Positions 1 to 64,000 of a stretch of 64,000 nt of DNA are shown here, piece after piece (position 1 is the first letter of the stretch; each line of letters starts with the position of its first letter). The position numbers were made by a program, and so were the translations under genes. This stretch comes from Streptomyces sp. R41 (GTDB lineage Bacteria; Actinomycetota; Actinomycetes; Streptomycetales; Streptomycetaceae). The notes beneath the pieces are model-generated. The model had not been told where the DNA came from, ran no database searches, and worked only from the letters and a program-made list of their open reading frames with translations. The stretch lies in the NCBI RefSeq assembly GCF_041053055.1, contig NZ_CP163443.1, positions 2,666,001 to 2,730,000 on the forward strand. The letters are read 5' to 3'.

Positions 1-789
1 CCGGGCCGTGGTCTCGTACGACGGGACCCACGGCCGTGCGATCTTGTACGCACCGTCCTCGGCGCCGGAGGTGACCCGACTGAGCACCGCCAGGAAGCCG
101 TACGGGTTGGCGCGGGCCGTGGACGGTGCGAAGACCATCCCCTCGGGCCTGAAGGTGACGTCCCGGTCGAGGGTGTGGAAGTGGCAGCGCTCGAAGACGG
201 CGGTGGCCCGGCCGAAGACGAAGTCGACGTCGCCCTCGATGTAGCAGTCGCGGTAATAGTGGCGGTCGAAGGCGGTGAGCGCCGTCGTGTCCGCGAACAG
301 GGTGTCCTGGTGGGCCAGCAGGCGTACGCGCGAGAAGTGCGAGCGGTCCCCGGTGACGTACGCCGCCACCGCCTGCGTCCCCGTGATCTCCGGGTGGTCC
401 GCGCGCAGCCAGTCGTTGGCGATCGTCAGCCCGTGCACGCTCAGCCCGGGCGCCGCCGAGGTGAGGGTGGCGGAGCCCGCGGTGCCGTAGGTCCCGGAAC
501 CGTCCGGCTTCTGCGTCCCGTTGGCGTTGTCGTACACGATGACGGCGTCGCGCGGATCGCGGCCGGCGCCGCGCAGGGTCAAATCCGCCTTGTCGGACGG
601 GATGTTGACGACTTCGCGGTACGTTCCCGGGTGGACGACGATCGTCCGGCCGGGGCCGTCGACCGCGTCCACGGCGGCCTGGACGGAGTCGCCGGGGCGG
701 ACGTGGATGTCCCGGCGTCCGCCCGCGAAGGCGGGCGTCGCGCCGAGAGCGGTCAGCGCCCCTGCCGCGAGGAATGAGCGTCGGCGCAT
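1..789 (-). CDS. Pectinesterase (CE8), secreted, C-terminus cut by window edge
   Basis: This enzyme would remove methyl esters from pectin outside the cell. The visible 263 residues begin with a short twin-arginine-like signal (MRRRSFLAAG) and show CE8 signatures: GTQAVA, the QDTLFAD block with the catalytic aspartate, DFVFGRATAVFE with the second aspartate, and the ARPW motif with the substrate-binding arginine. It is the paralogue of the next gene, so about 50 C-terminal residues lie outside the window. The ATG lies one base after the stop of the upstream pectinesterase, so the two are probably translationally coupled. The family assignment is firm; the cut end is a window artefact, not a broken gene. 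Confidence 0.93.
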   Translation of the reverse strand, partial: MRRRSFLAAGALTALGATPAFAGGRRDIHVRPGDSVQAAVDAVDGPGRTIVVHPGTYREVVNIPSDKADLTLRGAGRDPRDAVIVYDNANGTQKPDGSGTYGTAGSATLTSAAPGLSVHGLTIANDWLRADHPEITGTQAVAAYVTGDRSHFSRVRLLAHQDTLFADTTALTAFDRHYYRDCYIEGDVDFVFGRATAVFERCHFHTLDRDVTFRPEGMVFAPSTARANPYGFLAVLSRVTSGAEDGAYKIARPWVPSYETTAR

Positions 790-790
790 C

Positions 791-1933
791 TCAACACCCC
801 TTCCACGGAGTCCAGTCACTCAGGTACGCCTCGCGCGTCGCCGACTCGGCCTCCTCGTCGGTGAGCCGGGGCCGGTTCTCGGAAACGCTGACGACCGCGC
901 CCGGACCCGTGTTGCGGTACTCGGCGAAGCGCTGGCTCTGCCACGGGTAGGCGGCCGACATGTTGGTGTAGGGCGCGACCGCGTCGATCCCGGCGCCGAG
1001 GCGCGTGTCGCGGACGGTCAGCATCGGCCGGGCCGTGGTGTCCGAGCCGGGCACCCAGGGACGCGCCAGCTTGTAGTACGCGTCCGGGGCCCCGCTGGTG
1101 ATACGGCTCCGGGTGACCAGGTAGCCGCGCGGGTTGGCGACGGCGGTGGACGGCGCGAAGACGAAGCCGTACGGGGCGGCGGTCAGGTCGGTGCGGTTCA
1201 GGGTGTGGAAGTGGCAGTGCTCGTAGACCGCCGTCGCACGACCGAAGACGAAGTCGACGTCACCCTCGACGTAGCAGTCGCGGTAGTACTGGCGGGCGAA
1301 GGCGCCGAGCGCGATGGAGTCGGCGTACAGCGTGTCCTGGTGTCCGAGGAACCGGCAGTGGTGGAACGCCGAGCGGTCACCCTGCACCTTGATGGCGACG
1401 GCCTGGGTGCCGGTGATCTCGGGGTGGTCGGCACGCAGGAAATCGTTGGCGAAGGTGATCCAGCGGGCCGTGAAGCCGTCGGTGCGCACGGTGGTCGTGG
1501 CCGACCCCGTGGTGCCGTGGGTGCCCGAACCGTCGGGCTTCCGCGTGCCGTTGGCGTTGTCGTACACGACGACGACGTCGCGCGGTTCCTCCGAGGCGCC
1601 GATCCAGGTCATCCCCGTCCCCGCGACGCCGGGCAGGCCCGTCGCCGGGTCGATCACTCCGACGGAGACCGTCTCGCGGTACACGCCGGGCGCGATGACC
1701 AGGGTGTGTCCCGCGCCGCTCGCGGCGGTCACGGCGGCCTGGACGGTGGTGTGGTCGCCGAGACCGCCGGGATGGACGTACAGCGTCCGCTCGGTGAGGC
1801 GCGCGGACGGCGAACCGTAGCGCCCGAAGGGGGACGGCTGTGTGGCACGGGCGGGTCCCGCGAGCCCGAGAGCCAGAGCGGCTCCGGTGCTCGCGACGAC
1901 GAATGCCCGTCTGCTGACAGGGAGTCCGGCCAT
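791..1933 (-). CDS. Pectinesterase (CE8), secreted
   Basis: This is a 380-residue secreted pectin methylesterase. It has an N-terminal signal with RR and AxA-type cleavage near residue 30. CE8 motifs follow: GTQAVA at about 175-180, QDTLYAD at 199-205, DFVFG at 227-231 and ARPW near 285, which carry the two catalytic aspartates and the arginine. The ATG at 1933 was chosen because it starts two bases after the pectate lyase stop codon; a longer in-frame extension would run back through the pectate lyase and has no signal peptide. It sits between a pectate lyase and a second pectinesterase, so de-esterification and cleavage of homogalacturonan are co-expressed. Confidence 0.95.
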   Translation of the reverse strand: MAGLPVSRRAFVVASTGAALALGLAGPARATQPSPFGRYGSPSARLTERTLYVHPGGLGDHTTVQAAVTAASGAGHTLVIAPGVYRETVSVGVIDPATGLPGVAGTGMTWIGASEEPRDVVVVYDNANGTRKPDGSGTHGTTGSATTTVRTDGFTARWITFANDFLRADHPEITGTQAVAIKVQGDRSAFHHCRFLGHQDTLYADSIALGAFARQYYRDCYVEGDVDFVFGRATAVYEHCHFHTLNRTDLTAAPYGFVFAPSTAVANPRGYLVTRSRITSGAPDAYYKLARPWVPGSDTTARPMLTVRDTRLGAGIDAVAPYTNMSAAYPWQSQRFAEYRNTGPGAVVSVSENRPRLTDEEAESATREAYLSDWTPWKGC

Positions 1934-1935
1934 GA

Positions 1936-3252
1936 TCAGCAGATCTTTCCGGCGCCGGCGCGGTGGTCGACGATCCCCGGTACCGCCTTGGGCGAGTCGA
2001 CATGGGTCCGCAGGGTCGGCGTCCAGCCGGCGCCCGACTGGAGCGTCTCCGCCGGGATCTCCGCGTTGTGCACGGCGATCAGGTCGGTCGCCGTGCCGTT
2101 GACGTAGTTGTCGTCGGCGGTGACCGGCGCCTCCTTCCACTTCTTCAGGACCTTGGCCGCGCTGGTCCCGGCGGGGAGCGTGAACGCGTTGTGCTCGGCG
2201 ACGAGTTGGGACTCCATGCCGATGCCGAAACTGTAGGAGTACGCGGAGTCGGCCGCGAAGTGGTTGTTGTACGAGTCGACTTGGCCGAAGCGGACGCGGG
2301 GCGCGCGCTCGACCAGGCCGGTGAACAGGTTGTGGTGGAAGGTGACCTTCAGGTGCCCCCGGTCGACGGCGGCGGTCGAGGCGCTGTCGCTGTTGCCGAT
2401 CAGGATGGTCTTGTCGTGGTCGGCGAAGACGTTCCAGGAGGCGGTCACGTAGTCCGCGCCCTTGACGATGTCGAGCTCGCCGTCGTGCTGTTCGTAGATC
2501 CGGCCGTAGTACGTCGGCAGCGTGCTGTCCGGGTGGTCCCCGTCGGTGAATGTGTTGTGGTCGAGCCAGATGTGCGTGGCCGCGTACACCACCGCGCTGT
2601 CGTACTCGGAGTTCCAGTTCCCGGTGTCGCCGTCGGTCGGGTCCCACTGCGGAAAGCAGTCGAGGGGGCTCTCGAAGGCGAGGTTGCGGACGATGACGTT
2701 GTCGACGGCCTTGATCTGCAGGCTCGCGCCCTTGAAGCCCGCGTCGTCGCCGATGCCGACGATGGTGGTGTTGGCGGGGACGAAGGCCTTGATGACGGCG
2801 TCCTGGCCGGCCGCGGATGCCGCGCGCAGATCCTCCTGCTCGCCGCTGACCACCTTGTCGTAGCCCCAGACCGCCGGGTCGTAGTCGGCGAGGTACTGGG
2901 CGAAGTCGTAGCCGGGCGCGGCGAAGGAGTCGCAGCCATCGGCGTTGGCGTCGATCGTGCCCTTGATCTTGATGATCTTCGGGGCGGAGCCGCCGTCCGC
3001 CAGCGCCGCCTTGAACCCGTCCCAGGTGGTGACGGTGTAGACGTGCGCGGCATCGGCGGCCGAACCGCCGGTGGTGCCGGCGCCGTCGGAGGCCCAGCCG
3101 TCGCCGGCGGCGAGGGTCTGGCGGGCGAGGTCGCGGGGCTGGGCCTGGGCGGTGGTGCCGGTGACGGTGAGCACGAGGGCGGTGCAGCCGATCAGCGCGG
3201 CCGCTCGCGTTCCGATTCTTGTGATGTGCTCATGCCAAATCTGTGAGTTCAT
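1936..3252 (-). CDS. Pectate lyase (PL1 family), secreted
   Basis: This is a 438-residue secreted polysaccharide lyase that would cleave de-esterified polygalacturonate by beta-elimination. A Sec-type signal ends at an AQA site near residue 37. Parallel beta-helix PL1 landmarks are visible: IWLDHNTFTDG at about 228-238, a DHDKT segment near 280 and the RAPRVR catalytic-arginine motif at about 316-321. The ATG at 3252 is preferred over an ATG at 3273 because GAGAG-type ribosome-site sequence precedes the former and nothing precedes the latter. It is the first gene of a tightly coupled lyase-esterase-esterase set and follows the rhamnogalacturonan acetylesterase by 75 bases. Confidence 0.95.
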   Translation of the reverse strand: MNSQIWHEHITRIGTRAAALIGCTALVLTVTGTTAQAQPRDLARQTLAAGDGWASDGAGTTGGSAADAAHVYTVTTWDGFKAALADGGSAPKIIKIKGTIDANADGCDSFAAPGYDFAQYLADYDPAVWGYDKVVSGEQEDLRAASAAGQDAVIKAFVPANTTIVGIGDDAGFKGASLQIKAVDNVIVRNLAFESPLDCFPQWDPTDGDTGNWNSEYDSAVVYAATHIWLDHNTFTDGDHPDSTLPTYYGRIYEQHDGELDIVKGADYVTASWNVFADHDKTILIGNSDSASTAAVDRGHLKVTFHHNLFTGLVERAPRVRFGQVDSYNNHFAADSAYSYSFGIGMESQLVAEHNAFTLPAGTSAAKVLKKWKEAPVTADDNYVNGTATDLIAVHNAEIPAETLQSGAGWTPTLRTHVDSPKAVPGIVDHRAGAGKIC

Positions 3253-3327
3253 TGTGCGGCTCTCTCTTTCCATCAGGCCAAGAGGGGCAGGGGGTCGAGC
3301 AGGTCAGGAGGACAGGCGGTCGAGCGG

Positions 3328-4125
3328 TCAGGCGGTCGGCCAGGTGATCCAGGACTCGGGGATCTCCTCGTCGAGCCGGCGCAGGTCCCGGGGCGCGAGC
3401 ACCCGGTGCCGCAGCAACTCGGCGGCGACGAGACGGGCCACGGCGATCGCTCCTGGCGGGTTGAAGTGCGTGTTGTCCTGCTCGGTCGCCGTCCAGTTGA
3501 AGTACTTCTTCGTCTCCTCGACACCGAGCTTCTGCCACAGGGCGAGCGACAGGGCCTGGATGTCGAGCAGCGCGACGTGCTCGTCCTCGGCGAGGGCGCG
3601 CATCGCCGCCGGGTAGTCGCCGTGGGTCGGCACGGCGTTGCCGTCCGCGTCGAACTTCCTGCGCTCGACGGAGGTGGCGAACGCCGGCCGCGCACCACGG
3701 GCCCGCGCTCCGTCGACGTACTGACGCAGATGGTCCTGGTACGTCGTCCAGGGCTCGGTGTAGCGAGTGGGGTCGGCGCTCTTCTCGTCGTTGTGGCCGA
3801 ACTGGACGATCAGGAAGTCGCCGGGTGCGATCGCTTCGAGGATGGTGTCGAGGCGCCCTTCGTCGATGAAGCTCTTCGAACTGCGGCCGTTCACCGCGTG
3901 GTTGGCGACGGGGAGGTCGTTGCCCAGGAAGAACGGGAGCGCCATGCCCCACCCGGTCTCCGGGGCGGCGTCGGCGTACTTCTGGGCGGCGGTGGAATCA
4001 CCGGCGATGTAGAGGGTGCGGTGCCTTCTGGGGGACGGCGCCGCGAAGGCGGGTGCCGACGCGGCGACGGCGAGGGGTAAGGCGGCGAAGGCCGCCGAGG
4101 TTACCTGTCTGCGGGTTAGGGACAC
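3328..4125 (-). CDS. Rhamnogalacturonan acetylesterase (SGNH hydrolase, CE12-like)
   Basis: This 265-residue secreted esterase would remove acetyl groups from the rhamnogalacturonan I backbone of pectin. A twin-arginine-like signal (MSLTRRQVTS, ending AFA) leads into the SGNH hydrolase fold. Block I has GDST with the nucleophilic serine at residue 44, NGRSS lies at about 79-83, GHND at 110-113, and the catalytic Asp/His pair is in DNTH at 217-220. The start is GTG. It lies between the sugar-binding protein gene and the pectate lyase on the same strand, which supports a joint role in pectin attack. Confidence 0.92.
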   Translation of the reverse strand: MSLTRRQVTSAAFAALPLAVAASAPAFAAPSPRRHRTLYIAGDSTAAQKYADAAPETGWGMALPFFLGNDLPVANHAVNGRSSKSFIDEGRLDTILEAIAPGDFLIVQFGHNDEKSADPTRYTEPWTTYQDHLRQYVDGARARGARPAFATSVERRKFDADGNAVPTHGDYPAAMRALAEDEHVALLDIQALSLALWQKLGVEETKKYFNWTATEQDNTHFNPPGAIAVARLVAAELLRHRVLAPRDLRRLDEEIPESWITWPTA

Positions 4126-4278
4126 AGGGGGTGCCTTTCAAACGGGGGTGACTGAAAAGGGGCGCGGGGCTGCATCGACATGCGGCTCCGCCGCGCGGGC
4201 GCGACCAGCCACGGCCGGTCCGCGGCCGGATGACGACCTGCCGGACCACGGACCGACCCATGGAGGCTCAACCGGGAC

Positions 4279-5616
4279 CTAGTGATTCGACTTCCAGTCG
4301 GCCTGCGCCTTGTTCAACTGGTCCGCCAGCGTGTCCAGGAACGCCTTCGCCGACATCTTCCCGAGCAGCAGCTTCTGGAAGTTCGGCTCGTTGTCGGCCT
4401 TGGAGATCGTGTTCCAGTCCGGCAGGTAGTACGGCAGCTGCACGATCTTCGTGTCAGCGCCGTTCAGCGCCTCCGCGGCCAACCTGGTCGGCTCGGCCTG
4501 CTGGATCCACGCGTCCTTCGCGGCATCCGTGTTCGCCGGGACCTGCCCCGCGGACTCGTTGAACTTGGAGTTCTCCTCGGCCGAGACGGCGAACTCGATG
4601 AACTTCCAGGCGGCGGCCTTGTTCTTGCTCGACTTGAACAGGCTCAGCCCGTCGACCGGGTTGGAGATCTGCACGCGGGTGCCGTCGTCCATGGTCGGGT
4701 TGGGGATGCCCTTGAACTTGTCCGCGCCCAGCGCCTTCAGGTGGTCCTGGTAGGAACCGAGGTTGTGGCTCAGCATGCCGATGGTGCCGCTGTCCCACTG
4801 GGCGACCATCTTGGTGAAGTCGTTGTTGAGGTCGGCGGACGGAGTGTCCTTCTTGTACAGGGCGATGTACTTCTCGAGGGCGGCCACGTTCTTCGGGTCG
4901 TTGACGGTGGTCTTGTCGCCGTTCCAGAACGAGGTGATGCCGGTCTGGCCGTACACCGCGTCCAGGGCCGGCGCGATGGACCCTTCGCCGCCTCGGATGG
5001 TGAAGCCGAACTTGTTCTTGCCCTTGTCGGTGAGCTTGTCGGCGGCCTCGTAGAACTTCGACCAGGTGGTCGGCGCGTCCAGGCCCGCCGCCTTGAAGAG
5101 GTCGGTGCGATACCACAGCGTGCCGTTGTTGGCGGAGGTCGGCACTTGGTACAGGGTGTCCCCGCCGCCCGCGGCCTTGCTGACGTCGAGCAGGTTCTGG
5201 CTCAGCTTGCCGTTCAGCGAGCCCTTCGTGATCCGGCTGTCCAGCGGCTCCAGCGCGCCCTGGACCGCGACCTCGGCGAGCATCGCGGTACCCACGCCGC
5301 CGACGTCGGGCAGGCCGCCGCCCTGGATGGCGGTGTCGTACTTGGACTGGGCACTCGCCGCGGGGACTCCGACGTAGTTGACCTTGATGTCCGGGTACTT
5401 CTTCTCGAAGTCGGCGATGATCTGCTTCCAGATGTCGGTGCGGACACCCCCGTTGTTGTCCCAGAAGGTGATCTCGCCCTTGCCGGAACCCTCGTTGCCC
5501 TTGTCCCCGGCCGAGCCGCTGCCGTCGTCGCCGCAGGCGGTGGCGGTGAGCGCGAGCGCGGAGCCCAGGGCGACGGCCACGGCCGCGCGCCTGCTTCTAC
5601 GGATGCTGATCTTCAT
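4279..5616 (-). CDS. ABC transporter sugar-binding lipoprotein (CUT1 family)
   Basis: This 445-residue extracellular solute-binding lipoprotein would capture a sugar, probably a pectin oligosaccharide given the neighbours, for the CUT1 permeases encoded upstream at 9653-11490. The signal peptide ends in a lipobox (LTATAC) with the lipidated cysteine at residue 28. The mature part opens with the ITFWDNNGGV strand typical of family 1 binding proteins. The ATG at 5616 is preceded by AGAGAG, whereas the upstream in-frame ATG lacks a ribosome site. It has its own leader region with a palindromic operator-like site, so it can be expressed above the level of the permeases. No ATPase gene is present; CUT1 systems often share MsiK. 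Confidence 0.92.
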   Translation of the reverse strand: MKISIRRSRRAAVAVALGSALALTATACGDDGSGSAGDKGNEGSGKGEITFWDNNGGVRTDIWKQIIADFEKKYPDIKVNYVGVPAASAQSKYDTAIQGGGLPDVGGVGTAMLAEVAVQGALEPLDSRITKGSLNGKLSQNLLDVSKAAGGGDTLYQVPTSANNGTLWYRTDLFKAAGLDAPTTWSKFYEAADKLTDKGKNKFGFTIRGGEGSIAPALDAVYGQTGITSFWNGDKTTVNDPKNVAALEKYIALYKKDTPSADLNNDFTKMVAQWDSGTIGMLSHNLGSYQDHLKALGADKFKGIPNPTMDDGTRVQISNPVDGLSLFKSSKNKAAAWKFIEFAVSAEENSKFNESAGQVPANTDAAKDAWIQQAEPTRLAAEALNGADTKIVQLPYYLPDWNTISKADNEPNFQKLLLGKMSAKAFLDTLADQLNKAQADWKSNH

Positions 5617-5842
5617 TGGTCGGCTCTCTTCTTCTGGATCCAACGGATGGTGAAGCTGTGGGGGTCGGTGACCGGCGTGGGGAGCCCAGTCGTCGTTGCC
5701 GTTCGGGTGATTGCGGCGGCCTGACGGGTCGGCTGGTCGGCGGGCACGCTCAGCACGGTGCCGATCCGCTGTCGCGGGCCCGAGATCGTGCGCACCGGCG
5801 CGGGCACGGCGGACGCCGGGTGCAGCCGAGACCCAGACTCGG

Positions 5843-5854
5843 TAAGCGCTTGCT
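5843..5854. promoter_or_regulatory. LacI-type operator-like palindrome upstream of the binding-protein gene
   Basis: TAAGCGCTTGCT lies 227 bases before the binding-protein start codon. Its core AAGCGCTT and right flank match one of the sites upstream of the permease operon, where GGAAGCGCTTGCTAC is found. GAAGCGCTTC-centred palindromes are typical of LacI-family regulators in actinobacteria. No LacI gene lies in this window, so the regulator would be encoded elsewhere. Confidence 0.55.
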
Positions 5855-5909
5855 ACGGAGGTGCGTCATTGCGGCTCCCAACAGGCGTACGGATGGCAGG
5901 AAGTGACCC

Positions 5910-7451
5910 TCAGCGGGTCTTTGCGGCGATGATCCGGAACTGTGTGAACGAGGCCGCGCCGGCGTGTCCCCCGCCGACGGGCGCGAGCGCGAAGAGCCCG
6001 AGCAGGGCGCCGACCCAGCGCCAGGGGGTGGCGGCGAAGACCTGACCGGAGGCCTGCCGGCCACCGCCGACGTCGTAGGAGAAGCGGCAGCGCGCCCCCG
6101 CGCCGATCTCGACCCACAGCCGCGCCCGCCCCTCGGGCGCCACCTGCGGATGCGCGGCGTCACGCTCTCGCTCCGCGACCGACTCGGCGAACCGGTGCAC
6201 GAGCCGCACCGATCCATCGGCCTCCCGCTGGAGCCCGATCCAGCTGAACGCGTCCCCGAGCACGGCGAGCCCCGCCCGCGCCCCCGGCTCCTCGCTGTCG
6301 AGCCGCAGCTCCACCTCGACGGTGGCGGCGACGCCGGGCAGCCGCTGGGTGAGCACGTTCGGCAGCTTGCGCAGATCGTGCGCGTCGACCGTCCGTACGC
6401 AGCTCAGCCGTAGCCCGTCCCCGGAGTGCTGGGTGGCCCAGCCGTCCTGCGGATTGGCCGTCCACTGCCACTGGCGTCCGAACCGGCCCCCGGGGAAGTC
6501 GTCGTCGGTGGCGGGCGCGGACGGCGGCTGGGGCGGCAGATCCGGCTTCTTGTGTACGGCGACGGGGGCGCCCTCGTTCCCGAGCACGGGCCACCCGTCC
6601 GCACCCCAGCGCATCGGCTGCAGGTGGACGACCCGCCCGTACGCACCGCGCTGCTGGAAGTGCGCGAACCAGTCCTCACCGCTCGCCGTGCGCACCCAGC
6701 CGCCCTGGTGCGGGCCGTTGACCTCGGTGTCGCCCTGCTCCAGGACGATCCGTTCCTCGTACGGCCCGAAGAATCCGCGCGAGCGGAACGCGCCCTGCCA
6801 GCCGGTCTCCACTCCCCCGGCGGGAGCGAAGATCCAGAACCAACCGTCGTGCTTGTACGGCTTGGGACCTTCGAGGGTGAACCAGCCGGGCAGACGGTCC
6901 GCGTCGACGATCACCTTGCCCTCGTCGAGCAGGCCGGTGGCGTCGGGGCGCATCCGGTGCCCGGTGAGCCGGTTCTTCACGCCCGCGCGGGACTTGGCCC
7001 AGGCGTGCACCAGATACGCCTCGCCGGTCTCCTCGTCCCACAGCGGGCAGGCGTCGATGAGCCCCTTGCCCTCCTTGACCAGGTGCGGCCGGGTCCAAGG
7101 ACCGCGGATCTCGGGGGCGTTGACCTGGAAGACGCCGTGGTCGGGGTCGCCCCAGAAGATCCAGAAGCGGTCGTCGTGGTGACGCAGGGACGGTGCCCAT
7201 ACTCCGCAGTCGTGCCGCGGTTTCCTGAACTCACCTGCGGGTTCCAGGCGTTGGAGCGCGTGCCCGACCAGCGTCCAGTTGACCAGGTCGCGGGAGTGCA
7301 GCAGCGGCAGGCCCGGGGCGCGGCCGAAGCTGGAGGCGGTGAGGTAGAAGTCGTCGCCGACGCGGAGGAGGTCGGGGTCGGACCAGTCGGCGTCGAGGAC
7401 GGGGTTGCGGTAGGTGCCGTCGCCGAGGTCGGCGCTGAAGTCGCTGTTCAC
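5910..7451 (-). CDS. Glycoside hydrolase family 43 enzyme
   Basis: This 513-residue five-bladed beta-propeller hydrolase likely acts on arabinan, xylan or galactan side chains. The N-terminal TYRNPVLDADWSDPDLL motif carries the general-base aspartate. A DACPLWDEETGEAYLV region supplies the middle aspartate, and LEGPKPYKHDGW carries the general-acid glutamate. The C-terminal part, from about residue 330, resembles the concanavalin-like domain of GH43 beta-xylosidases. There is no signal peptide, so it probably works on imported oligosaccharides. The GTG start at 7451 forms a GTGA overlap with the preceding stop; longer readings run back through the preceding gene. Exact substrate cannot be told from sequence. 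Confidence 0.88.
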   Translation of the reverse strand: MNSDFSADLGDGTYRNPVLDADWSDPDLLRVGDDFYLTASSFGRAPGLPLLHSRDLVNWTLVGHALQRLEPAGEFRKPRHDCGVWAPSLRHHDDRFWIFWGDPDHGVFQVNAPEIRGPWTRPHLVKEGKGLIDACPLWDEETGEAYLVHAWAKSRAGVKNRLTGHRMRPDATGLLDEGKVIVDADRLPGWFTLEGPKPYKHDGWFWIFAPAGGVETGWQGAFRSRGFFGPYEERIVLEQGDTEVNGPHQGGWVRTASGEDWFAHFQQRGAYGRVVHLQPMRWGADGWPVLGNEGAPVAVHKKPDLPPQPPSAPATDDDFPGGRFGRQWQWTANPQDGWATQHSGDGLRLSCVRTVDAHDLRKLPNVLTQRLPGVAATVEVELRLDSEEPGARAGLAVLGDAFSWIGLQREADGSVRLVHRFAESVAERERDAAHPQVAPEGRARLWVEIGAGARCRFSYDVGGGRQASGQVFAATPWRWVGALLGLFALAPVGGGHAGAASFTQFRIIAAKTR

Positions 7452-8290
7452 GGGCTCACCGACTTCCGTACCAGCGCCGCGGCCTCGCCCCGGTCGAGGG
7501 CGCCGTCCGCGACGACGGTGACGACCCGGCGTACGACCGTCTCCCCGGCCGGGATCGGCAGCCGCGTGTCGTGCGCGAGGGACGAGCCCACGCCCGGGTA
7601 TTCGGCGGTGCGCACGAACCACGGGTCGCGGCGCGTTTGTTCGGTGGCCCCGGCGAACACGAGCGTCCAGGTGGCACCCGCGAGCGCGAGCCAGTCGGCG
7701 CGGGCGCCGTGGACCGCCTCCTCGCCCTCGGTGTCGGCGGTGAAGACCCGCGGCGCCTCGGCCCCCTTGCGGGCACGCCAGAAGAAGCCGCCGTACGCCG
7801 CGCCGGGCCGCCCGTTGGTGGCGGGACTGCCGATGGACAGCTCCTGATCCGTCGTATTCGTGAGCGAGAAGGTGAAGTCCAACGCCCAGGCGGATTCGGT
7901 GAGTTCGGTCGCCGCGACGGTACGGCGCTCGCGCAGCAGCTCGCCGCCCGCGGCCACCCACCGCAGCTCCTCCACGAAGCCGTCGGGGTCGCGCAGCTGG
8001 AAGGCGGCGTGCCGCTGGGCGCCGTGGTTGTCGAGCTCGGTGGGCCCTTGGCCCCGCACATAGGTGCGCCCGCCCCAGAAGTTGTGCCCCTCGACGTCGG
8101 GAACGGCGACACCGACGCCGAGGTGGTGTGCGTGGTCGGCGGGGCTGAGCTCGGTGACGGCCGTGCCGGCCAGGGTGGTGACGGGGTGCAGATACGGACG
8201 CGGTGAGAGCCGGGGCGGCAGTTCGGGCCGGGTGATGTACCGGGCGACCGGTCGGCCCGTGATGCGCAGGACGAGTGACTCGTTGTTCAT
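7448..8290 (-). CDS. PmoA-like family protein (DUF6807)
   Basis: This 280-residue protein belongs to the family annotated as methane oxygenase PmoA (DUF6807), which is common in sugar-catabolic operons of actinobacteria and planctomycetes and is not a methane oxygenase. The HAHHLGVGVAVPDVEGHNFW segment is characteristic, followed by a GRTYVRGQG strand and a beta-rich body resembling galactose mutarotase-like folds. No signal peptide is seen. It overlaps both neighbours by four bases, so its product is made in step with the oxidoreductase and GH43 enzyme. Its biochemical role is unknown; processing of imported sugar derivatives is an inference from context. Confidence 0.85.
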   Translation of the reverse strand: MNNESLVLRITGRPVARYITRPELPPRLSPRPYLHPVTTLAGTAVTELSPADHAHHLGVGVAVPDVEGHNFWGGRTYVRGQGPTELDNHGAQRHAAFQLRDPDGFVEELRWVAAGGELLRERRTVAATELTESAWALDFTFSLTNTTDQELSIGSPATNGRPGAAYGGFFWRARKGAEAPRVFTADTEGEEAVHGARADWLALAGATWTLVFAGATEQTRRDPWFVRTAEYPGVGSSLAHDTRLPIPAGETVVRRVVTVVADGALDRGEAAALVRKSVSP

Positions 8291-9432
8291 CGGGTACTCA
8301 CCTCGTTCAAGGCTGCCCAGGGGGCGCCCAGCTCGGAGTAGAGGGCGAGGGTGTCGGCGGCCGCCGCGACGAGTCCGTCGATGCCGCGCACCACCCGGCG
8401 GTTCTCGCCGGGAAGCAGCTCCCAGGCCTCCTCGGGCAGCGCGACCGGGTCGGGCGCCTGTCGAATCGCTTCAACGACCTTCATGAAGGCGCCCGTTGAC
8501 TCAGGTGTGACCAGCAGCTCGGCGCCGTCCGTCAGATGCGCGACCAGGTTCTCCAGCAGGTCCGTCCGGCCGTACTCGATCTCCTCCGGGCCGCGCCCGG
8601 ACCGCTGCACGAGCACGCGGTCCTGCTTGTACCAGAAGGTGATCCGTCCGCTGGTGCCGTGCACGAGGACGTACGGCTCGCCGGGCCGCTCGGCGCAGAG
8701 CGTCGCGGCCACCGTGATACGGCTCGTCGCGGTGGCGATGCGCACGCACGAGGTGTCGTCCGACTCGATGTCGTTGGCGCGCAACAGCTCGGTCTCGATC
8801 TCGGTGACGTCCTCGGCGCGGCTGGAGCTGTCCAGCGCGAGGGCCGTCGCGACAGCGTGGGCGAGGGGGTTCGTCAGCACACCGTCGACCACGTCCACAC
8901 CGTTCAGACGGCGCTTTCCCGCCCACGGCGCACGCCGGTAGTACGCCTCGTCGCGCGCCCAGGCGCCTGCCCCGCCGATCCCGATCACCGTGCCGAGCGC
9001 GCCCTGGGCTATCAGCTCCCGGATGGCCGGCACGGCGTGCGAGCCGAGCGACTGGAAGCCGATCTGGCAGACGACTCCGGCCGCGGCGACCCCCTCGGCC
9101 ATCCTGCGGAACTCCTCGTACGAGGGTGCGGGAGGCTTCTCCAGGAGCAGGTGTACGCCCTTCTCTGCGGCGATCAGCGCCAGGTCGGTGTGGGTGGGGA
9201 TGGGCGTGCAGATCACGGCGACCGCGGGGCGGGTGGAGTCGAGCAGGGCACCGAAGTCGGCGGACTGCTCCGGCGAGCCGAGCCCGTCCAGCTCCTCCTC
9301 GGTGAGCGGTGTCAGCTCACAGATCCCCGCGAGCCGTACGAGCCCCTTGTCCTGGAGGCGGCGGATGTTGTGCAGATGCCAGCGGCCGTGACCGCGCGCG
9401 CCCGCGAGGACCATCGGCAAAGGTGTGCTCAT
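8287..9432 (-). CDS. Gfo/Idh/MocA family oxidoreductase
   Basis: This 381-residue NAD(P)-dependent sugar dehydrogenase or deoxygenating oxidoreductase has an N-terminal Rossmann fold (VLAGARGHGRWHL) and the family EKP motif (LLEKPPAPS near residue 97) that positions the nicotinamide. A C-terminal alpha/beta substrate domain follows. It starts with a four-base overlap after the small upstream peptide gene and ends with a four-base overlap into the PmoA-like gene. In this operon it probably oxidises an imported pectin-derived sugar or glycoside; the substrate is not evident from sequence. Confidence 0.9.
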   Translation of the reverse strand: MSTPLPMVLAGARGHGRWHLHNIRRLQDKGLVRLAGICELTPLTEEELDGLGSPEQSADFGALLDSTRPAVAVICTPIPTHTDLALIAAEKGVHLLLEKPPAPSYEEFRRMAEGVAAAGVVCQIGFQSLGSHAVPAIRELIAQGALGTVIGIGGAGAWARDEAYYRRAPWAGKRRLNGVDVVDGVLTNPLAHAVATALALDSSSRAEDVTEIETELLRANDIESDDTSCVRIATATSRITVAATLCAERPGEPYVLVHGTSGRITFWYKQDRVLVQRSGRGPEEIEYGRTDLLENLVAHLTDGAELLVTPESTGAFMKVVEAIRQAPDPVALPEEAWELLPGENRRVVRGIDGLVAAAADTLALYSELGAPWAALNEVSTR

Positions 9433-9656
9433 CGCGCCCTCCCCGCACCCGCGCCGCGCGCCACGTCGCGGTCGGCCTGCCGGGCGCTGTCGGTGCTCCC
9501 GTGCGGTGTGGGCGTCCTGCCGTCGTCGGCGGCCAGGGTGTCGCGGCCGATGTCACGTGCCTCGGCGCCCGCCGGAGTACTGAGCACGGCGCCCAACAGG
9601 CCGACCACGGCCGCCACTTGAAGAGTGTGTCTCGTCCCTCGCAGAAGGCGCCTCAT
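9429..9656 (-). CDS. Small secreted peptide, probable pectate-lyase remnant
   Basis: This is a 75-residue open frame joined by ATGA overlaps to the permease before it and the oxidoreductase after it. It has a clear signal peptide (hydrophobic stretch VAAVVGLLGAVL, then AGA). The mature start ARDIGRDTLAADDG closely matches the mature start of the pectate lyase at 1936-3252 (PRDLARQTLAAGDG). After this point similarity stops and the tail is short, basic and Arg/Ala-rich. The simplest reading is a pectate lyase gene whose catalytic body was deleted while the coupling overlaps were kept. It may alternatively be a functional secreted peptide. Confidence 0.6.
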   Translation of the reverse strand: MRRLLRGTRHTLQVAAVVGLLGAVLSTPAGAEARDIGRDTLAADDGRTPTPHGSTDSARQADRDVARGAGAGRAR

Positions 9657-10558
9657 CCCTTCACCGCCCCCGCGCTGAAGCCGGTGATCAGCCACTTCTG
9701 GATGAACGCGAAGACGATCACGACCGGTACGGCGGCGATGATGCCGCCCGCGGCGAGCGCGCCCAGGTCGACGCTGTCGGAGCTCATCAGGGTGTTGAGG
9801 CCGACGGGGATGGTCTGCTTGCTCTGGTCGCTGAGGAACATCAGGGCGAACAGGAAGTGGTTCCAGGCGTGCACGAAGGCGAAGGAGCCCACGGCGATCA
9901 ACCCCGGCCGCAGCAGCGGGAGTACGACGATCCGGAAGGAGGTGAAGCGGTTGCAGCCGTCGACCCAGGCGGCCTCTTCCAGGGAGTACGGGACGTTCCT
10001 GATGAACCCGCTGATGAGGATCATCGACAGCGGCAGCTGGAAGACCGTCTCGGCGATGATGACGCTGCCCAGCGAGTTGATCATCTGGAGCTTGGCGAAG
10101 ATCTGGAAGAGCGGGACGAGAAGCAGCGCGCCCGGCACGAACTGGGAGCAGAGCAGCGCCAGCATGAAACCGCGCTTCATCCTGAAGTCGAAGCGGGCGA
10201 GGGCGTAGCCGCCGGCGAGGGCGACGACGGTCGTCATCACCAGGGTGGCGACGGCGATGAGCACGCTGTTCTGGAAGTAGGTCCCGAAGCTCCGCTCGGT
10301 CCACACCTTGTCGAAGTGCTCGAAGGTCATGGGCCACGGCACGAGCGAGGTCGATCCTGCCGGGCGCAGCGCGAAGAGCAGGATCCAGTAGAAGGGGATC
10401 AGGGTGAAGAGGAGGTAGATCGAGAGGGGGAGGTAGATCTGCCAGCGGGGGACCTCGTCCCAGGCGCGCCGGTTCTTCCCCCGCGGGCGCTGCCGGGGCT
10501 CGTCGGCCACCGGGGCGGGCGCCTTCGGAGCGCTGATCGTGGCGTCCTCGGTGATCAC
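9653..10558 (-). CDS. CUT1 sugar ABC transporter permease (MalG-like)
   Basis: This 301-residue membrane protein is the second permease of the importer. It has six predicted membrane segments, starting with IYLPLSIYLLFTLIPFYWIL, and the cytoplasmic EAA loop (EEAAWVDGCNRFTSFRIVVL) that docks the ATPase. The GTG start at 10558 overlaps the stop of the other permease as GTGA. The downstream end overlaps the small peptide gene by four bases. The pair presumably works with the binding lipoprotein at 4279-5616 and a shared MsiK-type ATPase encoded elsewhere. Confidence 0.94.
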   Translation of the reverse strand: MITEDATISAPKAPAPVADEPRQRPRGKNRRAWDEVPRWQIYLPLSIYLLFTLIPFYWILLFALRPAGSTSLVPWPMTFEHFDKVWTERSFGTYFQNSVLIAVATLVMTTVVALAGGYALARFDFRMKRGFMLALLCSQFVPGALLLVPLFQIFAKLQMINSLGSVIIAETVFQLPLSMILISGFIRNVPYSLEEAAWVDGCNRFTSFRIVVLPLLRPGLIAVGSFAFVHAWNHFLFALMFLSDQSKQTIPVGLNTLMSSDSVDLGALAAGGIIAAVPVVIVFAFIQKWLITGFSAGAVKG

Positions 10559-11490
10559 TTGTCTCCACCTCCGAACTTGCTCAGTCGCAGGTAGACGATC
10601 GAGCAGAACAGCAGAATCACGAACGCGACCGTGGTCAGGGCCGACGCGTAGCCGAAGTTGTGCGCGTCGACGCTGGTGTTGGCGATGTAGAGCGGGAGGG
10701 TCGTCGTCTCGCCCGCGGGACCACCGCCCGTCAGCGTGTAGAGCAGGTCGACGTTGTTGAACTCCCACACCGCGCGCAGCAGCGTGGACAGGACGATGGC
10801 GTCCTTCAGGTGCGGCAGCGTGATGTGCAGGAACTGCCGGAAGCGGCTGGCGCCGTCGACCTCGGCGGCCTCGTACAGGTCCTTGGAGACGGACTGGAGA
10901 TCGGCGAGGATCAGGATCGCGAAGAAGGGGACACCGCGCCACAGGTCGGCGACCACGGCGGCCGGGAAGACGGTGGAGGTGTCGGACAGCCAGCTGGTGC
11001 CGTACTGCCCGATGCCCGCGTCGGCGAGGTACCGCGTGATCCCCGTCTGGGAGTTGTAGAGCAGCACCCAGATCGCGGAGGTCAGCACACCGGAGACGGC
11101 CCACGGGGAGAAGACCATCGCGCGGCCGACCGCGCGTCCCACGAAGGTCTGGTTGACGATCAGCGCCAGCGCCAGCCCGAACAGCAGCTGCAGTCCGACC
11201 TCGACGAAGACCCACTTGGCGCTGAAGGTCAGCGTGTCCCAGAACTGCGGGTCGTCGGTGAAGGCGTGCACGAAGTTGTCGAAGCCCGCGTAGCCGTTGC
11301 GCCACGGCTTGGTCGGGTTGTAGTTCTGCAGGCTGTAGTAGAAGACGCTGATGACCGGGTAGGCGATGAAGCCCAGCATCAGCAGGCCCGCCGGGGCGAT
11401 CAGCAGATACGGCAGTTTGCGCGGCGTCGCCGAGCCACGGCGCCGCCGGGGTGGCGCGGGCTGTTTCGCCACGGCTGCGGCTTGGGCCAT
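10555..11490 (-). CDS. CUT1 sugar ABC transporter permease (MalF-like)
   Basis: This 311-residue inner-membrane permease is the first gene of the leftward pectin-sugar operon. After a basic N-terminus it has six membrane segments, beginning LLIAPAGLLMLGFIAYPVIS, and an EAA loop (EAAEVDGASRFRQFLHITL). A GGAGAA ribosome site precedes the ATG. The 140-base leader upstream holds two palindromic operator-like sites. Gene order with permeases first and the binding protein last, behind its own control region, is unusual but consistent. Confidence 0.94.
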   Translation of the reverse strand: MAQAAAVAKQPAPPRRRRGSATPRKLPYLLIAPAGLLMLGFIAYPVISVFYYSLQNYNPTKPWRNGYAGFDNFVHAFTDDPQFWDTLTFSAKWVFVEVGLQLLFGLALALIVNQTFVGRAVGRAMVFSPWAVSGVLTSAIWVLLYNSQTGITRYLADAGIGQYGTSWLSDTSTVFPAAVVADLWRGVPFFAILILADLQSVSKDLYEAAEVDGASRFRQFLHITLPHLKDAIVLSTLLRAVWEFNNVDLLYTLTGGGPAGETTTLPLYIANTSVDAHNFGYASALTTVAFVILLFCSIVYLRLSKFGGGDK

Positions 11491-11542
11491 GACTGTTCTC
11501 CGTTCTTACGGGTGCCGTGGAACGCTTGCTGTCAGTCGCACA

Positions 11543-11580
11543 GGAAGCGCTTGCTACATGCACATGGTTGAAGCGCTTCA
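11543..11580. promoter_or_regulatory. Twin LacI-type operator-like palindromes before the permease operon
   Basis: Two related sites lie upstream of the operon. GGAAGCGCTTGC is at 11543-11554 and the perfect 12-base palindrome TGAAGCGCTTCA is at 11569-11580, 26 bases apart centre to centre. A third half-like ACGCTTGC sits at 11522. The left site shares its extended sequence (AAGCGCTTGCTAC) with the site before the binding-protein gene. This arrangement fits repression by a dimeric LacI-family protein acting on both transcription units. The regulator itself is not in the window. Confidence 0.6.
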
Positions 11581-11632
11581 CAGATGCGGTTCGAGATGTC
11601 GGCCAGGAGAGAGCGGTCCTCGCGGGCCCCCC

Positions 11633-13354
11633 TCACCCGGCGTAGGGATCCGGCACCTTGCCCGGCCGGGCCAGAAAAGCGAAGTCGCAGCCGGTGTCCG
11701 CCTGGGTGATCTGCTCGTTGTAGAGCGCCCCGTAACCGCGCTCGTACCGCTCGGGCGGCGGCGTCCACTCCGCCCTCCTGCGCTCCAACTCCTCCTCGTC
11801 CACATTGAGTTGAAGTGACCGCGCCTCGACGTCGAGGGTGATCGTGTCCCCGGTCCGCACCAGCGCGAGCGGCCCGCCGACGTACGACTCGGGCGCCACG
11901 TGCAGCACACACGCGCCGTAACTCGTGCCGCTCATCCGGGCGTCGGAGATCCGCACCATGTCCCGTACTCCCTGCTTCAGCAGGTGGTCGGGGATGGGCA
12001 GCATCCCGTACTCGGGCATGCCGGGCCCGCCCTTGGGCCCGGAGCCCCGCAGCACGAGCACGCTGTCCGCGGTGATCCCGAGGGACGGGTCGTTGATGGT
12101 CCGCTGCATGGTCTTGTAGTCGTCGAAGACCACGGCGGGACCGGTGTGCTTGAGCAGCTGCGGCTCGGCGGCGATGTGCTTGATGACCGCGCCGTCCGGA
12201 CACAGGTTGCCGCGCAGCACGGCGACTCCGCCCTCGGCCGCCACCGGGTTCTGACGGGTACGGATGACCTCGTCGTTGTGGACGAGCGCGCCGTCGAGCT
12301 GCTCCCGCATGCTGTCGTGCGACACCGTGGGCCGGTCCAGGTGCAGCAGATCGGTGATCCGCGACAGGAAACCCGGCAGGCCGCCGGCGAAGTGGAAGTC
12401 CTCCATGAGGTACGTCTGTCCGCCGGGCCGGACGTTGGCGAGCACCGGCACGGTCCGCGCGATCCGGTCGAAGTCGTCGAGCGTGAGCGTGACGCCGGCC
12501 CGCCCGGCCATGGCGATCAGATGGATCACGGCGTTGGTGGAGCCGCCGAGCCCGAGGACGGTCGTCACCGCGTCCTCGAAGGCGTCCGCGGTGAGGATGT
12601 CGGACAACTTCCGGTCCTTTTGGACGAGTTCGACGATCCGGAGCCCCGCCGCCGCGGCCATCCGGTCATGACCGGAGTCGACGGCGGGAATGCTCGACGC
12701 ACCGGGCACGGTGACGCCGAGCGCCTCGGCGGCCGCGGTGAGCGTGGACGCCGTACCCATGGTCATGCAGTGCCCCGGAGAGCGGGCGAGCCCGCTCTCC
12801 AGCTCGGTCATCTCGCAGTCCCCGATGAGACCGGCCCGCTTGTCGTCCCAGTACTTCCACATGTCGGTGCCGGAGCCGAGGACCTCATTGCGCCAATGCC
12901 CCGGGAGCATCGGCCCGGCGGGCACGAAGACGGCCGGCAGATCGACGGACGCGGCGCCCATGAGCAGCGCGGGCGTGGACTTGTCGCACCCGCCCATCAG
13001 CACGGCCCCGTCCACCGGATAGGACCGCAGCAACTCCTCGGTCTCCATCGCGAGCAGGTTGCGGTAGAGCATCGGGGTGGGCTTCTGGAAGGTCTCGCTC
13101 AGCGTGGACACCGGGAATTCGAGCGGGAAGCCCCCGGCCTGCCACACCCCCCGCTTCACGGCCTGCGCACGATCCCGCAGATGCACATGGCACGGATTGA
13201 TGTCGCTCCACGTATTGAGGATCGCGATGACCGGCTTGCCCAGATGCTCCTCGGGCAGATAGCCGAGCTGCCGCGTCCGGGCCCGGTGACTGAAGGAGCG
13301 CAGCCCGTCGGTCCCGTACCACTGGTGGCTTCTCAGCTCCTGCGGGCGCTTCAT
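11633..13354 (-). CDS. IlvD/Edd family sugar-acid dehydratase (L-arabonate dehydratase-like)
   Basis: This 573-residue iron-sulfur dehydratase would convert a sugar acid to a 2-keto-3-deoxy acid. Cysteines placed as in the family ligate the cluster: NPCH (C55), MGGCDKSTP (C123), and GDCEMTE (C180) or SPGHCMTMG (C196). The length fits L-arabonate, D-xylonate or D-galactonate dehydratases rather than the longer true IlvD enzymes. The ATG at 13354 is chosen for its ATGA overlap with the upstream aldolase-superfamily gene. Paired with that gene and a GntR regulator, the likely job is the non-phosphorylating L-arabinose (or related aldonate) route; the exact aldonate is inferred. Confidence 0.87.
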   Translation of the reverse strand: MKRPQELRSHQWYGTDGLRSFSHRARTRQLGYLPEEHLGKPVIAILNTWSDINPCHVHLRDRAQAVKRGVWQAGGFPLEFPVSTLSETFQKPTPMLYRNLLAMETEELLRSYPVDGAVLMGGCDKSTPALLMGAASVDLPAVFVPAGPMLPGHWRNEVLGSGTDMWKYWDDKRAGLIGDCEMTELESGLARSPGHCMTMGTASTLTAAAEALGVTVPGASSIPAVDSGHDRMAAAAGLRIVELVQKDRKLSDILTADAFEDAVTTVLGLGGSTNAVIHLIAMAGRAGVTLTLDDFDRIARTVPVLANVRPGGQTYLMEDFHFAGGLPGFLSRITDLLHLDRPTVSHDSMREQLDGALVHNDEVIRTRQNPVAAEGGVAVLRGNLCPDGAVIKHIAAEPQLLKHTGPAVVFDDYKTMQRTINDPSLGITADSVLVLRGSGPKGGPGMPEYGMLPIPDHLLKQGVRDMVRISDARMSGTSYGACVLHVAPESYVGGPLALVRTGDTITLDVEARSLQLNVDEEELERRRAEWTPPPERYERGYGALYNEQITQADTGCDFAFLARPGKVPDPYAG

Positions 13355-14259
13355 ATGGACCACCCCGCGGCGATGGCGGCGACCTCCGCGCGCTCGGACT
13401 CGGGCAGCGGCTTGCTCGGCGGGCGGACGTCACGGCGGCACAGCCCGAGCGAGGCCAGGGCCTCCTTGACCACGGTCACGTTGTTGGCGGAGCCGTTGGC
13501 CGCGCGCAGCTCCTCGAACCGGCGGATCTGCTCCCACACCTTCATCGCCCCCGGATAGTCCCCGGATCGAAGCGCTTCGATCATGTTCAGCGAAACGGAA
13601 GGGGCGACGTTCACAAGCCCGGAGGTGAACCCGGTGGCACCCGCCGAGAAGTACGAGGGCGCGTACGGCTCGGCGAGCCCGGCCACCCACACGAACCGTT
13701 CGAGCCCGGCGTCCCGCGCGAAGGCGGCGAAGCGCGCGGCGTCCGGAACGGCGTACTTCACCCCGATGACGTTCGGGCATACGTCGGCGAGCTCGGCCAG
13801 CCGCTCCCCCGCGAGCAGCGGATTGCGGATGTACGGAACGACGCCCAGCTCCGGCACGGCCTCGGCGATGGCCCGGTGGTAGTCGACCCAACCGCCCTCC
13901 GACACATACGGATGCACGGGCTGATGGACCATCACCATCTGCGCCCCGAGCTCCCGCGCGTGCCGCGCCGAGGCGACGGCGGTCGGCACGTCGTGCCCGA
14001 CACCGACAAGAATGACCGCCCGGTCCCCGGTCTCCTCGATGGTCAACTCGGTGACAAGCTGCCGCTCTTCAGGAGTGAGGGCATAGAACTCACCGGTATT
14101 GCCGTTCGGCGTAAGGGTTCTCACCCCGCCGTCGAGCAGCCGACGCAACAGGGCCCGATGGGTGCCGCGATCGATCGACCCGTCTCCCGCGAAGGGTGTC
14201 ACGGGGATCGCCACGACCTCGGCGAGCGCCGCCCGCTGGGTCTCGTACGTCGCTGTCAT
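13351..14259 (-). CDS. DHDPS/NAL-superfamily sugar-acid dehydratase or aldolase
   Basis: This 302-residue TIM-barrel lyase has the Schiff-base lysine at residue 168 (GVKYAV), the catalytic tyrosine at 143 (PYIRNP) and the GNTGEF carboxylate-binding loop near residue 53. It is not the lysine-pathway DapA, which is encoded at 49154-50065. Coupling to an IlvD-type dehydratase suggests it acts on the 2-keto-3-deoxy acid that enzyme makes, for example L-2-keto-3-deoxyarabonate dehydratase giving alpha-ketoglutarate semialdehyde. An 18-base perfect palindrome (13565-13582) lies inside the coding sequence. Confidence 0.85.
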   Translation of the reverse strand: MTATYETQRAALAEVVAIPVTPFAGDGSIDRGTHRALLRRLLDGGVRTLTPNGNTGEFYALTPEERQLVTELTIEETGDRAVILVGVGHDVPTAVASARHARELGAQMVMVHQPVHPYVSEGGWVDYHRAIAEAVPELGVVPYIRNPLLAGERLAELADVCPNVIGVKYAVPDAARFAAFARDAGLERFVWVAGLAEPYAPSYFSAGATGFTSGLVNVAPSVSLNMIEALRSGDYPGAMKVWEQIRRFEELRAANGSANNVTVVKEALASLGLCRRDVRPPSKPLPESERAEVAAIAAGWSI

Positions 14260-14912
14260 TCCTGTCCATCCTCTTCCTGGCCCTGGGGGAAGGCCCGTTG
14301 CACGAACGACGCGATATGAGCGTGCAGCGCGTCGGCCGCACCGTCGGCGTCACCGTCGAGCGCGAGCCGCAGGATCTCCCGGTGCTCACCCGCCTCGCGC
14401 TCCCAGGACGGGTCGGCGGCCCAGGCGACCGCGGACACCAGGGCGGCCTGGTCCCGCACTTCGTCGAGCATCCGGCCGAGCAGCGGGTTGCCGCAGGGCA
14501 CGTACAGGGCGCGGTGGAACTCCCGGTTGGCGAGCGAGCGTTCGGCGGTGTCGGTGGCGTCGTCGGCGCGGGTCAGCGCGTCCCGCGCGGCATCGAGCGA
14601 GGCTCCGCGCCGCACGGCCCGCCGCAGCGCCTCCGGTTCGAGCAGCAGCCGCACGTCGTACACCTCGCGCGCCATGTCCGCGTCCACCATGCGCACCGTG
14701 ACGCCCTTGTACTGGTTCATCACGACGAGCCCGGTACCGGCCAGGGTCTTGAGCGCCTCGCGCACGGGCGTCTTCGACACCCCGAACTGCGCCGCGAGTT
14801 CGGTCTCGACCAGAGCCTGTCCCGGGGTCAACTGCCCGGTGAGGATGCGGTGTTTGATCCCCTCCAGCACGAACTGCGTGCGGGACGGGATCGGGGTGGG
14901 CACAGAGGTCAT
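14256..14912 (-). CDS. GntR family regulator, FadR/FCD subfamily
   Basis: This 218-residue repressor has an N-terminal winged helix (recognition part ELAAQFGVSKTPVREALKTL) and a C-terminal all-helical FCD effector domain with metal-ligating residues (NREFHRALY and GEHREIL). The ATG at 14912 (MTSVPTP) is preferred to an upstream in-frame ATG at 14996 because the extra leader is a methionine/proline-rich repeat unlike the family. It is the first gene of the dehydratase operon and overlaps the next gene by four bases, so it likely controls its own operon in response to a sugar acid. Confidence 0.9.
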   Translation of the reverse strand: MTSVPTPIPSRTQFVLEGIKHRILTGQLTPGQALVETELAAQFGVSKTPVREALKTLAGTGLVVMNQYKGVTVRMVDADMAREVYDVRLLLEPEALRRAVRRGASLDAARDALTRADDATDTAERSLANREFHRALYVPCGNPLLGRMLDEVRDQAALVSAVAWAADPSWEREAGEHREILRLALDGDADGAADALHAHIASFVQRAFPQGQEEDGQE

Positions 14913-15043
14913 GCGCGCCTCTCGGATCTCACGTGTCGGATCGCGAGGACCAGATGCAATCGAATCCATGGGATTCATGAGACCCATGGGACCCATGGAT
15001 CCATCGACCGCATCTGATCTCGCATATCGCGTCTCATATATGA

Positions 15044-15056
15044 CGTACGAAGTACG
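15044..15056. promoter_or_regulatory. Candidate GntR operator (CGTAC-N3-GTACG)
   Basis: An inverted repeat CGTAC-GAA-GTACG lies 132 bases upstream of the GntR start codon in an AT-richer patch (ATATATGACG before it). FadR-type regulators bind short GT-N-AC dyads, so this is a plausible autoregulatory site. The assignment is by position and symmetry only. Confidence 0.35.
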
Positions 15057-15139
15057 ACGCGTTGAAGGTAGGAGCGTGACTGTGTTTCGTCAACGCTTCT
15101 GACAAAAGAAGTTGGAGTGACCGGCGGGTGGGCCGGCCC

Positions 15140-15895
15140 TCAAAGAGCCGTGCTGTCGCCCTCACGAGCCGTGGCGGTCCGGCCGCCGAAGACGGCCGCG
15201 GCACGCTCGGTCGCCGACTCCGGCGTGAGCGTCGGCCCTACGTGGGTGACGAGCAACTCCCCCACGCCCGCCCGCTCGGCGACCGCGCCGGCGTCCTCGG
15301 GCGTGAGATGCACCTGGCGTTCGCTTCCGCGATGCCGGTCGATGTCGGCCTCGCAGAGGAAGAGGTCGGCGCCGACGGCGAGTTCGGCGAGCGCGGGGCA
15401 CGGCCCGCTGTCCCCCGAGTACGCGAGAACGCTCCCCTCGCACTCGACCCGCAGCCCGTACGCCTCGGTGTCGTGCACGACGGCGCGCGCATGGAGCCGC
15501 AGCTCACCCAGGCGCGCCTCGTGCCCGTCGTGCAAGGTCCGGAAGTCGAAGACCGCACCCAGAAACCCGGGATCCGACCGCCCGAAGAACCCGGCGAGCC
15601 GCCGCCCGAGCTCGGGCGGCCCATAGACCGGAAGCGGCGCGGAAGGGGTGAGACCGCCGTACGCGAGCCCGTACGCGGCGGCGAGCAGATCAGCACAGTG
15701 ATCCGCATGGAGATGCGAGATCCAGATGGCGTCCAGTCGTGCCGGATCCGTGTGCCTCTGCAATTCGGCGAAGCTCCCGGGCCCGGCGTCGACCCACACC
15801 TCGGCGCCCCCGCCGCGCAGCAGATAGCCGGAACAGGGACGCCCCGGCTGGGGGTGCGGGGAGGCGGTACCGAGGACGGTGAGGCCGAGAGACAT
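15140..15895 (-). CDS. MBL-fold metallo-hydrolase (RNase Z-like)
   Basis: This 251-residue cytoplasmic hydrolase has the HLHADHC zinc motif near residue 61 and later histidines (VVHDTEAYG, THVGPT) that complete a dinuclear zinc site. The overall layout, with VDAGPGSF and YSGDSGPCPAL strands, resembles the ElaC/RNase Z-like branch of the metallo-beta-lactamase superfamily, found widely in actinobacteria as an uncharacterised phosphodiesterase-like hydrolase. It is a single gene, leftward, not overlapping its neighbours. Confidence 0.85.
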   Translation of the reverse strand: MSLGLTVLGTASPHPQPGRPCSGYLLRGGGAEVWVDAGPGSFAELQRHTDPARLDAIWISHLHADHCADLLAAAYGLAYGGLTPSAPLPVYGPPELGRRLAGFFGRSDPGFLGAVFDFRTLHDGHEARLGELRLHARAVVHDTEAYGLRVECEGSVLAYSGDSGPCPALAELAVGADLFLCEADIDRHRGSERQVHLTPEDAGAVAERAGVGELLVTHVGPTLTPESATERAAAVFGGRTATAREGDSTAL

Positions 15896-15935
15896 GCGGG
15901 GAGCGTACGAAATGGCGCGTAGGCGGGCGCCCCCT

Positions 15936-16022
15936 TTTCGTCGTGCGCCTACGCGTGCCCGTCTTACGTCGTACGCCTGCGCGGGGCGTGCTCGTCTTTC
16001 GTCGTACGCCTACGCCTGCTCG
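15936..16022. repeat. Three-copy imperfect tandem repeat between convergent-free genes
   Basis: Three adjacent copies of a 26-33 base unit built on TTTCGTCGTACGCCTACGC fill the gap between the MBL hydrolase and the TIGR03086 gene. Copy borders are about 15936-15963, 15964-15996 and 15997-16022. The middle copy has a 5-base insertion. It lies upstream of the MBL start and immediately after the TIGR03086 stop. Confidence 0.6.
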
Positions 16023-16625
16023 CTATGGCTTCCAGCCCGGGTCGCGCCCGCTGAGTCCGATCGCCCGGTCCAGCAGCGGCGCGTCGTCCGGCACCGGCAC
16101 GACCGGGCCGAAGATGCCGCCGCCCCGGCTCGGATCCTCGGCCGCGGCGGCGAGGAATTCGTACGACGCCCGCAGGGCGGCGGCGTCGGGCTCGTACGTC
16201 TGGCCGGTGGCCCGGGCGAGATCCCACCCGTGCACCAGCAGCTCGTCGGCTGCGACGGCAGCCGCCACCGGCCCCGGCAGGGTCACGCCGCCCGCCCGGG
16301 TCACACCGGTCCAGGCGGCCGGGTCGCGCCAGGCCTCGGCGAGCTCGTCGAGCGCCTTGGGCAGGGCCTCGCGCCAGCCGGGCTCGATGTCGGGCGCGAC
16401 GTCGCTCGGGCTGGTGTCCGTCGTGGAGCCCAGGTCCTTGCGCCCGGCATCACGGAAGGCGATGGCCAGCCCGGCCAGATGCCCCAGCATGTTGTGCACC
16501 GCGTAGCCCGGGCAGGGGGTCACGCCGTCGAGCTGCTCCTGTGTCACGCCCTCCGCGAGGCGCGCCACGATCAGGGCCTGCGGGCCCAGGTCCAGTGTTG
16601 TCGGTGTCATACCGCCATCGCCCAT
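16023..16625 (-). CDS. TIGR03086 family metal-binding protein (DinB-like)
   Basis: This 200-residue protein belongs to the mycothiol-dependent maleylpyruvate isomerase-like branch of the DinB fold. The conserved metal-ligand histidines appear in NMLGHLAGL (near residue 48) and ELLVHGWDLARATG (near residue 130), and the CPGYAVHNML lead-in is typical. An AGGAG site seven bases ahead supports the ATG at 16625; a second methionine five codons in is possible. Family members may be mycothiol-dependent enzymes; the substrate is unknown. Confidence 0.85.
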   Translation of the reverse strand: MGDGGMTPTTLDLGPQALIVARLAEGVTQEQLDGVTPCPGYAVHNMLGHLAGLAIAFRDAGRKDLGSTTDTSPSDVAPDIEPGWREALPKALDELAEAWRDPAAWTGVTRAGGVTLPGPVAAAVAADELLVHGWDLARATGQTYEPDAAALRASYEFLAAAAEDPSRGGGIFGPVVPVPDDAPLLDRAIGLSGRDPGWKP

Positions 16626-16808
16626 GGTCGGACTCCTCTCGTCACGGGGTCGTCAGGAGGTAGACCGTCGGCCGTACGGAAACTCATCGCTCCCGCTGCC
16701 GAGATCATGCTCAGGCCTCTGTTCACGCGTTCGAGCCGCCGTGATGCTCAAGCGTGGGACCACGAAAAGCGTGATGCTCATGCAGGGGCCACAAAAGGGA
16801 GTCACGCC

Positions 16809-17777
16809 ATGAAGGCGATCGTTCAGGATGCCTACGGATCCGCAGACCTCCTGGAACTGCGCGACATCGACCGTCCCGTACCCCGCGACGACGAAGTGCT
16901 CGTCCAGGTCCACGCCGCCGGTGTCGACCCGAGCGTGTGGCACCTCATGACGGGCCGGCCCTATGTGGCCCGTCTCGCCCTCGGGCTCCGCAAGCCGAAG
17001 AACCCGGTCCGGGGCTGGGACGGCGCCGGACGCGTCGAGGCGGTCGGGGCGAAGGTGACCGGCTTCAAGCCGGGCGACGAGGTCTTCGGCAACTGCGAGG
17101 GCTCGTTCGCCGAGTACGCGCGCGCCAAGGCCGACCGGCTGGCGCCCAAGCCCGCCAACTTCACGTTCGAGCAGGCCGCCGCCCTCCCCGTCTCGGGCAT
17201 GACCGCCCTCCAGGCCCTGAGCGGCAAGGCGCGCCCGCAGCCGGGTCAGCGGGTCCTCGTCATCGGCGCCTCCGGCGGCGTGGGGACCTTCGCCGTCCAG
17301 CTCGCCACGATGTACGGCGCCGAGGTCACCGGCGTGTGCGGTCCCGCGAGTGCGGACCTCGTCCGCTCGCTGGGCGCCGCCCACGTCATCGACTACACCC
17401 GCGAGGACATCACCGACGGCCCGCACCGCTACGACGTCATCGTCGACAACGCGGGCCTTCGCCCACTGCCCGTCCTCCGCCGCGCCCTCGCCCCACGCGG
17501 CACCCTGGTCATCGTCGGCGGCGAGGGCGGGACCGGCTTCTTCGGCGGTCTGAGCCGCGGTCTCCGGGCCGTCCTGCTGTCCCCCTTCATCGGGCAGAAC
17601 CTCCGCAACCTCATCTCGGTCCCCCGCCGCGATGACCTCCTGACCCTCAAGGAACTCGCCGAGAAGGGCAGCATCACGCCGCCCATCGACCGCACCTACC
17701 CCCTCTCCGAGGCCGCCGAGGCCGTCCGCCACCTGGAGAAGGGCCACCCCCGGGGCAAGCTCGTCATCACCATCTGA
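16809..17777 (+). CDS. NAD(P)-dependent MDR oxidoreductase (quinone reductase/zeta-crystallin-like)
   Basis: This 322-residue zinc-free medium-chain dehydrogenase has the GroES-like N-terminal domain (MKAIVQDAYGS, RGWDGAGRVEAVG), the FAEYARAK segment and a Rossmann nucleotide site (VIGASGGVGTFAVQLA near residue 155). Zinc-binding cysteines are absent, as in quinone oxidoreductases. A GGGAG site precedes the ATG at 16809; the much longer in-frame frame upstream has no homology-like content. It is divergent from the TIGR03086 gene and probably monocistronic. Confidence 0.92.
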   Translation: MKAIVQDAYGSADLLELRDIDRPVPRDDEVLVQVHAAGVDPSVWHLMTGRPYVARLALGLRKPKNPVRGWDGAGRVEAVGAKVTGFKPGDEVFGNCEGSFAEYARAKADRLAPKPANFTFEQAAALPVSGMTALQALSGKARPQPGQRVLVIGASGGVGTFAVQLATMYGAEVTGVCGPASADLVRSLGAAHVIDYTREDITDGPHRYDVIVDNAGLRPLPVLRRALAPRGTLVIVGGEGGTGFFGGLSRGLRAVLLSPFIGQNLRNLISVPRRDDLLTLKELAEKGSITPPIDRTYPLSEAAEAVRHLEKGHPRGKLVITI

Positions 17778-17840
17778 CGGCGCTGCCCAGGGCACCTTCC
17801 CGATCCCGGGGCCACCGCCTTAGCTCCACGATGACGATCC

Positions 17841-19078
17841 ATGGCGACATGGACAGTGACGCGCGTCCTGCGGGACCGCAACGCGGGGTTGTATCTGGGC
17901 GGGGTGGTGGTCTCCGGCTTCGGCTCGTCGGCGATGTGGCTGGCGTCCGGCATCTGGGTCAAGGATCTGACCGGCTCGAACGGCCTGGCCGCGCTCTGCG
18001 TCTTCGCGCTCTGGGCGCCCATGCTCATCGGCCCGGTCCTCGGCACCCTCGCGGACCGCATCCGCCGCAAGCCCTTGCTGGTGTGGACGAATCTGGGCCT
18101 GGCCGCCCTGCTCCTGTCGCTGTTCACCGTCGACTCACCGGCGACCGTGTGGATCCTGTTCGCCGTCCTCCTCGTCTACGGCGCGACCGGCGTCGTCCAG
18201 GACGCGGCGGAGTCGGCGCTGGTGGCCACGGCGTTCGACAAACGCCTCCTCGGCGACTTCAACGGCCTGCGCATGACGGCCAACGAGGGCATGAAGCTGG
18301 TCGCCCCGCTCGCCGGAGCGGGCCTGTACGCGTCGTACGGCGGCGCCCGCGTCGCCCTCCTGGACGCGGTCACATTCGTACTCGCCGGGGGCCTGTACAC
18401 CCTTCTGCGCGTACGCGAGACGAGGCCGCGCCCGGCCCCGACGGACCTGCGCACGCGGACGGCCGAGGGCGCCCGTCACCTCTGGAGCCACGCGGGGCTG
18501 CGCCCGCTCGTCGTCGCGGGCGGCACGACCCGCTCTTCGCGGGCCTCAACGGCGCGACGGTCTACGCGGTGGTGGACGGCCTGGGCCACTCCCCCACGTA
18601 CGTGGGCCTCCTGTCCATGGTCCAGGGCGCCGGCTCGGTGGTCATCGGCCTGGTCTCCGGCCCCCTCCTGCGCCGCCTCGGCACACACCGCTTCGCGGGA
18701 TACGGCATCGCGCTCACCGCCCTGGCCGTGACGGCTCAAGCGCTCCCGTACGACATGGTGGCCCTCGCCTCGGCCGCGGCGGTCGGCGTGGGCCTCCCCT
18801 GCGTGCTGATCGCGGCCCTCACCGCGGTCCAGCGCGAGACCCCCGACGCCCTCCTGGGGCGCACCGCGGCGACCGCCGGCACGCTGATGTACGCCCCGAC
18901 CGCGGTGGGGCTCGCCGTGGGCGCGGGCCTGGTCGAACTGGTCGACCATCAGGTGCTGTTGGTGGTGACCGGGCTGGCGCGACTGGTGGCGGTCGCGCCC
19001 CTGCCCAAGGCTCAGCCGAGCCGCGCAAGCGCCTCCGCCGTGAGCGACAAGTCCTCGTCGGACGCCAACCCCGCGTGA
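17841..19078 (+). pseudogene. MFS transporter disrupted by a single-base frameshift
   Basis: The first frame gives the N-terminal half of an MFS exporter (LYLGGVVVSGFGSSAMWLAS, then several membrane spans and a DRIRRK loop) up to VVAGGTT at 18530. The second half (LFAGLNGATVYAVVDGLGHS onward, about six membrane spans) continues in the next frame down to 19078. Restoring one base at 18529-18532 would join them into a protein of about 412 residues. This is either a real recent frameshift or an assembly error in a run of C/G. The 3' end overlaps the convergent gene by 67 bases. Confidence 0.8.
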
Positions 19079-20181
19079 TACAGCCGCACTTCGGTGGCCC
19101 CGAGCCCTGCGGCCCGCGCCACGTCCTCGCCGAGGGTTCCGGGGCTGCCGCCCATCCCGCTCACCACGGTGAAGTTGGCCGCCAGCACACTCCCCCCGAC
19201 ACGCCGCTCGGCAAAGGGAGTCAGCAGTCCCGGCCCTCCCGCGCACGGCACGACCACGCCGTCGGCGACTGAGAGGATGTGCTCGGGGTCCACACCGGCG
19301 TTCGCTCCGCAGTGGTACGAGGCCGGGTCCGCGTGGAGCAGGATCCGGAACCCCTCCGGGGCGGCCGCGCGCACCGCGGCGACCGTGTCCGACTGGAGCG
19401 AGCCCGCCACGGAGTCCCGCCACGCGCGCGTGGCCGTCGCGAGCTCGCCGCCGAGGAGCTTCTCCACCGCCTCCCAGCCCCCGGCCGGAGCCTCGCCCCG
19501 CCACACGGGCTCCAGGGCACGCCGCACCGAGGACGCCAACTCGTGGGGATTCAGGCCCAGTTGCGTATATCCGTCACGGCACGAGGGGCAGAAGCACAGC
19601 GACATCAGATACTGCCCGGCATCCCCCAGCCCCACCCCGCCGATCTTGTCGTGCGCGTGCAGATGGGCCAGCCCGTACCACCCGAGCGACTCCAGCTCCG
19701 TACCGCGAGCCCCGGGCCGCACCGCGGCCTCCGCCGCGAGGTCGACCAGATAGGCCCGCGTCCCGGGCTGCGCGATGCACGGCGCCCAGGGATACCGGTC
19801 CCCGTACGCGTTGACCACGGAGGTCGACGGATGCTCGGTCCCCATACGGGAGTTGTGCGCGAGGACCACCCAGGTGTGGACCTCGAGCCCCGCACCGGCA
19901 AGCTCGGCGGCAGCCGCCCCGTACGCGTCCCCGGCCGCCCACTCACCGGCCGCGTACGGCCGGAGCGAACGCCCCTCCCACCGCGAGTCCTCCACCGGAT
20001 ACAGCACGGCGGCATGCGAGGCCGTCACGATCCGATGCCGAGGATGCCGAGGCGTCAACGCCCGCGTGGAGTGGTACGCGGACGCGAGCGTCACCTGCGG
20101 CACCCCGAGCCCGACCATCCGCCAGGCGGCCTCCGGATCCCCGTTGACGTCCCACGGGTACAAAAACGCGGACGCCTTCAC
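19012..20181 (-). CDS. Conserved actinobacterial protein of unknown function (possible TIM-barrel)
   Basis: This 389-residue cytoplasmic protein is not recognised as a named enzyme. Visible traits are an N-terminal FLYPWDVNGDPEAAWRMV segment, repeated beta/alpha alternation that suggests a barrel, a CFCPSC cysteine pair near residue 195, and SYHCGANAGVDPEHIL further on. The GTG at 20181 follows a GGAGGG site; the longer ATG-initiated form adds 16 Arg/Gly-rich residues. It is 66 bases downstream of the KdgD-type gene on the same strand, so it may share its transcript and have a role in sugar-acid metabolism. That link is inference. Confidence 0.75.
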   Translation of the reverse strand: MKASAFLYPWDVNGDPEAAWRMVGLGVPQVTLASAYHSTRALTPRHPRHRIVTASHAAVLYPVEDSRWEGRSLRPYAAGEWAAGDAYGAAAAELAGAGLEVHTWVVLAHNSRMGTEHPSTSVVNAYGDRYPWAPCIAQPGTRAYLVDLAAEAAVRPGARGTELESLGWYGLAHLHAHDKIGGVGLGDAGQYLMSLCFCPSCRDGYTQLGLNPHELASSVRRALEPVWRGEAPAGGWEAVEKLLGGELATATRAWRDSVAGSLQSDTVAAVRAAAPEGFRILLHADPASYHCGANAGVDPEHILSVADGVVVPCAGGPGLLTPFAERRVGGSVLAANFTVVSGMGGSPGTLGEDVARAAGLGATEVRLYHAGLASDEDLSLTAEALARLG

Positions 20182-20247
20182 GCGCCCTCCCCAAGAAGCC
20201 CGGCCCGCACGGTCACACGCCCTCCCCAAGAAGTCCCGCCCACACCG

Positions 20248-21189
20248 TCACACGCCCTCCTCGAGCAACCCATGCCCCCGCTCGATCAACTGCGCGAGCT
20301 GCTTGACATGATCCTCGGCCGGCTCGTGCAACGGCGGCCGCACCTCACCCACGTCCAGCCCCCGCAACCGCACCCCCGCCTTGACGAGGGAGACCGCGTA
20401 CCCCCGCCCCTGCGCCCGCAGATCGACGAACGGCCGGTAGAACCCGTCGAGCAGCCGGTTCACCACCTCGTCGTCCCCGGCGTTCAGCGCACGGTGGAAG
20501 GCCAGCGCGATCTCGGGAGCGAAGCAGAACACCGCGGACGAGTACAGCGTGATCCCGATACCCCGGTACGCGAGCCCGGTCAGCTCGGCCGTCGGCAGCC
20601 CGTTGAAGTACAGGAAATCCCCGGGGACTTCGCTCCGCACCGCGCTCACGATCCGCTGCATCAGGTCCAGATCGCCCAGCCCGTCCTTGAACCCGATGAT
20701 CCCGTCGGTGCGTGCCAGTTCGACCACGGTCTCGGGCGTGAACACGGCGTTGTCGCGCTGGTAGACGATGACGTCCAGCGAGGTGGCCGCGGCGACCTCG
20801 CGATAGTGCCGCAGCAGCCCCTCCTGCCCGGCCACGACGAGATACGGCGGCATGGCGAGCAGCCCGTCGGCCCCTGCGCCCTCCGCGAGCCGAGCGAACC
20901 GTACGGCGAGCGCGGTCCCGTACCCGGCGCCGGCGACCACCGGCACACGCCCCTCCGCAGCCTCCACGGCCGCCCGCACACACGCCTCGAACTCCTCCGG
21001 CGTGAGCGCGTGGAACTCTCCCGTGCCGCAGCAGGCGAAGACGGCGGCGGCGCCCGCCTCGACGCCGCGCCGCACGTGCTCCCGGTAGACGTCGAGGTCG
21101 ACGGAGCCGTCGGGGCCGTACGCGGTGACGGGGAAGAACAACGGCCCGCTGGGGACGCTGAGCCGAGCGGCGAGAGGGGCTGACGTCAC
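20248..21189 (-). CDS. kdgD: 5-dehydro-4-deoxyglucarate dehydratase (KdgD-like, DHDPS superfamily)
   Basis: This 313-residue TIM-barrel enzyme would convert 5-keto-4-deoxyglucarate to alpha-ketoglutarate semialdehyde, CO2 and water. It has the GTGEF loop near residue 55, the catalytic tyrosine at 143 (VYQRDN) and the Schiff-base lysine at 168 (GFKDG), with KdgD-like PLFFPVTAYG and YFNGLPTAE segments. The start is GTG with GGGAGAG upstream. It is divergent from a uronate dehydrogenase, which fits the oxidative galacturonate pathway. A missing galactarate dehydratase or lactone isomerase would have to be encoded elsewhere. Confidence 0.87.
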   Translation of the reverse strand: MTSAPLAARLSVPSGPLFFPVTAYGPDGSVDLDVYREHVRRGVEAGAAAVFACCGTGEFHALTPEEFEACVRAAVEAAEGRVPVVAGAGYGTALAVRFARLAEGAGADGLLAMPPYLVVAGQEGLLRHYREVAAATSLDVIVYQRDNAVFTPETVVELARTDGIIGFKDGLGDLDLMQRIVSAVRSEVPGDFLYFNGLPTAELTGLAYRGIGITLYSSAVFCFAPEIALAFHRALNAGDDEVVNRLLDGFYRPFVDLRAQGRGYAVSLVKAGVRLRGLDVGEVRPPLHEPAEDHVKQLAQLIERGHGLLEEGV

Positions 21190-21513
21190 GGACTCTCCCT
21201 AAACAGGTGCCCACCGGTGCACGTTTCTGATCCACGTCTATATTTCTGAACGCGCCCACGCTAAGCCGCGACCTTAGGGCCGGTCAAGCACGCAAACCCG
21301 CAACACGAAGGCGGATTCCCCACCTCCGCGCGACACTTGACGCAGCACGTCAGCGATCCTTAGCGTGTCCACGCATGTGAATGCCGTACACGGATACAGC
21401 CGCACACCGTGACACCCGTTGCGACACCCACTGGTACCCCAGCCGTGACACCCGTCGCGACACCCGCCCCGACACCGCCGCGGCACAGAGACCCGCACCG
21501 AGGAGACCCCCGC
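21190..21513. promoter_or_regulatory. Divergent control region between kdgD-like and uronate dehydrogenase genes
   Basis: This 324-base gap serves both directions. The half near kdgD is relatively AT-rich (TCTATATTTCTGA at about 21236). The half near the dehydrogenase contains two copies of a 23-base element, at 21407-21429 and 21443-21465, 36 bases apart and built on repeated GACACCC. No RNA gene or protein-coding gene is evident. An in-frame GTG at 21409 would read the repeat as a VTPVATP-rich leader, but no ribosome site supports that. Confidence 0.5.
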
Positions 21514-22338
21514 ATGCCCGCTCCCCGCACCGTTCTGCTCACCGGCGCCGCCGGCGGACTCGGCACCCTGATGCGGGGACTGCTGCCGAAGTACGGATAC
21601 GAGCTGCGCCTCCTGGACCTGCGGCCCATCGAGGGCGAGCCGGACGCGATCACCGCGGATCTGTCCGACAAGGCGGCGCTGCGCGAGGCGGTACGGGGCG
21701 TCGACGCGATCGTCCACCTCGCGGGCATCTCCCTGGAAGCCTCCTTCGAGAAGATCCTCAGGGCGAACATCGAGGGGACGTACAACCTGTACGAGGCGGC
21801 CCGCGAGGAGGGCGTACGCCGGATCGTCTTCGCCTCCTCGAACCACGCGGTCGGCTTCACCCCGCGCCCGCAGGGCGACGCCCCCTTCGACGACAGCGCC
21901 CTGATCCCCATCGACACCCCGCGCCGCCCGGACACCTTCTACGGCCTGTCCAAGTCCTTCGGCGAGGACCTGGCGCAGTTCTACTGGGACAAGTACGGCC
22001 AGGAGACGGTCTCTGTCCGCATCGGCTCCTGCTTCGCCGAGCCCACGAGCGTGCGCATGCTCTCGGTCTGGATGAGCCCCGAGGACGGCGCCCGCCTCTT
22101 CCACGCGGCGCTGACCGCCGAGGACGTACGGCACACGGTCGTCTACGGCTCGTCCGCCAACACCCGACTGTGGTGGGACCTCTCGACGGCCCGGGCGCTC
22201 GGCTACGAGCCGCAGGACGACTCCGAGCCGTACGCCGAGAAGCTCATCGCCGAGCAGGGCGAGCTCGACCCGGCCAACCCGGACCACGCCCACCTGGGCG
22301 GCCACTTCACCACGCACCCGCCGATCTGGCCTTACTGA
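21514..22338 (+). CDS. udh: Uronate dehydrogenase (NAD-dependent SDR, Udh)
   Basis: This 274-residue extended short-chain dehydrogenase would oxidise D-galacturonate or D-glucuronate to the aldaro-lactone using NAD. It has the nucleotide motif TGAAGGLG near residue 10, DLSDKAAL and VHLAGIS strands, the catalytic SSNHAVGF serine region and the YGLSKSFGE Tyr-x3-Lys pair near residue 145. The TRLWWDLS segment is typical of uronate dehydrogenases. GAGGAG sits eight bases before the ATG. It pairs with the divergent KdgD-type gene and completes a link from pectin depolymerisation to central metabolism. Confidence 0.88.
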   Translation: MPAPRTVLLTGAAGGLGTLMRGLLPKYGYELRLLDLRPIEGEPDAITADLSDKAALREAVRGVDAIVHLAGISLEASFEKILRANIEGTYNLYEAAREEGVRRIVFASSNHAVGFTPRPQGDAPFDDSALIPIDTPRRPDTFYGLSKSFGEDLAQFYWDKYGQETVSVRIGSCFAEPTSVRMLSVWMSPEDGARLFHAALTAEDVRHTVVYGSSANTRLWWDLSTARALGYEPQDDSEPYAEKLIAEQGELDPANPDHAHLGGHFTTHPPIWPY

Positions 22339-22353
22339 CGCGGCGGCGGAAGC

Positions 22354-22405
22354 CGGAACACGGGGCGGGCGGGCACCGAACGGGCCCGCCCGCTCCCGTG
22401 TTCGG
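22354..22405 (+). terminator. Strong hairpin after the uronate dehydrogenase gene
   Basis: A near-perfect inverted repeat of about 22 bases per arm (left arm starting CGGAACACGGG, right arm ending CCCGTGTTCGG) surrounds a short loop, 16 bases after the stop. There is no U-run, as usual in Streptomyces. It likely stops transcription before the DeoR gene. Confidence 0.7.
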
Positions 22406-22603
22406 GCAGGAAGCCTGCCCGATCCCACCTCGCCACCCGCTCCGCCCCAGGTCCGCCGCGGGCACCCGTAGCGCGAAACGGACACAGACGGTCACCATCG
22501 GGCACGCAACAGGCCTGGTCAGTGGCCGATACCCGCTGTAGAACTTCCCTCAAGGCCCCACCGGGCCCGAACGGGCAGTGCGCGACGGAGCGCAAGGGAG
22601 CAG

Positions 22604-23383
22604 GTGACGACCATGACGGCGATGACGGCGGAGGAACGGCAGCGCGAGATCGTCCGGGCCGCGCGCCGCACGGGCTCGGTCGACGTCACCGCGCTCGCCG
22701 CCGAACTGGGCGTCGCCAAGGAGACCGTACGGCGGGATCTGCGCACCCTGGAGGACCACGGTCTGGTGCGCCGCACCCACGGCGGCGCCTACCCCGTGGA
22801 GAGCGCCGGCTTCGAGACCACGCTCGCCTTCCGCACCACGAGCCATGTGCCCGAGAAGCGCCGGATCGCGGCCGCGGCCGCCGAGCTGCTCGGGGACGCC
22901 GAGACGGTCTTCGTCGACGAGGGGTTCACCCCGCAGCTCATCGCCGAGGCACTGCCCCGGGACCGGCCGCTGACCGTGGTCACCGCGTCCCTGGCCACGG
23001 CGGGCGCGCTCGCCGAGGCCGACAACACGAGCGTCCTGCTGCTCGGCGGCCGGGTCCGCCCCGGCACGCTCGCGACAGTCGACCACTGGACGACGAAGAT
23101 GCTCTCCGGCTTCGTCATCGACCTGGCCTACATCGGCGCCAACGGCATCTCCCGCGAGCACGGCCTCACCACGCCCGACCCGGCGGTCAGCGAGGTCAAG
23201 GCGCAGGCGGTCCGGGCCTCCCGGCGCACGATCTTCGCCGGCGTGCACACCAAATTCGGGGCGGTCAGCTTCTGCCGGTTCGCCGACATCAGCGCCCTGG
23301 AGGCGATCGTCACGAGCACGCTGCTCCCGGCGTCCGAGGCCCACCGGTACTCGCTGCAAGGCCCTCAGGTCATCCGAGTCTGA
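22604..23383 (+). CDS. DeoR family transcriptional regulator
   Basis: This 259-residue regulator has an N-terminal DeoR winged helix (VTALAAELGVAKETVRRDL and RRTHGGA) and a C-terminal sugar-phosphate-sensing domain (FVDEGFTPQLIAEAL, TVVTASLATA, GLTTPDPAVSEVK). It precedes the polyol transport operon by 141 bases and probably represses it in the absence of substrate. The start is uncertain: GTG at 22604 lies only three bases after GGGAG, while ATG codons at 22613 and 22622 also fit. Confidence 0.9.
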   Translation: MTTMTAMTAEERQREIVRAARRTGSVDVTALAAELGVAKETVRRDLRTLEDHGLVRRTHGGAYPVESAGFETTLAFRTTSHVPEKRRIAAAAAELLGDAETVFVDEGFTPQLIAEALPRDRPLTVVTASLATAGALAEADNTSVLLLGGRVRPGTLATVDHWTTKMLSGFVIDLAYIGANGISREHGLTTPDPAVSEVKAQAVRASRRTIFAGVHTKFGAVSFCRFADISALEAIVTSTLLPASEAHRYSLQGPQVIRV

Positions 23384-23524
23384 AAACCAAACCGACCCAC
23401 CTTCCGTTCAGTTCGAAATCCAAATCCGCACCCCCCACCGCCCGAAAACACAAACCCACATACCCCGTAGGGCGCCCCACGCCCGATCGCACCCCTTATC
23501 TCCCCATACGTCCAGGAGTGATCC

Positions 23525-24895
23525 ATGCGAACCCCGAGCCGACGGAGGCCGCGCGCACTGCTCGCCGCGGCCGCCGCAGGGACGCTGCTCACCCCGCTGC
23601 TCTCCGGCTGCTGGACCGGAGCGGGCGGCGCGGGCTCCGGAGGCAACTCCATCAACGTCCTGATGGTCAACAACCCGCAGATGGTGGAGTTGCAGAAGCT
23701 CACCAAAGCCCACTTCACCAAAGAGACCGGCATCAAGGTCAACTTCACCGTCCTGCCGGAGAACGACGTCCGCGACAAGATCAGCCAGGACTTCGCCAAC
23801 CAGGCGGGCCAGTACGACGTCGCCACGCTGTCCAACTACGAGATACCGATCTACGCCAGGAACGGCTGGCTGCACGAGATGGACTCCTACGTACGCCAGG
23901 ACAGCGCGTACGACGAGCAGGACATCCTCAAACCCATGCGGCAGTCCCTGACGGCCGACGACGGGAAGCTCTACGGGCAGCCGTTCTACGGCGAGTCGTC
24001 CTTCCTGATGTACCGCAAGGACGTGTTCGCCAAGAAGGGCCTGACGATGCCGGCGCATCCCACCTGGGATCAGGTGGGCAGGCTCGCCGCCGAGGCCGAC
24101 GGCGCCGAGTCCGGCATGAAGGGCATCTGCCTGCGCGGCCTGCCCGGCTGGGGCGAGCTAATGGCCCCGCTCACCACCGTCGTGAACACCTTCGGCGGCA
24201 CCTGGTTCGACAAGGACTGGAAGGCGCGCCTCGACTCCCCTGAGTTCGAAAAGGCGACGAAGTTCTATGTAGACCTCGTCCGCAAGCACGGCGAGTCCGG
24301 CGCCGCCCAGTCCGGCTTCGCCGAGTGCCTCAACAACATGACCCAGGGCAAGACGGCCATGTGGTACGACGCCACCTCCGCCGCCGGTTCGCTGGAGGCG
24401 TCCGACTCCCCGGTCAAGGGCAAGATCGGCTACGTACCCGCGCCCGTCGACAAGACCCAGTCCTCCGGCTGGCTCTACACCTGGGCCTGGGGCCTGCAGA
24501 AGGCCTCCCACAACTCGGACAAGGCCTGGAAGTTCATCTCCTGGGCCTCCAGCAAGAAGTACGAGCAGCTGGTCGGGGACACGATCGGCTGGTCCAACGT
24601 CCCGGCCGGCAAGCGCGCCTCGACCTACACGAACGCCGCCTACGTCAAGGAGGCCGCGGCCTTCCAGGCCACAACGCGCGACGCCATCGAGGGCGCCCGG
24701 CCGCGCGACCCGGGGGTGCAGCCGCGCCCCGCGCCCGGCATCCAGTTCGTCGGCATCCCCGAGTTCACCGATCTCGGCACCAAGGTCTCGCAGGAGATCA
24801 GCGCGGCCATCGCCGGACGCCAGTCCGTCGAGTCGGCCCTGAGCAAGTCCCAGCAACTCGCAGAGAAGATCTCCAAGGAGTACGAGGGACGATGA
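23525..24895 (+). CDS. Polyol/sugar ABC transporter substrate-binding lipoprotein
   Basis: This 456-residue extracellular binding protein has a signal with a lipobox (LLSGC) and the NVLMVNNPQMVELQKL opening, ADDGKLYGQPFYGESS and WAWGLQKASHN segments seen in sorbitol/mannitol-type binding proteins. It is the first gene of a four-gene operon: binding protein, two permeases and a zinc dehydrogenase. It overlaps the next gene by four bases. The linked dehydrogenase supports a polyol substrate such as sorbitol, mannitol, arabitol or xylitol. Confidence 0.9.
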   Translation: MRTPSRRRPRALLAAAAAGTLLTPLLSGCWTGAGGAGSGGNSINVLMVNNPQMVELQKLTKAHFTKETGIKVNFTVLPENDVRDKISQDFANQAGQYDVATLSNYEIPIYARNGWLHEMDSYVRQDSAYDEQDILKPMRQSLTADDGKLYGQPFYGESSFLMYRKDVFAKKGLTMPAHPTWDQVGRLAAEADGAESGMKGICLRGLPGWGELMAPLTTVVNTFGGTWFDKDWKARLDSPEFEKATKFYVDLVRKHGESGAAQSGFAECLNNMTQGKTAMWYDATSAAGSLEASDSPVKGKIGYVPAPVDKTQSSGWLYTWAWGLQKASHNSDKAWKFISWASSKKYEQLVGDTIGWSNVPAGKRASTYTNAAYVKEAAAFQATTRDAIEGARPRDPGVQPRPAPGIQFVGIPEFTDLGTKVSQEISAAIAGRQSVESALSKSQQLAEKISKEYEGR

Positions 24896-25830
24896 CCGCA
24901 ACGACAACGGCCCCTCTGGCCGCCCCCTCCGTACGCGCCACCCGCCGTCCCTCCGGCCGGATGCGCGCCTGGGCCACCCGCGCCCCGCTCCTCCCCGCCC
25001 TGATCTTCATGATCGCCGTGACTCAGCTCCCCTTCGTGGCCACGCTGGTGATCTCCTTCTTCGACTGGAACTCCCTCTACCCGAAGGCCCGCCACTTCAC
25101 GGGCTTCGGCAACTACTCGGACGTACTGACCGATCCCGACCTGCGCCACTCCGTCTGGACGACGGTCCTGCTGACCGTCACCGTGGTCCTGGTCAGCCTG
25201 GTCCTCGGCCTGGTCCTGGCGCTGCTCCTGGACCGGAAATTCCGCGGCCGGGGCATCGTCCGTACGCTCCTGATCGCACCGTTCCTGGTGGTCCCGGTAG
25301 CCGCGGCCCTGCTCTGGAAGCACGTCCTCTACAACCCCGAGTACGGCCTCCTGAACGGCCTGCTGCACTACGTGGGCGGCCCCCAGCCCGACTGGATCTC
25401 CAACACCCCACTGCTCGCGGTCGAGGCTTCCCTCGTCTGGCAGTGGACGCCCTTCATGATGCTGATCCTGCTCGCGGGCCTGCAGAGCCGCTCCCACGAA
25501 CAGATCGAGGCCGCGAAGGTGGACGGCGCGAGCGACTGGCAGGTCTTCCGCTACCTCACACTCCCCCACTTGCGCCGCTACCTGGAACTCGGCGCCCTGC
25601 TGGGCTCGATCTACATCGTCCAGAACTTCGACGCGGTGTTCACGATCACCTCCGGCGGCCTCGGCACCGCGAACCTGCCCTACACCGTCTACCAGAGCTT
25701 CTACCAGGCCCACGAGAACGGCCTCGCCTCGGCCGCGGGCGTCCTGGTCGTCATCGGCTCGATCATCATCGCGACCTTCGCGCTGCGCGTGGTGTCGTCC
25801 CTGTTCCGCGAGGAGGTGTCCCGCGCATGA
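24892..25830 (+). CDS. Polyol ABC transporter permease (MalF-like)
   Basis: This 312-residue membrane protein starts at an ATGA overlap with the binding-protein gene. It has six membrane segments, beginning LLPALIFMIAVTQLPFVATL, and the EAA loop IEAAKVDGASDWQVFRYLTL. Together with the next gene it forms the channel of a CUT1 importer. No ATPase gene is present in the operon, so a shared MsiK-like ATPase is expected. Confidence 0.93.
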   Translation: MTATTTAPLAAPSVRATRRPSGRMRAWATRAPLLPALIFMIAVTQLPFVATLVISFFDWNSLYPKARHFTGFGNYSDVLTDPDLRHSVWTTVLLTVTVVLVSLVLGLVLALLLDRKFRGRGIVRTLLIAPFLVVPVAAALLWKHVLYNPEYGLLNGLLHYVGGPQPDWISNTPLLAVEASLVWQWTPFMMLILLAGLQSRSHEQIEAAKVDGASDWQVFRYLTLPHLRRYLELGALLGSIYIVQNFDAVFTITSGGLGTANLPYTVYQSFYQAHENGLASAAGVLVVIGSIIIATFALRVVSSLFREEVSRA

Positions 25831-26678
25831 GCGCCACCGCGATACGAGTACGTCCCCGCCGCACCCGGGGAGCGGGCCTGGGCCTGGCGGCCTGGCTGGC
25901 CGGAGTCGTCTTCTTCCTGCCCATCGCCTGGATGGCCCTGACGTCGTTCCACTCGGAGTCCGACGCGGCGACCAACCCGCCGTCCTTCGGCGCCGCCCTC
26001 ACCCTCGACGGCTACCGGGAGTTCTTCGGCACGGGAGGCGGCGCGAGCCCCTGGCCCGCGCTGATCAACTCGACGGTGGCGTCGTTGGTCTCGACGCTCT
26101 GCGTCCTCCTCCTGGCCTTCCCGGCGGCGTACGCGCTCTCCATCCGCCCGGTGAAGAAGTGGACGGACGTCCTGTTCTTCTTCCTGTCGACGAAGATGCT
26201 GCCGGTGGTGGCGGGGCTGCTGCCCATCTACCTGTTCGCCAAGAACACCGGAATGCTGGACAACATCTGGCTGCTGGTCATCCTCTACACCTCCATGAAT
26301 CTGCCGATCGCGGTGTGGATGATGCAGTCGTTCCTCGCCGAGGTCCCGGTGGCGGTGATCGAGGCGGCGCAGATAGACGGCGCGAGGCTGCCCACGATCC
26401 TCGCACGCGTGGTGGCCCCCATCGCCCTGCCAGGCATCGCGGCAACGGCGTTGATCTGCTTCATCTTCAGCTGGAACGAGCTGCTGTTCGCCCGCGTACT
26501 GACGGGCGTGGTCGCCGAGACCGCCCCCGTCTTCCTGACCGGCTTCATCACCAGCCAGGGCCTGTTCCTGGCGAAGGTGTGCGCCGCGTCGCTGGTCATC
26601 TCCCTGCCGGTGCTCGCCGCGGGGTTCGCCGCCCAGGACAAGCTGGTCCAGGGCCTGTCACTGGGAGCCGTGAAATGA
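25827..26678 (+). CDS. Polyol ABC transporter permease (MalG-like)
   Basis: This 283-residue permease starts with an ATGA overlap and ends with another into the dehydrogenase gene. It has six membrane segments and the EAA loop VIEAAQIDGARLPTILARVV. The C-terminal GLSLGAVK is typical of MalG-like proteins. The long in-frame extension upstream is a shadow of the preceding permease. Confidence 0.93.
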   Translation: MSATAIRVRPRRTRGAGLGLAAWLAGVVFFLPIAWMALTSFHSESDAATNPPSFGAALTLDGYREFFGTGGGASPWPALINSTVASLVSTLCVLLLAFPAAYALSIRPVKKWTDVLFFFLSTKMLPVVAGLLPIYLFAKNTGMLDNIWLLVILYTSMNLPIAVWMMQSFLAEVPVAVIEAAQIDGARLPTILARVVAPIALPGIAATALICFIFSWNELLFARVLTGVVAETAPVFLTGFITSQGLFLAKVCAASLVISLPVLAAGFAAQDKLVQGLSLGAVK

Positions 26679-27664
26679 AGGCCGCCGTCATCGAGTCCGT
26701 GGGCCGCGCCGTCGTCGCCGAGGTCCCGGACCCGACGCCAGGGCCCCGCGAGGTCGTCGTCGAGGTCGCCGCCTGTGGCCTGTGCGGCACCGATCTGCAC
26801 ATCCTCCAGGGCGAGTTCGCGCCCAAGCTGCCGATCGTGCCGGGGCACGAGTTCGCGGGCGAGGTGGTCGGGGTCGGCGCCCAGGTCACCGAAGTCTCGG
26901 TCGGCGACCGCGTGGCCGTGGACCCGTCCCTCTACTGCTACGAGTGCCGCTACTGCCGTACGGGCCACAACAACCTCTGCGAGCGGTGGGCGGCGATCGG
27001 CGTGACGACCGCGGGTGGAGCCGCCCTGTACGCGGTCGCCCCCGTGGCCAACTGCGTCAAGCTCCCCGAGCACGTCCGCACCCAGGACGCGGCCCTGGTC
27101 GAACCGCTCTCCTGCGCGGTACGCGGTTACGACGTCCTGAACTCCCGCCTGGGCGCCCACGTCCTGATCTACGGCTCCGGGACGATGGGCCTGATGATGC
27201 TGGAGCTCGCGAAGCGCACCGGTGCGGCGAGCGTGGACGTCGTGGACCTCAACCCGCAGCGGCTGGCCACGGCCCAGCAGCTGGGCGTCTCCGCTTCCGC
27301 GGCCGATGCCGACGAGCTGGAGCGGCCCCAGGGCTGGGACGTGGTCGTCGACGCGACGGGGAACGCGGCGGCGATCCAGGACGGCCTGGGCCGTGTCGCC
27401 AAGGCGGGCACCTTCCTCCAGTTCGGTGTCGCCGACTACGCGACCCGCGTGACCATCGACCCCTACCGCATCTACAACCAGGAGATCACCATCACCGGCT
27501 CGATGGCGGTCCTCCACAGCTTCGAACGCGCGGCGGAACTCTTCGCGACCGGGGTCCTCGATCCATCCGTCTTCATCAGCGACCGCCTCCCCCTGACGAG
27601 CTATCCCCAGGCACTGGAACAGTTCGCGTCGGGCGTGGGCCGGAAGATCGTGGTGGTGCCGTAA
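26675..27664 (+). CDS. Zinc-dependent alcohol/polyol dehydrogenase
   Basis: This 329-residue medium-chain dehydrogenase would oxidise the imported polyol. It has the catalytic zinc cysteine and histidine in CGLCGTDLH and GHEFAGEVV, structural zinc cysteines in the CYECRYCRTGHNNLC cluster near residue 88, and a Rossmann site IYGSGTMGLMML near residue 168. It is the last gene of the operon, coupled by ATGA to the permease. The D-arabitol/sorbitol/threonine dehydrogenase subfamily is likely; the substrate is inferred from context. Confidence 0.93.
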   Translation: MKAAVIESVGRAVVAEVPDPTPGPREVVVEVAACGLCGTDLHILQGEFAPKLPIVPGHEFAGEVVGVGAQVTEVSVGDRVAVDPSLYCYECRYCRTGHNNLCERWAAIGVTTAGGAALYAVAPVANCVKLPEHVRTQDAALVEPLSCAVRGYDVLNSRLGAHVLIYGSGTMGLMMLELAKRTGAASVDVVDLNPQRLATAQQLGVSASAADADELERPQGWDVVVDATGNAAAIQDGLGRVAKAGTFLQFGVADYATRVTIDPYRIYNQEITITGSMAVLHSFERAAELFATGVLDPSVFISDRLPLTSYPQALEQFASGVGRKIVVVP

Positions 27665-27667
27665 GGC

Positions 27668-27841
27668 TTTTTCGCCCCCTCCGCCCCTGCCCGACCCGAC
27701 CTGGGGCTCCGCCCCAGACCCCGTTCGCGCAGTTCCCCGCGCCCCTGAAAAGGGGCGCGGGGAACTGCGCGATCTTTTAAGCGGGGGTCTGGGGCGGCAG
27801 CCCCCAGGTACGGGACGGGCAGGGGCGGAGGGGGCGAAAAA
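27668..27841. terminator. 174-bp nested inverted repeat (three concentric stems) closing the polyol operon
   Basis: The outer arms are perfect 26-base inverted repeats (27668-27693 and 27816-27841). A middle pair is built on CTGGGGC and GGTCTGGGGCGG. The core is a perfect 20-base stem with a GAAA loop (27727-27746 and 27751-27770). The ACTGCGCGA and GGGGCGCGGGG core is a common Streptomyces intergenic hairpin. It lies directly after the dehydrogenase stop and before the TerD gene and should act as a terminator. Confidence 0.8.
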
Positions 27842-27919
27842 CCCACTCGCCCGCACCCCCCCACCAATCAACTCCCTGGGTAAGGGAACGGTAAAGCGCC
27901 CCCGCTCGTTACCCCTGGC

Positions 27920-29167
27920 ATGACAGCTATGACCCCCGGCTCGAACATCCCTCTCCCCGTCACCCGTGTGACGGTGGACGTCGCCGCCCCGGTGCGGCTC
28001 GACGTATCGGGCCTGCTGCTCACCGCCGACGGCAAGGTGCGCTCCGACGACGACTTCATCTTCTACAACCAGCCCGCAGGCCCGGGCGTGACGTACCGCT
28101 CGGGCGGCGGCACGGCCCCGGACGCGATCACGGTCGACACGACCGCGGTCCCCCCGGGCATCGAGAAGATCGTCGTCACCGCGAGCCCGGACGCGGCGGG
28201 CCAGACCTTCCAGGGCATCGAACCCACGGCCACCATCCGCAACGCGGACGACACCTCGGTGCTCGCGACCTTCACCCCGCCCCAGCTGGGTGCGGAGACG
28301 GCCCTGGTGATCGTCGAGATCTACCTCCGCAACGGCGCGTGGAAGGCCCGAGCGGTCGGCCAGGGCTACGCGAACGGCCTGGCGGGCATCGCCACGGACT
28401 TCGGTGTGACGGTGGAAGAACCGGCAGCCGCACCGGCCCCGGCACCCGCACAGCCGATCGCCCCGCCCGCCCCCGCGATGCAGCCCCCGGTCGCCCCGCC
28501 GGCCCCGCCCCTGGACCCCCGCCTCACGGCCCCGCCGGCCCCGGCCGCTCCCCCCGCCCCCGCGGCGGCAGCCGCGCCCGCGCCCTCCGGCAAGATCAAC
28601 CTCGACAAGGGCCGGGTGAGCCTCCAGAAGAACCAGACCGTCTCCCTGGTCAAGGGCGGCCGCCCGCTCCTCTCCCAGGTCAAGATGGGCCTCGGCTGGG
28701 AGCCCGCCTACCGCGGCAAGGACATCGACCTGGACGCCTCGGTCATCGCGTACGGACCGCAGCGCAACCACATCGACAGCTGCTACTTCGGCAAGCTCTC
28801 GATCGTGAACGGCGCGATCAAGCACTCCGGCGACAACCTCACGGGAGAGGGCGGCGGCGACGACGAGGTGATCGTCGTGGACCTCGGCCGTCTCCCCCAG
28901 GACGTCACCGGCCTGGTCTTCACGGTCAACTCCTTCTCCGGCCAGAAGTTCACCGAGGTGGCCAAGGCCTACTGCCGCCTCCTCGACGCCGCCACCGGCG
29001 AGGAACTGGTCCGCTTCGACCTCACCAACGCCGAACCCCAGACCGGCGTCATGATGGCCAAGCTCATCAAGCAGTTCTCCGGTGAGTGGGAGATGACGGC
29101 CATCGGCGACTTCGTGAAGTCCCGCACGGTCCGCGGCATGGTGAAGCCGGCCGCCCAGGCGCTCTAG
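27920..29167 (+). CDS. Double-TerD-domain protein
   Basis: This 415-residue cytoplasmic protein has two TerD-like calcium-binding beta-sandwich domains. The first spans about residues 1-165 (DDFIFYNQPAGPGV) and the second about 230-410 (VKMGLGWEP, DLDASVIAYG, HSGDNLTGEGGGDDEVI). A proline/alanine-rich linker joins them. The DxDxx and GDNLTGEGGGDDE segments carry the usual metal-binding acidic residues. TerD proteins belong to tellurite and stress-response modules; no other ter gene is adjacent. It stands directly upstream of a NACHT NTPase in the same direction. Confidence 0.92.
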   Translation: MTAMTPGSNIPLPVTRVTVDVAAPVRLDVSGLLLTADGKVRSDDDFIFYNQPAGPGVTYRSGGGTAPDAITVDTTAVPPGIEKIVVTASPDAAGQTFQGIEPTATIRNADDTSVLATFTPPQLGAETALVIVEIYLRNGAWKARAVGQGYANGLAGIATDFGVTVEEPAAAPAPAPAQPIAPPAPAMQPPVAPPAPPLDPRLTAPPAPAAPPAPAAAAAPAPSGKINLDKGRVSLQKNQTVSLVKGGRPLLSQVKMGLGWEPAYRGKDIDLDASVIAYGPQRNHIDSCYFGKLSIVNGAIKHSGDNLTGEGGGDDEVIVVDLGRLPQDVTGLVFTVNSFSGQKFTEVAKAYCRLLDAATGEELVRFDLTNAEPQTGVMMAKLIKQFSGEWEMTAIGDFVKSRTVRGMVKPAAQAL

Positions 29168-29389
29168 CGACGGCTCGCCGGCGACCGGCGCACGGGAGCG
29201 CGAAAGGGCGCGCAAGAGGCAGACGGCGGTGGGGACTTGAGGTCACCACCGCCGTGCTTCATGTCCGGCGACATCCCACGCCGTTCCCCCTCCGCGGTAC
29301 CCGCCTTTGTCCTACTCTGCTCAGTCCGGGCACCCGGCGCCGGGCCACACCGAGGTGGCCGCCGTCCGCACGCACCCGACGGGGGGCAG

Positions 29390-32005
29390 ATGGATCCCGC
29401 TGCCATTGGCGCTCGGCTCGCGTCGAGCGTGGTCGCACCGCTGATCAAGAAGCTGTTCGTGGCCGAGGGTCCTGGAGCGGGGCTGGTCGACAAGCCCGTA
29501 CGCATCTCGAGCCTGGTCTCCTTCACGGGCGAGAAACGCGTTCTGTCCGACCTCGACCTGCACAAGATCGCCAGGGAGCTGGTCAACCGGGCCGCGCAGT
29601 CGACGGGCGTGGCGGAACGCCTCCCGTCGTACGAACTGGCCGCCGTGGCCCACTCGGTCGCCGACACCCTGCGCGCCATGGACAGCATCGACATGGACGA
29701 CGTACAGGCCGTCCAGCTCGGCCACATGGCTCTGGCGCAGCATCTGCGGGCGCAGAGCCCGTCCGCCACGCTCGGGCTGTCGAGCGACGCGGTCTATCTC
29801 TATGTGAGCGTGCTCGACACCGCGTCTTTGCACATCGTGCATTTCTTCACCCAGAGGTCGACCTTTGTCGCCCGCACGCTGGTGGAGCAGAGTCACCGGA
29901 TCGAGGAGCTGTCGAAGAAGATCGACGGGCTGATCGCGCGGACACCGTCGCCGGCCGACGCCCCGTTCGAGGAGCGCTACGCCCGCTACATCGCCTCCAA
30001 GCACGGCAAGCTGACGATCTTCGGGCTCGATCTGTCCGAGTCCCCGGGCACCTGGCCGCTCGACGCCGCGTATCTGAGCCTGGACGCGGTGGGCGACACG
30101 ACGAACCCCATGCTGCTGCCCGCCGACCAGGTGCTGGCGGGGCGCAATCGCGTGCTCCTGCGCGGAGTGGCCGGTTCCGGGAAGACGACGCTGGTGCAGT
30201 GGCTGGCGGTGTCCACCGCGCAGAAGGCGCTCGACGAGCGACTGCTGTACTTGTACGGCCTCGTTCCGTTCGTCCTTCCGCTGCGCACGCTGACGCGGGG
30301 CGGTGCCAAGCTCCCCACCCCCGACGAGTTCCTGTCCGAGGTCGGCTGTCCGATCGCCGCCCTTCAGCCGACGGGTTGGTTCGACCGGGTATTGCGGTCG
30401 GGGCGCGGGCTCATGCTGGTCGACGGCATCGACGAGATCCCGGAGAACGAGCGCGAGGAGGCCCGCCGCTGGCTGCAGGATCTGGTCGACTCCTATCCGC
30501 GCAACCGGTGGCTGGTCACGTCACGGCCGTCCGCCGTACGGGAGGACTGGCTGGTCGGTGACGACTTCGCGGAGCTCGACCTGGCCCCGATGAGCCGGGA
30601 CAACGTGGCCGAGTTCGTCCGGCGATGGCACAAGGCCGCCGGTATCGGCGACCAGTACGCGCAGGATCTGCTGCGGGCGATCCGGGCGAAGCAGGATCTG
30701 GGGCGGCTGGCCACCAACCCCCTGATGTGTGCGCTGATCTGCGCACTCCATCAGGACCGCCGCGGCCATCTCCCCGACGGCCGCAAGGAGATCTACGACG
30801 CCGCGCTCTCCATGCTGCTGTCCCGGCGCGACCGCGAGCGGGGCATCTACAAGCCGGGCACGATCCGTATCGGCGAGGCCCATCACGTCCAGCTGATCCA
30901 GAAGCTCGCGTACTGGATGATCCGCAACGGCCGTTCGGAGATGGACCGGGCCGACGCGGTCGACCTCCTGGCACATGCCCTGCCCGCGATGCCGCGCATC
31001 GCCGAGCAGGGCACCGCGGAGGAGATCTACCGCCATCTGCTGGTCCGCAGCGGCCTGTTGCGCGAACCGACCAAGGGCTCGATGGACTTCATCCACCGCA
31101 CCTTCCAGGACTACCTGGGCGCCAAGGCGGCGGTGGAGGGTCTCGACTTCGACTTCCTCATCGCGCACGCCCATCTCGACCAGTGGGAGGACGTCATCCG
31201 GATGTCCGTCGCCCATGCGCGGACGACGGAGCGTACGCGGCTGCTCACCGGGCTCATCGAGCGCGGCGACTGCTCGGAGCAGGAAAGCCGTCGGCTCCAC
31301 CTCCTGGCGGCCGCCTGCCTGGAGCACGCGACGGAGCTGGACCCCGAGGTGAGAACCGAGGTGGAGCGGCGGGCCGCGGCCCTGATTCCGCCCCAGTCGG
31401 CGGAGCAGGCCCGGACGCTGGCCGATGTCGGCCCGGTCGTCCTGGATCTGCTTCCGGGACCGGAGGAGCTCTCGCAGGACGAGGCCTACTTCACCGTGCT
31501 GACCGCGACGCGCATCGCGACCGACGCGGCGATTCCCGTGCTGGCCGCGTACCGCGAGCTGACCGACATCCGGGTGCGGGCCGAACTGGCCCGGGTCTGG
31601 AGCCGGTTCGACTGCGACCGCTACGCCGAGGAGGTCGTCGCGCACCTGGCCGACGACTATCTGTACTTCCCGGTCTCCAACCCCGCGGAACTGCGGGCGC
31701 TGCGCGGCTTCGGCGGCCGGTCCCGCATCAAGATCTCGGGTCCGTTCAGGCCGGAGGAGTTCCAGAGCGCGTGTGACGCGAACAGCCTCTACGACCTCTG
31801 GGTGGAGGTCGACCTCGACTGCACCTGGGAGTGGCTGAGCGCCTTCCCCCATCTCAGTACCGTCTTCTTCGAGATACCGGAGACTCGCGCGGAGACGCTT
31901 CCTCCTTCCGTACGGGTCCTCCGGGAGCCCATCGGCCCGCCCTCGGTCCCTCCGGAAACAGCCACGGACAGTGCCGCGGACCTCTTGGGCGAGCTTTCGC
32001 CGTAG
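29390..32005 (+). CDS. NACHT-domain STAND NTPase (NLR-like)
   Basis: This 871-residue protein is a bacterial relative of NOD-like receptors. Residues 1-230 form a helical N-terminal domain. The NACHT module has Walker A GVAGSGKTTL at about 259-268, Walker B LMLVDGIDEI at 341-350 and a sensor strand RWLVTSRPSAV. A helical region follows, then C-terminal repeats that end in leucine-rich-like strands (LYDLWVEVDLD, FPHLSTVFFEIPE). Relatives include antiphage defence proteins, so a defence role is plausible. The ATG at 29390 follows GGGGGG; the longer frame upstream is low-complexity. No signal peptide or obvious enzymatic effector is seen. Confidence 0.9.
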   Translation: MDPAAIGARLASSVVAPLIKKLFVAEGPGAGLVDKPVRISSLVSFTGEKRVLSDLDLHKIARELVNRAAQSTGVAERLPSYELAAVAHSVADTLRAMDSIDMDDVQAVQLGHMALAQHLRAQSPSATLGLSSDAVYLYVSVLDTASLHIVHFFTQRSTFVARTLVEQSHRIEELSKKIDGLIARTPSPADAPFEERYARYIASKHGKLTIFGLDLSESPGTWPLDAAYLSLDAVGDTTNPMLLPADQVLAGRNRVLLRGVAGSGKTTLVQWLAVSTAQKALDERLLYLYGLVPFVLPLRTLTRGGAKLPTPDEFLSEVGCPIAALQPTGWFDRVLRSGRGLMLVDGIDEIPENEREEARRWLQDLVDSYPRNRWLVTSRPSAVREDWLVGDDFAELDLAPMSRDNVAEFVRRWHKAAGIGDQYAQDLLRAIRAKQDLGRLATNPLMCALICALHQDRRGHLPDGRKEIYDAALSMLLSRRDRERGIYKPGTIRIGEAHHVQLIQKLAYWMIRNGRSEMDRADAVDLLAHALPAMPRIAEQGTAEEIYRHLLVRSGLLREPTKGSMDFIHRTFQDYLGAKAAVEGLDFDFLIAHAHLDQWEDVIRMSVAHARTTERTRLLTGLIERGDCSEQESRRLHLLAAACLEHATELDPEVRTEVERRAAALIPPQSAEQARTLADVGPVVLDLLPGPEELSQDEAYFTVLTATRIATDAAIPVLAAYRELTDIRVRAELARVWSRFDCDRYAEEVVAHLADDYLYFPVSNPAELRALRGFGGRSRIKISGPFRPEEFQSACDANSLYDLWVEVDLDCTWEWLSAFPHLSTVFFEIPETRAETLPPSVRVLREPIGPPSVPPETATDSAADLLGELSP

Positions 32006-32028
32006 AGCCCGTCGTCGAGTTCCCGGCC

Positions 32029-32595
32029 CTAGGGGCGCAGCCCCTCCGTCAGCAGCGACAGGTACCGGCGAATATGCTTCCCCTGCCCATTCGCCAGCTC
32101 GGACGCGCCGGCCACCCCATGTGCCAGCCGCAGCACCTCGATCGGCTCGATATCCGCCCGGAGCGTTCCCTCCCGCTGAGCCGCCTCGACCAGCCGTGTG
32201 GCCGCCCCCTTCACCGACGTTCCGCATGCGGTCACCGCGGCCGAGCTGCCATCCGTGACGGCCGAACCCAGCAGCGCCTTCATACCGCGCACCTGGATCG
32301 TGCCGACGCAGAGCTCGTTCAGCCACTCCACCAGTGCCTCGCCCGGCGGCAACTCCTTCGCGATCTCGTCGGCCCGCGCCGCGATCGCCTCGACCCGGCC
32401 GACGTAGGCAGCCTCCAGCAGCGCCTGCCGTGTCGGGAAGTGGCGGTACAGCGTGCCGGACCCCACTCCGGCGCGCTTGGCGATGTCGTCGAGCGACGCA
32501 CCTTCCCCATGCTCGGCGAATGCCTCTGCCGCAGCCTTCAGCAACCGCTCATAGTTGCGCCGAGCGTCCGCGCGCATAGGCCTGACCTGCGTCAT
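32029..32595 (-). CDS. TetR family regulator
   Basis: This 188-residue repressor has the TetR helix-turn-helix (SLDDIAKRAGVGSGTLYRHF near residue 38) and a C-terminal ligand domain (LLGSAVTDGSSAAV). It is divergent from a DHA2 efflux transporter, the standard arrangement for a repressor that senses the drug the pump exports. The shared 136-base gap contains a large dyad at 32615-32663. Confidence 0.92.
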   Translation of the reverse strand: MTQVRPMRADARRNYERLLKAAAEAFAEHGEGASLDDIAKRAGVGSGTLYRHFPTRQALLEAAYVGRVEAIAARADEIAKELPPGEALVEWLNELCVGTIQVRGMKALLGSAVTDGSSAAVTACGTSVKGAATRLVEAAQREGTLRADIEPIEVLRLAHGVAGASELANGQGKHIRRYLSLLTEGLRP

Positions 32596-32614
32596 TCAGA
32601 TACTCCTTGCAAAC

Positions 32615-32663
32615 CGGGGAGTCTCTCCGTATCTTAGCGAGAACTAAACGGAGACAGTCCCCG
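32615..32663. promoter_or_regulatory. Candidate TetR operator dyad in the divergent TetR/MFS promoter
   Basis: CGGGGAGTCTCTCCGT at 32615-32630 is the inverted match of ACGGAGACAGTCCCCG at 32648-32663 (14 of 16 positions pair). The spacer is AT-rich (ATCTTAGCGAGAACTAA) and likely holds the core promoter. The site sits between the divergent regulator and transporter genes. Confidence 0.55.
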
Positions 32664-32731
32664 CTTATCCGGCGGGCAGTCCTCGCTGCCCGCGCGCACC
32701 TCACTCGGGGGCACCAGACAGGGAGCACTCC

Positions 32732-34165
32732 ATGTCCACCCCGTCCACGACCACCGACGCGCTCTCGGCACCACCACAACCCGCCAGGCTCGGCACCGCC
32801 CTCTTAGTCATCGTCACCGCCTACCTGATGGTCGGCGTCGACTCCACGGTCGTCAACGTCGCGCTGCCCGACATCCAGAAAGACCTCGACTTCACCCCCA
32901 CCGACCTCTCCTGGGTCCTCAACGCCTACACGCTCGCCTTCGGCGGTCTGCTGCTCCTCGGCGGCCGGGTCGGAGACATCGTCGGCCGCCGCCGCACACT
33001 CACCATCGGCGTCCTGCTCTTCGCCACCTCCTCTCTCCTCGGCGGACTCGCCACCGAGAACGCCTGGCTGCTCGCGGCCCGCGCGCTGCAGGGCGTGGGC
33101 GCCGCCCTCACGGCCCCCAGCACCCTCGCCCTGATCACCACCAACTTCCCCGAGGGCCCGCGCCGCCACCACGCCCTCGGCGTCTACTCCTCCATGGCGG
33201 GCATCGGCGCCTCCGTCGGCCTGGTCCTCGGCGGCATGCTCACCTCGTGGGCGTCCTGGCGCTGGGCCCTGCTGATCAACGTACCGATCGGCATCGCGGT
33301 CGCCGTGGCCCTCCCGCGCTTCGTCACCGAGACGCCGCGCCACGCGGGCCGGTTCGACGCGGCGGGCGCGCTCACCGGCACCGCCGGGATGACTTCGCTC
33401 GTCTACGCGTTCATCCGGGTCTCGCAGGACGGCTGGGGCGACACCCAGGCGCAGCTCGGTTTCAGCGCGGCGGCGGCCCTGCTGGCGGGCTTCACGCTGA
33501 TCGAGTCCCGTGCGGGCCAGCCGATCATGCCTCTGCGCCTGTTCGCCAGCCGCAACCGCGCGGGCGGCTACGCGGGCGTCCTGCTGCTGCCCGCCGGCAT
33601 GTTCGGCGCGTTCTACTTCCTCACCCTGATCTGCCAACAGGTCCTCGAATACAGCCCGCTTCGCGCAGGCTTCGCCTTCCTTCCGATGACCCTGGCGATG
33701 TTCACGACCGTGCGCTTCGTACCGCGGCTCCTGGCCCGCCTCGGCGCCAAGCCGGTGCTGCTCACCGGCATGGCCCTGCTCGTCACCGCGGCCGCGTGGC
33801 TGTGGCGGCTCCAGCCCGGCGACGGCTATCCGACCGGCCTGTTCGGCCCGTTGCTGCTGATGGGCGTAGGCGTGGGCCTGAGCTTCATGCCGCTCAACGC
33901 GACGATCCTCGCGGGCATCGAGCCGCGTGAGGCGGGCGCCGCGTCCGGTCTGCTGCAGACCCTCCAATGGCTCGGCGGCACGCTCGGACTGTCCATCCTG
34001 GTCACGGTGTTCGGCACCGTGACCCGGCACGCGACCGGGTCACGGTCCGAGATCCTCACCCACGGCGCGGCCCGCGCCTTCGGCATCGGCTCGCTGATCG
34101 CGCTCACCGCCCTGCTGGTGTCAGCACTCGTGATCACCGGCACCAAGCCGAAGACCACCGCATAG
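32732..34165 (+). CDS. DHA2-family MFS drug efflux transporter
   Basis: This 477-residue exporter has about 14 predicted membrane segments. MFS landmarks include the D-x-T motif (VGVDSTVVNVALPDIQ), motif A (GGRVGDIVGRRRTL) and motif C-like glycines (GIGASVGLVLGG). Codon 25 is TTA (32804-32806), so translation should depend on the bldA leucyl-tRNA. It is divergent from a TetR gene and presumably exports a hydrophobic compound when de-repressed. Confidence 0.93.
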   Translation: MSTPSTTTDALSAPPQPARLGTALLVIVTAYLMVGVDSTVVNVALPDIQKDLDFTPTDLSWVLNAYTLAFGGLLLLGGRVGDIVGRRRTLTIGVLLFATSSLLGGLATENAWLLAARALQGVGAALTAPSTLALITTNFPEGPRRHHALGVYSSMAGIGASVGLVLGGMLTSWASWRWALLINVPIGIAVAVALPRFVTETPRHAGRFDAAGALTGTAGMTSLVYAFIRVSQDGWGDTQAQLGFSAAAALLAGFTLIESRAGQPIMPLRLFASRNRAGGYAGVLLLPAGMFGAFYFLTLICQQVLEYSPLRAGFAFLPMTLAMFTTVRFVPRLLARLGAKPVLLTGMALLVTAAAWLWRLQPGDGYPTGLFGPLLLMGVGVGLSFMPLNATILAGIEPREAGAASGLLQTLQWLGGTLGLSILVTVFGTVTRHATGSRSEILTHGAARAFGIGSLIALTALLVSALVITGTKPKTTA

Positions 34166-34229
34166 AAGACCACCCGCGCAGGAGACCACCGCATAGAGGC
34201 CGAAGCCCCCGACCGAGAGAAGGCACCGC

Positions 34230-35246
34230 CTAGAACAGCGCGCTGTACGCGTTCAACGCCGGCTGCCCGCCCAGATGGGCGTAGAGCACGGTCGACTCCC
34301 GCCCGATCTCACCCCGCGCCACCAGATCCACCATTCCCGCCATGGACTTCCCCTCGTAGACGGGGTCGGTGACCATCCCCTCGGTGCGCGCCGCGAGCCG
34401 CATCGCCTCCAGCGTGGCCTCGTCCGGAATCCCGTACGTGCCCGCGTGGTAGCGCTCGTCCAGCTCGACGTCCGCCTCCGTCAATTCCTTCTGTACGCCG
34501 ATGAGTCGGCCCGTTCCGTGGGCGATCCGCGCGATCTGCTCACGGGTACGGGAGGGCGCCGCCGACGCGTCGATCCCGAGGACGCGCCGCGGCCGCCCGC
34601 CCGCCTCCTCCAGCGCGGCGAACCCGGCCACCATGCCCGCCTGGGTCGACCCGGTCACGGAGCACACCACGACCGTGTCGAAGAAGACGCCCAACTCCCG
34701 CTCCTGCTCGGCGACTTCACAAGCCCACCCGGCGAACCCCAGTCCGCCCAGCGGATGGTCGGAGGCCCCCGCCGGGATGGCGTACGGCTTGCCGCCCGAC
34801 TCCTCGACCTCCCGCAGCGCCTGCTCCCAGCTCTCCTTGAACCCGATCCCGAACCCGGCCCGCACGAGCCGTACGTCCGCGCCGGCGAGCCGGCTGATGA
34901 GGATGTTGCCGACCTTGTCGTACACGGAGTCGGGCCACTCCACCCAACTTTCCTGCACCAGTACGCACTTGAGTCCGGCGCGGGCGGCGCAGGCCGCGAC
35001 CTGGCGGGTGTGGTTGGACTGCACCCCGCCGATCGAGACGAGCGTGTCGCAGCCCTGTGCGAGCGCGTCGGCGACGAGATACTCCAGCTTGCGGGTCTTG
35101 TTCCCGCCGTACGCGACACCGGAGTTGCAGTCCTCCCGCTTGGCCCACAGGGAGGCGCCGCCGAGGTGCTTCGTCAGCCGCTCCAGCGGATGCACGGGCG
35201 AGGGTCCGAAGAGCAGCGGGTAACGCTCGTACGAGGAAAGGGACAT
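34230..35246 (-). CDS. acdS: 1-aminocyclopropane-1-carboxylate deaminase
   Basis: This 338-residue PLP enzyme would convert ACC, the plant ethylene precursor, to ammonia and 2-oxobutyrate. It has the PLP lysine at residue 50 (GGNKTRK), the serine at 77 ([10 protein letters not shown]), the DPVYEGKSM motif with the Tyr-Glu pair near 295, and [11 protein letters not shown] near the end with the leucine at the ACC-specific position. Length and motifs fit AcdS better than D-cysteine desulfhydrase, though the families are close. A GntR regulator lies 14 bases upstream on the same strand. Confidence 0.88.
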
Positions 35247-35260
35247 GGGTCCTCCCGGGT

Positions 35261-35914
35261 TCAGTGGGCCTCTTCGTCGGCGAGCTCTTCCAGGCCCCGC
35301 CAGATCTCCGCCGTGACGCGGACCGCCTCGTCCACCTCACCGCCCGCACAGGCCTCGATCAGCCGCTCGTGCAGCCCGGCCGAACGGCAGTTGCCGCCCT
35401 CGCCGAAGCGTCGCCGCTCCAGCCGGCGGATGAGCGGGGTGTAGCGGGCGATGGTGGCGTCGGCGGCACGATTGCCGCCGACCCGGACGAGAACGTCGTG
35501 CAACTCGTCGTCGGCGCGCAGGGCGGCGTCCACGTCGCCGTCCCGTACAGCCGCGGCGAACCGCACATTGGCGTCCCGCATGGCACCCACGTGGTCCGCG
35601 AGAAGCCGGGGCACGGCCGCCCGCGTCACCAGCTCGTGCATGGCGCCGACGACGGCCGCGGCGTCCCGCACATCGGCGGCCACCACAGGCGTCACCCGTG
35701 TGTAACTCTGCGGCTTGGACTCCAGGAGCCCCTCGTCGACCAGTCGTGAGAAGGCCTCCCGCACCGGCGCCCGCGACAGCCCGAGCAGCTCGGCCAGCTC
35801 GGCGTCCCGCACCACCGCGCCCGGCGCGATGTCGCCGGCCACGATGGCGTCCCGTATCGCCTCGTAAGCGCGGTCCCGGAGCAGGGTCCGCCGCACGGGC
35901 CGTATCGCCTCCAT
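35261..35914 (-). CDS. GntR family regulator (FCD subfamily)
   Basis: This 217-residue regulator has an N-terminal winged helix ([19 protein letters not shown]) and an FCD effector domain ([14 protein letters not shown] and [11 protein letters not shown], with metal-type histidines). It lies just upstream of acdS on the same strand and likely controls it. An AT-rich stretch before the start (TGTTAGATATCAGTACT near 35924) is a likely promoter or operator. Confidence 0.9.
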
Positions 35915-35952
35915 GAACTGAAATGTTAGATATCAGTACTCGATACGCACAA

Positions 35953-35986
35953 GAGTGCGGCCCGCACCGAAGTACGGGCCGCACTC
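35953..35986 (-). terminator. Hairpin after the TROVE gene
   Basis: Perfect 12-base arms GAGTGCGGCCCG (35953-35964) and CGGGCCGCACTC (35975-35986) with a 10-base loop lie 7 bases beyond the TROVE stop codon. It probably terminates the RNA/TROVE unit before the GntR promoter. Confidence 0.7.
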
Positions 35987-35992
35987 ATCCGC

Positions 35993-37573
35993 TCACTTCC
36001 AGGGCCAGTCCGCGTCCCGCGCCGACTCAAGGAGCGGCACCATCCGGAAGGCCGCGTCCGAGAGCCCGCCGAACGTGTGCCTGTTCCCCTTCCCGGACGG
36101 GGCGTGGCCCGCCCGGTATCCCGCCAGGTTCCACGTGTAGACCGGTACGTGCGCCGGGACCTGCTCGGTCGGGTCGCCGTAGTGGCTGTACGTGGCCTGC
36201 TCGTCGGTGACGATCAGCACACGGTCGTGCTTCTTGTAGTGCTCGCGGACCGCCTCGCTGGTGTTGGTGCCGCCGAGGTCCCCGAAGCGCTCCAGCACCT
36301 TGAGCACCGACTCGCCCTTGCGGAACTTCACGCGGTTGCTGCTGGTGCCGAACTCGACGAGATCCGCGTCCGCCGCCCGCAGCGCGAGCGCCGTGCCGAA
36401 GATCGCCGCCGCGTCCGCCCGGTTGAGCTCGGAACGGTCGGACAGCCGCGAGTAGAACATCGAACCGGACCGGTCGACGAGCACCAGCGTCCGTCCGCGC
36501 AGCGCCGGCACATTGGCCAGCGAGTGGCCGAGCGCCTGCTCCAGCGGGTACGACCAGCGCAGCGAGGGCGCGTGCTGGTACGCGGCGAGGTAGCGGAACG
36601 GGAACTGCCGCGAACGCGCGACCTCGGCCGGGTCGCTGATCTTGGCGGCGACCTGAGCCGCCACCTCGTCGCTGACACCCGCCTCGTCGAAGTTCCGCAG
36701 GTTCCGTACGAGCGCCATCGCGCCCATGGACGGGATCACGGCCTCCCAGGCCGCCTTGTCCATCGGGCCCTGCAGCCAGCCGGCCAGCGCCTCCCAGGTC
36801 ATACCCGCCTCCGCCAGGCGCTGCGCGCCATGCGCTGACGTCACGACCTTGCGCCGCTTGGCGGGCCGCAGCGCCATCAGGTCACGGTGCGCCACGAGCA
36901 CGGGCAGCGACTTGGGCACCACGGCCGTGTCCGGGTTGTGACGCCGGTCCAGCGCGTACTGGAACAGCTCGCCCTGCCACGGCTTGTCCGGGTCCGGCGC
37001 AGCGTGCACCAGGTTGAGGATGTCGCCGAAGCGGTAGCCCTTGGACGCGGTGTCGTACTTCAGCAGCGCCTTGCCGTTGTAGAGACGTCGTACGGCGTCG
37101 GCGATGCCCCGCTTGACGGGCTTGGGCACGTTGCGGCCGTACTGCGAGGTCCAGTACGCGAGCAGCTCGCCGGGCTCGTCCGGGCGGCGCAGCACGGACG
37201 CGATGACCTGGCGGTTGGCCGGGCCGTCGGTGGCGCCCGCGTCGAGACGTGCCTTCACGTACTCGGCGGCGCCCACGATCGAGGCCGTACGCAGGTTGCC
37301 CTCACCGCGCAGCCAGCCGAGCAGGGCGGCCGTCCACGACGGGTCGGCGACGGCGAGCTCGCGCACCAGCGTGGCGAAACGGTCGTCGCGGGCCGCGCCG
37401 GACTCGTAGAAGGTCTGCTGCGAAACGAAGTTGGCGATGGCGAGCAGGAAGAGCTCGGAGCGCGCGTCGCGCTCCTGGCCTCGGCCGCCCTCGTACGTAC
37501 GGAGCACACGGCCGGTCGAGGTCACCCGCGAAGTGGGCTGCGCCTTGGCCGCCTTGGTGTTGAATCGCGCCAT
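35993..37573 (-). CDS. rsr: Ro60-like TROVE/vWA RNA-binding protein
   Basis: This 526-residue protein is a bacterial Ro60 orthologue (Rsr). The TROVE HEAT-repeat ring covers about residues 20-350 (RSELFLLAIANFVSQQTFYE, EGNLRTASIVGAAEYVKARL), and a von Willebrand A domain follows with the MIDAS motif DRSGS at 367-371 and GGTNTSEAV later. Family members bind Y RNAs and misfolded RNAs and tether to ribonucleases. GGGGGA lies before the ATG. Two Y RNA-like genes sit directly upstream on the same strand, as expected for this system. Confidence 0.95.
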   Translation of the reverse strand: MARFNTKAAKAQPTSRVTSTGRVLRTYEGGRGQERDARSELFLLAIANFVSQQTFYESGAARDDRFATLVRELAVADPSWTAALLGWLRGEGNLRTASIVGAAEYVKARLDAGATDGPANRQVIASVLRRPDEPGELLAYWTSQYGRNVPKPVKRGIADAVRRLYNGKALLKYDTASKGYRFGDILNLVHAAPDPDKPWQGELFQYALDRRHNPDTAVVPKSLPVLVAHRDLMALRPAKRRKVVTSAHGAQRLAEAGMTWEALAGWLQGPMDKAAWEAVIPSMGAMALVRNLRNFDEAGVSDEVAAQVAAKISDPAEVARSRQFPFRYLAAYQHAPSLRWSYPLEQALGHSLANVPALRGRTLVLVDRSGSMFYSRLSDRSELNRADAAAIFGTALALRAADADLVEFGTSSNRVKFRKGESVLKVLERFGDLGGTNTSEAVREHYKKHDRVLIVTDEQATYSHYGDPTEQVPAHVPVYTWNLAGYRAGHAPSGKGNRHTFGGLSDAAFRMVPLLESARDADWPWK

Positions 37574-37620
37574 GATGAATTCCCCCGAATTCGTTTACGA
37601 CTTTCCAGTCGTGTTTCGAG

Positions 37621-37801
37621 GGGAGGCGCAGCAAATGGAGCGTGCCCGAGATCAGGAGTCGGCGACGGACTTAGCCAGATGCTCTACCGAATTGAGCTAC
37701 ACCGACCCGAAGTCGATGACGGGATTTGAACCCGCAACCGTCCGATCCAATGAAGTAACCGTTGCCTGCGCACCGGGCACCCACCATGAGCTGCGCCTCC
37801 C
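37621..37801 (-). ncRNA. Y RNA-like RNA with circularly permuted tRNA-like domain (copy 1)
   Basis: The minus strand folds as a Y RNA. A perfect 12-bp end stem joins GGGAGGCGCAGC and GCTGCGCCTCCC, followed by a 2x2 internal loop, ATGG/CCAT and GTGCCCG/CGGGCAC. Beyond it lies a tRNA-like module in permuted order. The T arm is GCGGG-TTCAAAT-CCCGT, then a closed 7-bp acceptor-like stem CATCGAC/GTCGGTG, TA, and a D arm GCTC-N9-GAGC. This is the layout expected when a tRNA is entered through its anticodon stem, as in YrlA RNAs. Ends are estimates from the outer stem. It is 48 bases upstream of the TROVE gene. Confidence 0.85.
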
Positions 37802-37873
37802 GAGATCAAATCGGCGGCGGCGTGGATTCTTTGAGAGAGAAGTAGCCGCAGCCCGCGCACCGGGAGGTGCATG

Positions 37874-38035
37874 AAGTTGTGGTGTCCAGAGTTCAAGGCC
37901 GACGGAACCGACGTAGGTGCTCTAACCCCTGAGCTACACCGGCGCGTTGTACCGGTGGCGGGACTCGAACCCGCGGCCGCCCCATTATGAGTGGAAGTAG
38001 GTCCTGCCTTCGCACCTGGACGTGCACCACTTTAG
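37874..38035 (-). ncRNA. Y RNA-like RNA with circularly permuted tRNA-like domain (copy 2)
   Basis: A second RNA upstream of the first has the same order. The T arm is GCGGG-TTCGAGT-CCCGC, then a 7-bp closed acceptor-like stem CACCGGT/GCCGGTG with a 7-base loop, TA, and a D arm GCTC-AGGGGTTA-GAGC. The outer stem pairs GTGGT and GTCCAG with CTGGAC and ACCAC, with a 4-base bulge on the 5' side, resembling the bulged Ro-binding stem. Primary sequence differs from copy 1 outside the tRNA-like core. Ends are approximate. It is not a normal tRNA because the T arm precedes the D arm and no anticodon loop lies between them. Confidence 0.82.
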
Positions 38036-38067
38036 GAGGGCGGCCGCGGGTCGAGCCATTGAATTAA

Positions 38068-39522
38068 TCAGCCGCGCTTCTGGCGCTTCCAGGGGCCGGT
38101 GATGGCGAGCATGATGCCCGGCTCCTGGATGTTGGCGAAGAGGGTCTTGCCGTCGGGCGAGAAGGTGACGCCGGTGAACTCGCTGTACTCGGGCGCCTCA
38201 GCGGTGCCGTTGTTCAGCTCGTTACGGGCGATCGGGTACGTACGGCCGCTGTCGGTGGCTCCGAAGAGGTGCTGGATGCCCTCGCCGTCCTCGGCGATGA
38301 CGAGGCCGCCGTACGGGGAGACGGTGATGTTGTCGGGGCCGTCGAAGGCGCCGTCGACGGACGGGTCGGGGTTCACGCCGATCAGGACCTTCAGCGTGAG
38401 GGTGCGGCGCTTGGGGTCGTAGAACCAGACGGCGCCGTCGTGCTGGACGGGGCTCTCCGCGCGAGCGTACGAGGACACGATGTACGTGCCGCCGTCGCCC
38501 CACCACATGCCTTCGAGCTTGCGGGCGCGGGTGACCTGGCCGTCGGCGAACTGCTTGCGTACGGACGTGGTCTTGGCGTCGCGGTCGGGGACGTCCACCC
38601 AGTCGACGCCGTACACCGTGCCGATCTTCGTGGCACGGGAGAGGTCGTCGACGAACTTGCCGCCGGAGTCGAAGCACTTGAAGGCCTGCAGCGCGCCGGC
38701 GTCGTCGGCGAGGGTGGCGAGCCGGCCGTGGCCGTGCTCGAAGCCCTGCGGCGGGGTCCAGCGGTAGAGGAGGCCGTTGGGGCCGGAGGCGTCCTCGGTG
38801 AGGTAGAGACGGCCGCGCTTGGGGTCGACGACAACGGCCTCGTGGGCGTAGCGGCCCAGCGCCTTGATGGGCTTGGGGTTCTGGTTGCGGCGGCGGTCCT
38901 CGGGGTCGACCTCGAAGACGTACCCGTGGTCCTTGGTCATGCCGTTCTGGCCGGCCTTGTCCTCGGTCTCCTCGCAGGTGAGCCAGGTGCCCCAAGGGGT
39001 GTTGCCGCCCGCGCAGTTGGTGGAGGTGCCCGCGATGCCGACCCACTCGGCGACCTTGTCGCCCCGGACCTCGACGACCGTGCAGCCGCCGGACGCGGCC
39101 GGGTCGTAGACCAGGCCGTCGGTGAGCGGCACGGGGTACTTCCAGCCGGCGCGCGGGCCCTTGAGCTCGTGGTTGTTGACGAGGAGGGTGGCGCCGCGCG
39201 GGCCGCAGAAGGTGGAGGTGCCGTCGTGGTTGGAGGGCGTGAACTCGCCGGACTCCAGCTTGGTCTTGCCGCTGTAGGTGATGACGCGGTACGAGAACCC
39301 GGCGGGCAGCGCGAGCAGCCCCTGCGGGTCGGGGATCAGCGGTCCGTAGCCGACACCGCTGTACTCCGCCGACGCCTCGCCCGCGCTCTCGGTGTCGATG
39401 TCCGTGTCCGTGGACGCGAGGGCGTTGGGAGCGGTGGCGAGGGCGCCAACGCTGCCGGCCAGGGCGACACCTGCACCGGTGATCGCGGATCGTCTGGCGA
39501 AGTCCCTGCGGGTGAGCGACAT
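38068..39522 (-). CDS. PhoX-like alkaline phosphatase (DUF839), Tat-exported
   Basis: This 484-residue protein has a twin-arginine signal (TRRDFARRSA, ending ALA) and PhoX-type motifs. These include NNHELKGP, the CAGGNTPWGTWLTCEE block with the calcium/iron-ligating cysteine and acidic residues, YAHEAVVVDPKRG, and EDASGPNGLLYRW. PhoX enzymes hydrolyse phosphomonoesters outside the cell using iron and calcium. Two GTTCA units spaced 11 bases apart upstream suggest PhoP control. The two Y RNA-like genes lie immediately downstream on the same strand. Confidence 0.9.
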   Translation of the reverse strand: MSLTRRDFARRSAITGAGVALAGSVGALATAPNALASTDTDIDTESAGEASAEYSGVGYGPLIPDPQGLLALPAGFSYRVITYSGKTKLESGEFTPSNHDGTSTFCGPRGATLLVNNHELKGPRAGWKYPVPLTDGLVYDPAASGGCTVVEVRGDKVAEWVGIAGTSTNCAGGNTPWGTWLTCEETEDKAGQNGMTKDHGYVFEVDPEDRRRNQNPKPIKALGRYAHEAVVVDPKRGRLYLTEDASGPNGLLYRWTPPQGFEHGHGRLATLADDAGALQAFKCFDSGGKFVDDLSRATKIGTVYGVDWVDVPDRDAKTTSVRKQFADGQVTRARKLEGMWWGDGGTYIVSSYARAESPVQHDGAVWFYDPKRRTLTLKVLIGVNPDPSVDGAFDGPDNITVSPYGGLVIAEDGEGIQHLFGATDSGRTYPIARNELNNGTAEAPEYSEFTGVTFSPDGKTLFANIQEPGIMLAITGPWKRQKRG

Positions 39523-39605
39523 GGTGTCTCCTGTGACGGTGGAGTGGGACTGTCGTGGGGGGCGGGTGGCGGCCCTCGGTTCGCGGCCACACGGTCCCGC
39601 CCGCG

Positions 39606-39623
39606 CCTGAACGGGAGTTGAAC
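39606..39623 (-). promoter_or_regulatory. Candidate PHO box before the PhoX-like gene
   Basis: On the minus strand GTTCAACTCCCGTTCAGG has two GTTCA half-units starting 11 bases apart, which matches the direct-repeat spacing of Streptomyces PHO boxes. It is about 85 bases before the start codon of a phosphatase gene. The second half-unit deviates from the GTTCACC consensus. Confidence 0.4.
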
Positions 39624-39759
39624 ATGGGCCAACTTCAGGGGTCCCGCTTCCGTGAATCCGTCAAACCTCTCGCACTCGAACCGATGAGCGGAATAATCTT
39701 CGTAAAGAAGGTCAACAGGCGCGAATAGTAGCGAAACTCGTGATTCATTTCAGAATGCC

Positions 39760-39788
39760 TTGACTCCGGGGACCCCGGGCCATAGACA
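39760..39788 (+). promoter_or_regulatory. Possible sigma-70-type promoter for the small-domain/protease genes
   Basis: TTGACT (39760-39765) is followed after 17 bases by TAGACA (39783-39788), 36 bases before the start codon at 39824. The patch is AT-richer than its surroundings. This is a pattern match only. Confidence 0.4.
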
Positions 39789-39823
39789 GGAAGAGCACAC
39801 CACCCGAACGGGAGGCGAGCCCG

Positions 39824-40063
39824 ATGGACGCAAAGCGGGTACTTCGCCTCCATGAAGGCCGGCTCATGAAGCTGGCCAACGTGAGTGGAGTCAGCACCGG
39901 GAGGGACGAGCACTCGGGACAGGACGTGATCATCGTCTTCGTCACCCGGAAAGTGCCCCGTGACCGGCTCCTTCAAGAAGACGTGGTTCCGGACGAGCTC
40001 GACGGCGTACCGGTGCGCGTGCTCGCGATCGGTGAAGTGAGCGCTCAGGAAGGGAACTTGTGA
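39824..40063 (+). CDS. Small protein equal to the N-terminal domain of the adjacent protease
   Basis: This 79-residue protein is not from a named family. Its body (LMKLANVSGVSTGRD, VIIVFVTRKVPRDRLLQEDV, VRVLAIGEVSAQ) aligns along its length with residues 34-97 of the protease encoded just downstream (LANVVGFGHGVK, VLVFVTQKVPESQLPERDVI, VVAVGHVAAQ). GGGAGG precedes the ATG. It may be a stand-alone propeptide or inhibitor-like domain working with that protease. Both lack signal peptides. Confidence 0.8.
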   Translation: MDAKRVLRLHEGRLMKLANVSGVSTGRDEHSGQDVIIVFVTRKVPRDRLLQEDVVPDELDGVPVRVLAIGEVSAQEGNL

Positions 40064-40134
40064 GCCCTGAGCGCTGAGTCATCGCGCCGCGGCCCGTAAG
40101 GAACCCAGAGCCGAAACTGAAGAGGTGGTCTGGC

Positions 40135-41292
40135 GTGAGCCAGCCCGAAATGATGCGAGGACCGACTGGTGGTCAGCTGAGTGACAGCTCCCGCCAGCAA
40201 GCGAATTCAGACTTCCTGCGGCCGCAGTCGCCGCTGGCCAATGTCGTCGGCTTCGGCCACGGCGTGAAGTGGATCGACGGACAGGCCACGGGCGAGGCAG
40301 CCGTGCTGGTGTTCGTGACCCAGAAGGTTCCGGAGTCCCAGCTTCCCGAGCGGGACGTCATCCCGCGGGTGATGGACGACGGCACCCCCACCGACGTAGT
40401 CGCGGTCGGCCATGTCGCCGCGCAGCGTCAGCAGCAGCGCAGGACCTCGCCCCGCTCCGAGGACCGCGGCGCCTACCAGCCCGACGGCAGCATGGCCGAG
40501 CAACTCGCCGGCCTCTCACAGCCGTTGCTGGAAGAGCTCAGTGGGCTTGGACAGTTCGAGCCGCAGCTCCTCAAGCGCCGTATGCGCCCGTCCCCTTCCG
40601 GCTTCTCGGTCGGCAACGTACGGGTGACCGCGGGCACACTGGGCAGCGTGGTGTACGACTTCCTGCCGGGCGCCACCGTCGACCCCCCGGGGCCCGGCCT
40701 CGGCACACCGTCGAAGTTCTACATCCTCTCCAACAACCACGTGCTGGCCGACTCCAACCGGGCACAGCTGGGCAGCGCGATCCTGCAGCCCGGAGTGTTC
40801 GACGGCGGCACGGACCCGGCGGACCGCATCGCGACCCTGGACCGGTTCATCACGATCCAGTTCGCACCGCAGACCCCGGTGGAGCGCCACAACAACGTGG
40901 TCGACTGCGCGCTCGGCGCGGTGGAGTTCCAGGACGCCACCCGTGAGCAGTACTTCAGCGGTGCGCCGCGCGCCTGGCGGCGCAAGGCCAACGTCGCGGT
41001 CGGCGACCTGGTGAAGAAGACCGGCCGCACGACGAACATCAGCTTCGGCCGGATCATCGCGGTCGACGCCACGATCGACGTCAGCTACGGCACGGCGGGG
41101 ACGGCCCGGTTCAAGGACCAGATCCTGACCACGAACATCTCGGCGGGCGGCGACTCCGGTTCGCTGGTGACCTCGCTCGACAACGTCGCGACCGGTCTGC
41201 TCTTCGCGGGCTCCTCGGTCGTCACCGTGGCCAACCACATCGAGAACGTTCGCACACTGCTGCGGGTGGAAATCGCCGAGCAGCTGGCCTGA
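40135..41292 (+). CDS. Trypsin-like serine protease with N-terminal pro-domain-like region
   Basis: This 385-residue protein has a C-terminal chymotrypsin-like peptidase domain. The catalytic triad is readable as His202 (LSNNHVLAD), Asp257 (NNVVDCALG) and Ser341 (SAGGDSGSLV). Residues 34-97 repeat the fold of the small upstream protein, and a Gln/Arg-rich, leucine-rich linker lies between (100-155). No secretion signal is evident, so it is probably cytoplasmic or exported by another route. The start is GTG at 40135, 71 bases after the small gene. The substrate is unknown. Confidence 0.87.
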   Translation: MSQPEMMRGPTGGQLSDSSRQQANSDFLRPQSPLANVVGFGHGVKWIDGQATGEAAVLVFVTQKVPESQLPERDVIPRVMDDGTPTDVVAVGHVAAQRQQQRRTSPRSEDRGAYQPDGSMAEQLAGLSQPLLEELSGLGQFEPQLLKRRMRPSPSGFSVGNVRVTAGTLGSVVYDFLPGATVDPPGPGLGTPSKFYILSNNHVLADSNRAQLGSAILQPGVFDGGTDPADRIATLDRFITIQFAPQTPVERHNNVVDCALGAVEFQDATREQYFSGAPRAWRRKANVAVGDLVKKTGRTTNISFGRIIAVDATIDVSYGTAGTARFKDQILTTNISAGGDSGSLVTSLDNVATGLLFAGSSVVTVANHIENVRTLLRVEIAEQLA

Positions 41293-41329
41293 CGGTCACT
41301 CAATACCCGCACAGGAAGAGGGAATCAGC

Positions 41330-41776
41330 ATGACCACGCAGGCCAAGCGGCAGAAGAGCCACGCCGGCTCCGAGCACCGCTTCCACAACCCGCAGGGCGC
41401 GGAGGTCAAGACCCGGGACGAGGCGTTCGCCTCACAGCAGGACGTCTCCGTCGAGGCCGTCTCCACGTCCGCCCAGCTGGAACTGCACAACGGGGCGGTC
41501 ACCTTCGCCATCGAGGTGAAGTACAACCCCAACACCTACCCGCACGTCGTGACCGGCGGCAAGATCACCTCCGGCATCTGCGGCGCCCCCTGGGACATCA
41601 CGGGCGGCTACGTAGGGGAAACGATCCGCCTCGACGCGAAGCGTGCCGGCCAGGGCTCCTGCGCCAACACGATCACTATCGTCGGCGAGTTCCAGAACCC
41701 GCCGGCCTACCGCGGCACCTACGGCTTCAACGGCGCGACGTCGTCGTTCAAGCACACGACGCGGTACCACTGCTGA
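41330..41776 (+). CDS. Hypothetical beta-rich protein, third gene of the protease set
   Basis: This 148-residue protein is not recognised. It has a charged N-terminus and, from about residue 45, a beta-rich domain (LELHNGAVTFAIEVKY, GGKITSGICGAPW, NTITIVGEFQNPPAYRG) with two cysteines that could pair and a C-terminal TTRYHC. The TGA stop lies inside the first copy of a 24-base tandem repeat. Without that stop, translation would continue for about 22 codons. It follows the protease by 37 bases in the same direction and has no signal peptide. A GGGAAT site precedes the ATG. Confidence 0.75.
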   Translation: MTTQAKRQKSHAGSEHRFHNPQGAEVKTRDEAFASQQDVSVEAVSTSAQLELHNGAVTFAIEVKYNPNTYPHVVTGGKITSGICGAPWDITGGYVGETIRLDAKRAGQGSCANTITIVGEFQNPPAYRGTYGFNGATSSFKHTTRYHC

Positions 41777-41832
41777 CACATCGAGCGGTACGCCTGCCGA
41801 CGCATCGAGCGGTACCACTGCCGACGCATCGA
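41761..41832. repeat. Three tandem 24-bp repeats spanning the stop of the hypothetical gene
   Basis: Copies lie at 41761-41784, 41785-41808 and 41809-41832, with a partial unit after. The consensus begins GCGGTACCACTGCCGACGCA. The first copy contains the C-terminal codons and stop of the preceding gene; its TGA corresponds to CGA in copies two and three. The unit is eight codons long and in frame. Confidence 0.75.
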
Positions 41833-41899
41833 GCCGACGCATTGACCTGACGCATGGAGCGGCGGGGGCAAACCTTGCCCCCGCCGCATCGCCGCGCTC

Positions 41900-43336
41900 T
41901 CAACTCCCTTGCTGGGAGCGGGCCTTGAACGCCGCTTTACGAGCCTCCTTGGCGACCTTCTTGTCGGGGTGGAGGCGCCCCATGGCCTCGAGGACGTCCG
42001 GGGTGGCCGGGTGGTCGACACGCCAGGCGGTGGCGAAGAAGCCGCTGTGCTGCTGGGCCAGGCCCTCCACGAGGGCCTGCAGCTCGGCGGAGTTGCCCTC
42101 GGCCGCGAGCTGCGCCGCCACGGTGTCGACGGTGAGCCAGAAGACCATCGCCTCGGACGGCGCGGGCACGTCGGCCGCGCCGTGCTCGGAGAGCCAGACA
42201 CGGGCGAGCCCGCCCAGCTCCGCGTCGTCGAGGACCTCGCGCAGCGCGGGCTCGGCCTCCATGCCGACGAGGGAGAGCGCCTGCTGACAGTGCAGGCGGC
42301 GCAGCGGGGCCCCGGCATCGCCGCCGCGGGCCGCGGCGAGCAACTCCCGTGCGGCGGGCAGGGGTTCACGCCGGGCGAGCCACTGCTCGGTCTCGGCCTG
42401 CGCGGCCGCCGGCCCGAACGCGGCCGTGCCGTCCAGCAGCGCGTCGGCCCCCTTGTCCGCCAGGTCGCCCACCGCAGGAGCGGACACGCCCGCTTCCAGA
42501 AGCCGCGTCCGGATCCCGTACAGCCCGAGCGGAGTCAGCCGCACCATCCCGTACCGCGAGACGTCCGTGTCGTCGACGGCCGCCGCCGGCTCCTCGGCAG
42601 CGTCCTCGTCGTCCGCCATCAACGCCTCGTCGACCGGCTGGAAGTCGACGAGCCCGACGGGCTCCAGCAGCCGGAACTGGTCGTCGAGCCGCATCATCGC
42701 GTCCGACACCTGCTCCAGCACGTCGTTGGTGGGCTCCCCCATGTCGTCGGGCACGATCATCGACGCGGCGAGCGCGGGCAGCGGCACCGGCCCGTCACCG
42801 GACCCGCTCTCGCTCACGGTCAGCAGATAGAGATTGCCGAGCACCCCGTCGAGGAACTCGGCCTCCGCCTCCGGATCCCAGTCCAGGGAGGAGAGGTCGA
42901 TCTCGCCGCTCTCGTCCATCGCGCCGACGAGATCGTCCAGGTCGGGCACGCTCGCGTCGGCCAGCACCGTGTCAAGGGCGCCGAGCCAGACACCCAGCAC
43001 ATCCTGCGGCCCGCCGGAGGTGAGGAGCGAGAGGTCCTCGCCCGCGACGACCGTACCCTCGTCCTCGTCCACGATCTCGACGAGCCCGGTGTCGACGGCC
43101 ACCCGCCAGGCCTCACTGGCGAAGGCGGCCGCGTCGTCACCCGACAGCCCGAGTTCAAGAGCCGCCTGCGGAAGCTGCTCCTCGACGAGTTCGCCCCCCG
43201 CGCCGACCCGCGTGTCCGGACCCGCCCAGCGGGCCAGCCGCGCGGCGCGGGAGAGCAGCGGCGCGGCGAGCGCGTCCCGCGCCAGCTCCGCTTCGGAGTG
43301 CAGCCGCACCGGCGGCAGGGGGGAGCTGTCTGACAT
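41900..43336 (-). CDS. Conserved hypothetical protein (Ala/Glu-rich, helical)
   Basis: This 478-residue acidic protein is not recognised. It is predicted mostly helical, with HEAT-like leucine periodicity in the C-terminal third (LRRLHCQQALSLVGMEAEPA, DAELGGLARVWLSEHG) and an acidic hinge near residue 255 (DDEDAAEEPAAAVDDTD). The C-terminus is basic (KKVAKEARKAAFKARSQ). The ATG at 43336 follows GGAGGAGA; the longer frame starting at 43393 would add a hydrophobic stretch but has no ribosome site. It is convergent with the hypothetical/protease genes. Confidence 0.78.
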   Translation of the reverse strand: MSDSSPLPPVRLHSEAELARDALAAPLLSRAARLARWAGPDTRVGAGGELVEEQLPQAALELGLSGDDAAAFASEAWRVAVDTGLVEIVDEDEGTVVAGEDLSLLTSGGPQDVLGVWLGALDTVLADASVPDLDDLVGAMDESGEIDLSSLDWDPEAEAEFLDGVLGNLYLLTVSESGSGDGPVPLPALAASMIVPDDMGEPTNDVLEQVSDAMMRLDDQFRLLEPVGLVDFQPVDEALMADDEDAAEEPAAAVDDTDVSRYGMVRLTPLGLYGIRTRLLEAGVSAPAVGDLADKGADALLDGTAAFGPAAAQAETEQWLARREPLPAARELLAAARGGDAGAPLRRLHCQQALSLVGMEAEPALREVLDDAELGGLARVWLSEHGAADVPAPSEAMVFWLTVDTVAAQLAAEGNSAELQALVEGLAQQHSGFFATAWRVDHPATPDVLEAMGRLHPDKKVAKEARKAAFKARSQQGS

Positions 43337-43595
43337 CAGCTGGGTTCTCCTCCGAACAACCAGGACAAGCAGGGCAATCGTAAAAAGCAGCAATGATCAC
43401 TAGCAAGTAGCGACAAGTGCCATCGGCGCCGGGCCCCGAGGGCCGTCCAGGGACACATGGACCCCGAGGCCGCCCCGGAATTCCGCACCGACGGCTCAGC
43501 CTAGACGGATTTCCACCCATGCCGCCCGGTTCATGTCCCTGACAGCAGCCGTACACCCCTGAAACCTTGACAACTCCCCTGCCCACACACGAGAT

Positions 43596-43648
43596 TGACG
43601 CGCGTAGAAGTTCAACGGCAACCTGTTCATCAGCTTCTACGCGCGTCA
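43596..43648. promoter_or_regulatory. 15-bp perfect inverted repeat in the leader before the nuclease gene
   Basis: TGACGCGCGTAGAAG (43596-43610) and CTTCTACGCGCGTCA (43634-43648) are perfect inverted repeats with a 23-base spacer holding two GTTCA half-sites. The pair is 80 bases before the nuclease start codon. The rest of the 391-base gap (43337-43727) shows no gene; a CCCGAGGGCC-rich stretch near 43440 is the only other structure seen. The role could be an operator or a transcript hairpin. Confidence 0.6.
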
Positions 43649-43727
43649 CCGGTCCGCACGCAGGTCGCGTTCCCCCCACTGCTCCACCCTCGTCCCGGCG
43701 CTCACGTACGTCCCCGGAGGGATTCCC

Positions 43728-45554
43728 TTGCCGAGCAAGAGAACCGCGCGCATAGGCGCGCTGACCGTCGCCGCGGTCTGTTCCACCCTGTCCGCCGTGG
43801 TGCTCACCACACCCGCCCACGCGGACACCGTCCACATCCACGACATCCAGGGCACCACCCGGATCTCCCCGCTCGCGGGCCAGAAGGTCACGGACGTGGC
43901 GGGCATCGTCACCGGCGTGCGGACCTACGGTTCGTCGAAGGGCTTCTGGTTCCAGGACCCGAACGCGGACGACGACCCGGCCACCAGTGAGGGCGTCTTC
44001 GTCTTCACCAGCTCCACGCCGAAGGTCGCCGTGGGCGACTCGGTCACGGTGTCGGGCACGGTCTCGGAGTACGTTCCGGGCGGTGCCTCCAGCGGCAACC
44101 AGTCCCTGACGGAGATCACCAAGCCGACGGTGACGGTGGTCTCCAGCGGCAACGCCGTCCCGGCCGCGACGGTCGTCGACGCCACGTCCGTACCGGACGA
44201 CTACACCCCCGCGGGCGACACCGCGGCGAGCGGTTCGATCAACGGCCTGACCCTGGAGCCGACGAAGTACGCCCTGGACTACTACGAGTCCCTGGAGGGC
44301 ATGAACGTCCAGGTCTCCGACACCCGCGTGGTCACCGCCACCGACCCGTACAGCGAGCTGTGGGTCACGGTGAAGCCGCGCGAGCACGCCAACCGCCGTG
44401 GCGGCACGGTGTACGGCGCGTACACCTCGCAGAACACCGGCCGGCTCCAGATCCAGTCGCTCGGCTCGACCGCGGACTTCCCGACCGCGAACGTCGGCGA
44501 CGAGCTCACGGGCACCACCGCGGGCCCGCTGGACTACAACCAGTTCGGCGGCTACACGCTCGTCGCGAGCCGGCTCGGCACCCTGGAGAAGGGCGGCCTG
44601 GAGCGCGAGACGACGACGAAGCAGTCGCGCGGCGAGCTGGCCGTGGCGACGTACAACGTCGAGAACCTGGACCCGGGCGACAGCACCTTCGACGCCCACG
44701 CGTCCGCGATCGTGAACAACCTGCAGTCGCCCGACATCGTGTCCCTGGAGGAGATCCAGGACAACAACGGCGCGACGGACGACGGCACGGTCGCCGCCGA
44801 CCAGACGGTGAACAAGCTGATCGACGCGATCGTCGCGGCGGGCGGCCCGACGTACGACTGGCGCTCCATCGACCCGGTCAACGACAAGGACGGCGGCGAG
44901 CCCGGCGGCAACATCCGCCAGGTCTTCCTCTTCAACCCCGAGCGGGTCTCGTTCACCGACCGCGCGGGCGGCGACTCGACGACCGCCGTGGGCGTCACGA
45001 AGGTGAACGGCAAGGCGCAGCTGACCGCGTCCCCCGGCCGCGTCGACCCGGCCAACGCGGCCTGGACCTCCAGCCGCAAGCCGCTCGCGGGCGAGTTCGT
45101 CTTCCGCGGCAAGACGGTCTTCGTGATCGCCAACCACCTCAACTCGAAGGGCGGCGACCAGGGGCTGACCTCGCAGTACCAGCCGCCAGTACGCAGCTCG
45201 GAGATCCAGCGGCACGCCCAGGCGACCGCGGTGAACTCCTTCGTGAACGAGATCCTGAAGACGCAGAAGAACGCCGACGTCATCACCCTCGGCGACATCA
45301 ACGACTTCGACTTCTCGGACACCACCAAGATCCTGGAGGGCGACGGCGAGCTCTGGTCGGCGATCAAGTCGCTGCCGAAGAGCGAGCGTTACACGTACGA
45401 CTACCAGGGCAACAGCCAGGTCCTGGACCAGATCCTGGTCAGCCCCTCGATCCGCAGGGGCTGCGACTTCGAGTACGACAGCGTGCACATCAACTCGGAG
45501 TTCTCCGACCAGATCAGCGACCACGACCCGCAGGTGCTGCGGTTCCGGCCGTAG
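43728..45554 (+). CDS. Secreted endonuclease/exonuclease/phosphatase-family nuclease (ExeM-like)
   Basis: This 608-residue extracellular nuclease has a Sec signal ending AHA near residue 32. An OB-fold-like domain follows at about 35-300 (HIHDIQGTTRISPLAGQ, FWFQDPNADDDPATSEG), then a DNase I-like catalytic domain. Catalytic motifs are YNVENLD, IVSLEEIQDN, NHLNSKGGD, TLGDINDF and SDHDPQVL. The start is TTG at 43728 after GGAGGGATTCCC. It probably degrades extracellular DNA for phosphate and nitrogen supply. It is monocistronic and ends before a strong hairpin. Confidence 0.92.
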   Translation: MPSKRTARIGALTVAAVCSTLSAVVLTTPAHADTVHIHDIQGTTRISPLAGQKVTDVAGIVTGVRTYGSSKGFWFQDPNADDDPATSEGVFVFTSSTPKVAVGDSVTVSGTVSEYVPGGASSGNQSLTEITKPTVTVVSSGNAVPAATVVDATSVPDDYTPAGDTAASGSINGLTLEPTKYALDYYESLEGMNVQVSDTRVVTATDPYSELWVTVKPREHANRRGGTVYGAYTSQNTGRLQIQSLGSTADFPTANVGDELTGTTAGPLDYNQFGGYTLVASRLGTLEKGGLERETTTKQSRGELAVATYNVENLDPGDSTFDAHASAIVNNLQSPDIVSLEEIQDNNGATDDGTVAADQTVNKLIDAIVAAGGPTYDWRSIDPVNDKDGGEPGGNIRQVFLFNPERVSFTDRAGGDSTTAVGVTKVNGKAQLTASPGRVDPANAAWTSSRKPLAGEFVFRGKTVFVIANHLNSKGGDQGLTSQYQPPVRSSEIQRHAQATAVNSFVNEILKTQKNADVITLGDINDFDFSDTTKILEGDGELWSAIKSLPKSERYTYDYQGNSQVLDQILVSPSIRRGCDFEYDSVHINSEFSDQISDHDPQVLRFRP

Positions 45555-45593
45555 GCCTGTAGCGCCGCCGCGGTTCATGCGGTAGGCAGCACT

Positions 45594-45636
45594 GGGAAGA
45601 GCCCGGCCCCGTCGTCCGGGGGGCCGGGCTCTTCCC
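45594..45636. terminator. Bidirectional hairpin terminator
   Basis: GGGAAGAGCCCGGCCC and its inverted partner ending GGGCTCTTCCC form a stem of about 16 bp between the convergent nuclease and AHSA1-like genes. It can serve both strands. Confidence 0.75.
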
Positions 45637-45683
45637 ATGCCTGGTATCCGTGCCCAGGCGCTCCGTGCGCAGGCGATCTATGC

Positions 45684-46418
45684 CTAGGCGCCGAACACCC
45701 CGTTCAGCCAGCCCTGCCAGGCGGTCTCGTTCCGCTTCGCGTCGGCGTCGGCCGCGAAGTCGTGGACGCTGATGCCGACCGGCGCGCCCCAGTGGTTGCG
45801 CCCGAAGAAGCGGATGAGGGCGTTGTCGGTGCGCAGCCCGATGAAGTACGGGTTGCGGTAGTCGACCACGGCGTCGAGGACCTGGCCGCCCGGCCCCTGG
45901 GCCTGAACCCGCTCTCCCTCGGATGTGTCGTCCGCGAGGCCGAGCGCCCGCCCGACCGCGGCGAAGGCGTCGGACGTCACGGACGCCCCGGGTCCGTCGA
46001 ACGTCGAGAAGGCGACGGGGCGGCCCGCGAAGTGGGTGACGTACTCGCGCAGGGTGTGCAGATAGAAGTCCGTGTGCTTGTTCGCGCCGTCGTACTGGTT
46101 GTCCCAGTCCTCGACGAAGATCCCGCTGTGCACGTACCGCACCCAGGACCGGCGGCCGTCGTCGCGCGGCTCGATGGTCTCGTCGATCTGGTTGAGGGTC
46201 TGCTGGGAGATGCCCTCGACGTTCTCGACCAGGCTGGTCAGCCGGTGCGGCGGGTCCCAGTTGGTGAGTGTGGAGCCGAAGGGCCCGGCGCCGCCCTGGC
46301 GCGGCTCGAACTCCATCGGCCACAGCCAGCCGCCGGTGCCGCTGGTGATGGCCTCCCACACCTGCTCCGGCGTGGCGTCGACCTCGAACTCACGGGCGAT
46401 CTCGAATTCCTTGGACAT
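45684..46418 (-). CDS. AHSA1/SRPBCC-domain protein
   Basis: This 244-residue protein has an N-terminal AHSA1-type SRPBCC domain (IAREFEVDATPEQVWEAIT) that forms a ligand-binding helix-grip fold, and a longer C-terminal part with HAHSA-like beta strands. AGGAG precedes the ATG at 46418. It follows an ArsR-type regulator gene by 19 bases on the same strand. That regulator/AHSA1 pairing is frequent in actinobacteria, where the pair probably senses or sequesters a hydrophobic compound. Confidence 0.88.
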   Translation of the reverse strand: MSKEFEIAREFEVDATPEQVWEAITSGTGGWLWPMEFEPRQGGAGPFGSTLTNWDPPHRLTSLVENVEGISQQTLNQIDETIEPRDDGRRSWVRYVHSGIFVEDWDNQYDGANKHTDFYLHTLREYVTHFAGRPVAFSTFDGPGASVTSDAFAAVGRALGLADDTSEGERVQAQGPGGQVLDAVVDYRNPYFIGLRTDNALIRFFGRNHWGAPVGISVHDFAADADAKRNETAWQGWLNGVFGA

Positions 46419-46437
46419 GGTGGTGGCTCCTGAGTGA

Positions 46438-47061
46438 TCAGTGGGCGGCTTCAACGGCCGCGGCGGCGTCCGCGGCCTCGGGTTTGACCGTGGGGTGGAC
46501 GGCGACGACGATCCGGTGCGGGCGGCCGCCCTCCGCGTCCCCGTCGTGGTACTTGCGGATCAGGGCGCCGACGCCGGCCGTCAGCTCCTCGATGAACGCG
46601 GCCCGGTCGGCGGCCGAGGCGAAGGTCACCTCGCCGTCGAGGGCGTAGGTCGCGAGCCGCTTGCGGGCCTTCGCCGCGCCGGTGATCAGCGAACCGACGT
46701 CCCGGACGAGCCGGGCGCCGAGCGCGAGCAGCCAGCGGGCGGAGAGCTGGTCCCGGAAACGGTCGGGGTCGGGCTGCACGGCGGCCAGAGCGAGCGGCGA
46801 GATCACGTACGACGCCGCGGTCGCGCGCATCAGCCGCTCGGTGACGTTCCCCTTGCGGCGCTCGCCCGCGAGCTCGACCAGGCCGTGCCGCTCCAGCGTC
46901 TTCAGGTGGTAGTTCACCTTCTGCCGGGGCAGGCCGACCTTGCCGGCCAGCATGGCGGCCGACGCGGGCCCGGCGGCCAGCTCGGCCAGCAGCCGGGCCC
47001 GTATGGGGTCCAGCGAGACGGCGGCGGCCTCTGCGTCCTCGATCACGGTCACGTCCAACAT
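46438..47061 (-). CDS. ArsR-type winged-helix regulator
   Basis: This 207-residue regulator has an N-terminal winged helix (LAGKVGLPRQKVNYHLKTLERHGLVEL near residue 40), and no CXC metal site, so it likely senses something other than metal. The C-terminal half is helical. It is the first gene of a two-gene unit with the AHSA1-like protein. A T-rich patch with the palindrome GTCTAGAC lies about 30 bases before the start and may be the promoter or operator. Confidence 0.88.
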   Translation of the reverse strand: MLDVTVIEDAEAAAVSLDPIRARLLAELAAGPASAAMLAGKVGLPRQKVNYHLKTLERHGLVELAGERRKGNVTERLMRATAASYVISPLALAAVQPDPDRFRDQLSARWLLALGARLVRDVGSLITGAAKARKRLATYALDGEVTFASAADRAAFIEELTAGVGALIRKYHDGDAEGGRPHRIVVAVHPTVKPEAADAAAAVEAAH

Positions 47062-47156
47062 GACTCCACCGTCTCACCGAAAACTTTTTTTGTCTAGACG
47101 GTTGAAGTTGTCGGCAGAGGGGCGCGAAGGGGTACGAGGCGGGGCGCGAGAAACCC

Positions 47157-47858
47157 TCAGGGCACGAGCCCGAGCACGTACGCGTAACGGCTGCCCTTGA
47201 ACCCCGTCACTCCCGGGTACGTCCGCACGCGCTCCCACCGCGGAGTCGGCGACCCGATGCCCTCACCCGGCGCCGCGAGGGCCTTGTCGTACGCCTCCGC
47301 GCTCTCCCACTCGGCGTAGTTGAGGACCGTCGTGCCGTCGCCGCTCAGGTGGAAGTGGGCGGAGATGAGCCCCGAATGACCGGCCGGATCATCGGCGAGG
47401 GCGCCCAGGACGAGGTCGGCCCAGTCGCGCCGCCGCTCGGCGGCGGCCGGCTCGAAGCCGATCTCGACGACCACGATCAGTCCGGGAGCCCGGGTGTCGT
47501 CCGCCGCGCGCTCCAGACTCCGGTACCGCCGGTACCGTCCGAGCCCCACCCGCTCGATCCCCGGCACGGCCTCGTCGATCTCGTCGACCCGCTCCTGCCG
47601 CTGCGCGGCGACGAAGTCCTCGTACGCCCGCTCACTCGTCCACCTGGAGTGGTGCATCAACGTCGTGCCGTCGTGACCGGCGTAGACGTAATAGCCCAAG
47701 AGCCCCTCGGCCGGCCACGGCCTGCTCTCCCAGGTGGCGGCGATCGCCTCGACGACCGCGCCTTGGCGCTCGGGGGTGCCGACGCGCCACGTGCTGAAGA
47801 GCGGGGACGCGGCGCGGGAGTCGGCGAGTTCGGGGTGGGCGACGGTACGGCGGGTCAT
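47157..47858 (-). CDS. Double antibiotic-biosynthesis-monooxygenase (ABM) domain protein
   Basis: This 233-residue protein has two ferredoxin-like ABM domains. The first spans about residues 20-110 (GYYVYAGHDGTTLMHHSRW) and the second about 130-220 (SGLISAHFHLSGDGTTVLNYAEW). The conserved H-x-S/A-x-W pattern occurs in both. CGGAGG precedes the ATG at 47858. Such proteins act in polyketide tailoring or oxidative degradation, but many are uncharacterised. No biosynthetic cluster surrounds it. Confidence 0.85.
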   Translation of the reverse strand: MTRRTVAHPELADSRAASPLFSTWRVGTPERQGAVVEAIAATWESRPWPAEGLLGYYVYAGHDGTTLMHHSRWTSERAYEDFVAAQRQERVDEIDEAVPGIERVGLGRYRRYRSLERAADDTRAPGLIVVVEIGFEPAAAERRRDWADLVLGALADDPAGHSGLISAHFHLSGDGTTVLNYAEWESAEAYDKALAAPGEGIGSPTPRWERVRTYPGVTGFKGSRYAYVLGLVP

Positions 47859-47947
47859 GGCGGCCTCCGGCGGTCGGTACGTGCTGCGTGTACCGCCACC
47901 TTCCGACCTCAACCAAGATTCAGGTCAAGGACGTGCTGAACCGGCCC

Positions 47948-48613
47948 TCAAGAGGCCTGCGGCCCGCCCTCGTCGAGGCGCGCCAACTGACTCTGGAACC
48001 AGTCGAGTCGGGCTTGCAGCAAAGCCGCCTCGGCGACGAGTTCGGACACGCCGAGATCGGCGGGCGCGGCCACCGCACCGCTCGTGGCCCGGACCCGCAG
48101 CCCTTCCCCCGCCAGCCGCGCGAAGGAGGCCAGCGACAGGGACGTACGACCACGTACGCATCCCGCGCACGCCGCCGCCAGTGCGCGCCAACCCGGCCTG
48201 CCCCAGCCCGCGTCGGCCAGCGCGCCGGCCACGGCGCCGCACGCACACGGCTGGACGGTCGCGGTGCGCACCCGCTGCCGGGCGTACCGGAAGCCCTGTT
48301 CGAAACGGATGTAGGCACCGAGAACGGAGACTTCGAGGAGGACGGCCGCGCGGTGCTCGGCGGTGCAGAGCAACGCCTCGGCGGTGGCGGACTCGTGCAC
48401 GCAGTGGAAGCCGCAGTCGCAGCGGCGGTGCGGCGCCCGGTGCCGTCGCCCATAGACACAGCGCGCCTCGTCCAGCACTCCGTACGGCAGCGCGCCGCCC
48501 AGCGATACGCCGGTGAACCCGGCCTTGGTGCCGTCCTGGGACAGCACCGGGTGGGCGATCTTGTATCCGGTCGGCGGCTCCGTCGGGCGTTCCTCGGGGA
48601 GCCGCAGCCTCAT
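47948..48613 (-). CDS. Conserved actinobacterial cysteine-rich protein of unknown function
   Basis: This 221-residue protein is not recognised. It opens with MRLRLPEERPTEPPTGYKIA and contains cysteine clusters (CDCGFHC near residue 69, CACG near 131, CAGC near 155) that could bind zinc or an iron-sulfur cluster. The C-terminal third is helical with heptad-like leucines. Its ATG overlaps the stop of a 42-residue acidic peptide gene as ATGA, so the two are co-translated. Confidence 0.75.
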   Translation of the reverse strand: MRLRLPEERPTEPPTGYKIAHPVLSQDGTKAGFTGVSLGGALPYGVLDEARCVYGRRHRAPHRRCDCGFHCVHESATAEALLCTAEHRAAVLLEVSVLGAYIRFEQGFRYARQRVRTATVQPCACGAVAGALADAGWGRPGWRALAAACAGCVRGRTSLSLASFARLAGEGLRVRATSGAVAAPADLGVSELVAEAALLQARLDWFQSQLARLDEGGPQAS

Positions 48614-48738
48614 CGGCCGACCGGAACCTCTTCGGACACGGACGCTTCCAACTCCTCCACCATCTCGGGGAGTTCTTCTTCCTCGAGGTGAACCTGCTCT
48701 TCCGCAACTCCGGTGGCGAGTGCTTTGCCGAGCCTCAT
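48610..48738 (-). CDS. Small acidic protein coupled to the cysteine-rich protein
   Basis: This 42-residue peptide (MRLGKALATGVAEEQVHLEE at its N-terminus) is strongly acidic after residue 12. GGGAGG lies correctly before its ATG at 48738 and its stop overlaps the next start by four bases, which supports it being real despite its size. Function is unknown; it likely acts with the downstream protein. Confidence 0.65.
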   Translation of the reverse strand: MRLGKALATGVAEEQVHLEEEELPEMVEELEASVSEEVPVGR

Positions 48739-48808
48739 GACGCCTCCCGCGGTCTGCCGCCGACTTCCGTCCTCGCCATGGTGACCCATAAGGGGCCGAT
48801 TTGGCACT

Positions 48809-49030
48809 AGGGCCTGCCCGGCGGATCATGCCGAAGAAGCGGGGTCCGGCACGCACATCTGCGGCGTTGCCGCCGATTGCCGACTCCCCCACTCTCGACT
48901 TCGCTCGAGCGGGGGACCCCCATCGCGTCGACGCCCTCCTCCGCCTTGCAGCTGCACGCACCAGACCCCGCTCACGGGCACTTATCAGGCGCCGTCGCTT
49001 CCTTTCGACCTGATCCGCCGGACAGGCCCT
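48809..49030. mobile_element. 222-bp MITE-like element with 20-bp terminal inverted repeats
   Basis: The ends are AGGGCCTGCCCGGCGGATCA (48809-48828) and TGATCCGCCGGACAGGCCCT (49011-49030), which match in inverted orientation at 19 of 20 positions. Inside is a hairpin-prone CGACTTCGCTCGAGCGGGGG stretch. No open frame of meaning or transposase is present and no clear target duplication is visible. It fills most of the 415-base gap (48739-49153) between a leftward gene and dapA; the remainder shows no other feature. Confidence 0.7.
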
Positions 49031-49153
49031 GGGCCTCGGCCTCCCGGAAGGCCGCCGTCGCCTCCCGGAAGTCCCCGCTTCGTAGCATCCGTTGCCAGTA
49101 CCTCGTAGAAGAATTAAGTGGAGCTTCACAGTGCGGATGCCGACACTGCTCTC

Positions 49154-50065
49154 ATGACCACCACGGCCTCGGCGCCTGCCGCCGCCCCCTTCGGCCGCGC
49201 CCTCTGCGCGATGATCACGCCCTTCACCGAGGCGGGCGCACTCGACCTCGACGGTGCCCAGCGCCTCGCCGACCGGCTGGTCTCGGAGGGGTGTGACGGG
49301 CTTGTCCTCTCCGGCACCACCGGCGAGTCGCCGACCACGACGGACGCGGAGAAGGCCGCGCTGGTGCGGGCGGTGCGGGAGGCTGTCGGTGACCGGGCGT
49401 CGATCGTGGCGGGGGTCGGTACGGCCGACACCCGGCACACCGTGGAGCTGGCCCTGGAGGCCGAAAAGGCGGGCGCCGACGGGCTGTTGGTGGTCGCGCC
49501 GTACTACAGCAGACCGCCGCAGGACGCGGTCGAGGCGCACTTCCGGGAGATCGCGGACGCCTCGGGGCTGCCGCTCGCGCTGTACGACATCCCGGGCCGC
49601 ACCGGCACGCGCATCGAGCCGGACACGATGATCAGGCTGGCCGAGCACCCGAGGATCGTGGCGGTCAAGGACTGCGCGTACGACCTCCTGGGCACCCAGA
49701 AGGTGCTGGCCCGCACGGAGTTGGCGTACTACGCGGGCTGCGACGAGTACGTCCTCGCGCTGTACGCGATCGGCGCGAGCGGTTACATCAGCACCGTCGC
49801 GAATGTGGTGCCCCGTCAGTTCCGCGCGATCCTCGACGCGTTCGACGCGGGGGACACGGCCCGGGCGGCCCGCAACCAGCAACGGGCCGTCCCGCTCGTC
49901 GAGTTGATGATGTCCTCCGGTCTGCCCGGCACCGTGACGGCGAAGGCGGTGCTGGGTGCGCTGGGGCTGCCCGCGGGGCCGGTCCGGTCACCACTGCGGC
50001 CCGCCGGCCGGGAGACGGTCGACGGGCTGCTCGCCGCGTACGGGGAGTTGGTCAGCGCCCGCTGA
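49154..50065 (+). CDS. dapA: 4-hydroxy-tetrahydrodipicolinate synthase
   Basis: This 303-residue TIM-barrel enzyme condenses pyruvate with aspartate semialdehyde in lysine and diaminopimelate synthesis. It has the SGTTGESPT pyruvate-binding loop near residue 53, the proton-relay tyrosine at 144 (YDIPGRTG) and the Schiff-base lysine at 172 (AVKDCA). The GRTGTRIEP segment is typical of true DapA rather than sugar-acid relatives. The ATG at 49154 matches family starts; a GTG at 49118 would add 12 residues. Neither has a strong ribosome site. It lies near dapD and overlaps the convergent gene by 14 bases. Confidence 0.93.
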   Translation: MTTTASAPAAAPFGRALCAMITPFTEAGALDLDGAQRLADRLVSEGCDGLVLSGTTGESPTTTDAEKAALVRAVREAVGDRASIVAGVGTADTRHTVELALEAEKAGADGLLVVAPYYSRPPQDAVEAHFREIADASGLPLALYDIPGRTGTRIEPDTMIRLAEHPRIVAVKDCAYDLLGTQKVLARTELAYYAGCDEYVLALYAIGASGYISTVANVVPRQFRAILDAFDAGDTARAARNQQRAVPLVELMMSSGLPGTVTAKAVLGALGLPAGPVRSPLRPAGRETVDGLLAAYGELVSAR

Positions 50066-51257
50066 ACAGGGGCTCCCAGTGTCCGGGGTCGTAGTAGTCC
50101 TGCGTCATGAAGTCGCTGAGCGGCACGATCTTGTCGTTGCCGAGGGTGATGAGGACGAGGCGCATCGGGTTCCCCTTCCGGCCTTCGTCGATCCGCCAGG
50201 CGATGAACCGCTTGTTGCCGGCCCAGGCGAGCGGGTCGATGTGGTCCGCGTCGGGCACCTCGCGGACCGGCTTGCCCGTCGCCACCTCCCTCACCCCCGA
50301 GGGATATCCCACGAGCTTCCCGTCGGGAGAGAACCCGATCTCCTCGTTGGCGAGCTTCGTCTCGGCGGCGGGCGTGGGCACCGTCCTGCCTCGCAGGTCG
50401 CGGTAAACGCGATAGGGCTCCTTGGAGATGAACTCGTAGAGGAGTCTGCCGTCGTGGTTGAACGTGAAGTTCTCGCGGGAGTTGAGCGAGTTGCCGTACG
50501 CGTCCTTCCGGTAAGGCGCTTTGTGCCAGTCGGACTTCCCGGATGCGACATCGATGAGGGTGAACCCGGTCCTGCTGGGAACGGGCGACGGCTCCTCCCA
50601 CACGCCGTCGTCGTGGTGGGCCTTGAACCGGTGGCTCCAGTACAGCCGATCCGGGTTCTTGGCGTACGTCGTCGCGACGAGCTTCTTGCCGTCGGGCGAG
50701 AAGTCGACGCCGGCCACGCCCTGCGGCACCGGGATCCAGCGGTCCACCTTGCCGGTCGTCAAGTCGAGCAACCCGACGCGCCGCGCGGGCAGTTGACGCT
50801 CGAGGACGGCCGCCGTCCGGCCCCCCGGCGCGAGGTCCACGAAAGACCACCGGGAGTCCTTCACGTACTTGCCCGTCTTCTGGTCGAGCAGACTGTACGT
50901 CCGCGTGATGACCTGGTCCTTGTTCGGCTGCGTCACCATCTTGGTGGTGCTGAACGCGGCGACCACCGTGCTCCCCGCCGCGATCGGATCGCGCGGCGGC
51001 GACTGGTCGGGGTGGGCGATGATGTCGCTCGGGTTCATCGGGCCGGCCGGGCGGACGTCGTCCCCGCCGGTGTCGAGCAGCGGCACGGCCACGGCCATCG
51101 CGACGGCGGCCGCCGTCGCCGCCGCGGCGCCCGCGATGGTCCGGGTCCTGCGGCGCCTGCGGACGGCGAGCACACGGTCCGCGAAGTGGGGCGGTGCGAG
51201 CACGCCGTCGGCGGCCTGCTCGCGGAGCGTGTCGCGTACGAGTTCTTCGACGTTCAC
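50052..51257 (-). CDS. Membrane-anchored beta-propeller-like protein, partner of the sigma factor
   Basis: This 401-residue protein has a cytoplasmic N-terminus (VEELVRDTLREQAADG), a single membrane segment near residues 41-60 (IAGAAAATAAAVAMAVAVPL) and an extracytoplasmic WD40/TolB-like propeller with repeated FSPDGKKLVATT and FSPDGKLVGYP strands. It overlaps the upstream SigE-type sigma gene as ATGA. In this gene pair the membrane protein is commonly suspected to be an anti-sigma-like regulator, but no ZAS motif is visible. Confidence 0.82.
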   Translation of the reverse strand: MNVEELVRDTLREQAADGVLAPPHFADRVLAVRRRRRTRTIAGAAAATAAAVAMAVAVPLLDTGGDDVRPAGPMNPSDIIAHPDQSPPRDPIAAGSTVVAAFSTTKMVTQPNKDQVITRTYSLLDQKTGKYVKDSRWSFVDLAPGGRTAAVLERQLPARRVGLLDLTTGKVDRWIPVPQGVAGVDFSPDGKKLVATTYAKNPDRLYWSHRFKAHHDDGVWEEPSPVPSRTGFTLIDVASGKSDWHKAPYRKDAYGNSLNSRENFTFNHDGRLLYEFISKEPYRVYRDLRGRTVPTPAAETKLANEEIGFSPDGKLVGYPSGVREVATGKPVREVPDADHIDPLAWAGNKRFIAWRIDEGRKGNPMRLVLITLGNDKIVPLSDFMTQDYYDPGHWEPLFSGR

Positions 51258-51811
51258 GAACGTACCTCCACGGGCGAGAAGTCACGGGACGGAGGCTGCG
51301 CGCCGCCCTCCGGGCCGAGCGCGGCCAGTTCGGGGGCGAGCGCCCGCAGCCGGGCGAGCGAGCGGTGCGTCGTGGACCGTACGGTCCCGACGGAGCAGCC
51401 GAGGAGCCGGGCCACGTCGGACTCCGGCAGGTCCTCGAAGTAGCGCAGCACGAGCACGGTGCGCTGGCGCGCCGTCAGCCGGGCGAGCGCCCCGCGCATC
51501 ACGACGCGCAGTTCGGCGGCGGACAGGGCGTCCGCGCCGGGCGACGCCTCGGGCGGCTCGGCGACGCTCAGCTCCCGCCTCGGCCACTTCAGCCGCCAGC
51601 GGCTCACCTGCTGCCGGTAGAGGATCTGCCGCACGTACGCCTCGGGCTCGTCGATGCGGTGCCACCGCCCCGCCGCCTTGATCAGGGCGTTCTGCAACAG
51701 GTCCTCGGCGGCGTGCCGGTCGCCGCCGCTGAGCAGCACGGCCGTCTTCAGCAGCGCGGACGACCGGTTCGCCACGAACTCCCGGAAGCTCTCCTGCGCT
51801 TCGGCATCCAT
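51254..51811 (-). CDS. SigE-family (TIGR02983) RNA polymerase sigma factor
   Basis: This 185-residue ECF-like sigma factor has region 2 (LLQNALIKAAGRWHRIDEPEAYVRQIL) and region 4 (LTARQRTVLVLRYFEDLPESD, then LGCSVGTVRSTTHRSLARL). The C-terminal tail is proline/serine-rich. The ATG at 51811 follows GAAGGTG; a longer frame exists but starts in low-complexity sequence. It is coupled to the propeller protein, so both are expressed together and the signal is probably extracytoplasmic. Confidence 0.9.
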   Translation of the reverse strand: MDAEAQESFREFVANRSSALLKTAVLLSGGDRHAAEDLLQNALIKAAGRWHRIDEPEAYVRQILYRQQVSRWRLKWPRRELSVAEPPEASPGADALSAAELRVVMRGALARLTARQRTVLVLRYFEDLPESDVARLLGCSVGTVRSTTHRSLARLRALAPELAALGPEGGAQPPSRDFSPVEVRS

Positions 51812-51948
51812 CGTCACCTTCTCTTCCCCGGCGTCCCCTGCGGCCCGCCCCTGTGCCCCTTGTGACGCGCGTGCCCGCCCGCCGCTATGTCCCCGGGCCG
51901 GAAACAATTTCCCGGCCTCCCCCGCTCGGCCTCCCTTACGGTGGCCTG

Positions 51949-52458
51949 GTGAGCCGACCGCTGCTGTTCCTCGACGTCGACGGCCCCCTCAACCCGTGGG
52001 CCGCCCAGCCGGAGCGCCGGCCCGAGGGCTATACGACGATCCGGGTGGCCCTGACCCCCGGCAGACCCCTGCGCGTCTGGCTCCACCCCGACCACGGCCG
52101 CGCCCTCCTCGGCCTCGGCTACGACCTGTGCTGGGCCAGCACCTGGATGGACGCCGCGAACCGCTGGATCGGCCCGGTCATCGGCCTCCCCGAGCTCCCG
52201 TACGTCGACTTCACGGGCGCCCTGTTCGCCGACCGGCCCGACGGGGTGCACTGGAAGACGGAACGGATCGTGGCGTACGCGCGGGGCCGCCCCTTCGCAT
52301 GGGTGGACGACGAACAGAGCCCGGCCGACGACGCATATGTGGCCGCCCATCATCCCGCGCCCGCGCTGCTCCATTACGTCAGCCCCCGACTCGGCCTGGG
52401 CGCGGACGACTTCGCGCGGCTGGCGGAGTTCGCCGCGGCTCAGGCGGCGGAGCGGTAG
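51949..52458 (+). CDS. HAD-like domain protein
   Basis: This 169-residue cytoplasmic protein has the HAD motif I DVDGPLNPW near residue 7 and a later acidic pair (WVDDEQSPADD) that fits motif IV. The insert between them is short. The GTG start at 51949 directly follows a TTACGGT stretch and lacks a ribosome site, suggesting a leaderless mRNA. Function is unknown; small HAD proteins of this type are common phosphatase-like enzymes in Streptomyces. Confidence 0.8.
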   Translation: MSRPLLFLDVDGPLNPWAAQPERRPEGYTTIRVALTPGRPLRVWLHPDHGRALLGLGYDLCWASTWMDAANRWIGPVIGLPELPYVDFTGALFADRPDGVHWKTERIVAYARGRPFAWVDDEQSPADDAYVAAHHPAPALLHYVSPRLGLGADDFARLAEFAAAQAAER

Positions 52459-52606
52459 CACTCCAAACAGGAGTGGGGGTTGTGCACGTCGAGGAGATGG
52501 TCGACGGCCACGGTCGCGGCCGCGGTCGCATGCAGCAGACCGTACGACAGCCACGTCAGCGTGGCGCGCCTTGGGCGGCAGCGGCCTGAAGTACGCGCCA
52601 AGCAGA

Positions 52607-52636
52607 GCGCCCGCGCTCCCTGAGGGGCGCGGGCGC
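52607..52636. terminator. Hairpin between HAD-like and dapD genes
   Basis: GCGCCCGCG-(C)-TCCC pairs with GGGG-CGCGGGCGC across a TGA loop, between two convergent genes. It likely terminates both. The remainder of the 225-base gap contains no supported gene. Confidence 0.6.
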
Positions 52637-52683
52637 GGGCAACTGCGCGAGCGGCCACGAACCGTCCGTGGCCGGCGTATCGC

Positions 52684-53673
52684 CTAGTTGTGGCTGTGCA
52701 GGACCTCGTTGAGGCCGCCCCAGACCGCGTTGTTCGGGCGGGCCTCGACGGCGCCGGTGACCGAGTTGCGGCGGAAGAGGATGTTCGAGGCGCCGGAGAG
52801 CTCGCGGGCCTTGACGATCTGCCCATCGGGCATGGTCACACGCGTACCGGCGGTGACGTACAGACCCGCTTCCACCACGCACTCGTCGCCGAGCGCGATG
52901 CCGACGCCCGCCTCGGCGCCGATCAGGCAGCGCTCACCGATGGTGATACGGACGTTGCCGCCGCCCGAGAGGGTGCCCATGGTGGAGGCGCCGCCGCCGA
53001 TGTCCGAGCCGTCGCCGACCACGACGCCGGCCGAGATGCGGCCCTCGACCATCGAGGTGCCGAGCGTGCCCGCGTTGAAGTTCACGAAGCCCTCGTGCAT
53101 GACGGTCGTGCCCTCGGCGAGGTGCGCGCCGAGGCGGACACGGTCGGCGTCGGCGATGCGGACGCCCTTCGGGGCGACGTAGTCCGTCATGCGCGGGAAC
53201 TTGTCGATGGACGTGACCTGGAGGTGCAGGCCCTGCGCGCGGGCGTTCAGCCGGACCTTCTCGACGTCGTCGACGGCGACCGGGCCGAGCGAGGTCCAGG
53301 CGACGTTGGCGAGGTGGCCGAAGATGCCGTCCAGGCTCTGGCCGTGCGGCTTGACCAGGCGGTGCGAGAGCAGGTGCAGACGCAGGTAGGTGTCGTGCGC
53401 GTCGAGCGGCTTGTCGTCCAGCGAGGCGATGACCGTACGGACCGCGACCACCTCGACGCCACGACGGGCATCCGGGCCCATGGCCTTCGCCGCACCCTCG
53501 CCGAGCAGCTCCACGGCCCGCTCGGCGGACAGCCGCTCGGTACCGGCCGGGCCGGGCTCGGCGGACAGCTCGGGAGCGGGGAACCAGGTGTCGAGAACAG
53601 TGCCGTCGGCGGTGAGGGTGGCGAGCCCGGCGGCGACGGCGCCGGTGGTACGAGAAGCAGTCGTGTCGGTCAT
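52684..53673 (-). CDS. dapD: Tetrahydrodipicolinate N-succinyltransferase
   Basis: This 329-residue enzyme is the actinobacterial DapD of the succinylase branch of lysine and diaminopimelate synthesis. The C-terminal half shows the left-handed beta-helix hexapeptide pattern ([39 protein letters not shown]), and the GFVNFNAGT and [15 protein letters not shown] segments are typical of trimeric DapD. It shares the pathway with dapA at 49154-50065, four genes away. It is monocistronic and leftward. Confidence 0.94.
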
Positions 53674-53749
53674 GGGTGAAACCTAACTTGGCGGGGGCCG
53701 CCCCGGCGAACCGGTGCGCCCGGCATCTCACGTGCCGGGCGCACGCTAC

Positions 53750-53867
53750 GGCTGCTGCCGGGGACACCCTGCGGGAGCGCGCTCCGTAAGGCTCCTGCCG
53801 GGGACGTCCTCCGGGGGCGCGGTCCGCGAGGCTCCCGCCTGAGACACCCTCCGAGAGCGCGCCTGAG
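53750..53867. repeat. 40-bp tandem repeat array upstream of dapD
   Basis: Three imperfect 40-base copies start at 53750, 53790 and 53830 (each beginning GGCTSCTGCCGGGGAC or close). They are followed by two 22-24-base copies of GGGCCGCTCGCCCTCC (53867-53890 and 53891-53911). The arrays occupy the first part of the 484-base gap between dapD and the TetR gene. Beyond a small open frame, the remaining part shows no other gene. Confidence 0.65.
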
Positions 53868-53887
53868 GGCCGCTCGCCCTCCTCGCC

Positions 53888-53986
53888 TCAGGGCCGCTCG
53901 CCCTCCTTGCCGACGAGCGCGGTCTCAAGGACGGCCTCGTTGTTCACCGCCGCGACCGACTTCCACGTACCGCCGCTGCGGCGCAT
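53888..53986 (-). CDS. Very small open frame, 32 residues, low confidence
   Basis: ATG at 53986 after GGGGGACC begins MRRSGGTWKSVAAVNNEAVL and ends inside the 22-24-base repeats. The frame upstream of the ATG is open to a stop near 54090, so it might instead be the tail of a decayed gene. Amino-acid composition is protein-like. No family is recognised. Confidence 0.3.
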   Translation of the reverse strand: MRRSGGTWKSVAAVNNEAVLETALVGKEGERP

Positions 53987-54157
53987 GGTCCCCCAGCCCC
54001 TGAAGTGGTACGTCCGCGGTCGAGGAGCAGCAGGTTCGACAGACGGGGCCGCGCCTGACCGGGCAGAGGCGTGGTCGGGGTGAGCATGTCACCCGCTGTT
54101 CCCCGACAGGGGCGCGGAGGTTCACGACCCACACCGCCCCCCACCGAGCCGCCGCCA

Positions 54158-54694
54158 TCAGCCGATGATCCGCCCCAGCATGTCCCGCGCGTACTCCTCG
54201 TCGTACGAAGCGTCGGTGAGCAGCACCTGGAGACAGATGCCGTCCATGAGCGCGACCAGCGCCCGCGCGGTGACCGGATCCGTGCGGCGGGACAGCAGCT
54301 CGGCGAGGTCCTGGGCCCACTCGGCGGCGACGGTCCGCAGGGCGGGGCGGCGCAGGGCGGCGAGGTAGAGCTCGTACTCCAGCTCGACACCGTTGCGGTC
54401 CCCCGCGAGCCACTCGCCCATCCAGCCGGCGAGCTCCGCGGCCAGATCGGTCCGCGGATCCTCCAGGCCGCCGCGCGCGGCGACCACCTTGGCGAAGCCC
54501 TCGTTGGCCTGCCGCAGGGCGGCGACCATCAGTTCGTCGAGGGTCTTGAAGTGGTACGTGGTGGAGCCGAGCGGCACATCGGCCTCCGCCGCGGCGGAGC
54601 GATGGCTCAGCCCGGCGAGCCCCTTGGCGCCCACGACCCGGATCGCCGCGTCGATGATCCGCTGCCGCCGCTCGGGGTCGTACCGGCGCGCCAT
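54158..54694 (-). CDS. TetR family regulator
   Basis: This 178-residue repressor has an N-terminal helix-turn-helix (SHRSAAAEADVPLGSTTYHFK near residue 30) and a helical effector domain (LAGWMGEWLAGDRNGVELEY). It lies 34 bases downstream of an SMR efflux gene on the same strand, so the regulator is probably transcribed with the pump it controls. A pair of operator-like repeats overlaps the pump start. Confidence 0.9.
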   Translation of the reverse strand: MARRYDPERRQRIIDAAIRVVGAKGLAGLSHRSAAAEADVPLGSTTYHFKTLDELMVAALRQANEGFAKVVAARGGLEDPRTDLAAELAGWMGEWLAGDRNGVELEYELYLAALRRPALRTVAAEWAQDLAELLSRRTDPVTARALVALMDGICLQVLLTDASYDEEYARDMLGRIIG

Positions 54695-54728
54695 CAGGAC
54701 TCACCGCCCGGCCCGGTGCGCGGCGCCA

Positions 54729-55049
54729 TCAGTGCGCACCGCCCAGGTTCAGCAGCACGACCCCGCCGATGATCAGCGCGATCCCGGCGGCCTTCGCGAC
54801 GTTGAGCCCCTCCCCGAGGAACACCATGCCGATCGCGGCGATGACGGCGGTGCCGACCCCGGCCCATATGGCGTAGGCCGTACCGACCGAGACGGTCTTC
54901 AGGGTCTGCGCGAGCAGCGCGAAGGCGATGACGTATCCGAGGAGGGTCACCAGCGACGGCCACAGCCTGCTGAAACCGTCGCTGTACTTCATGGCGGTGG
55001 TGGCCGCCACCTCCGCGGCGATGGCTCCGGCGAGCAGTACGTATCCCAT
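54729..55049 (-). CDS. Small multidrug resistance (SMR) efflux protein
   Basis: This 106-residue protein has four membrane segments and the key membrane glutamate of the EmrE/SugE family at residue 13 (MGYVLLAGAIAAEVAATTA). A YAIWAGVGTAVIAAIG segment supplies the conserved tryptophan/glycine loop. It would export cationic drugs or guanidinium-type compounds as a dimer. The ATG at 55049 coincides with a direct repeat and has no ribosome site, so the mRNA may be leaderless. The longer in-frame form upstream lacks membrane character. Confidence 0.9.
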   Translation of the reverse strand: MGYVLLAGAIAAEVAATTAMKYSDGFSRLWPSLVTLLGYVIAFALLAQTLKTVSVGTAYAIWAGVGTAVIAAIGMVFLGEGLNVAKAAGIALIIGGVVLLNLGGAH

Positions 55050-55087
55050 GCGTACGAGTGTACACATCGATGCGTACGCCCGTACAC
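55048..55087. promoter_or_regulatory. Two tandem 18-bp operator-like direct repeats over the SMR start
   Basis: ATGCGTACGAGTGTACAC (55048-55065) and ATGCGTACGCCCGTACAC (55070-55087) match at 15 of 18 positions, 22 bases apart. Each contains a GTACG and GTAC dyad. The first overlaps the SMR start codon. They fit a TetR-type operator pair that would block the promoter of the SMR-tetR unit. Confidence 0.55.
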
Positions 55088-55195
55088 AAAGCCGCCACGC
55101 ACACCCCATAGGCACCACCAGCCGCACCGGATATCGTTCGCGATCACAGTGGGGGCGGAGTCACGGGACTCCCGGAGCAGCGGAGCGCAAGAGCG

Positions 55196-56281
55196 ATGTC
55201 GGACAGTTCGGGGTGGGGACCATCGGGGCCGTACGGAGGCCCTCCGGGCGGCTGGGGCTGGGCACCGGCACCCCCTCCGCCCAAACCGGGTGTCATACCC
55301 CTGGCGCCGCTCGGCGTGGACACGGTCTTCGGCGGCGCCTTCACGACGATGCGGCGGTACGGGCGGCCACTGTTCGGGCTCGCGGCCCTCGCGTACGTCG
55401 GGCTGGGCGTCCTGATCGCGGGCGCGGCGGGTGTCGCCTACGCCGCCGTGGCCGATCATCTGCACACCCTCTACGACACCCCCCGTCACGTGCCCTGGAC
55501 CGACGCCCGGCCCGTCGTGGTCGCGTTCGTCGGCGTATGGGCCTTCGGCATGGTGGCCACGCTGGCGACCAACGCGCTCATCCAGGCCTCGTGCGTGGCG
55601 ACTCTGCACGACGCGGTGCTCGGCCGGCGGGCCACGCTCGCCCAGGTCTGGCGGCGCGCCTGGCCGCGCACCCCGTCGGTGCTCGGGGTGACCCTGCTGA
55701 TGGGTCTGATCGTGCTGATCCCGATGCTGGTGCTCGCCCTGGCGTTCTTCGGGCTGTTCCTGGCGGTCGTCTTCAGGACGTCACTGCCCCTCGGGCTCTT
55801 CTTCCTGCTCGCGCTGCTCATGGTGCCGCTGACGGTGTGGCTGTACGTCCTGTTCGGCTTCGCCCCGGCCGCCGCCGTGCTGGAGGCCGCACGGCCCGTC
55901 CAGGCGATGCGGCGTTCGGTTCGGCTGGTCCGCGGCGCGTGGTGGCGCACGTTCGGCATCACGCTGCTCGGCGGTCTGACCGTGCTGATCGTGTCGCTCG
56001 CGATCCGACTGCCGCTCACGTTCGCCATGCCCAGTCCGCAGCCGTACGACGCGTCGGCGCCGCCGCCCACGGACATTTCAGACGCCTTCGCGCAGACTCT
56101 GCCCGACATCGGGCTCTACATGGCGCTCTCGGTGGCCGGAAGTCTCGTCGCCCAGCTGTTCGCCATGGTGTTCCTGCCGCTGATCACGACCCTGCTCTAC
56201 ATCGACCAGCGCATCCGCAAGGAGGGGCTCGCGGACGTGCTGCTGCGGGTGTCCGGATCGCCGGGGTCAGTCCACGAGTGA
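55196..56281 (+). CDS. Integral membrane protein (GPDPase_memb-like/DUF7847)
   Basis: This 361-residue protein has a proline/glycine-rich cytoplasmic N-terminus (residues 1-40, GPPGGWGWAPAPPPPKPG) and about six membrane segments, beginning LFGLAALAYVGLGVLIAGAA. A region like the membrane domain of glycerophosphoryl diester phosphodiesterases is visible (AMRRSVRLVRGAWWRTFGIT). No catalytic domain follows, as in many Streptomyces homologues. Its role is unknown. The last 15 bases overlap a decayed VOC gene on the other strand. Confidence 0.82.
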   Translation: MSDSSGWGPSGPYGGPPGGWGWAPAPPPPKPGVIPLAPLGVDTVFGGAFTTMRRYGRPLFGLAALAYVGLGVLIAGAAGVAYAAVADHLHTLYDTPRHVPWTDARPVVVAFVGVWAFGMVATLATNALIQASCVATLHDAVLGRRATLAQVWRRAWPRTPSVLGVTLLMGLIVLIPMLVLALAFFGLFLAVVFRTSLPLGLFFLLALLMVPLTVWLYVLFGFAPAAAVLEAARPVQAMRRSVRLVRGAWWRTFGITLLGGLTVLIVSLAIRLPLTFAMPSPQPYDASAPPPTDISDAFAQTLPDIGLYMALSVAGSLVAQLFAMVFLPLITTLLYIDQRIRKEGLADVLLRVSGSPGSVHE

Positions 56282-56347
56282 CTTCTCGGGACGCAGCACA
56301 CAGAACTCGTTGCCCTCGGGGTCGGCCACCACGACTACAAGCCCCGC
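56267..56347 (-). pseudogene. C-terminal remnant of a glyoxalase/VOC-family gene
   Basis: An open stretch of 26 residues reads AGLVVVVADPEGNEFCVLRP, a typical C-terminal strand of VOC-family proteins, then a stop. Upstream the frame is closed at 56348-56350. No VOC N-terminus is found nearby. This looks like a decayed gene end overlapping the membrane-protein gene. Confidence 0.55.
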
Positions 56348-56414
56348 TCACCGGCAGTGCGAGGCCCCGCCGTCCGAAATCGGCGTGATCCGAAAGGCAG
56401 ACCCTAGGCCAACC

Positions 56415-57425
56415 CTAGGCCCTGAACTCGGACGTGGTCATGGCCATCGGCTGACGGGCCACGGGCCCCGGTTCACGCACCCGCGCCAAGCGGTCGAGCA
56501 TTCGCCGCTTGGCGTGGGCGGCCCGTCGCAGGAGCTCCACGCGCCGGTAGCGCAGCAGTTCCGCGGGGTCCGGCCGGACGGCGCCGGCCAGTTCGTAGCC
56601 GTACGAGGTGAGGCGGTCCCCCAATACGTCGTCGCACAGCGCGATCTGAGCGGGCGTCAGCCTGGTGGCCCAGTTCCCGGCGCGCGAGGTGTCCAGCGCG
56701 CCGTGAGTACGCCGGTGCCAGGTCTTCCGCGCGGGGACGGCCACTTCGGCCACCCGGTACGGCTCGCTCATCTCGGGAACGTACTCCTCCCCCAAGAAGC
56801 GGCACACACCCCGCAGTTGGCCCTCGGGGTCGGTCACCAGATCCTCGAAGCGCAGCTCGTGCCAGCTGCCGGAGTCCAGCCTGCTGGCGTACCTGCGCGT
56901 GGTGTCCATGACCTGCGACCAGGTGGCCACGGCCTCGTGGAAGCCGCGGTGCCACCAGGGCATCCCCAGCAGCGAGGCGACGCAGTCCCGTCCGTCCCGT
57001 ACGAGATGGATGAACTGCGCGTCGGGGAAGAGCCGAAGGATCTCGGCCACGTGGAGGGCGTAGGCGGGTCGCTTGTCCCCCCAGCGGACCTTTCCGTGCT
57101 CCTCGGCATACGCCTGGAGCGCGAGCCCGAGCGCCGACCCGAGCGTGGGCGGCCCCTCGGTGATCCGCTCGGCCACACGCCCGGCGTCCACCCCGAGCTC
57201 GTGGAATCGCGTCTCCTCACGCCCGGTGATCCACTGCGCGAGCCCGGCCCGGTTGCCGCGTTCGCGCAGGTCACCGAAGCCCAGCCGCCCCTCGTAGGCG
57301 GGCAGCACGAACCGCGTCTCGGGCGGCAGCGCGATCCGGGGATGCGCGTGCAGCATCAGCTGCAGAAGGGTGGTCCCGGAACGGGGACAGCCGAGGACGA
57401 AGAGGGGTCGCACAGAATCAGACAC
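56415..57425 (-). CDS. Sulfotransferase
   Basis: This 336-residue cytoplasmic enzyme would transfer sulfate from PAPS to an acceptor. It has the 5' phosphosulfate-binding loop FVLGCPRSGTTLLQLML near residue 10 and the 3' phosphate site LVRDGRDCVASLL near residue 143, in a P-loop-like fold. The C-terminal 60 residues are basic and helical. The acceptor is unknown; actinobacterial homologues sulfate glycolipids or natural products. It is divergent from the AbfB-domain gene. Confidence 0.9.
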   Translation of the reverse strand: MSDSVRPLFVLGCPRSGTTLLQLMLHAHPRIALPPETRFVLPAYEGRLGFGDLRERGNRAGLAQWITGREETRFHELGVDAGRVAERITEGPPTLGSALGLALQAYAEEHGKVRWGDKRPAYALHVAEILRLFPDAQFIHLVRDGRDCVASLLGMPWWHRGFHEAVATWSQVMDTTRRYASRLDSGSWHELRFEDLVTDPEGQLRGVCRFLGEEYVPEMSEPYRVAEVAVPARKTWHRRTHGALDTSRAGNWATRLTPAQIALCDDVLGDRLTSYGYELAGAVRPDPAELLRYRRVELLRRAAHAKRRMLDRLARVREPGPVARQPMAMTTSEFRA

Positions 57426-57689
57426 GGCGCCACGCTGTCGCGCCCCGATGAGTCCGGTCTGGGATCACGCTGAGAATGCCGTGTGAACGCGCCGTCTGCC
57501 CGTCGCGCCCCACTCCGGGCCCGCTGCGAGGTTGCGTGGACCAGCGGATCAGCGGAGATCAGCGGGGAAACGGCTGCTCAGAACTCACCATGTCCACTAC
57601 TGTTTCACCAGTCGCGCACATGGCTTCCACGGCTACCGCCGTTACGTGTGCCTGCGCCTCCCCCCTCTTCTCTTGTGCGAGGAACGCGC

Positions 57690-58649
57690 ATGCCAGGAAC
57701 AACGCCCGTGCCCGGGCCCAAGGACGACGACCAGCCGGCCCCCTCCACGGAGATGGTGCCCTGGCGCCCGCGCCCGCACGGCACTCCCTACCCCGTGCAG
57801 ACAGACTTCCTCCCCGAACCCCCGGCGCCGTGGGAGCCCGGTCAGGCCGCGGACGAGGGCCGGCTGCCCGGGACTCGGCGGCTCTGGCTGGCCGGCGGGC
57901 TCGCGTTGGCGGTACTGATCGCCGCCGCGACCGCAATCGCCGTACAGAACAGCGGTACTGACACCTCATCAGAGAACCGGGCGAACGAGACCGCCTCCGA
58001 CACTGGCCTCCTGTTCCCGCCCGGCGGGGCCGCGGCGGACACCGACGCGGCCGTCACGGCCCCGATCGGCAAGAGCGCCCTGTCCTCCCCGCGGTCCACC
58101 CCCTCCGCCTCGCGGGGATCGGCCTCGGCCAAGGCCTCGGAGCAAGGCTCCGACGCACAGCCCGCCCCCGGACCGTCGAAACCCGCCGCGTCCAGCAAGT
58201 CCCCCTCGTCCACGCCGGCCTCCTCACGGAAGTCGATCCAGTCCGTCAACTACCCCGACCGCTACTGGCACGTGAGCGACGGTGCCGTTCGGCTGGATCC
58301 GGTGGGCTCGGGCAGTCCGGCCACGACCAAGCAGGCGGCCGGCTTCAAAGTGGTCCAGGGACTCGCGAACTCCTCCTGCTACTCCTTCACCACCGCCGAC
58401 GGCGCCTACCTCCGCCACCGCGACTTCTCTCTGCGTGCCGACCGCAACGACGGCTCCGACCTCTTCAAGAAGGACGCCACCTTCTGCCCCCGAGCGTCGT
58501 CGTACACCGGTGCCGTCATGCTGGAGTCGGTCAACTACCCGGGCCGCTACCTGCGTCACCGCAACTTCCAGCTCCGCCTGGATCCGTACGACAACAGCGG
58601 GCTGTACCGCGCGGACTCGGCGTTCCGTGTGGTGAAGGGCTGGGGCTGA
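57690..58649 (+). CDS. Membrane-anchored AbfB/CBM42-domain protein
   Basis: This 319-residue protein has a cytoplasmic proline-rich N-terminus, one membrane segment near residues 68-87 (LWLAGGLALAVLIAAATAIA), a Ser/Ala/Pro-rich stalk and a C-terminal AbfB arabinose-binding beta-trefoil (SVNYPDRYWHV, YLRHRDFSLRADRNDGSDLF, SVNYPGRYLRHRNFQLRLDP). No catalytic domain is present, so it is a surface sugar-binding protein. GAGGAACGC lies before the ATG at 57690; the longer in-frame start upstream is in low-complexity sequence. It precedes the signalling block. Confidence 0.85.
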   Translation: MPGTTPVPGPKDDDQPAPSTEMVPWRPRPHGTPYPVQTDFLPEPPAPWEPGQAADEGRLPGTRRLWLAGGLALAVLIAAATAIAVQNSGTDTSSENRANETASDTGLLFPPGGAAADTDAAVTAPIGKSALSSPRSTPSASRGSASAKASEQGSDAQPAPGPSKPAASSKSPSSTPASSRKSIQSVNYPDRYWHVSDGAVRLDPVGSGSPATTKQAAGFKVVQGLANSSCYSFTTADGAYLRHRDFSLRADRNDGSDLFKKDATFCPRASSYTGAVMLESVNYPGRYLRHRNFQLRLDPYDNSGLYRADSAFRVVKGWG

Positions 58650-58712
58650 GCCCCTGAGCCCCGAGGGTTTACCCGGGTGTGCCGGGCTCCCGGAGCGTGT
58701 CACCATGCGCTC

Positions 58713-59084
58713 ATGCGGCCGACGGTACTCATCGTCGATGATCACCCGCCGTTCCGGGCCGCCGCGCGGGCGGTGCTGGAGGCGGAGGGATTTGGTGTCG
58801 TCGGCGAGGCCGGTGACGCCACGGCCGCCCTGCTCGCCTGCGCTCGGCTGAACCCCGAAGTGGTGCTGCTGGACGTGCAGTTGCCGGGCCCCGACGGGTT
58901 CGCGGTGGCGGAGTTGCTCGCCGCGCAGCCGCACGAGGGCCCCGCCCCGGACGTCGTCCTCATCTCCAGCCGGGCGCGCGGCAGTTACCGCGAGCGGCTG
59001 CGCACCAGTCCGGTCAGGGGCTTCCTCGCCAAGGACGAGCTGTCCGGCGCGGCTCTGCGCGCGCTGCTGGCACGGGAACGGTGA
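58713..59084 (+). CDS. Receiver-only response regulator
   Basis: This 123-residue protein is a stand-alone CheY-like receiver domain. The acidic pair (IVDDHPPFRAA near residue 6) and phosphoacceptor aspartate (EVVLLDVQLPGPDGF) are present, and the conserved lysine is in GFLAKDELS. There is no LuxR-type output helix-turn-helix, which its close family (NarL-type) normally has. The next gene, a sensor-kinase-like protein, begins 5 bases downstream, so they are co-translated. Confidence 0.88.
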   Translation: MRPTVLIVDDHPPFRAAARAVLEAEGFGVVGEAGDATAALLACARLNPEVVLLDVQLPGPDGFAVAELLAAQPHEGPAPDVVLISSRARGSYRERLRTSPVRGFLAKDELSGAALRALLARER

Positions 59085-59088
59085 GACC

Positions 59089-61074
59089 GTGGACAGCTGG
59101 GACGTCTTCACCGGCTGCGCACTGCTCGCGAGCGGCGCGGTGTGCGTCCGGCGACGGGCCGGCCTGCCGCTGATCGCGTCCGGGGTCTGCTGGTTCCTCG
59201 GCGACGTCGTGGGGTGGGCGGTGTTTGTCCACCGTGGGGTGCTGTTCTTCCTGGTACTGACCTGTCCGGCGGTGCGGCTGGGGTCGGGCGGGCGGTCGTA
59301 CGGGGAGGGGGCGCGGGGGCGGAGGGGCACGCTGTCGTCGGCTTCGGGGGAGCGGCCCCGGACAGTCACGCCGTCCACCACTTCGGTGCGGACGACGGCG
59401 TGGAAGCTCGGCTCGCGGACGCGTGTGCGGACGGTCATGTCGGGGCTACTGGGACGCGCGCGTGTGCGGACGGTCGCATCGGGGCTCTTGAGGCGCACGC
59501 GCGTGCGGACGGTGGCGTCGGCGCTCTCATGGCAGACGGCGGAAGGCCGCCGGACGCATGCCGGCGCGCGGAACCCCACGCGTCTGCGGACGGTCACGCC
59601 GAAGGTCCCGGGGCAGACGCGCGTGCCGCCGGTCGCACCGAAGCCCCCTTGGCGAATGCGCCTACGGTTGATCACAGCGAGCCTCCCCGCGCAGATGCGC
59701 CTGCCATTGGTCGCACCGGTGCTCGGCCCCGCCGTGGTCGCCTGCTGTACCGCGCTGTATCCGCTCACCAGGATCGACGCGGTGGCCGTCGTCGAGGTCG
59801 CCGCTCTGGTCGGCGGAGCCGGCCTGAGGCTGCGCGCGACGGCGGCCGGGGCGCATGAGCGCCGGGCGCGGGGTATCGCCTTCGCGGCGGCGGTCCTGCT
59901 GGCAGGCGCGGTGGTGTGGGGCGTGGTGGCACGCCGGTCGGGCGTGGCGGGTGACCTCGTGGTGCTGCGGACGTACGAGCTGGTCGTCGCGGTGGCCGGC
60001 GGCGCACTGTGCGCCGGGGCGCTGCTCTCCGGGTCCGCACGGGCCGCTCTCACCCGTCTCGTCGTCGACCTGGGCGAGCCGGCCGGCGGCGGCCCGCTGC
60101 GCGCCCGGCTGGCCCCGGTCCTGGGCGACCCCGGGCTGGAGCTCGGTTACTGGGTGCCCGAGCTGGGCGGATACGTCGACGAGGCGGGGCGTCCCGTACG
60201 GCTGCCGCCCGCCGGGGCGGCCCGGGTGGTGACTCCGCTCGAGCAGGACGGCAGGCCGCTCGCGGTGCTGGTGCACGACGGCTCCATGCCGCACGACCGT
60301 GCCCTGCTGTCCGCCGTCGCCGCGGTGGCCCGGCTCGCGGTCAGCAACGCGCGGCTCCAGGCGGAGATCCGCGGCCGGTTGGCCGAGCTGGAGTCCTCGC
60401 GGCGCCGGCTCGTCGAGGCCGCCGACACCGAACGGCGCAGGCTGGAGCGGCAGTTGGACGAGGATGTGCTGCACCGGCTCGACCGGGCCGCCGAGGTGCT
60501 GGCCGATTCCGGCGACTGGGCCGGACCCGTACTCGACGCGCTGCGGGCGGCCCACGCCGAGCTGCGTGAGTTCGCGCGGGGCATCCACCCCGCGACGCTG
60601 GTCCGCGACGGTCTGGCCGCCGCACTCGGGGAACAGACCGCGCAGTGTCCGCTGCCGCTCACCCTGGACGTGCCGGAGGGCCGCTTCGACCCGGCGGTGG
60701 AGGCGGCCGCGTACTTCATCTGCTGCGAGGCGCTCACCAACGCGGTGAAGCACGCGCACGCCGGCCGGGTGAGCGTGCGGGTCACCGCCCGGCCGGACGG
60801 CGGGGTCGAGGTCGAGGTGCGCGACGACGGCGCGGGCGGGGCGCGGCCGGAGCTGGGCACGGGGCTGCGCGGCCTCGCCGACCGGGCCGAGGCGCTCGGC
60901 GGCACGCTGCGCGTCGAGAACGCGCCGGGCGGGGGCACGTGGCTGTTCGCACAGATTCCCCAAGGGATAGCCCTGGGGGCGGGGGCGCGGGATTCGGGGG
61001 CTGGCCCTGATGTGCGCGAGGTGTCCGATCCGTACCGTCGTAACAGGTCGGAACAGTCGGCCGGCGGCGAGTAG
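59089..61074 (+). CDS. Sensor-kinase-like membrane protein with repeat insertion and degenerate phosphoacceptor site
   Basis: This 661-residue protein has N-terminal membrane segments (about 23-60 and 215-310), a linker, and a C-terminal NarL-type kinase core. The dimerisation helix reads RRRLERQLDEDVLHRL, where typical HisKA_3 has D-L-H-D; the phosphoacceptor histidine is replaced by aspartate. The ATPase domain is intact by eye (N-box CCEALTNAVKHAH near residue 545, VRDDGAGG, GTGLRGLADRAEALGG). Residues 110-214 are a tandem repeat array between membrane segments. The start is GTG at 59089, five bases after the receiver gene. Confidence 0.85.
   Translation: MDSWDVFTGCALLASGAVCVRRRAGLPLIASGVCWFLGDVVGWAVFVHRGVLFFLVLTCPAVRLGSGGRSYGEGARGRRGTLSSASGERPRTVTPSTTSVRTTAWKLGSRTRVRTVMSGLLGRARVRTVASGLLRRTRVRTVASALSWQTAEGRRTHAGARNPTRLRTVTPKVPGQTRVPPVAPKPPWRMRLRLITASLPAQMRLPLVAPVLGPAVVACCTALYPLTRIDAVAVVEVAALVGGAGLRLRATAAGAHERRARGIAFAAAVLLAGAVVWGVVARRSGVAGDLVVLRTYELVVAVAGGALCAGALLSGSARAALTRLVVDLGEPAGGGPLRARLAPVLGDPGLELGYWVPELGGYVDEAGRPVRLPPAGAARVVTPLEQDGRPLAVLVHDGSMPHDRALLSAVAAVARLAVSNARLQAEIRGRLAELESSRRRLVEAADTERRRLERQLDEDVLHRLDRAAEVLADSGDWAGPVLDALRAAHAELREFARGIHPATLVRDGLAAALGEQTAQCPLPLTLDVPEGRFDPAVEAAAYFICCEALTNAVKHAHAGRVSVRVTARPDGGVEVEVRDDGAGGARPELGTGLRGLADRAEALGGTLRVENAPGGGTWLFAQIPQGIALGAGARDSGAGPDVREVSDPYRRNRSEQSAGGE
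59416..59730 (+). repeat. In-frame 39-bp tandem repeat array inside the kinase gene (8 units)
   Basis: Eight degenerate units of 13 codons encode RTRVRTVMSGLLG, RARVRTVASGLLR, RTRVRTVASALSW, QTAEGRRTHAGAR, then PTRLRTVTPKVPG, QTRVPPVAPKPPW, RMRLRLITASLPA and QMRLPLVAPVLGP. One unit carries an extra codon (14). The array is basic and lies between two predicted membrane segments. Repetition is visible at both DNA and protein level. Confidence 0.85.
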
Positions 61075-61105
61075 CCCGCCGGGGCGGGCAAAGGGGGACG
61101 GCTGC

Positions 61106-61684
61106 ATGCACAGGGTCAGGTCGACGGCTCGGTCGCTGATCGCGGGGCTGACGCTCGTCACGGCGGTGGCCTGTTCCGGCGGGGAGAAGACACAGTCCGC
61201 AGGGGGGCCGGACGGGCGGTCGGGGGTTCCGTCCGTCCGGCCGAGCGGGGTCTACACGGTGACGACGACCCACGCCGACCTCGTCAAGGCCGGATCACCT
61301 GACGAGGACGTCCCGGAGAACTACGGAAAGTGGGTCTACGTCTTCAGGGGCGACCGGCTCGCCTTCACCCAGGAGAACAAGGACGCCTGTACGTGGGCGT
61401 ACGGAGAAGTCCGCTTCCACGGCCGGTATTTCGACTGGGAGATCATCGACGGAGGCTTCACCAAGGCGCCCCACAACGCCTACAACAAGCCAGGCGAGCT
61501 GTTCACGTTCGGGATGAGCGTGTATCGGGACACTCTCACTCTGTCGAAAGGGGAGGGCGCGATATCGCCCGAGAACTTCCTCAGCAAGCCCTGGCGCCGG
61601 ATCAGCAAGACGCCGTCCGACAGGTACTTCAGCAAGAACTGCCCGCCACCGAAGCAGTGGGCGACGAGCGGGAAGGGGGCATGA
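61106..61684 (+). CDS. Lipoprotein of unknown function
   Basis: This 192-residue protein has a lipoprotein signal (SLIAGLTLVTAVAC, lipidated cysteine near residue 23) and a beta-rich body with no recognised family (GVYTVTTTHADLVKAG, YGKWVYVFRGDRLAFTQ, FHGRYFDWEIIDGG). GGGGGACGG precedes the ATG at 61106. It lies 31 bases after the sensor-kinase gene and 4 bases before a DctP-like lipoprotein, suggesting a common transcript and possibly an extracytoplasmic sensing role. Confidence 0.78.
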   Translation: MHRVRSTARSLIAGLTLVTAVACSGGEKTQSAGGPDGRSGVPSVRPSGVYTVTTTHADLVKAGSPDEDVPENYGKWVYVFRGDRLAFTQENKDACTWAYGEVRFHGRYFDWEIIDGGFTKAPHNAYNKPGELFTFGMSVYRDTLTLSKGEGAISPENFLSKPWRRISKTPSDRYFSKNCPPPKQWATSGKGA

Positions 61685-61688
61685 CGCC

Positions 61689-62777
61689 ATGCGCGCACGA
61701 CGTACGGGCATCAGTGGTTCGCTGGGCGCGGTGGTGGGACTCGTCCTGCTTGCCGCCACCGGCTGCTCGGGCTCGGCCGCCGCCGACAAGGCCGGCGGCC
61801 ACAGCGCGGCCAAGCCGGTCGAGCTGACCCTGGCGACGCCCATGGGCACGTCGGAGGAGTTCGAATCCTTCCTCCTCAACGTGGAGATGCTGTCCCACGG
61901 ATCGATCCGCATCCAGGTGCAGACGGACGCCCACCATCAGGAAGGACCCGACTTCGAGACCCGGCTTCTCGACGACGTCAAACAGGGAAGGGTCGACCTC
62001 GCCGCTCTCGGCAGCCGCGCCTTCGACTCCACGGGGGCGCGCCCCCTGCGTGCACTGACCGCACCCCTGCTCATCACCGGCTATGACGCCGAGGAGAAGG
62101 TGCTCGCCGCCCCTGTGGCGCGGCGCATGGTGCGGGAGGTCGACGGCGACGGGCTGACCGGGGTCGGTCTGCTGCCCGGCACCCTGCGTCGCCCCCTCGG
62201 CGCGCGCACTCCGCTGCTCGGCCCGGCCGACTACAAGGGGCGAACGATCGGCGAGCAGCAGTCCCAGGTCGCGGACGCCACGCTGCGGGCGCTCGGCGCG
62301 AAGCCTGTGGCGTTCCCGGCGGGCGGGTCGGTGGACGCCTTCGGGGGGTACGAGCAGCAGCTCACCTCGGGCGACGGGAACCGGTATGACAAGAACGGAA
62401 TGATCGCGACGGCCAATGTCGTGCTGTGGCCGCGCCCGGTGGTCCTGGTCGCCGGTACCAAGGCCTTCCAACGGCTGACCAGCGACCAGCGGGCTGTGCT
62501 GCGCAAGGCGGGACAGCAGGCCGTGTCCGGCTCGGCCGCCGTGCTGCGCTCGCACGAGAAGGAGTCCCTGGGCAATCTGTGCCGCCGCGGCCAGAAGCTC
62601 GCCACCGCGACCCCGTCCCAACTGGCCGGGCTGCGCAAGGCCGTTCAGCCGGTGTACGACCAGCTGGCCCGCGACCGGCGCACCAAGGAGTACCTCGACG
62701 CCATCACCTCGCTGGTGCGGAACATACCGGCCGAGCCCACCGTGTCCTGCAAAGGCATGACATCCACCACCGACTGA
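61689..62777 (+). CDS. TRAP-type (DctP-like) solute-binding lipoprotein
   Basis: This 362-residue lipoprotein has a lipobox (LLAATGCSG) and DctP-like segments: LTLATPMGTSEEFESF, the GRVDLAALGSRAF stretch, LTAPLLITGYDAEEKVLA, and LGARTPLLGPADYKGRTIG. No DctQ or DctM permease is nearby, so it may serve as a ligand receptor for the surrounding sensor proteins rather than transport. It is four bases after the upstream lipoprotein gene. Confidence 0.85.
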   Translation: MRARRTGISGSLGAVVGLVLLAATGCSGSAAADKAGGHSAAKPVELTLATPMGTSEEFESFLLNVEMLSHGSIRIQVQTDAHHQEGPDFETRLLDDVKQGRVDLAALGSRAFDSTGARPLRALTAPLLITGYDAEEKVLAAPVARRMVREVDGDGLTGVGLLPGTLRRPLGARTPLLGPADYKGRTIGEQQSQVADATLRALGAKPVAFPAGGSVDAFGGYEQQLTSGDGNRYDKNGMIATANVVLWPRPVVLVAGTKAFQRLTSDQRAVLRKAGQQAVSGSAAVLRSHEKESLGNLCRRGQKLATATPSQLAGLRKAVQPVYDQLARDRRTKEYLDAITSLVRNIPAEPTVSCKGMTSTTD

Positions 62778-62815
62778 GGCTGGCCCGGACCCCGTCCGGC
62801 TGCCACCATGCAGCC

Positions 62816-64000
62816 ATGACACGGGCAACCTCCGTGCAACTCCCGCTCTGGGTGGCCGGTTTCGCACTGGGACCGGCCACCTTCGCGCTGGTCCGGGCCC
62901 ACCCCGGCCAGGCCCTCGCCGACACGCCGGCACTGGTCGCCCTGGAACTCGCCACGGGCTGGGGACTGTTGGCGATCGGGCTGATCGCGCGGCTGCGCCG
63001 GCCGGCCCATCGCGGCGGTGTACTGCTCGCCACCGCGGGAGCCGGCTCGTTCCTCGCCGAATGGGCCAACCCGGGCATCAGCTGGGCACCGGCGTTCACC
63101 GCGGGGCTCGTGCTGTACGCGGCCGGACCGCCCCTCGTGGCCCACGCGGTGCTGGCCCATCCGTCCGGACGGACCGGCTCCAGAACCGCACGCGGCCTGA
63201 TCCTGCTCGCGTACACCAACGCCGTGCTGTGCCTCGGACTGCTCCAGGCGGTCGTGTACGACCCCTGGGGCGCGGGCTGCGCGGAGTGCCCCGGCAACGG
63301 TCTGCTGATCGTCGCGAGCCCCCGCACGCTGGACGCGCTCGGCCGCACCGGGATCGCGGTGGGCGCCGCATGGCCGTGCGTGCTCATCGTGCTGCTGGGG
63401 TGGCGTGCCGGCCGGGCCTCCTCCGCGCTGCGCCGGCAAGCCGCTCCGATGTGGGCCGCGGGCGCCGTGTACGCGGTTCTGGTCGCGGCCGACTACGCGC
63501 ACAGCCTGCCCCGGCACACGCTGAGCAACGACCCCACCGACCGTCGGCTGTGGCTGGCCCAGGAGGTGGCACTGCTGCTGCTCGCGGCCGCCGCGGCCTG
63601 GCCATGGCTCCAGCAGCGCCGGACCCGTGGCGCCCTGGCCGACCTGGTCGTCGAACTGGCCGCCGCCCCGGCGCCGGGCGGCCTGCGTGACGCCCTCGCC
63701 CGCCTCCTGGGCGACCCGACACTGACGCTCGCGTATCCCCTGGCTGACGGCAGGCTGGTCGACGCGCGGGGGCGCCCTACCGGCGTTCCCCACCCGCACG
63801 GCGGCCAGGCCGTCCCACACCGTGACCAGCCCACCTTGCGAGCCGACCCGACCGACCCACACCATGACCAGCCCACCTTGCGAGCCGACCCGACCGACCC
63901 ACACCATGACCAGACGGCCGTGCGAGCCGACCCGACCGACCCACACCGTGACCAGACGGCCGTGCGAGCCGACGCGACCGACCCACACCGTGACCGGACG
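62816..64000 (+). CDS. Sensor histidine kinase N-terminal part with repeat insertion, cut by window edge
   Basis: The visible 395 residues begin MTRATSVQLPLWVAGFALGP and contain about eight membrane segments (residues 8-270), then the same juxtamembrane region as the previous kinase (ALADLVVELAAAPAPGGLRD, LGDPTLTLAYPLADGRLVDA). From residue 337 the sequence is a tandem array of 14-residue units (DQPTLRADPTDPHH and DQTAVRADPTDPHR) that runs off the window. The kinase core should lie beyond. A GGTGGCAGCCG-like region without a strong ribosome site precedes the ATG; an alternative start is not evident. Confidence 0.82.
   Translation, partial: MTRATSVQLPLWVAGFALGPATFALVRAHPGQALADTPALVALELATGWGLLAIGLIARLRRPAHRGGVLLATAGAGSFLAEWANPGISWAPAFTAGLVLYAAGPPLVAHAVLAHPSGRTGSRTARGLILLAYTNAVLCLGLLQAVVYDPWGAGCAECPGNGLLIVASPRTLDALGRTGIAVGAAWPCVLIVLLGWRAGRASSALRRQAAPMWAAGAVYAVLVAADYAHSLPRHTLSNDPTDRRLWLAQEVALLLLAAAAAWPWLQQRRTRGALADLVVELAAAPAPGGLRDALARLLGDPTLTLAYPLADGRLVDARGRPTGVPHPHGGQAVPHRDQPTLRADPTDPHHDQPTLRADPTDPHHDQTAVRADPTDPHRDQTAVRADATDPHRDRT
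63824..64000 (+). repeat. In-frame 42-bp tandem repeat array in the second kinase gene
   Basis: Units start at 63824, 63866, 63908, 63950 and 63992 (last one truncated by the window). The first two copies are identical and the rest differ at a few positions. Each encodes 14 residues with the pattern D-Q-x-x-x-R-A-D-x-T-D-P-H-x. Near identity of the copies implies recent expansion. Confidence 0.9.

Follow-up and report, generated by a model that had tools for sequence, protein, structure and literature searches.

Permuted tRNA genes of algae and archaea carry the 3' part of a tRNA upstream of its 5' part and yield working tRNAs, and tmRNA and other tRNA mimics set a tRNA-like fold into an RNA that is not a tRNA. 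Metazoan Y RNAs can have a layout free of any tRNA module. In bacteria, the YrlA family (Rfam RF02553) is built from a permuted T arm, a sealed acceptor stem, UA and a D arm held within a stem, and lies beside a TROVE gene. The excerpted accounts of bacterial Y RNA (PMC8394870, PMC4726728) give it a known role with Rsr and PNPase, and the first of them lists YrlA as a substrate of DusA and TruB. In the excerpted Salmonella work (PMC7790460), the RNA repair operon is rsr-yrlBA-rtcBA, and the tRNA-like domain of YrlA is suggested to be a competitive inhibitor of a tRNA nuclease.

The window analyzed here, a stretch of 64,000 nucleotides from Streptomyces sp. R41, holds three Y-RNA-like elements, RNA1, M and RNA2, all encoded on the minus strand and ahead of a TROVE gene (Table 1). 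All three have the core GGUGCG..GGC..UACUUC in common, and RNA1 and RNA2 carry a permuted tRNA module in which the T arm is followed by a sealed acceptor-like stem, UA and the D arm. Judged from sequence, the module order and the neighborhood are those of bacterial Y RNA. A sequence-only reading of the same DNA had described two such RNAs, each with a T arm, a closed 7-bp stem, UA and a D arm inside an outer stem. The description holds for both, the MFE folds giving closed stems 7 and 8 bp long, but the two-member array that it implied is ruled out: M, which has no module, is a third member present at every locus compared. Besides M, that reading overlooked the anticodon stem-loops and the promoter-like site; its interval, ending at 38035, takes in the -10 box.

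Table 1. Features of the Y-RNA-like array and the adjoining TROVE gene (positions in the window)
Feature	Position	Strand	Basis
-10 box TAAAGT, at array head	38029..38034	-	sole conserved promoter-like site found
RNA1, Y-like RNA with an entire tRNA in circularly permuted order	37884..38021	-	62/81 loci
RNA1 anticodon stem-loop UUCCA(CUCAUAA)UGGGG; loop as in tRNA-Met(CAU)	37980..37996	-	sequence comparison
RNA1 T arm	37958..37974	-	Rfam YrlA match, MFE fold
RNA1 acceptor-like stem, loop-closed, no free 3' end	37937..37957	-	MFE fold
RNA1 D arm	37919..37934	-	MFE fold
M, compact Y-like RNA, same core, without tRNA module	37793..37869	-	81/81 loci
M anticodon-like hairpin UUCU(CUCUCAA)AGAA; loop as in tRNA-Glu(CUC)	37827..37841	-	sequence comparison
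12-bp helix around RNA2, 5' strand; overlaps 3' strand of M's own 7-bp stem	37790..37801	-	
RNA2, YrlA-like, class-I-type module in the window	37642..37782	-	Rfam YrlA 40.2 bits
RNA2 T arm	37719..37735	-	MFE fold
RNA2 closed acceptor-like stem	37700..37718	-	MFE fold; covaries in Leu-like form
RNA2 D arm	37681..37697	-	MFE fold
12-bp helix, 3' strand, just before TROVE start region	37621..37632	-	
GAATTCGGGGGAATTC palindrome, presumed Shine-Dalgarno GGGGGA in loop	37577..37592	-	sequence; putative ribosome-site role
TROVE/Ro60-like protein gene, 526 aa	35993..37573	-	Pfam PF05731 and PDB TROVE matches

The array departs from RF02553 in that RNA1 and RNA2 fall below the gathering score, RNA1 adds an anticodon arm, M lacks the module, and RNA2 alternates with a Leu-type module whose variable region is longer in 34/39 copies. 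It resembles the permuted tRNA genes of algae and archaea in the precedence of the 3' tRNA part over the 5' part, but here the cut point forms part of a Ro-type stem, and anticodon identity drifts. The tRNA-like fold in a non-tRNA RNA recalls tmRNA and other tRNA mimics (treated in the excerpt of PMC8394870), yet unlike tmRNA the array RNAs have neither an open 3' acceptor end nor an mRNA part. M shares with the module-free metazoan Y RNAs, as laid out in the excerpt of PMC4726728, a stem, an internal-loop core and a pyrimidine-rich top; however, it sits in an array with module-bearing RNAs, and the likeness is one of layout, with no homology claimed. As in the excerpted description of the Salmonella rsr-yrlBA-rtcBA operon, more than one Y-like RNA is encoded with a TROVE/Rsr gene, but here the RNAs precede TROVE and there is no rtcB or rtcA among the five neighbors scanned. 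The literature searched, a body of partial texts with key bacterial Y RNA papers lying outside it, describes no module-less bacterial Y RNA alongside YrlA, none with an anticodon arm and no Leu-type module, and the novelty of module-free and anticodon-bearing bacterial Y RNAs is provisional.

The earlier claim that a TROVE gene follows the RNAs on the same strand is confirmed by matches of its product to Pfam TROVE (PF05731, 3.9e-13) and, over residues 250-515, to the PDB TROVE proteins 9kop and 9l5y (1.5e-28). The protein matches none of the PADLOC defence models and no NCBIfam family. On its minus-strand site the array has this gene on one side and a PhoX gene on the other. Pfam scans of five neighbors returned PhoX, a sub-threshold NAL1_N-like protein, GntR/FCD, PALP and one product without an assigned family; no RtcB, rtcA or nuclease family was found among TROVE and these five. 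The NAL1_N match belongs to the protein at 40135-41292 (24.4 bits, cut-off 27), whose gene adjoins that of a small protein without a Pfam match (41330-41776).

The locus set (n = 81) consists of the window's own locus and those of the best 80 among 245 TROVE relatives, a choice that under-samples divergent relatives; 79 of the 80 are named Streptomyces and one Actinobacteria bacterium. Because the relatives were fetched by TROVE, adjacency to TROVE holds in them by construction, and related sequences inflate the counts reported here. TROVE was detected in 11 of 396 genomes of a phylum sample and in eight of the 12 same-genus ones, the window's own genome counted. The TROVE tree on which changes were scored is a quick one, with 35 of its 78 inner branches starred.

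Conservation across the 81 loci settles that the elements are real: M is found at all of them, RNA1 at 62 and the RNA2 module at 79. By folding energy the single RNAs are little better than shuffles (z-scores of -0.47 for RNA1, -1.86 for M and -1.47 for RNA2), and the stronger signal is that of the whole region (-4.38). The anatomy that we propose for the array is well supported; its expression, TROVE binding and function we infer. The shared core sits in a putative Ro-binding stem, with an inner helix that covaries in M and outer stems that are invariant in M and RNA1, and it would presumably bind the TROVE protein. Several other ideas were considered by eye and dropped. A coding CxxCGYF-like repeat in place of the core motif was abandoned because reading frames differ among loci, and a small protein starting at an ATG after M (GGGAGG..ATG) was discarded, the ATG being missing at L045, L023 and L020, among others. 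The pairs of RNA1 and M loops that were compared show no complementarity of the kind needed for kissing.

Rfam searches gave a mixed answer to the covariance-model check that the sequence-only reading had proposed. RF02553 matches RNA2 over its full length (40.2 bits, E 3.3e-7) and RNA1 in the core only (32.9 bits, E 4.2e-5), both below the gathering score of 69 bits, at which nothing was found in the window or among 198 phylum genomes. YrlA scores do not settle identity, because adjacent tRNA-Asn genes score the same: two tandem tRNA-Asn genes of the same genome, outside the window (C1:3547054-3547166), reach 40.8 bits, the end of one and the start of the next mimicking the permuted module. 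The search also gives matches in 6 of 14 control genomes, and Rfam scores were rejected as proof of the array. Tandem tRNAs are a trap for YrlA searches; they are also a possible origin of such modules. A tandem pair near TROVE, described earlier as less common when upstream, is not unique, as the excerpted Salmonella operon rsr-yrlBA-rtcBA illustrates and as a distant genome of the same phylum (L167) also suggests. There, tandem YrlA matches at 383-436 and 560-667 (35.9 and 45.9 bits) precede a TROVE gene of 26% identity, and the UUACUUC of the Streptomyces core precedes both modules. The stretch looked at upstream of a second divergent TROVE gene (G023, L166; 65% identity) contains a single compact Y-like element, which has a perfect stem of 12 bp and lacks the tRNA module. 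Near TROVE in L159 (1358-1466; the same stretch as L164 2219-2327), a match to the nematode RNA RF01656 (37.7 bits, gathering 38) adjoins a YrlA match of 40.2 bits.

RNA1 has the parts of an entire tRNA in permuted order. In 62/62 RNA1s, UACUUC is followed by UUCCA-(7 nt)-UGGGG, then by a variable region, the T arm and the rest of the module. Once un-permuted by a cut at 26/27, with flanks including CCA, all 62 are called as tRNAs by ARAGORN, compared with 1/62 in native order and 0/310 when the 3' half of the un-permuted sequence is shuffled within the same flanks; ARAGORN finds no contiguous tRNA in the window. The upstream half best matches tRNA-Met(CAU) in 45.3 of 62 cases (ties shared) and the D-arm half tRNA-Arg(CCU) in 51 of 62; RNA1 is thus a composite and does not copy any single tRNA. 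All the arms are present in the MFE fold of the window's RNA1, but the centroid is without the anticodon arm. RNA1 shows almost no covariation because it is so conserved (1 of 30 pairs in alignment A3, which holds 50 of the 62 RNA1s, 53 being distinct). An exact search for the anticodon-arm pattern finds it in 78 of 392 genomes of the genus (0 for the reversed pattern) and in 7 of 216 genomes of a class sample, that is, in 7 of the 18 within the genus and none of the 198 outside it.

Variation in the anticodon arm of RNA1 is concentrated at a few positions. Across the 62 loci the loops are CUGAUAA (29), CUCAUAA (20), CUGUUAA (3), CUGCUAA (3), CUCUUAA (2) and CUCAUCA (2), with CUCGUAA, CUACUAA and CUUUUAA once each; across the 78 genomes, a sample that may overlap the first, they are CUCAUAA (30), CUGAUAA (23), CUCUUAA (10), CUGUUAA (4), CUCAUCA (3), CUUUUAA (3) and CUCCUAA (2), with CUCAAAA, CUUCUAA and CUCUUGA once each. 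Most are loops of real tRNAs: 59/62 are identical to a tRNA loop of the window's genome, and 73/78 in the genome sample likewise. Among distinct CUNNUAA loops, pooled, 9 of 10 are real tRNA loops, compared with 10 of the 16 possible (p 0.0076; in the first sample alone 7 of 8, p 0.059), a test that we rate as weak to moderate. Parsimony on the TROVE tree counts 22 changes at N34, the fastest of 138 RNA1 columns, 103 of which never change; N35 changes 10 times and N37 twice, and N32, N33, N36, N38 and the whole anticodon stem do not change at all. N35 is not outstanding by rate alone because other RNA1 columns are fast as well, with 13 changes each in one column of the variable region and one of the D-loop, and 11, 10, 9 and 9 in columns of the acceptor-closing loop. 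Close pairs can differ in little else: L045 and L053 agree in 138/139 RNA1 columns and have anticodons GAU and GUU, and L061 and L073 agree in 137/139 and also have different anticodons.

Beyond the core, M has just an inner helix and a small hairpin. It is full length at 68 of the 81 loci; at the other 13 it has shrunk to 33-38 nt and lost the small hairpin. The exact full-length frame is present in 77/392 genus genomes (reversed control, 0), and this framed pattern was used in place of a one-mismatch version, which hit 352/392 genomes and was useless. In alignment A2 (54 of the 68 full elements, 64 being distinct) the outer 7-bp stem never varies, two-sided changes occur at 5/8 pairs of the inner helix, and the pair closing the small hairpin is UA in 44, GC in 6, CG in 2 and something else in 2. 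Overall, six pairs show a two-sided change versus 0-3 in slid controls.

A 7-nt loop can be formed in 67/68 full M elements, size 7 being the only one looked for, and in 71/77 M of the genome sample, with U33 in 70 of the 71. When sizes of 3-10 nt compete by longest stem, 7 nt wins in 55/77, ties in 1 and loses in 21, and in the MFE fold of the window's M this place is taken by a hairpin of 3 bp and a 5-nt loop, in another register. Of the 71 loops, 33 are identical to a tRNA loop of the window's own genome and 38 are not. Counted as distinct CUNNNAA loops over both samples, 10/13 are real tRNA loops versus 21 of the 64 possible (p 3.6e-4, a value that assumes a uniform expectation); the first sample gives 8/9 (p 3.3e-4). 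Most M loops have C36 or A36.

RNA2 comes in two forms, with a class-I module at 40/81 loci and a tRNA-Leu-like one at 39/81; the module is lost at 2/81. In L020 and L063 RNA2 has collapsed to a short hairpin without a tRNA module. Among the Leu-type copies the D half is closest to tRNA-Leu in 39/39, and the upstream half is most often best matched by tRNA-Ser(GGA) or tRNA-Leu(CAA); in class-I copies the matches are Arg(ACG) for the upstream half and Asn or Trp for the downstream one. The segment preceding the T stem measures 20-28 nt in 34/39 Leu-type copies and 15-18 nt in class-I RNA2 (39/40 measurable, one mis-parsed). The alignments hold all 39 Leu-type (A1) and all 40 class-I copies (A4), and the pair counts that follow come from A1. 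Thirty of the 39 have letters at all five pairs of the variable arm; this arm and the anticodon-like stem each show two-sided changes at 5/5 pairs, and over the whole structure such changes are found at 14/39 pairs versus 2-4 in slid controls. Covariation had been proposed as a check on the acceptor-like and outer stems. In Leu-like RNA2 it is seen in the former (3/7 pairs) but not in the latter, which has no two-sided change in 39 copies; for M and RNA1 the outer stem is uninformative because it never varies. The Y RNA-like interpretation as such gains from conservation and from covariation in M and Leu-like RNA2, RNA1 being too invariant to show any.

The two forms of RNA2 have been exchanged repeatedly. 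With module loss as a third state, 21 parsimony changes are needed on the TROVE tree, and starred branches force at least 14 type changes for either form. L003 and L004 are alike at 268/270 positions up to the RNA2 module and at 54/89 within it. Since the tree is that of a neighboring gene, local recombination belongs to the explanation of this exchange.

Promoter-like sequence is conserved at the head of the array. TANRNT occurs within 22 nt before RNA1 at 62/62 loci, in 61 of them at -13. A -10 hexamer lies no more than 40 nt before M at 16 of the 19 loci that lack RNA1 and at 0/62 that have it, and no more than 40 nt before RNA2 at 3/81. The simplest reading is a single leader transcript that would run into TROVE. 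The 12-bp perfect stem of the sequence-only reading does exist, but its upstream strand overlaps M's 7-bp stem, and the 3' strand of M could pair alternatively, as a possible switch or processing site. Own pairing of this helix scores 11.85 versus 10.20 (sd 0.20) when permuted, with 0/2000 as high, kinship still being part of that figure; it exceeds the swapped mean in just 55/81 loci, and pairing is poor in, for example, L058, L005 and L036. With evidence that is only moderate, we do not treat this 12-bp clamp as a proven switch. When the whole region is folded, the MFE structure also has a 15-bp hairpin (37970-38051), which pairs DNA ahead of the -10 box with the RNA1 T arm and would destroy that arm. 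It was set aside: only transcripts reading through from PhoX would form it, and it should be missing from -10-box transcripts because its upstream strand precedes the box.

Anticodon nucleases are the best known of the partners that read anticodons. The anatomy and conservation of the array, covariation in M and Leu-like RNA2, fast anticodon change and module exchange are shown at the level of sequence. With change in the arm nearly confined to 34 and 35 and tRNA types exchanged on a fixed scaffold, a partner that reads anticodons and is specific to lineages would be expected. We therefore tentatively favor, at somewhat under an even chance, an array of Ro-bound decoys or sensors for anticodon-loop readers, of which anticodon nucleases from toxins, rivals or phages are the most plausible. 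A single promoter would produce a leader ahead of the TROVE mRNA with three Ro-binding hairpins, each a separate tRNA imitation on a shared Ro-binding stem. RNA1 would display a whole tRNA cut at 26/27, with its acceptor stem sealed and its anticodon arm exposed, M an anticodon arm alone, and RNA2 the body of a tRNA, permuted and either class-I or Leu-like; none of them, as drawn, has a free 3' acceptor end, and they could presumably not be charged. The common core would hold the TROVE protein, by analogy with Rsr and Y RNA in the excerpted accounts (PMC8394870, PMC4726728). Transcription, processing, TROVE binding and decoy or sensor action are all predicted steps of this scheme. The suggestion that the copies serve different clients fits it, with the difference lying in the tRNA or anticodon imitated, which the sequence-only reading missed. 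The more specific idea, of a single-promoter array of sealed tRNA impostors acting with Ro60 as partner as an RNA decoy or tripwire repertoire against anticodon nucleases, possibly diversifying by changes of anticodon and class, is conjectural, and we give it perhaps a one-in-three standing.

Several observations sit poorly with decoys or sensors. The scanned neighbors include no RtcB or nuclease family, and TROVE has no PADLOC match. The halves of RNA1 point to different tRNAs, Met and Arg(CCU), as do those of class-I RNA2; the M hairpin is short, with a different MFE register and 38/71 loops that are not own-genome tRNA loops. Parts of the array are missing at some loci (M hairpin lost in 13/81, RNA1 in 19/81, the RNA2 module in 2/81), and RNA1 combines a z of -0.47 and a centroid without the anticodon arm with almost no covariation. 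Fast RNA1 columns besides N34 and N35 would be equally natural in passive loops, which favors ordinary YrlA biology: the RNAs would tether TROVE to PNPase or another exonuclease and gate its substrates, with the tRNA-like parts serving as docking shapes and the anticodon loop being a passive cap. The core motif and module order common to the array, and the Rsr/PNPase role given to bacterial Y RNA in excerpt (PMC8394870, PMC4726728), speak for such tethering, which we nevertheless consider rather unlikely, since it leaves unexplained why within the anticodon arm only 34, 35 and (twice) 37 change, 34 being the fastest column of RNA1, why the loops are so often identical to real tRNA loops, and why RNA2 types are exchanged.

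A cis-acting leader, in which tRNA-like parts and the 12-bp helix switch TROVE translation, for example when Ro or a tRNA-reading enzyme binds, would suit the single promoter-like site at the array head, the presence of M at 81/81 loci and the choice of its 3' strand between its own 5' strand and the strand after RNA2 near the TROVE start. It does not require anticodon diversity, however, and the helix is poor in L058, L005 and L036 and beats the swapped mean in just 55/81 loci with kinship still in, so that we think it improbable. The context rule for t6A37 is U36-A37-A38, and RNA1 keeps these letters in 60/62 loci and 73/78 genomes, as it would if it bound or titrated the t6A37 machinery; YrlA, moreover, is itself a substrate of the tRNA enzymes DusA and TruB according to the excerpt of PMC8394870. 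One modification enzyme cannot explain both RNA1 and M, because M loops mostly have C36 or A36, and a sponge would not call for any variation at 34 and 35; targets or sponges of modification enzymes thus seem to us quite improbable. Least credible, and very unlikely indeed, is a permuted pre-tRNA processed into a working tRNA. RNA1 does make a complete tRNA when un-permuted, but two ends inside the Ro stem would have to be joined and the acceptor loop opened, and closely related species differ in its anticodon, a change that would not be tolerated in a tRNA the cell needs.

Fast change at 34 and 35 in a nearly fixed RNA1 hairpin, together with flips of RNA2 type, would give a testable reason for tRNA mimicry, namely interaction with anticodon-reading proteins. 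The natural alleles of L045/L053 and of L061/L073, nearly identical apart from the anticodon, are ready test pairs. Models of the family that draw only on YrlA overlook members without a module or with an anticodon arm. The question addressed is what bacterial Y RNAs do past exonuclease tethering, and if the decoy or sensor reading is true, Ro60 RNPs would be tied to tRNA attack and defence.
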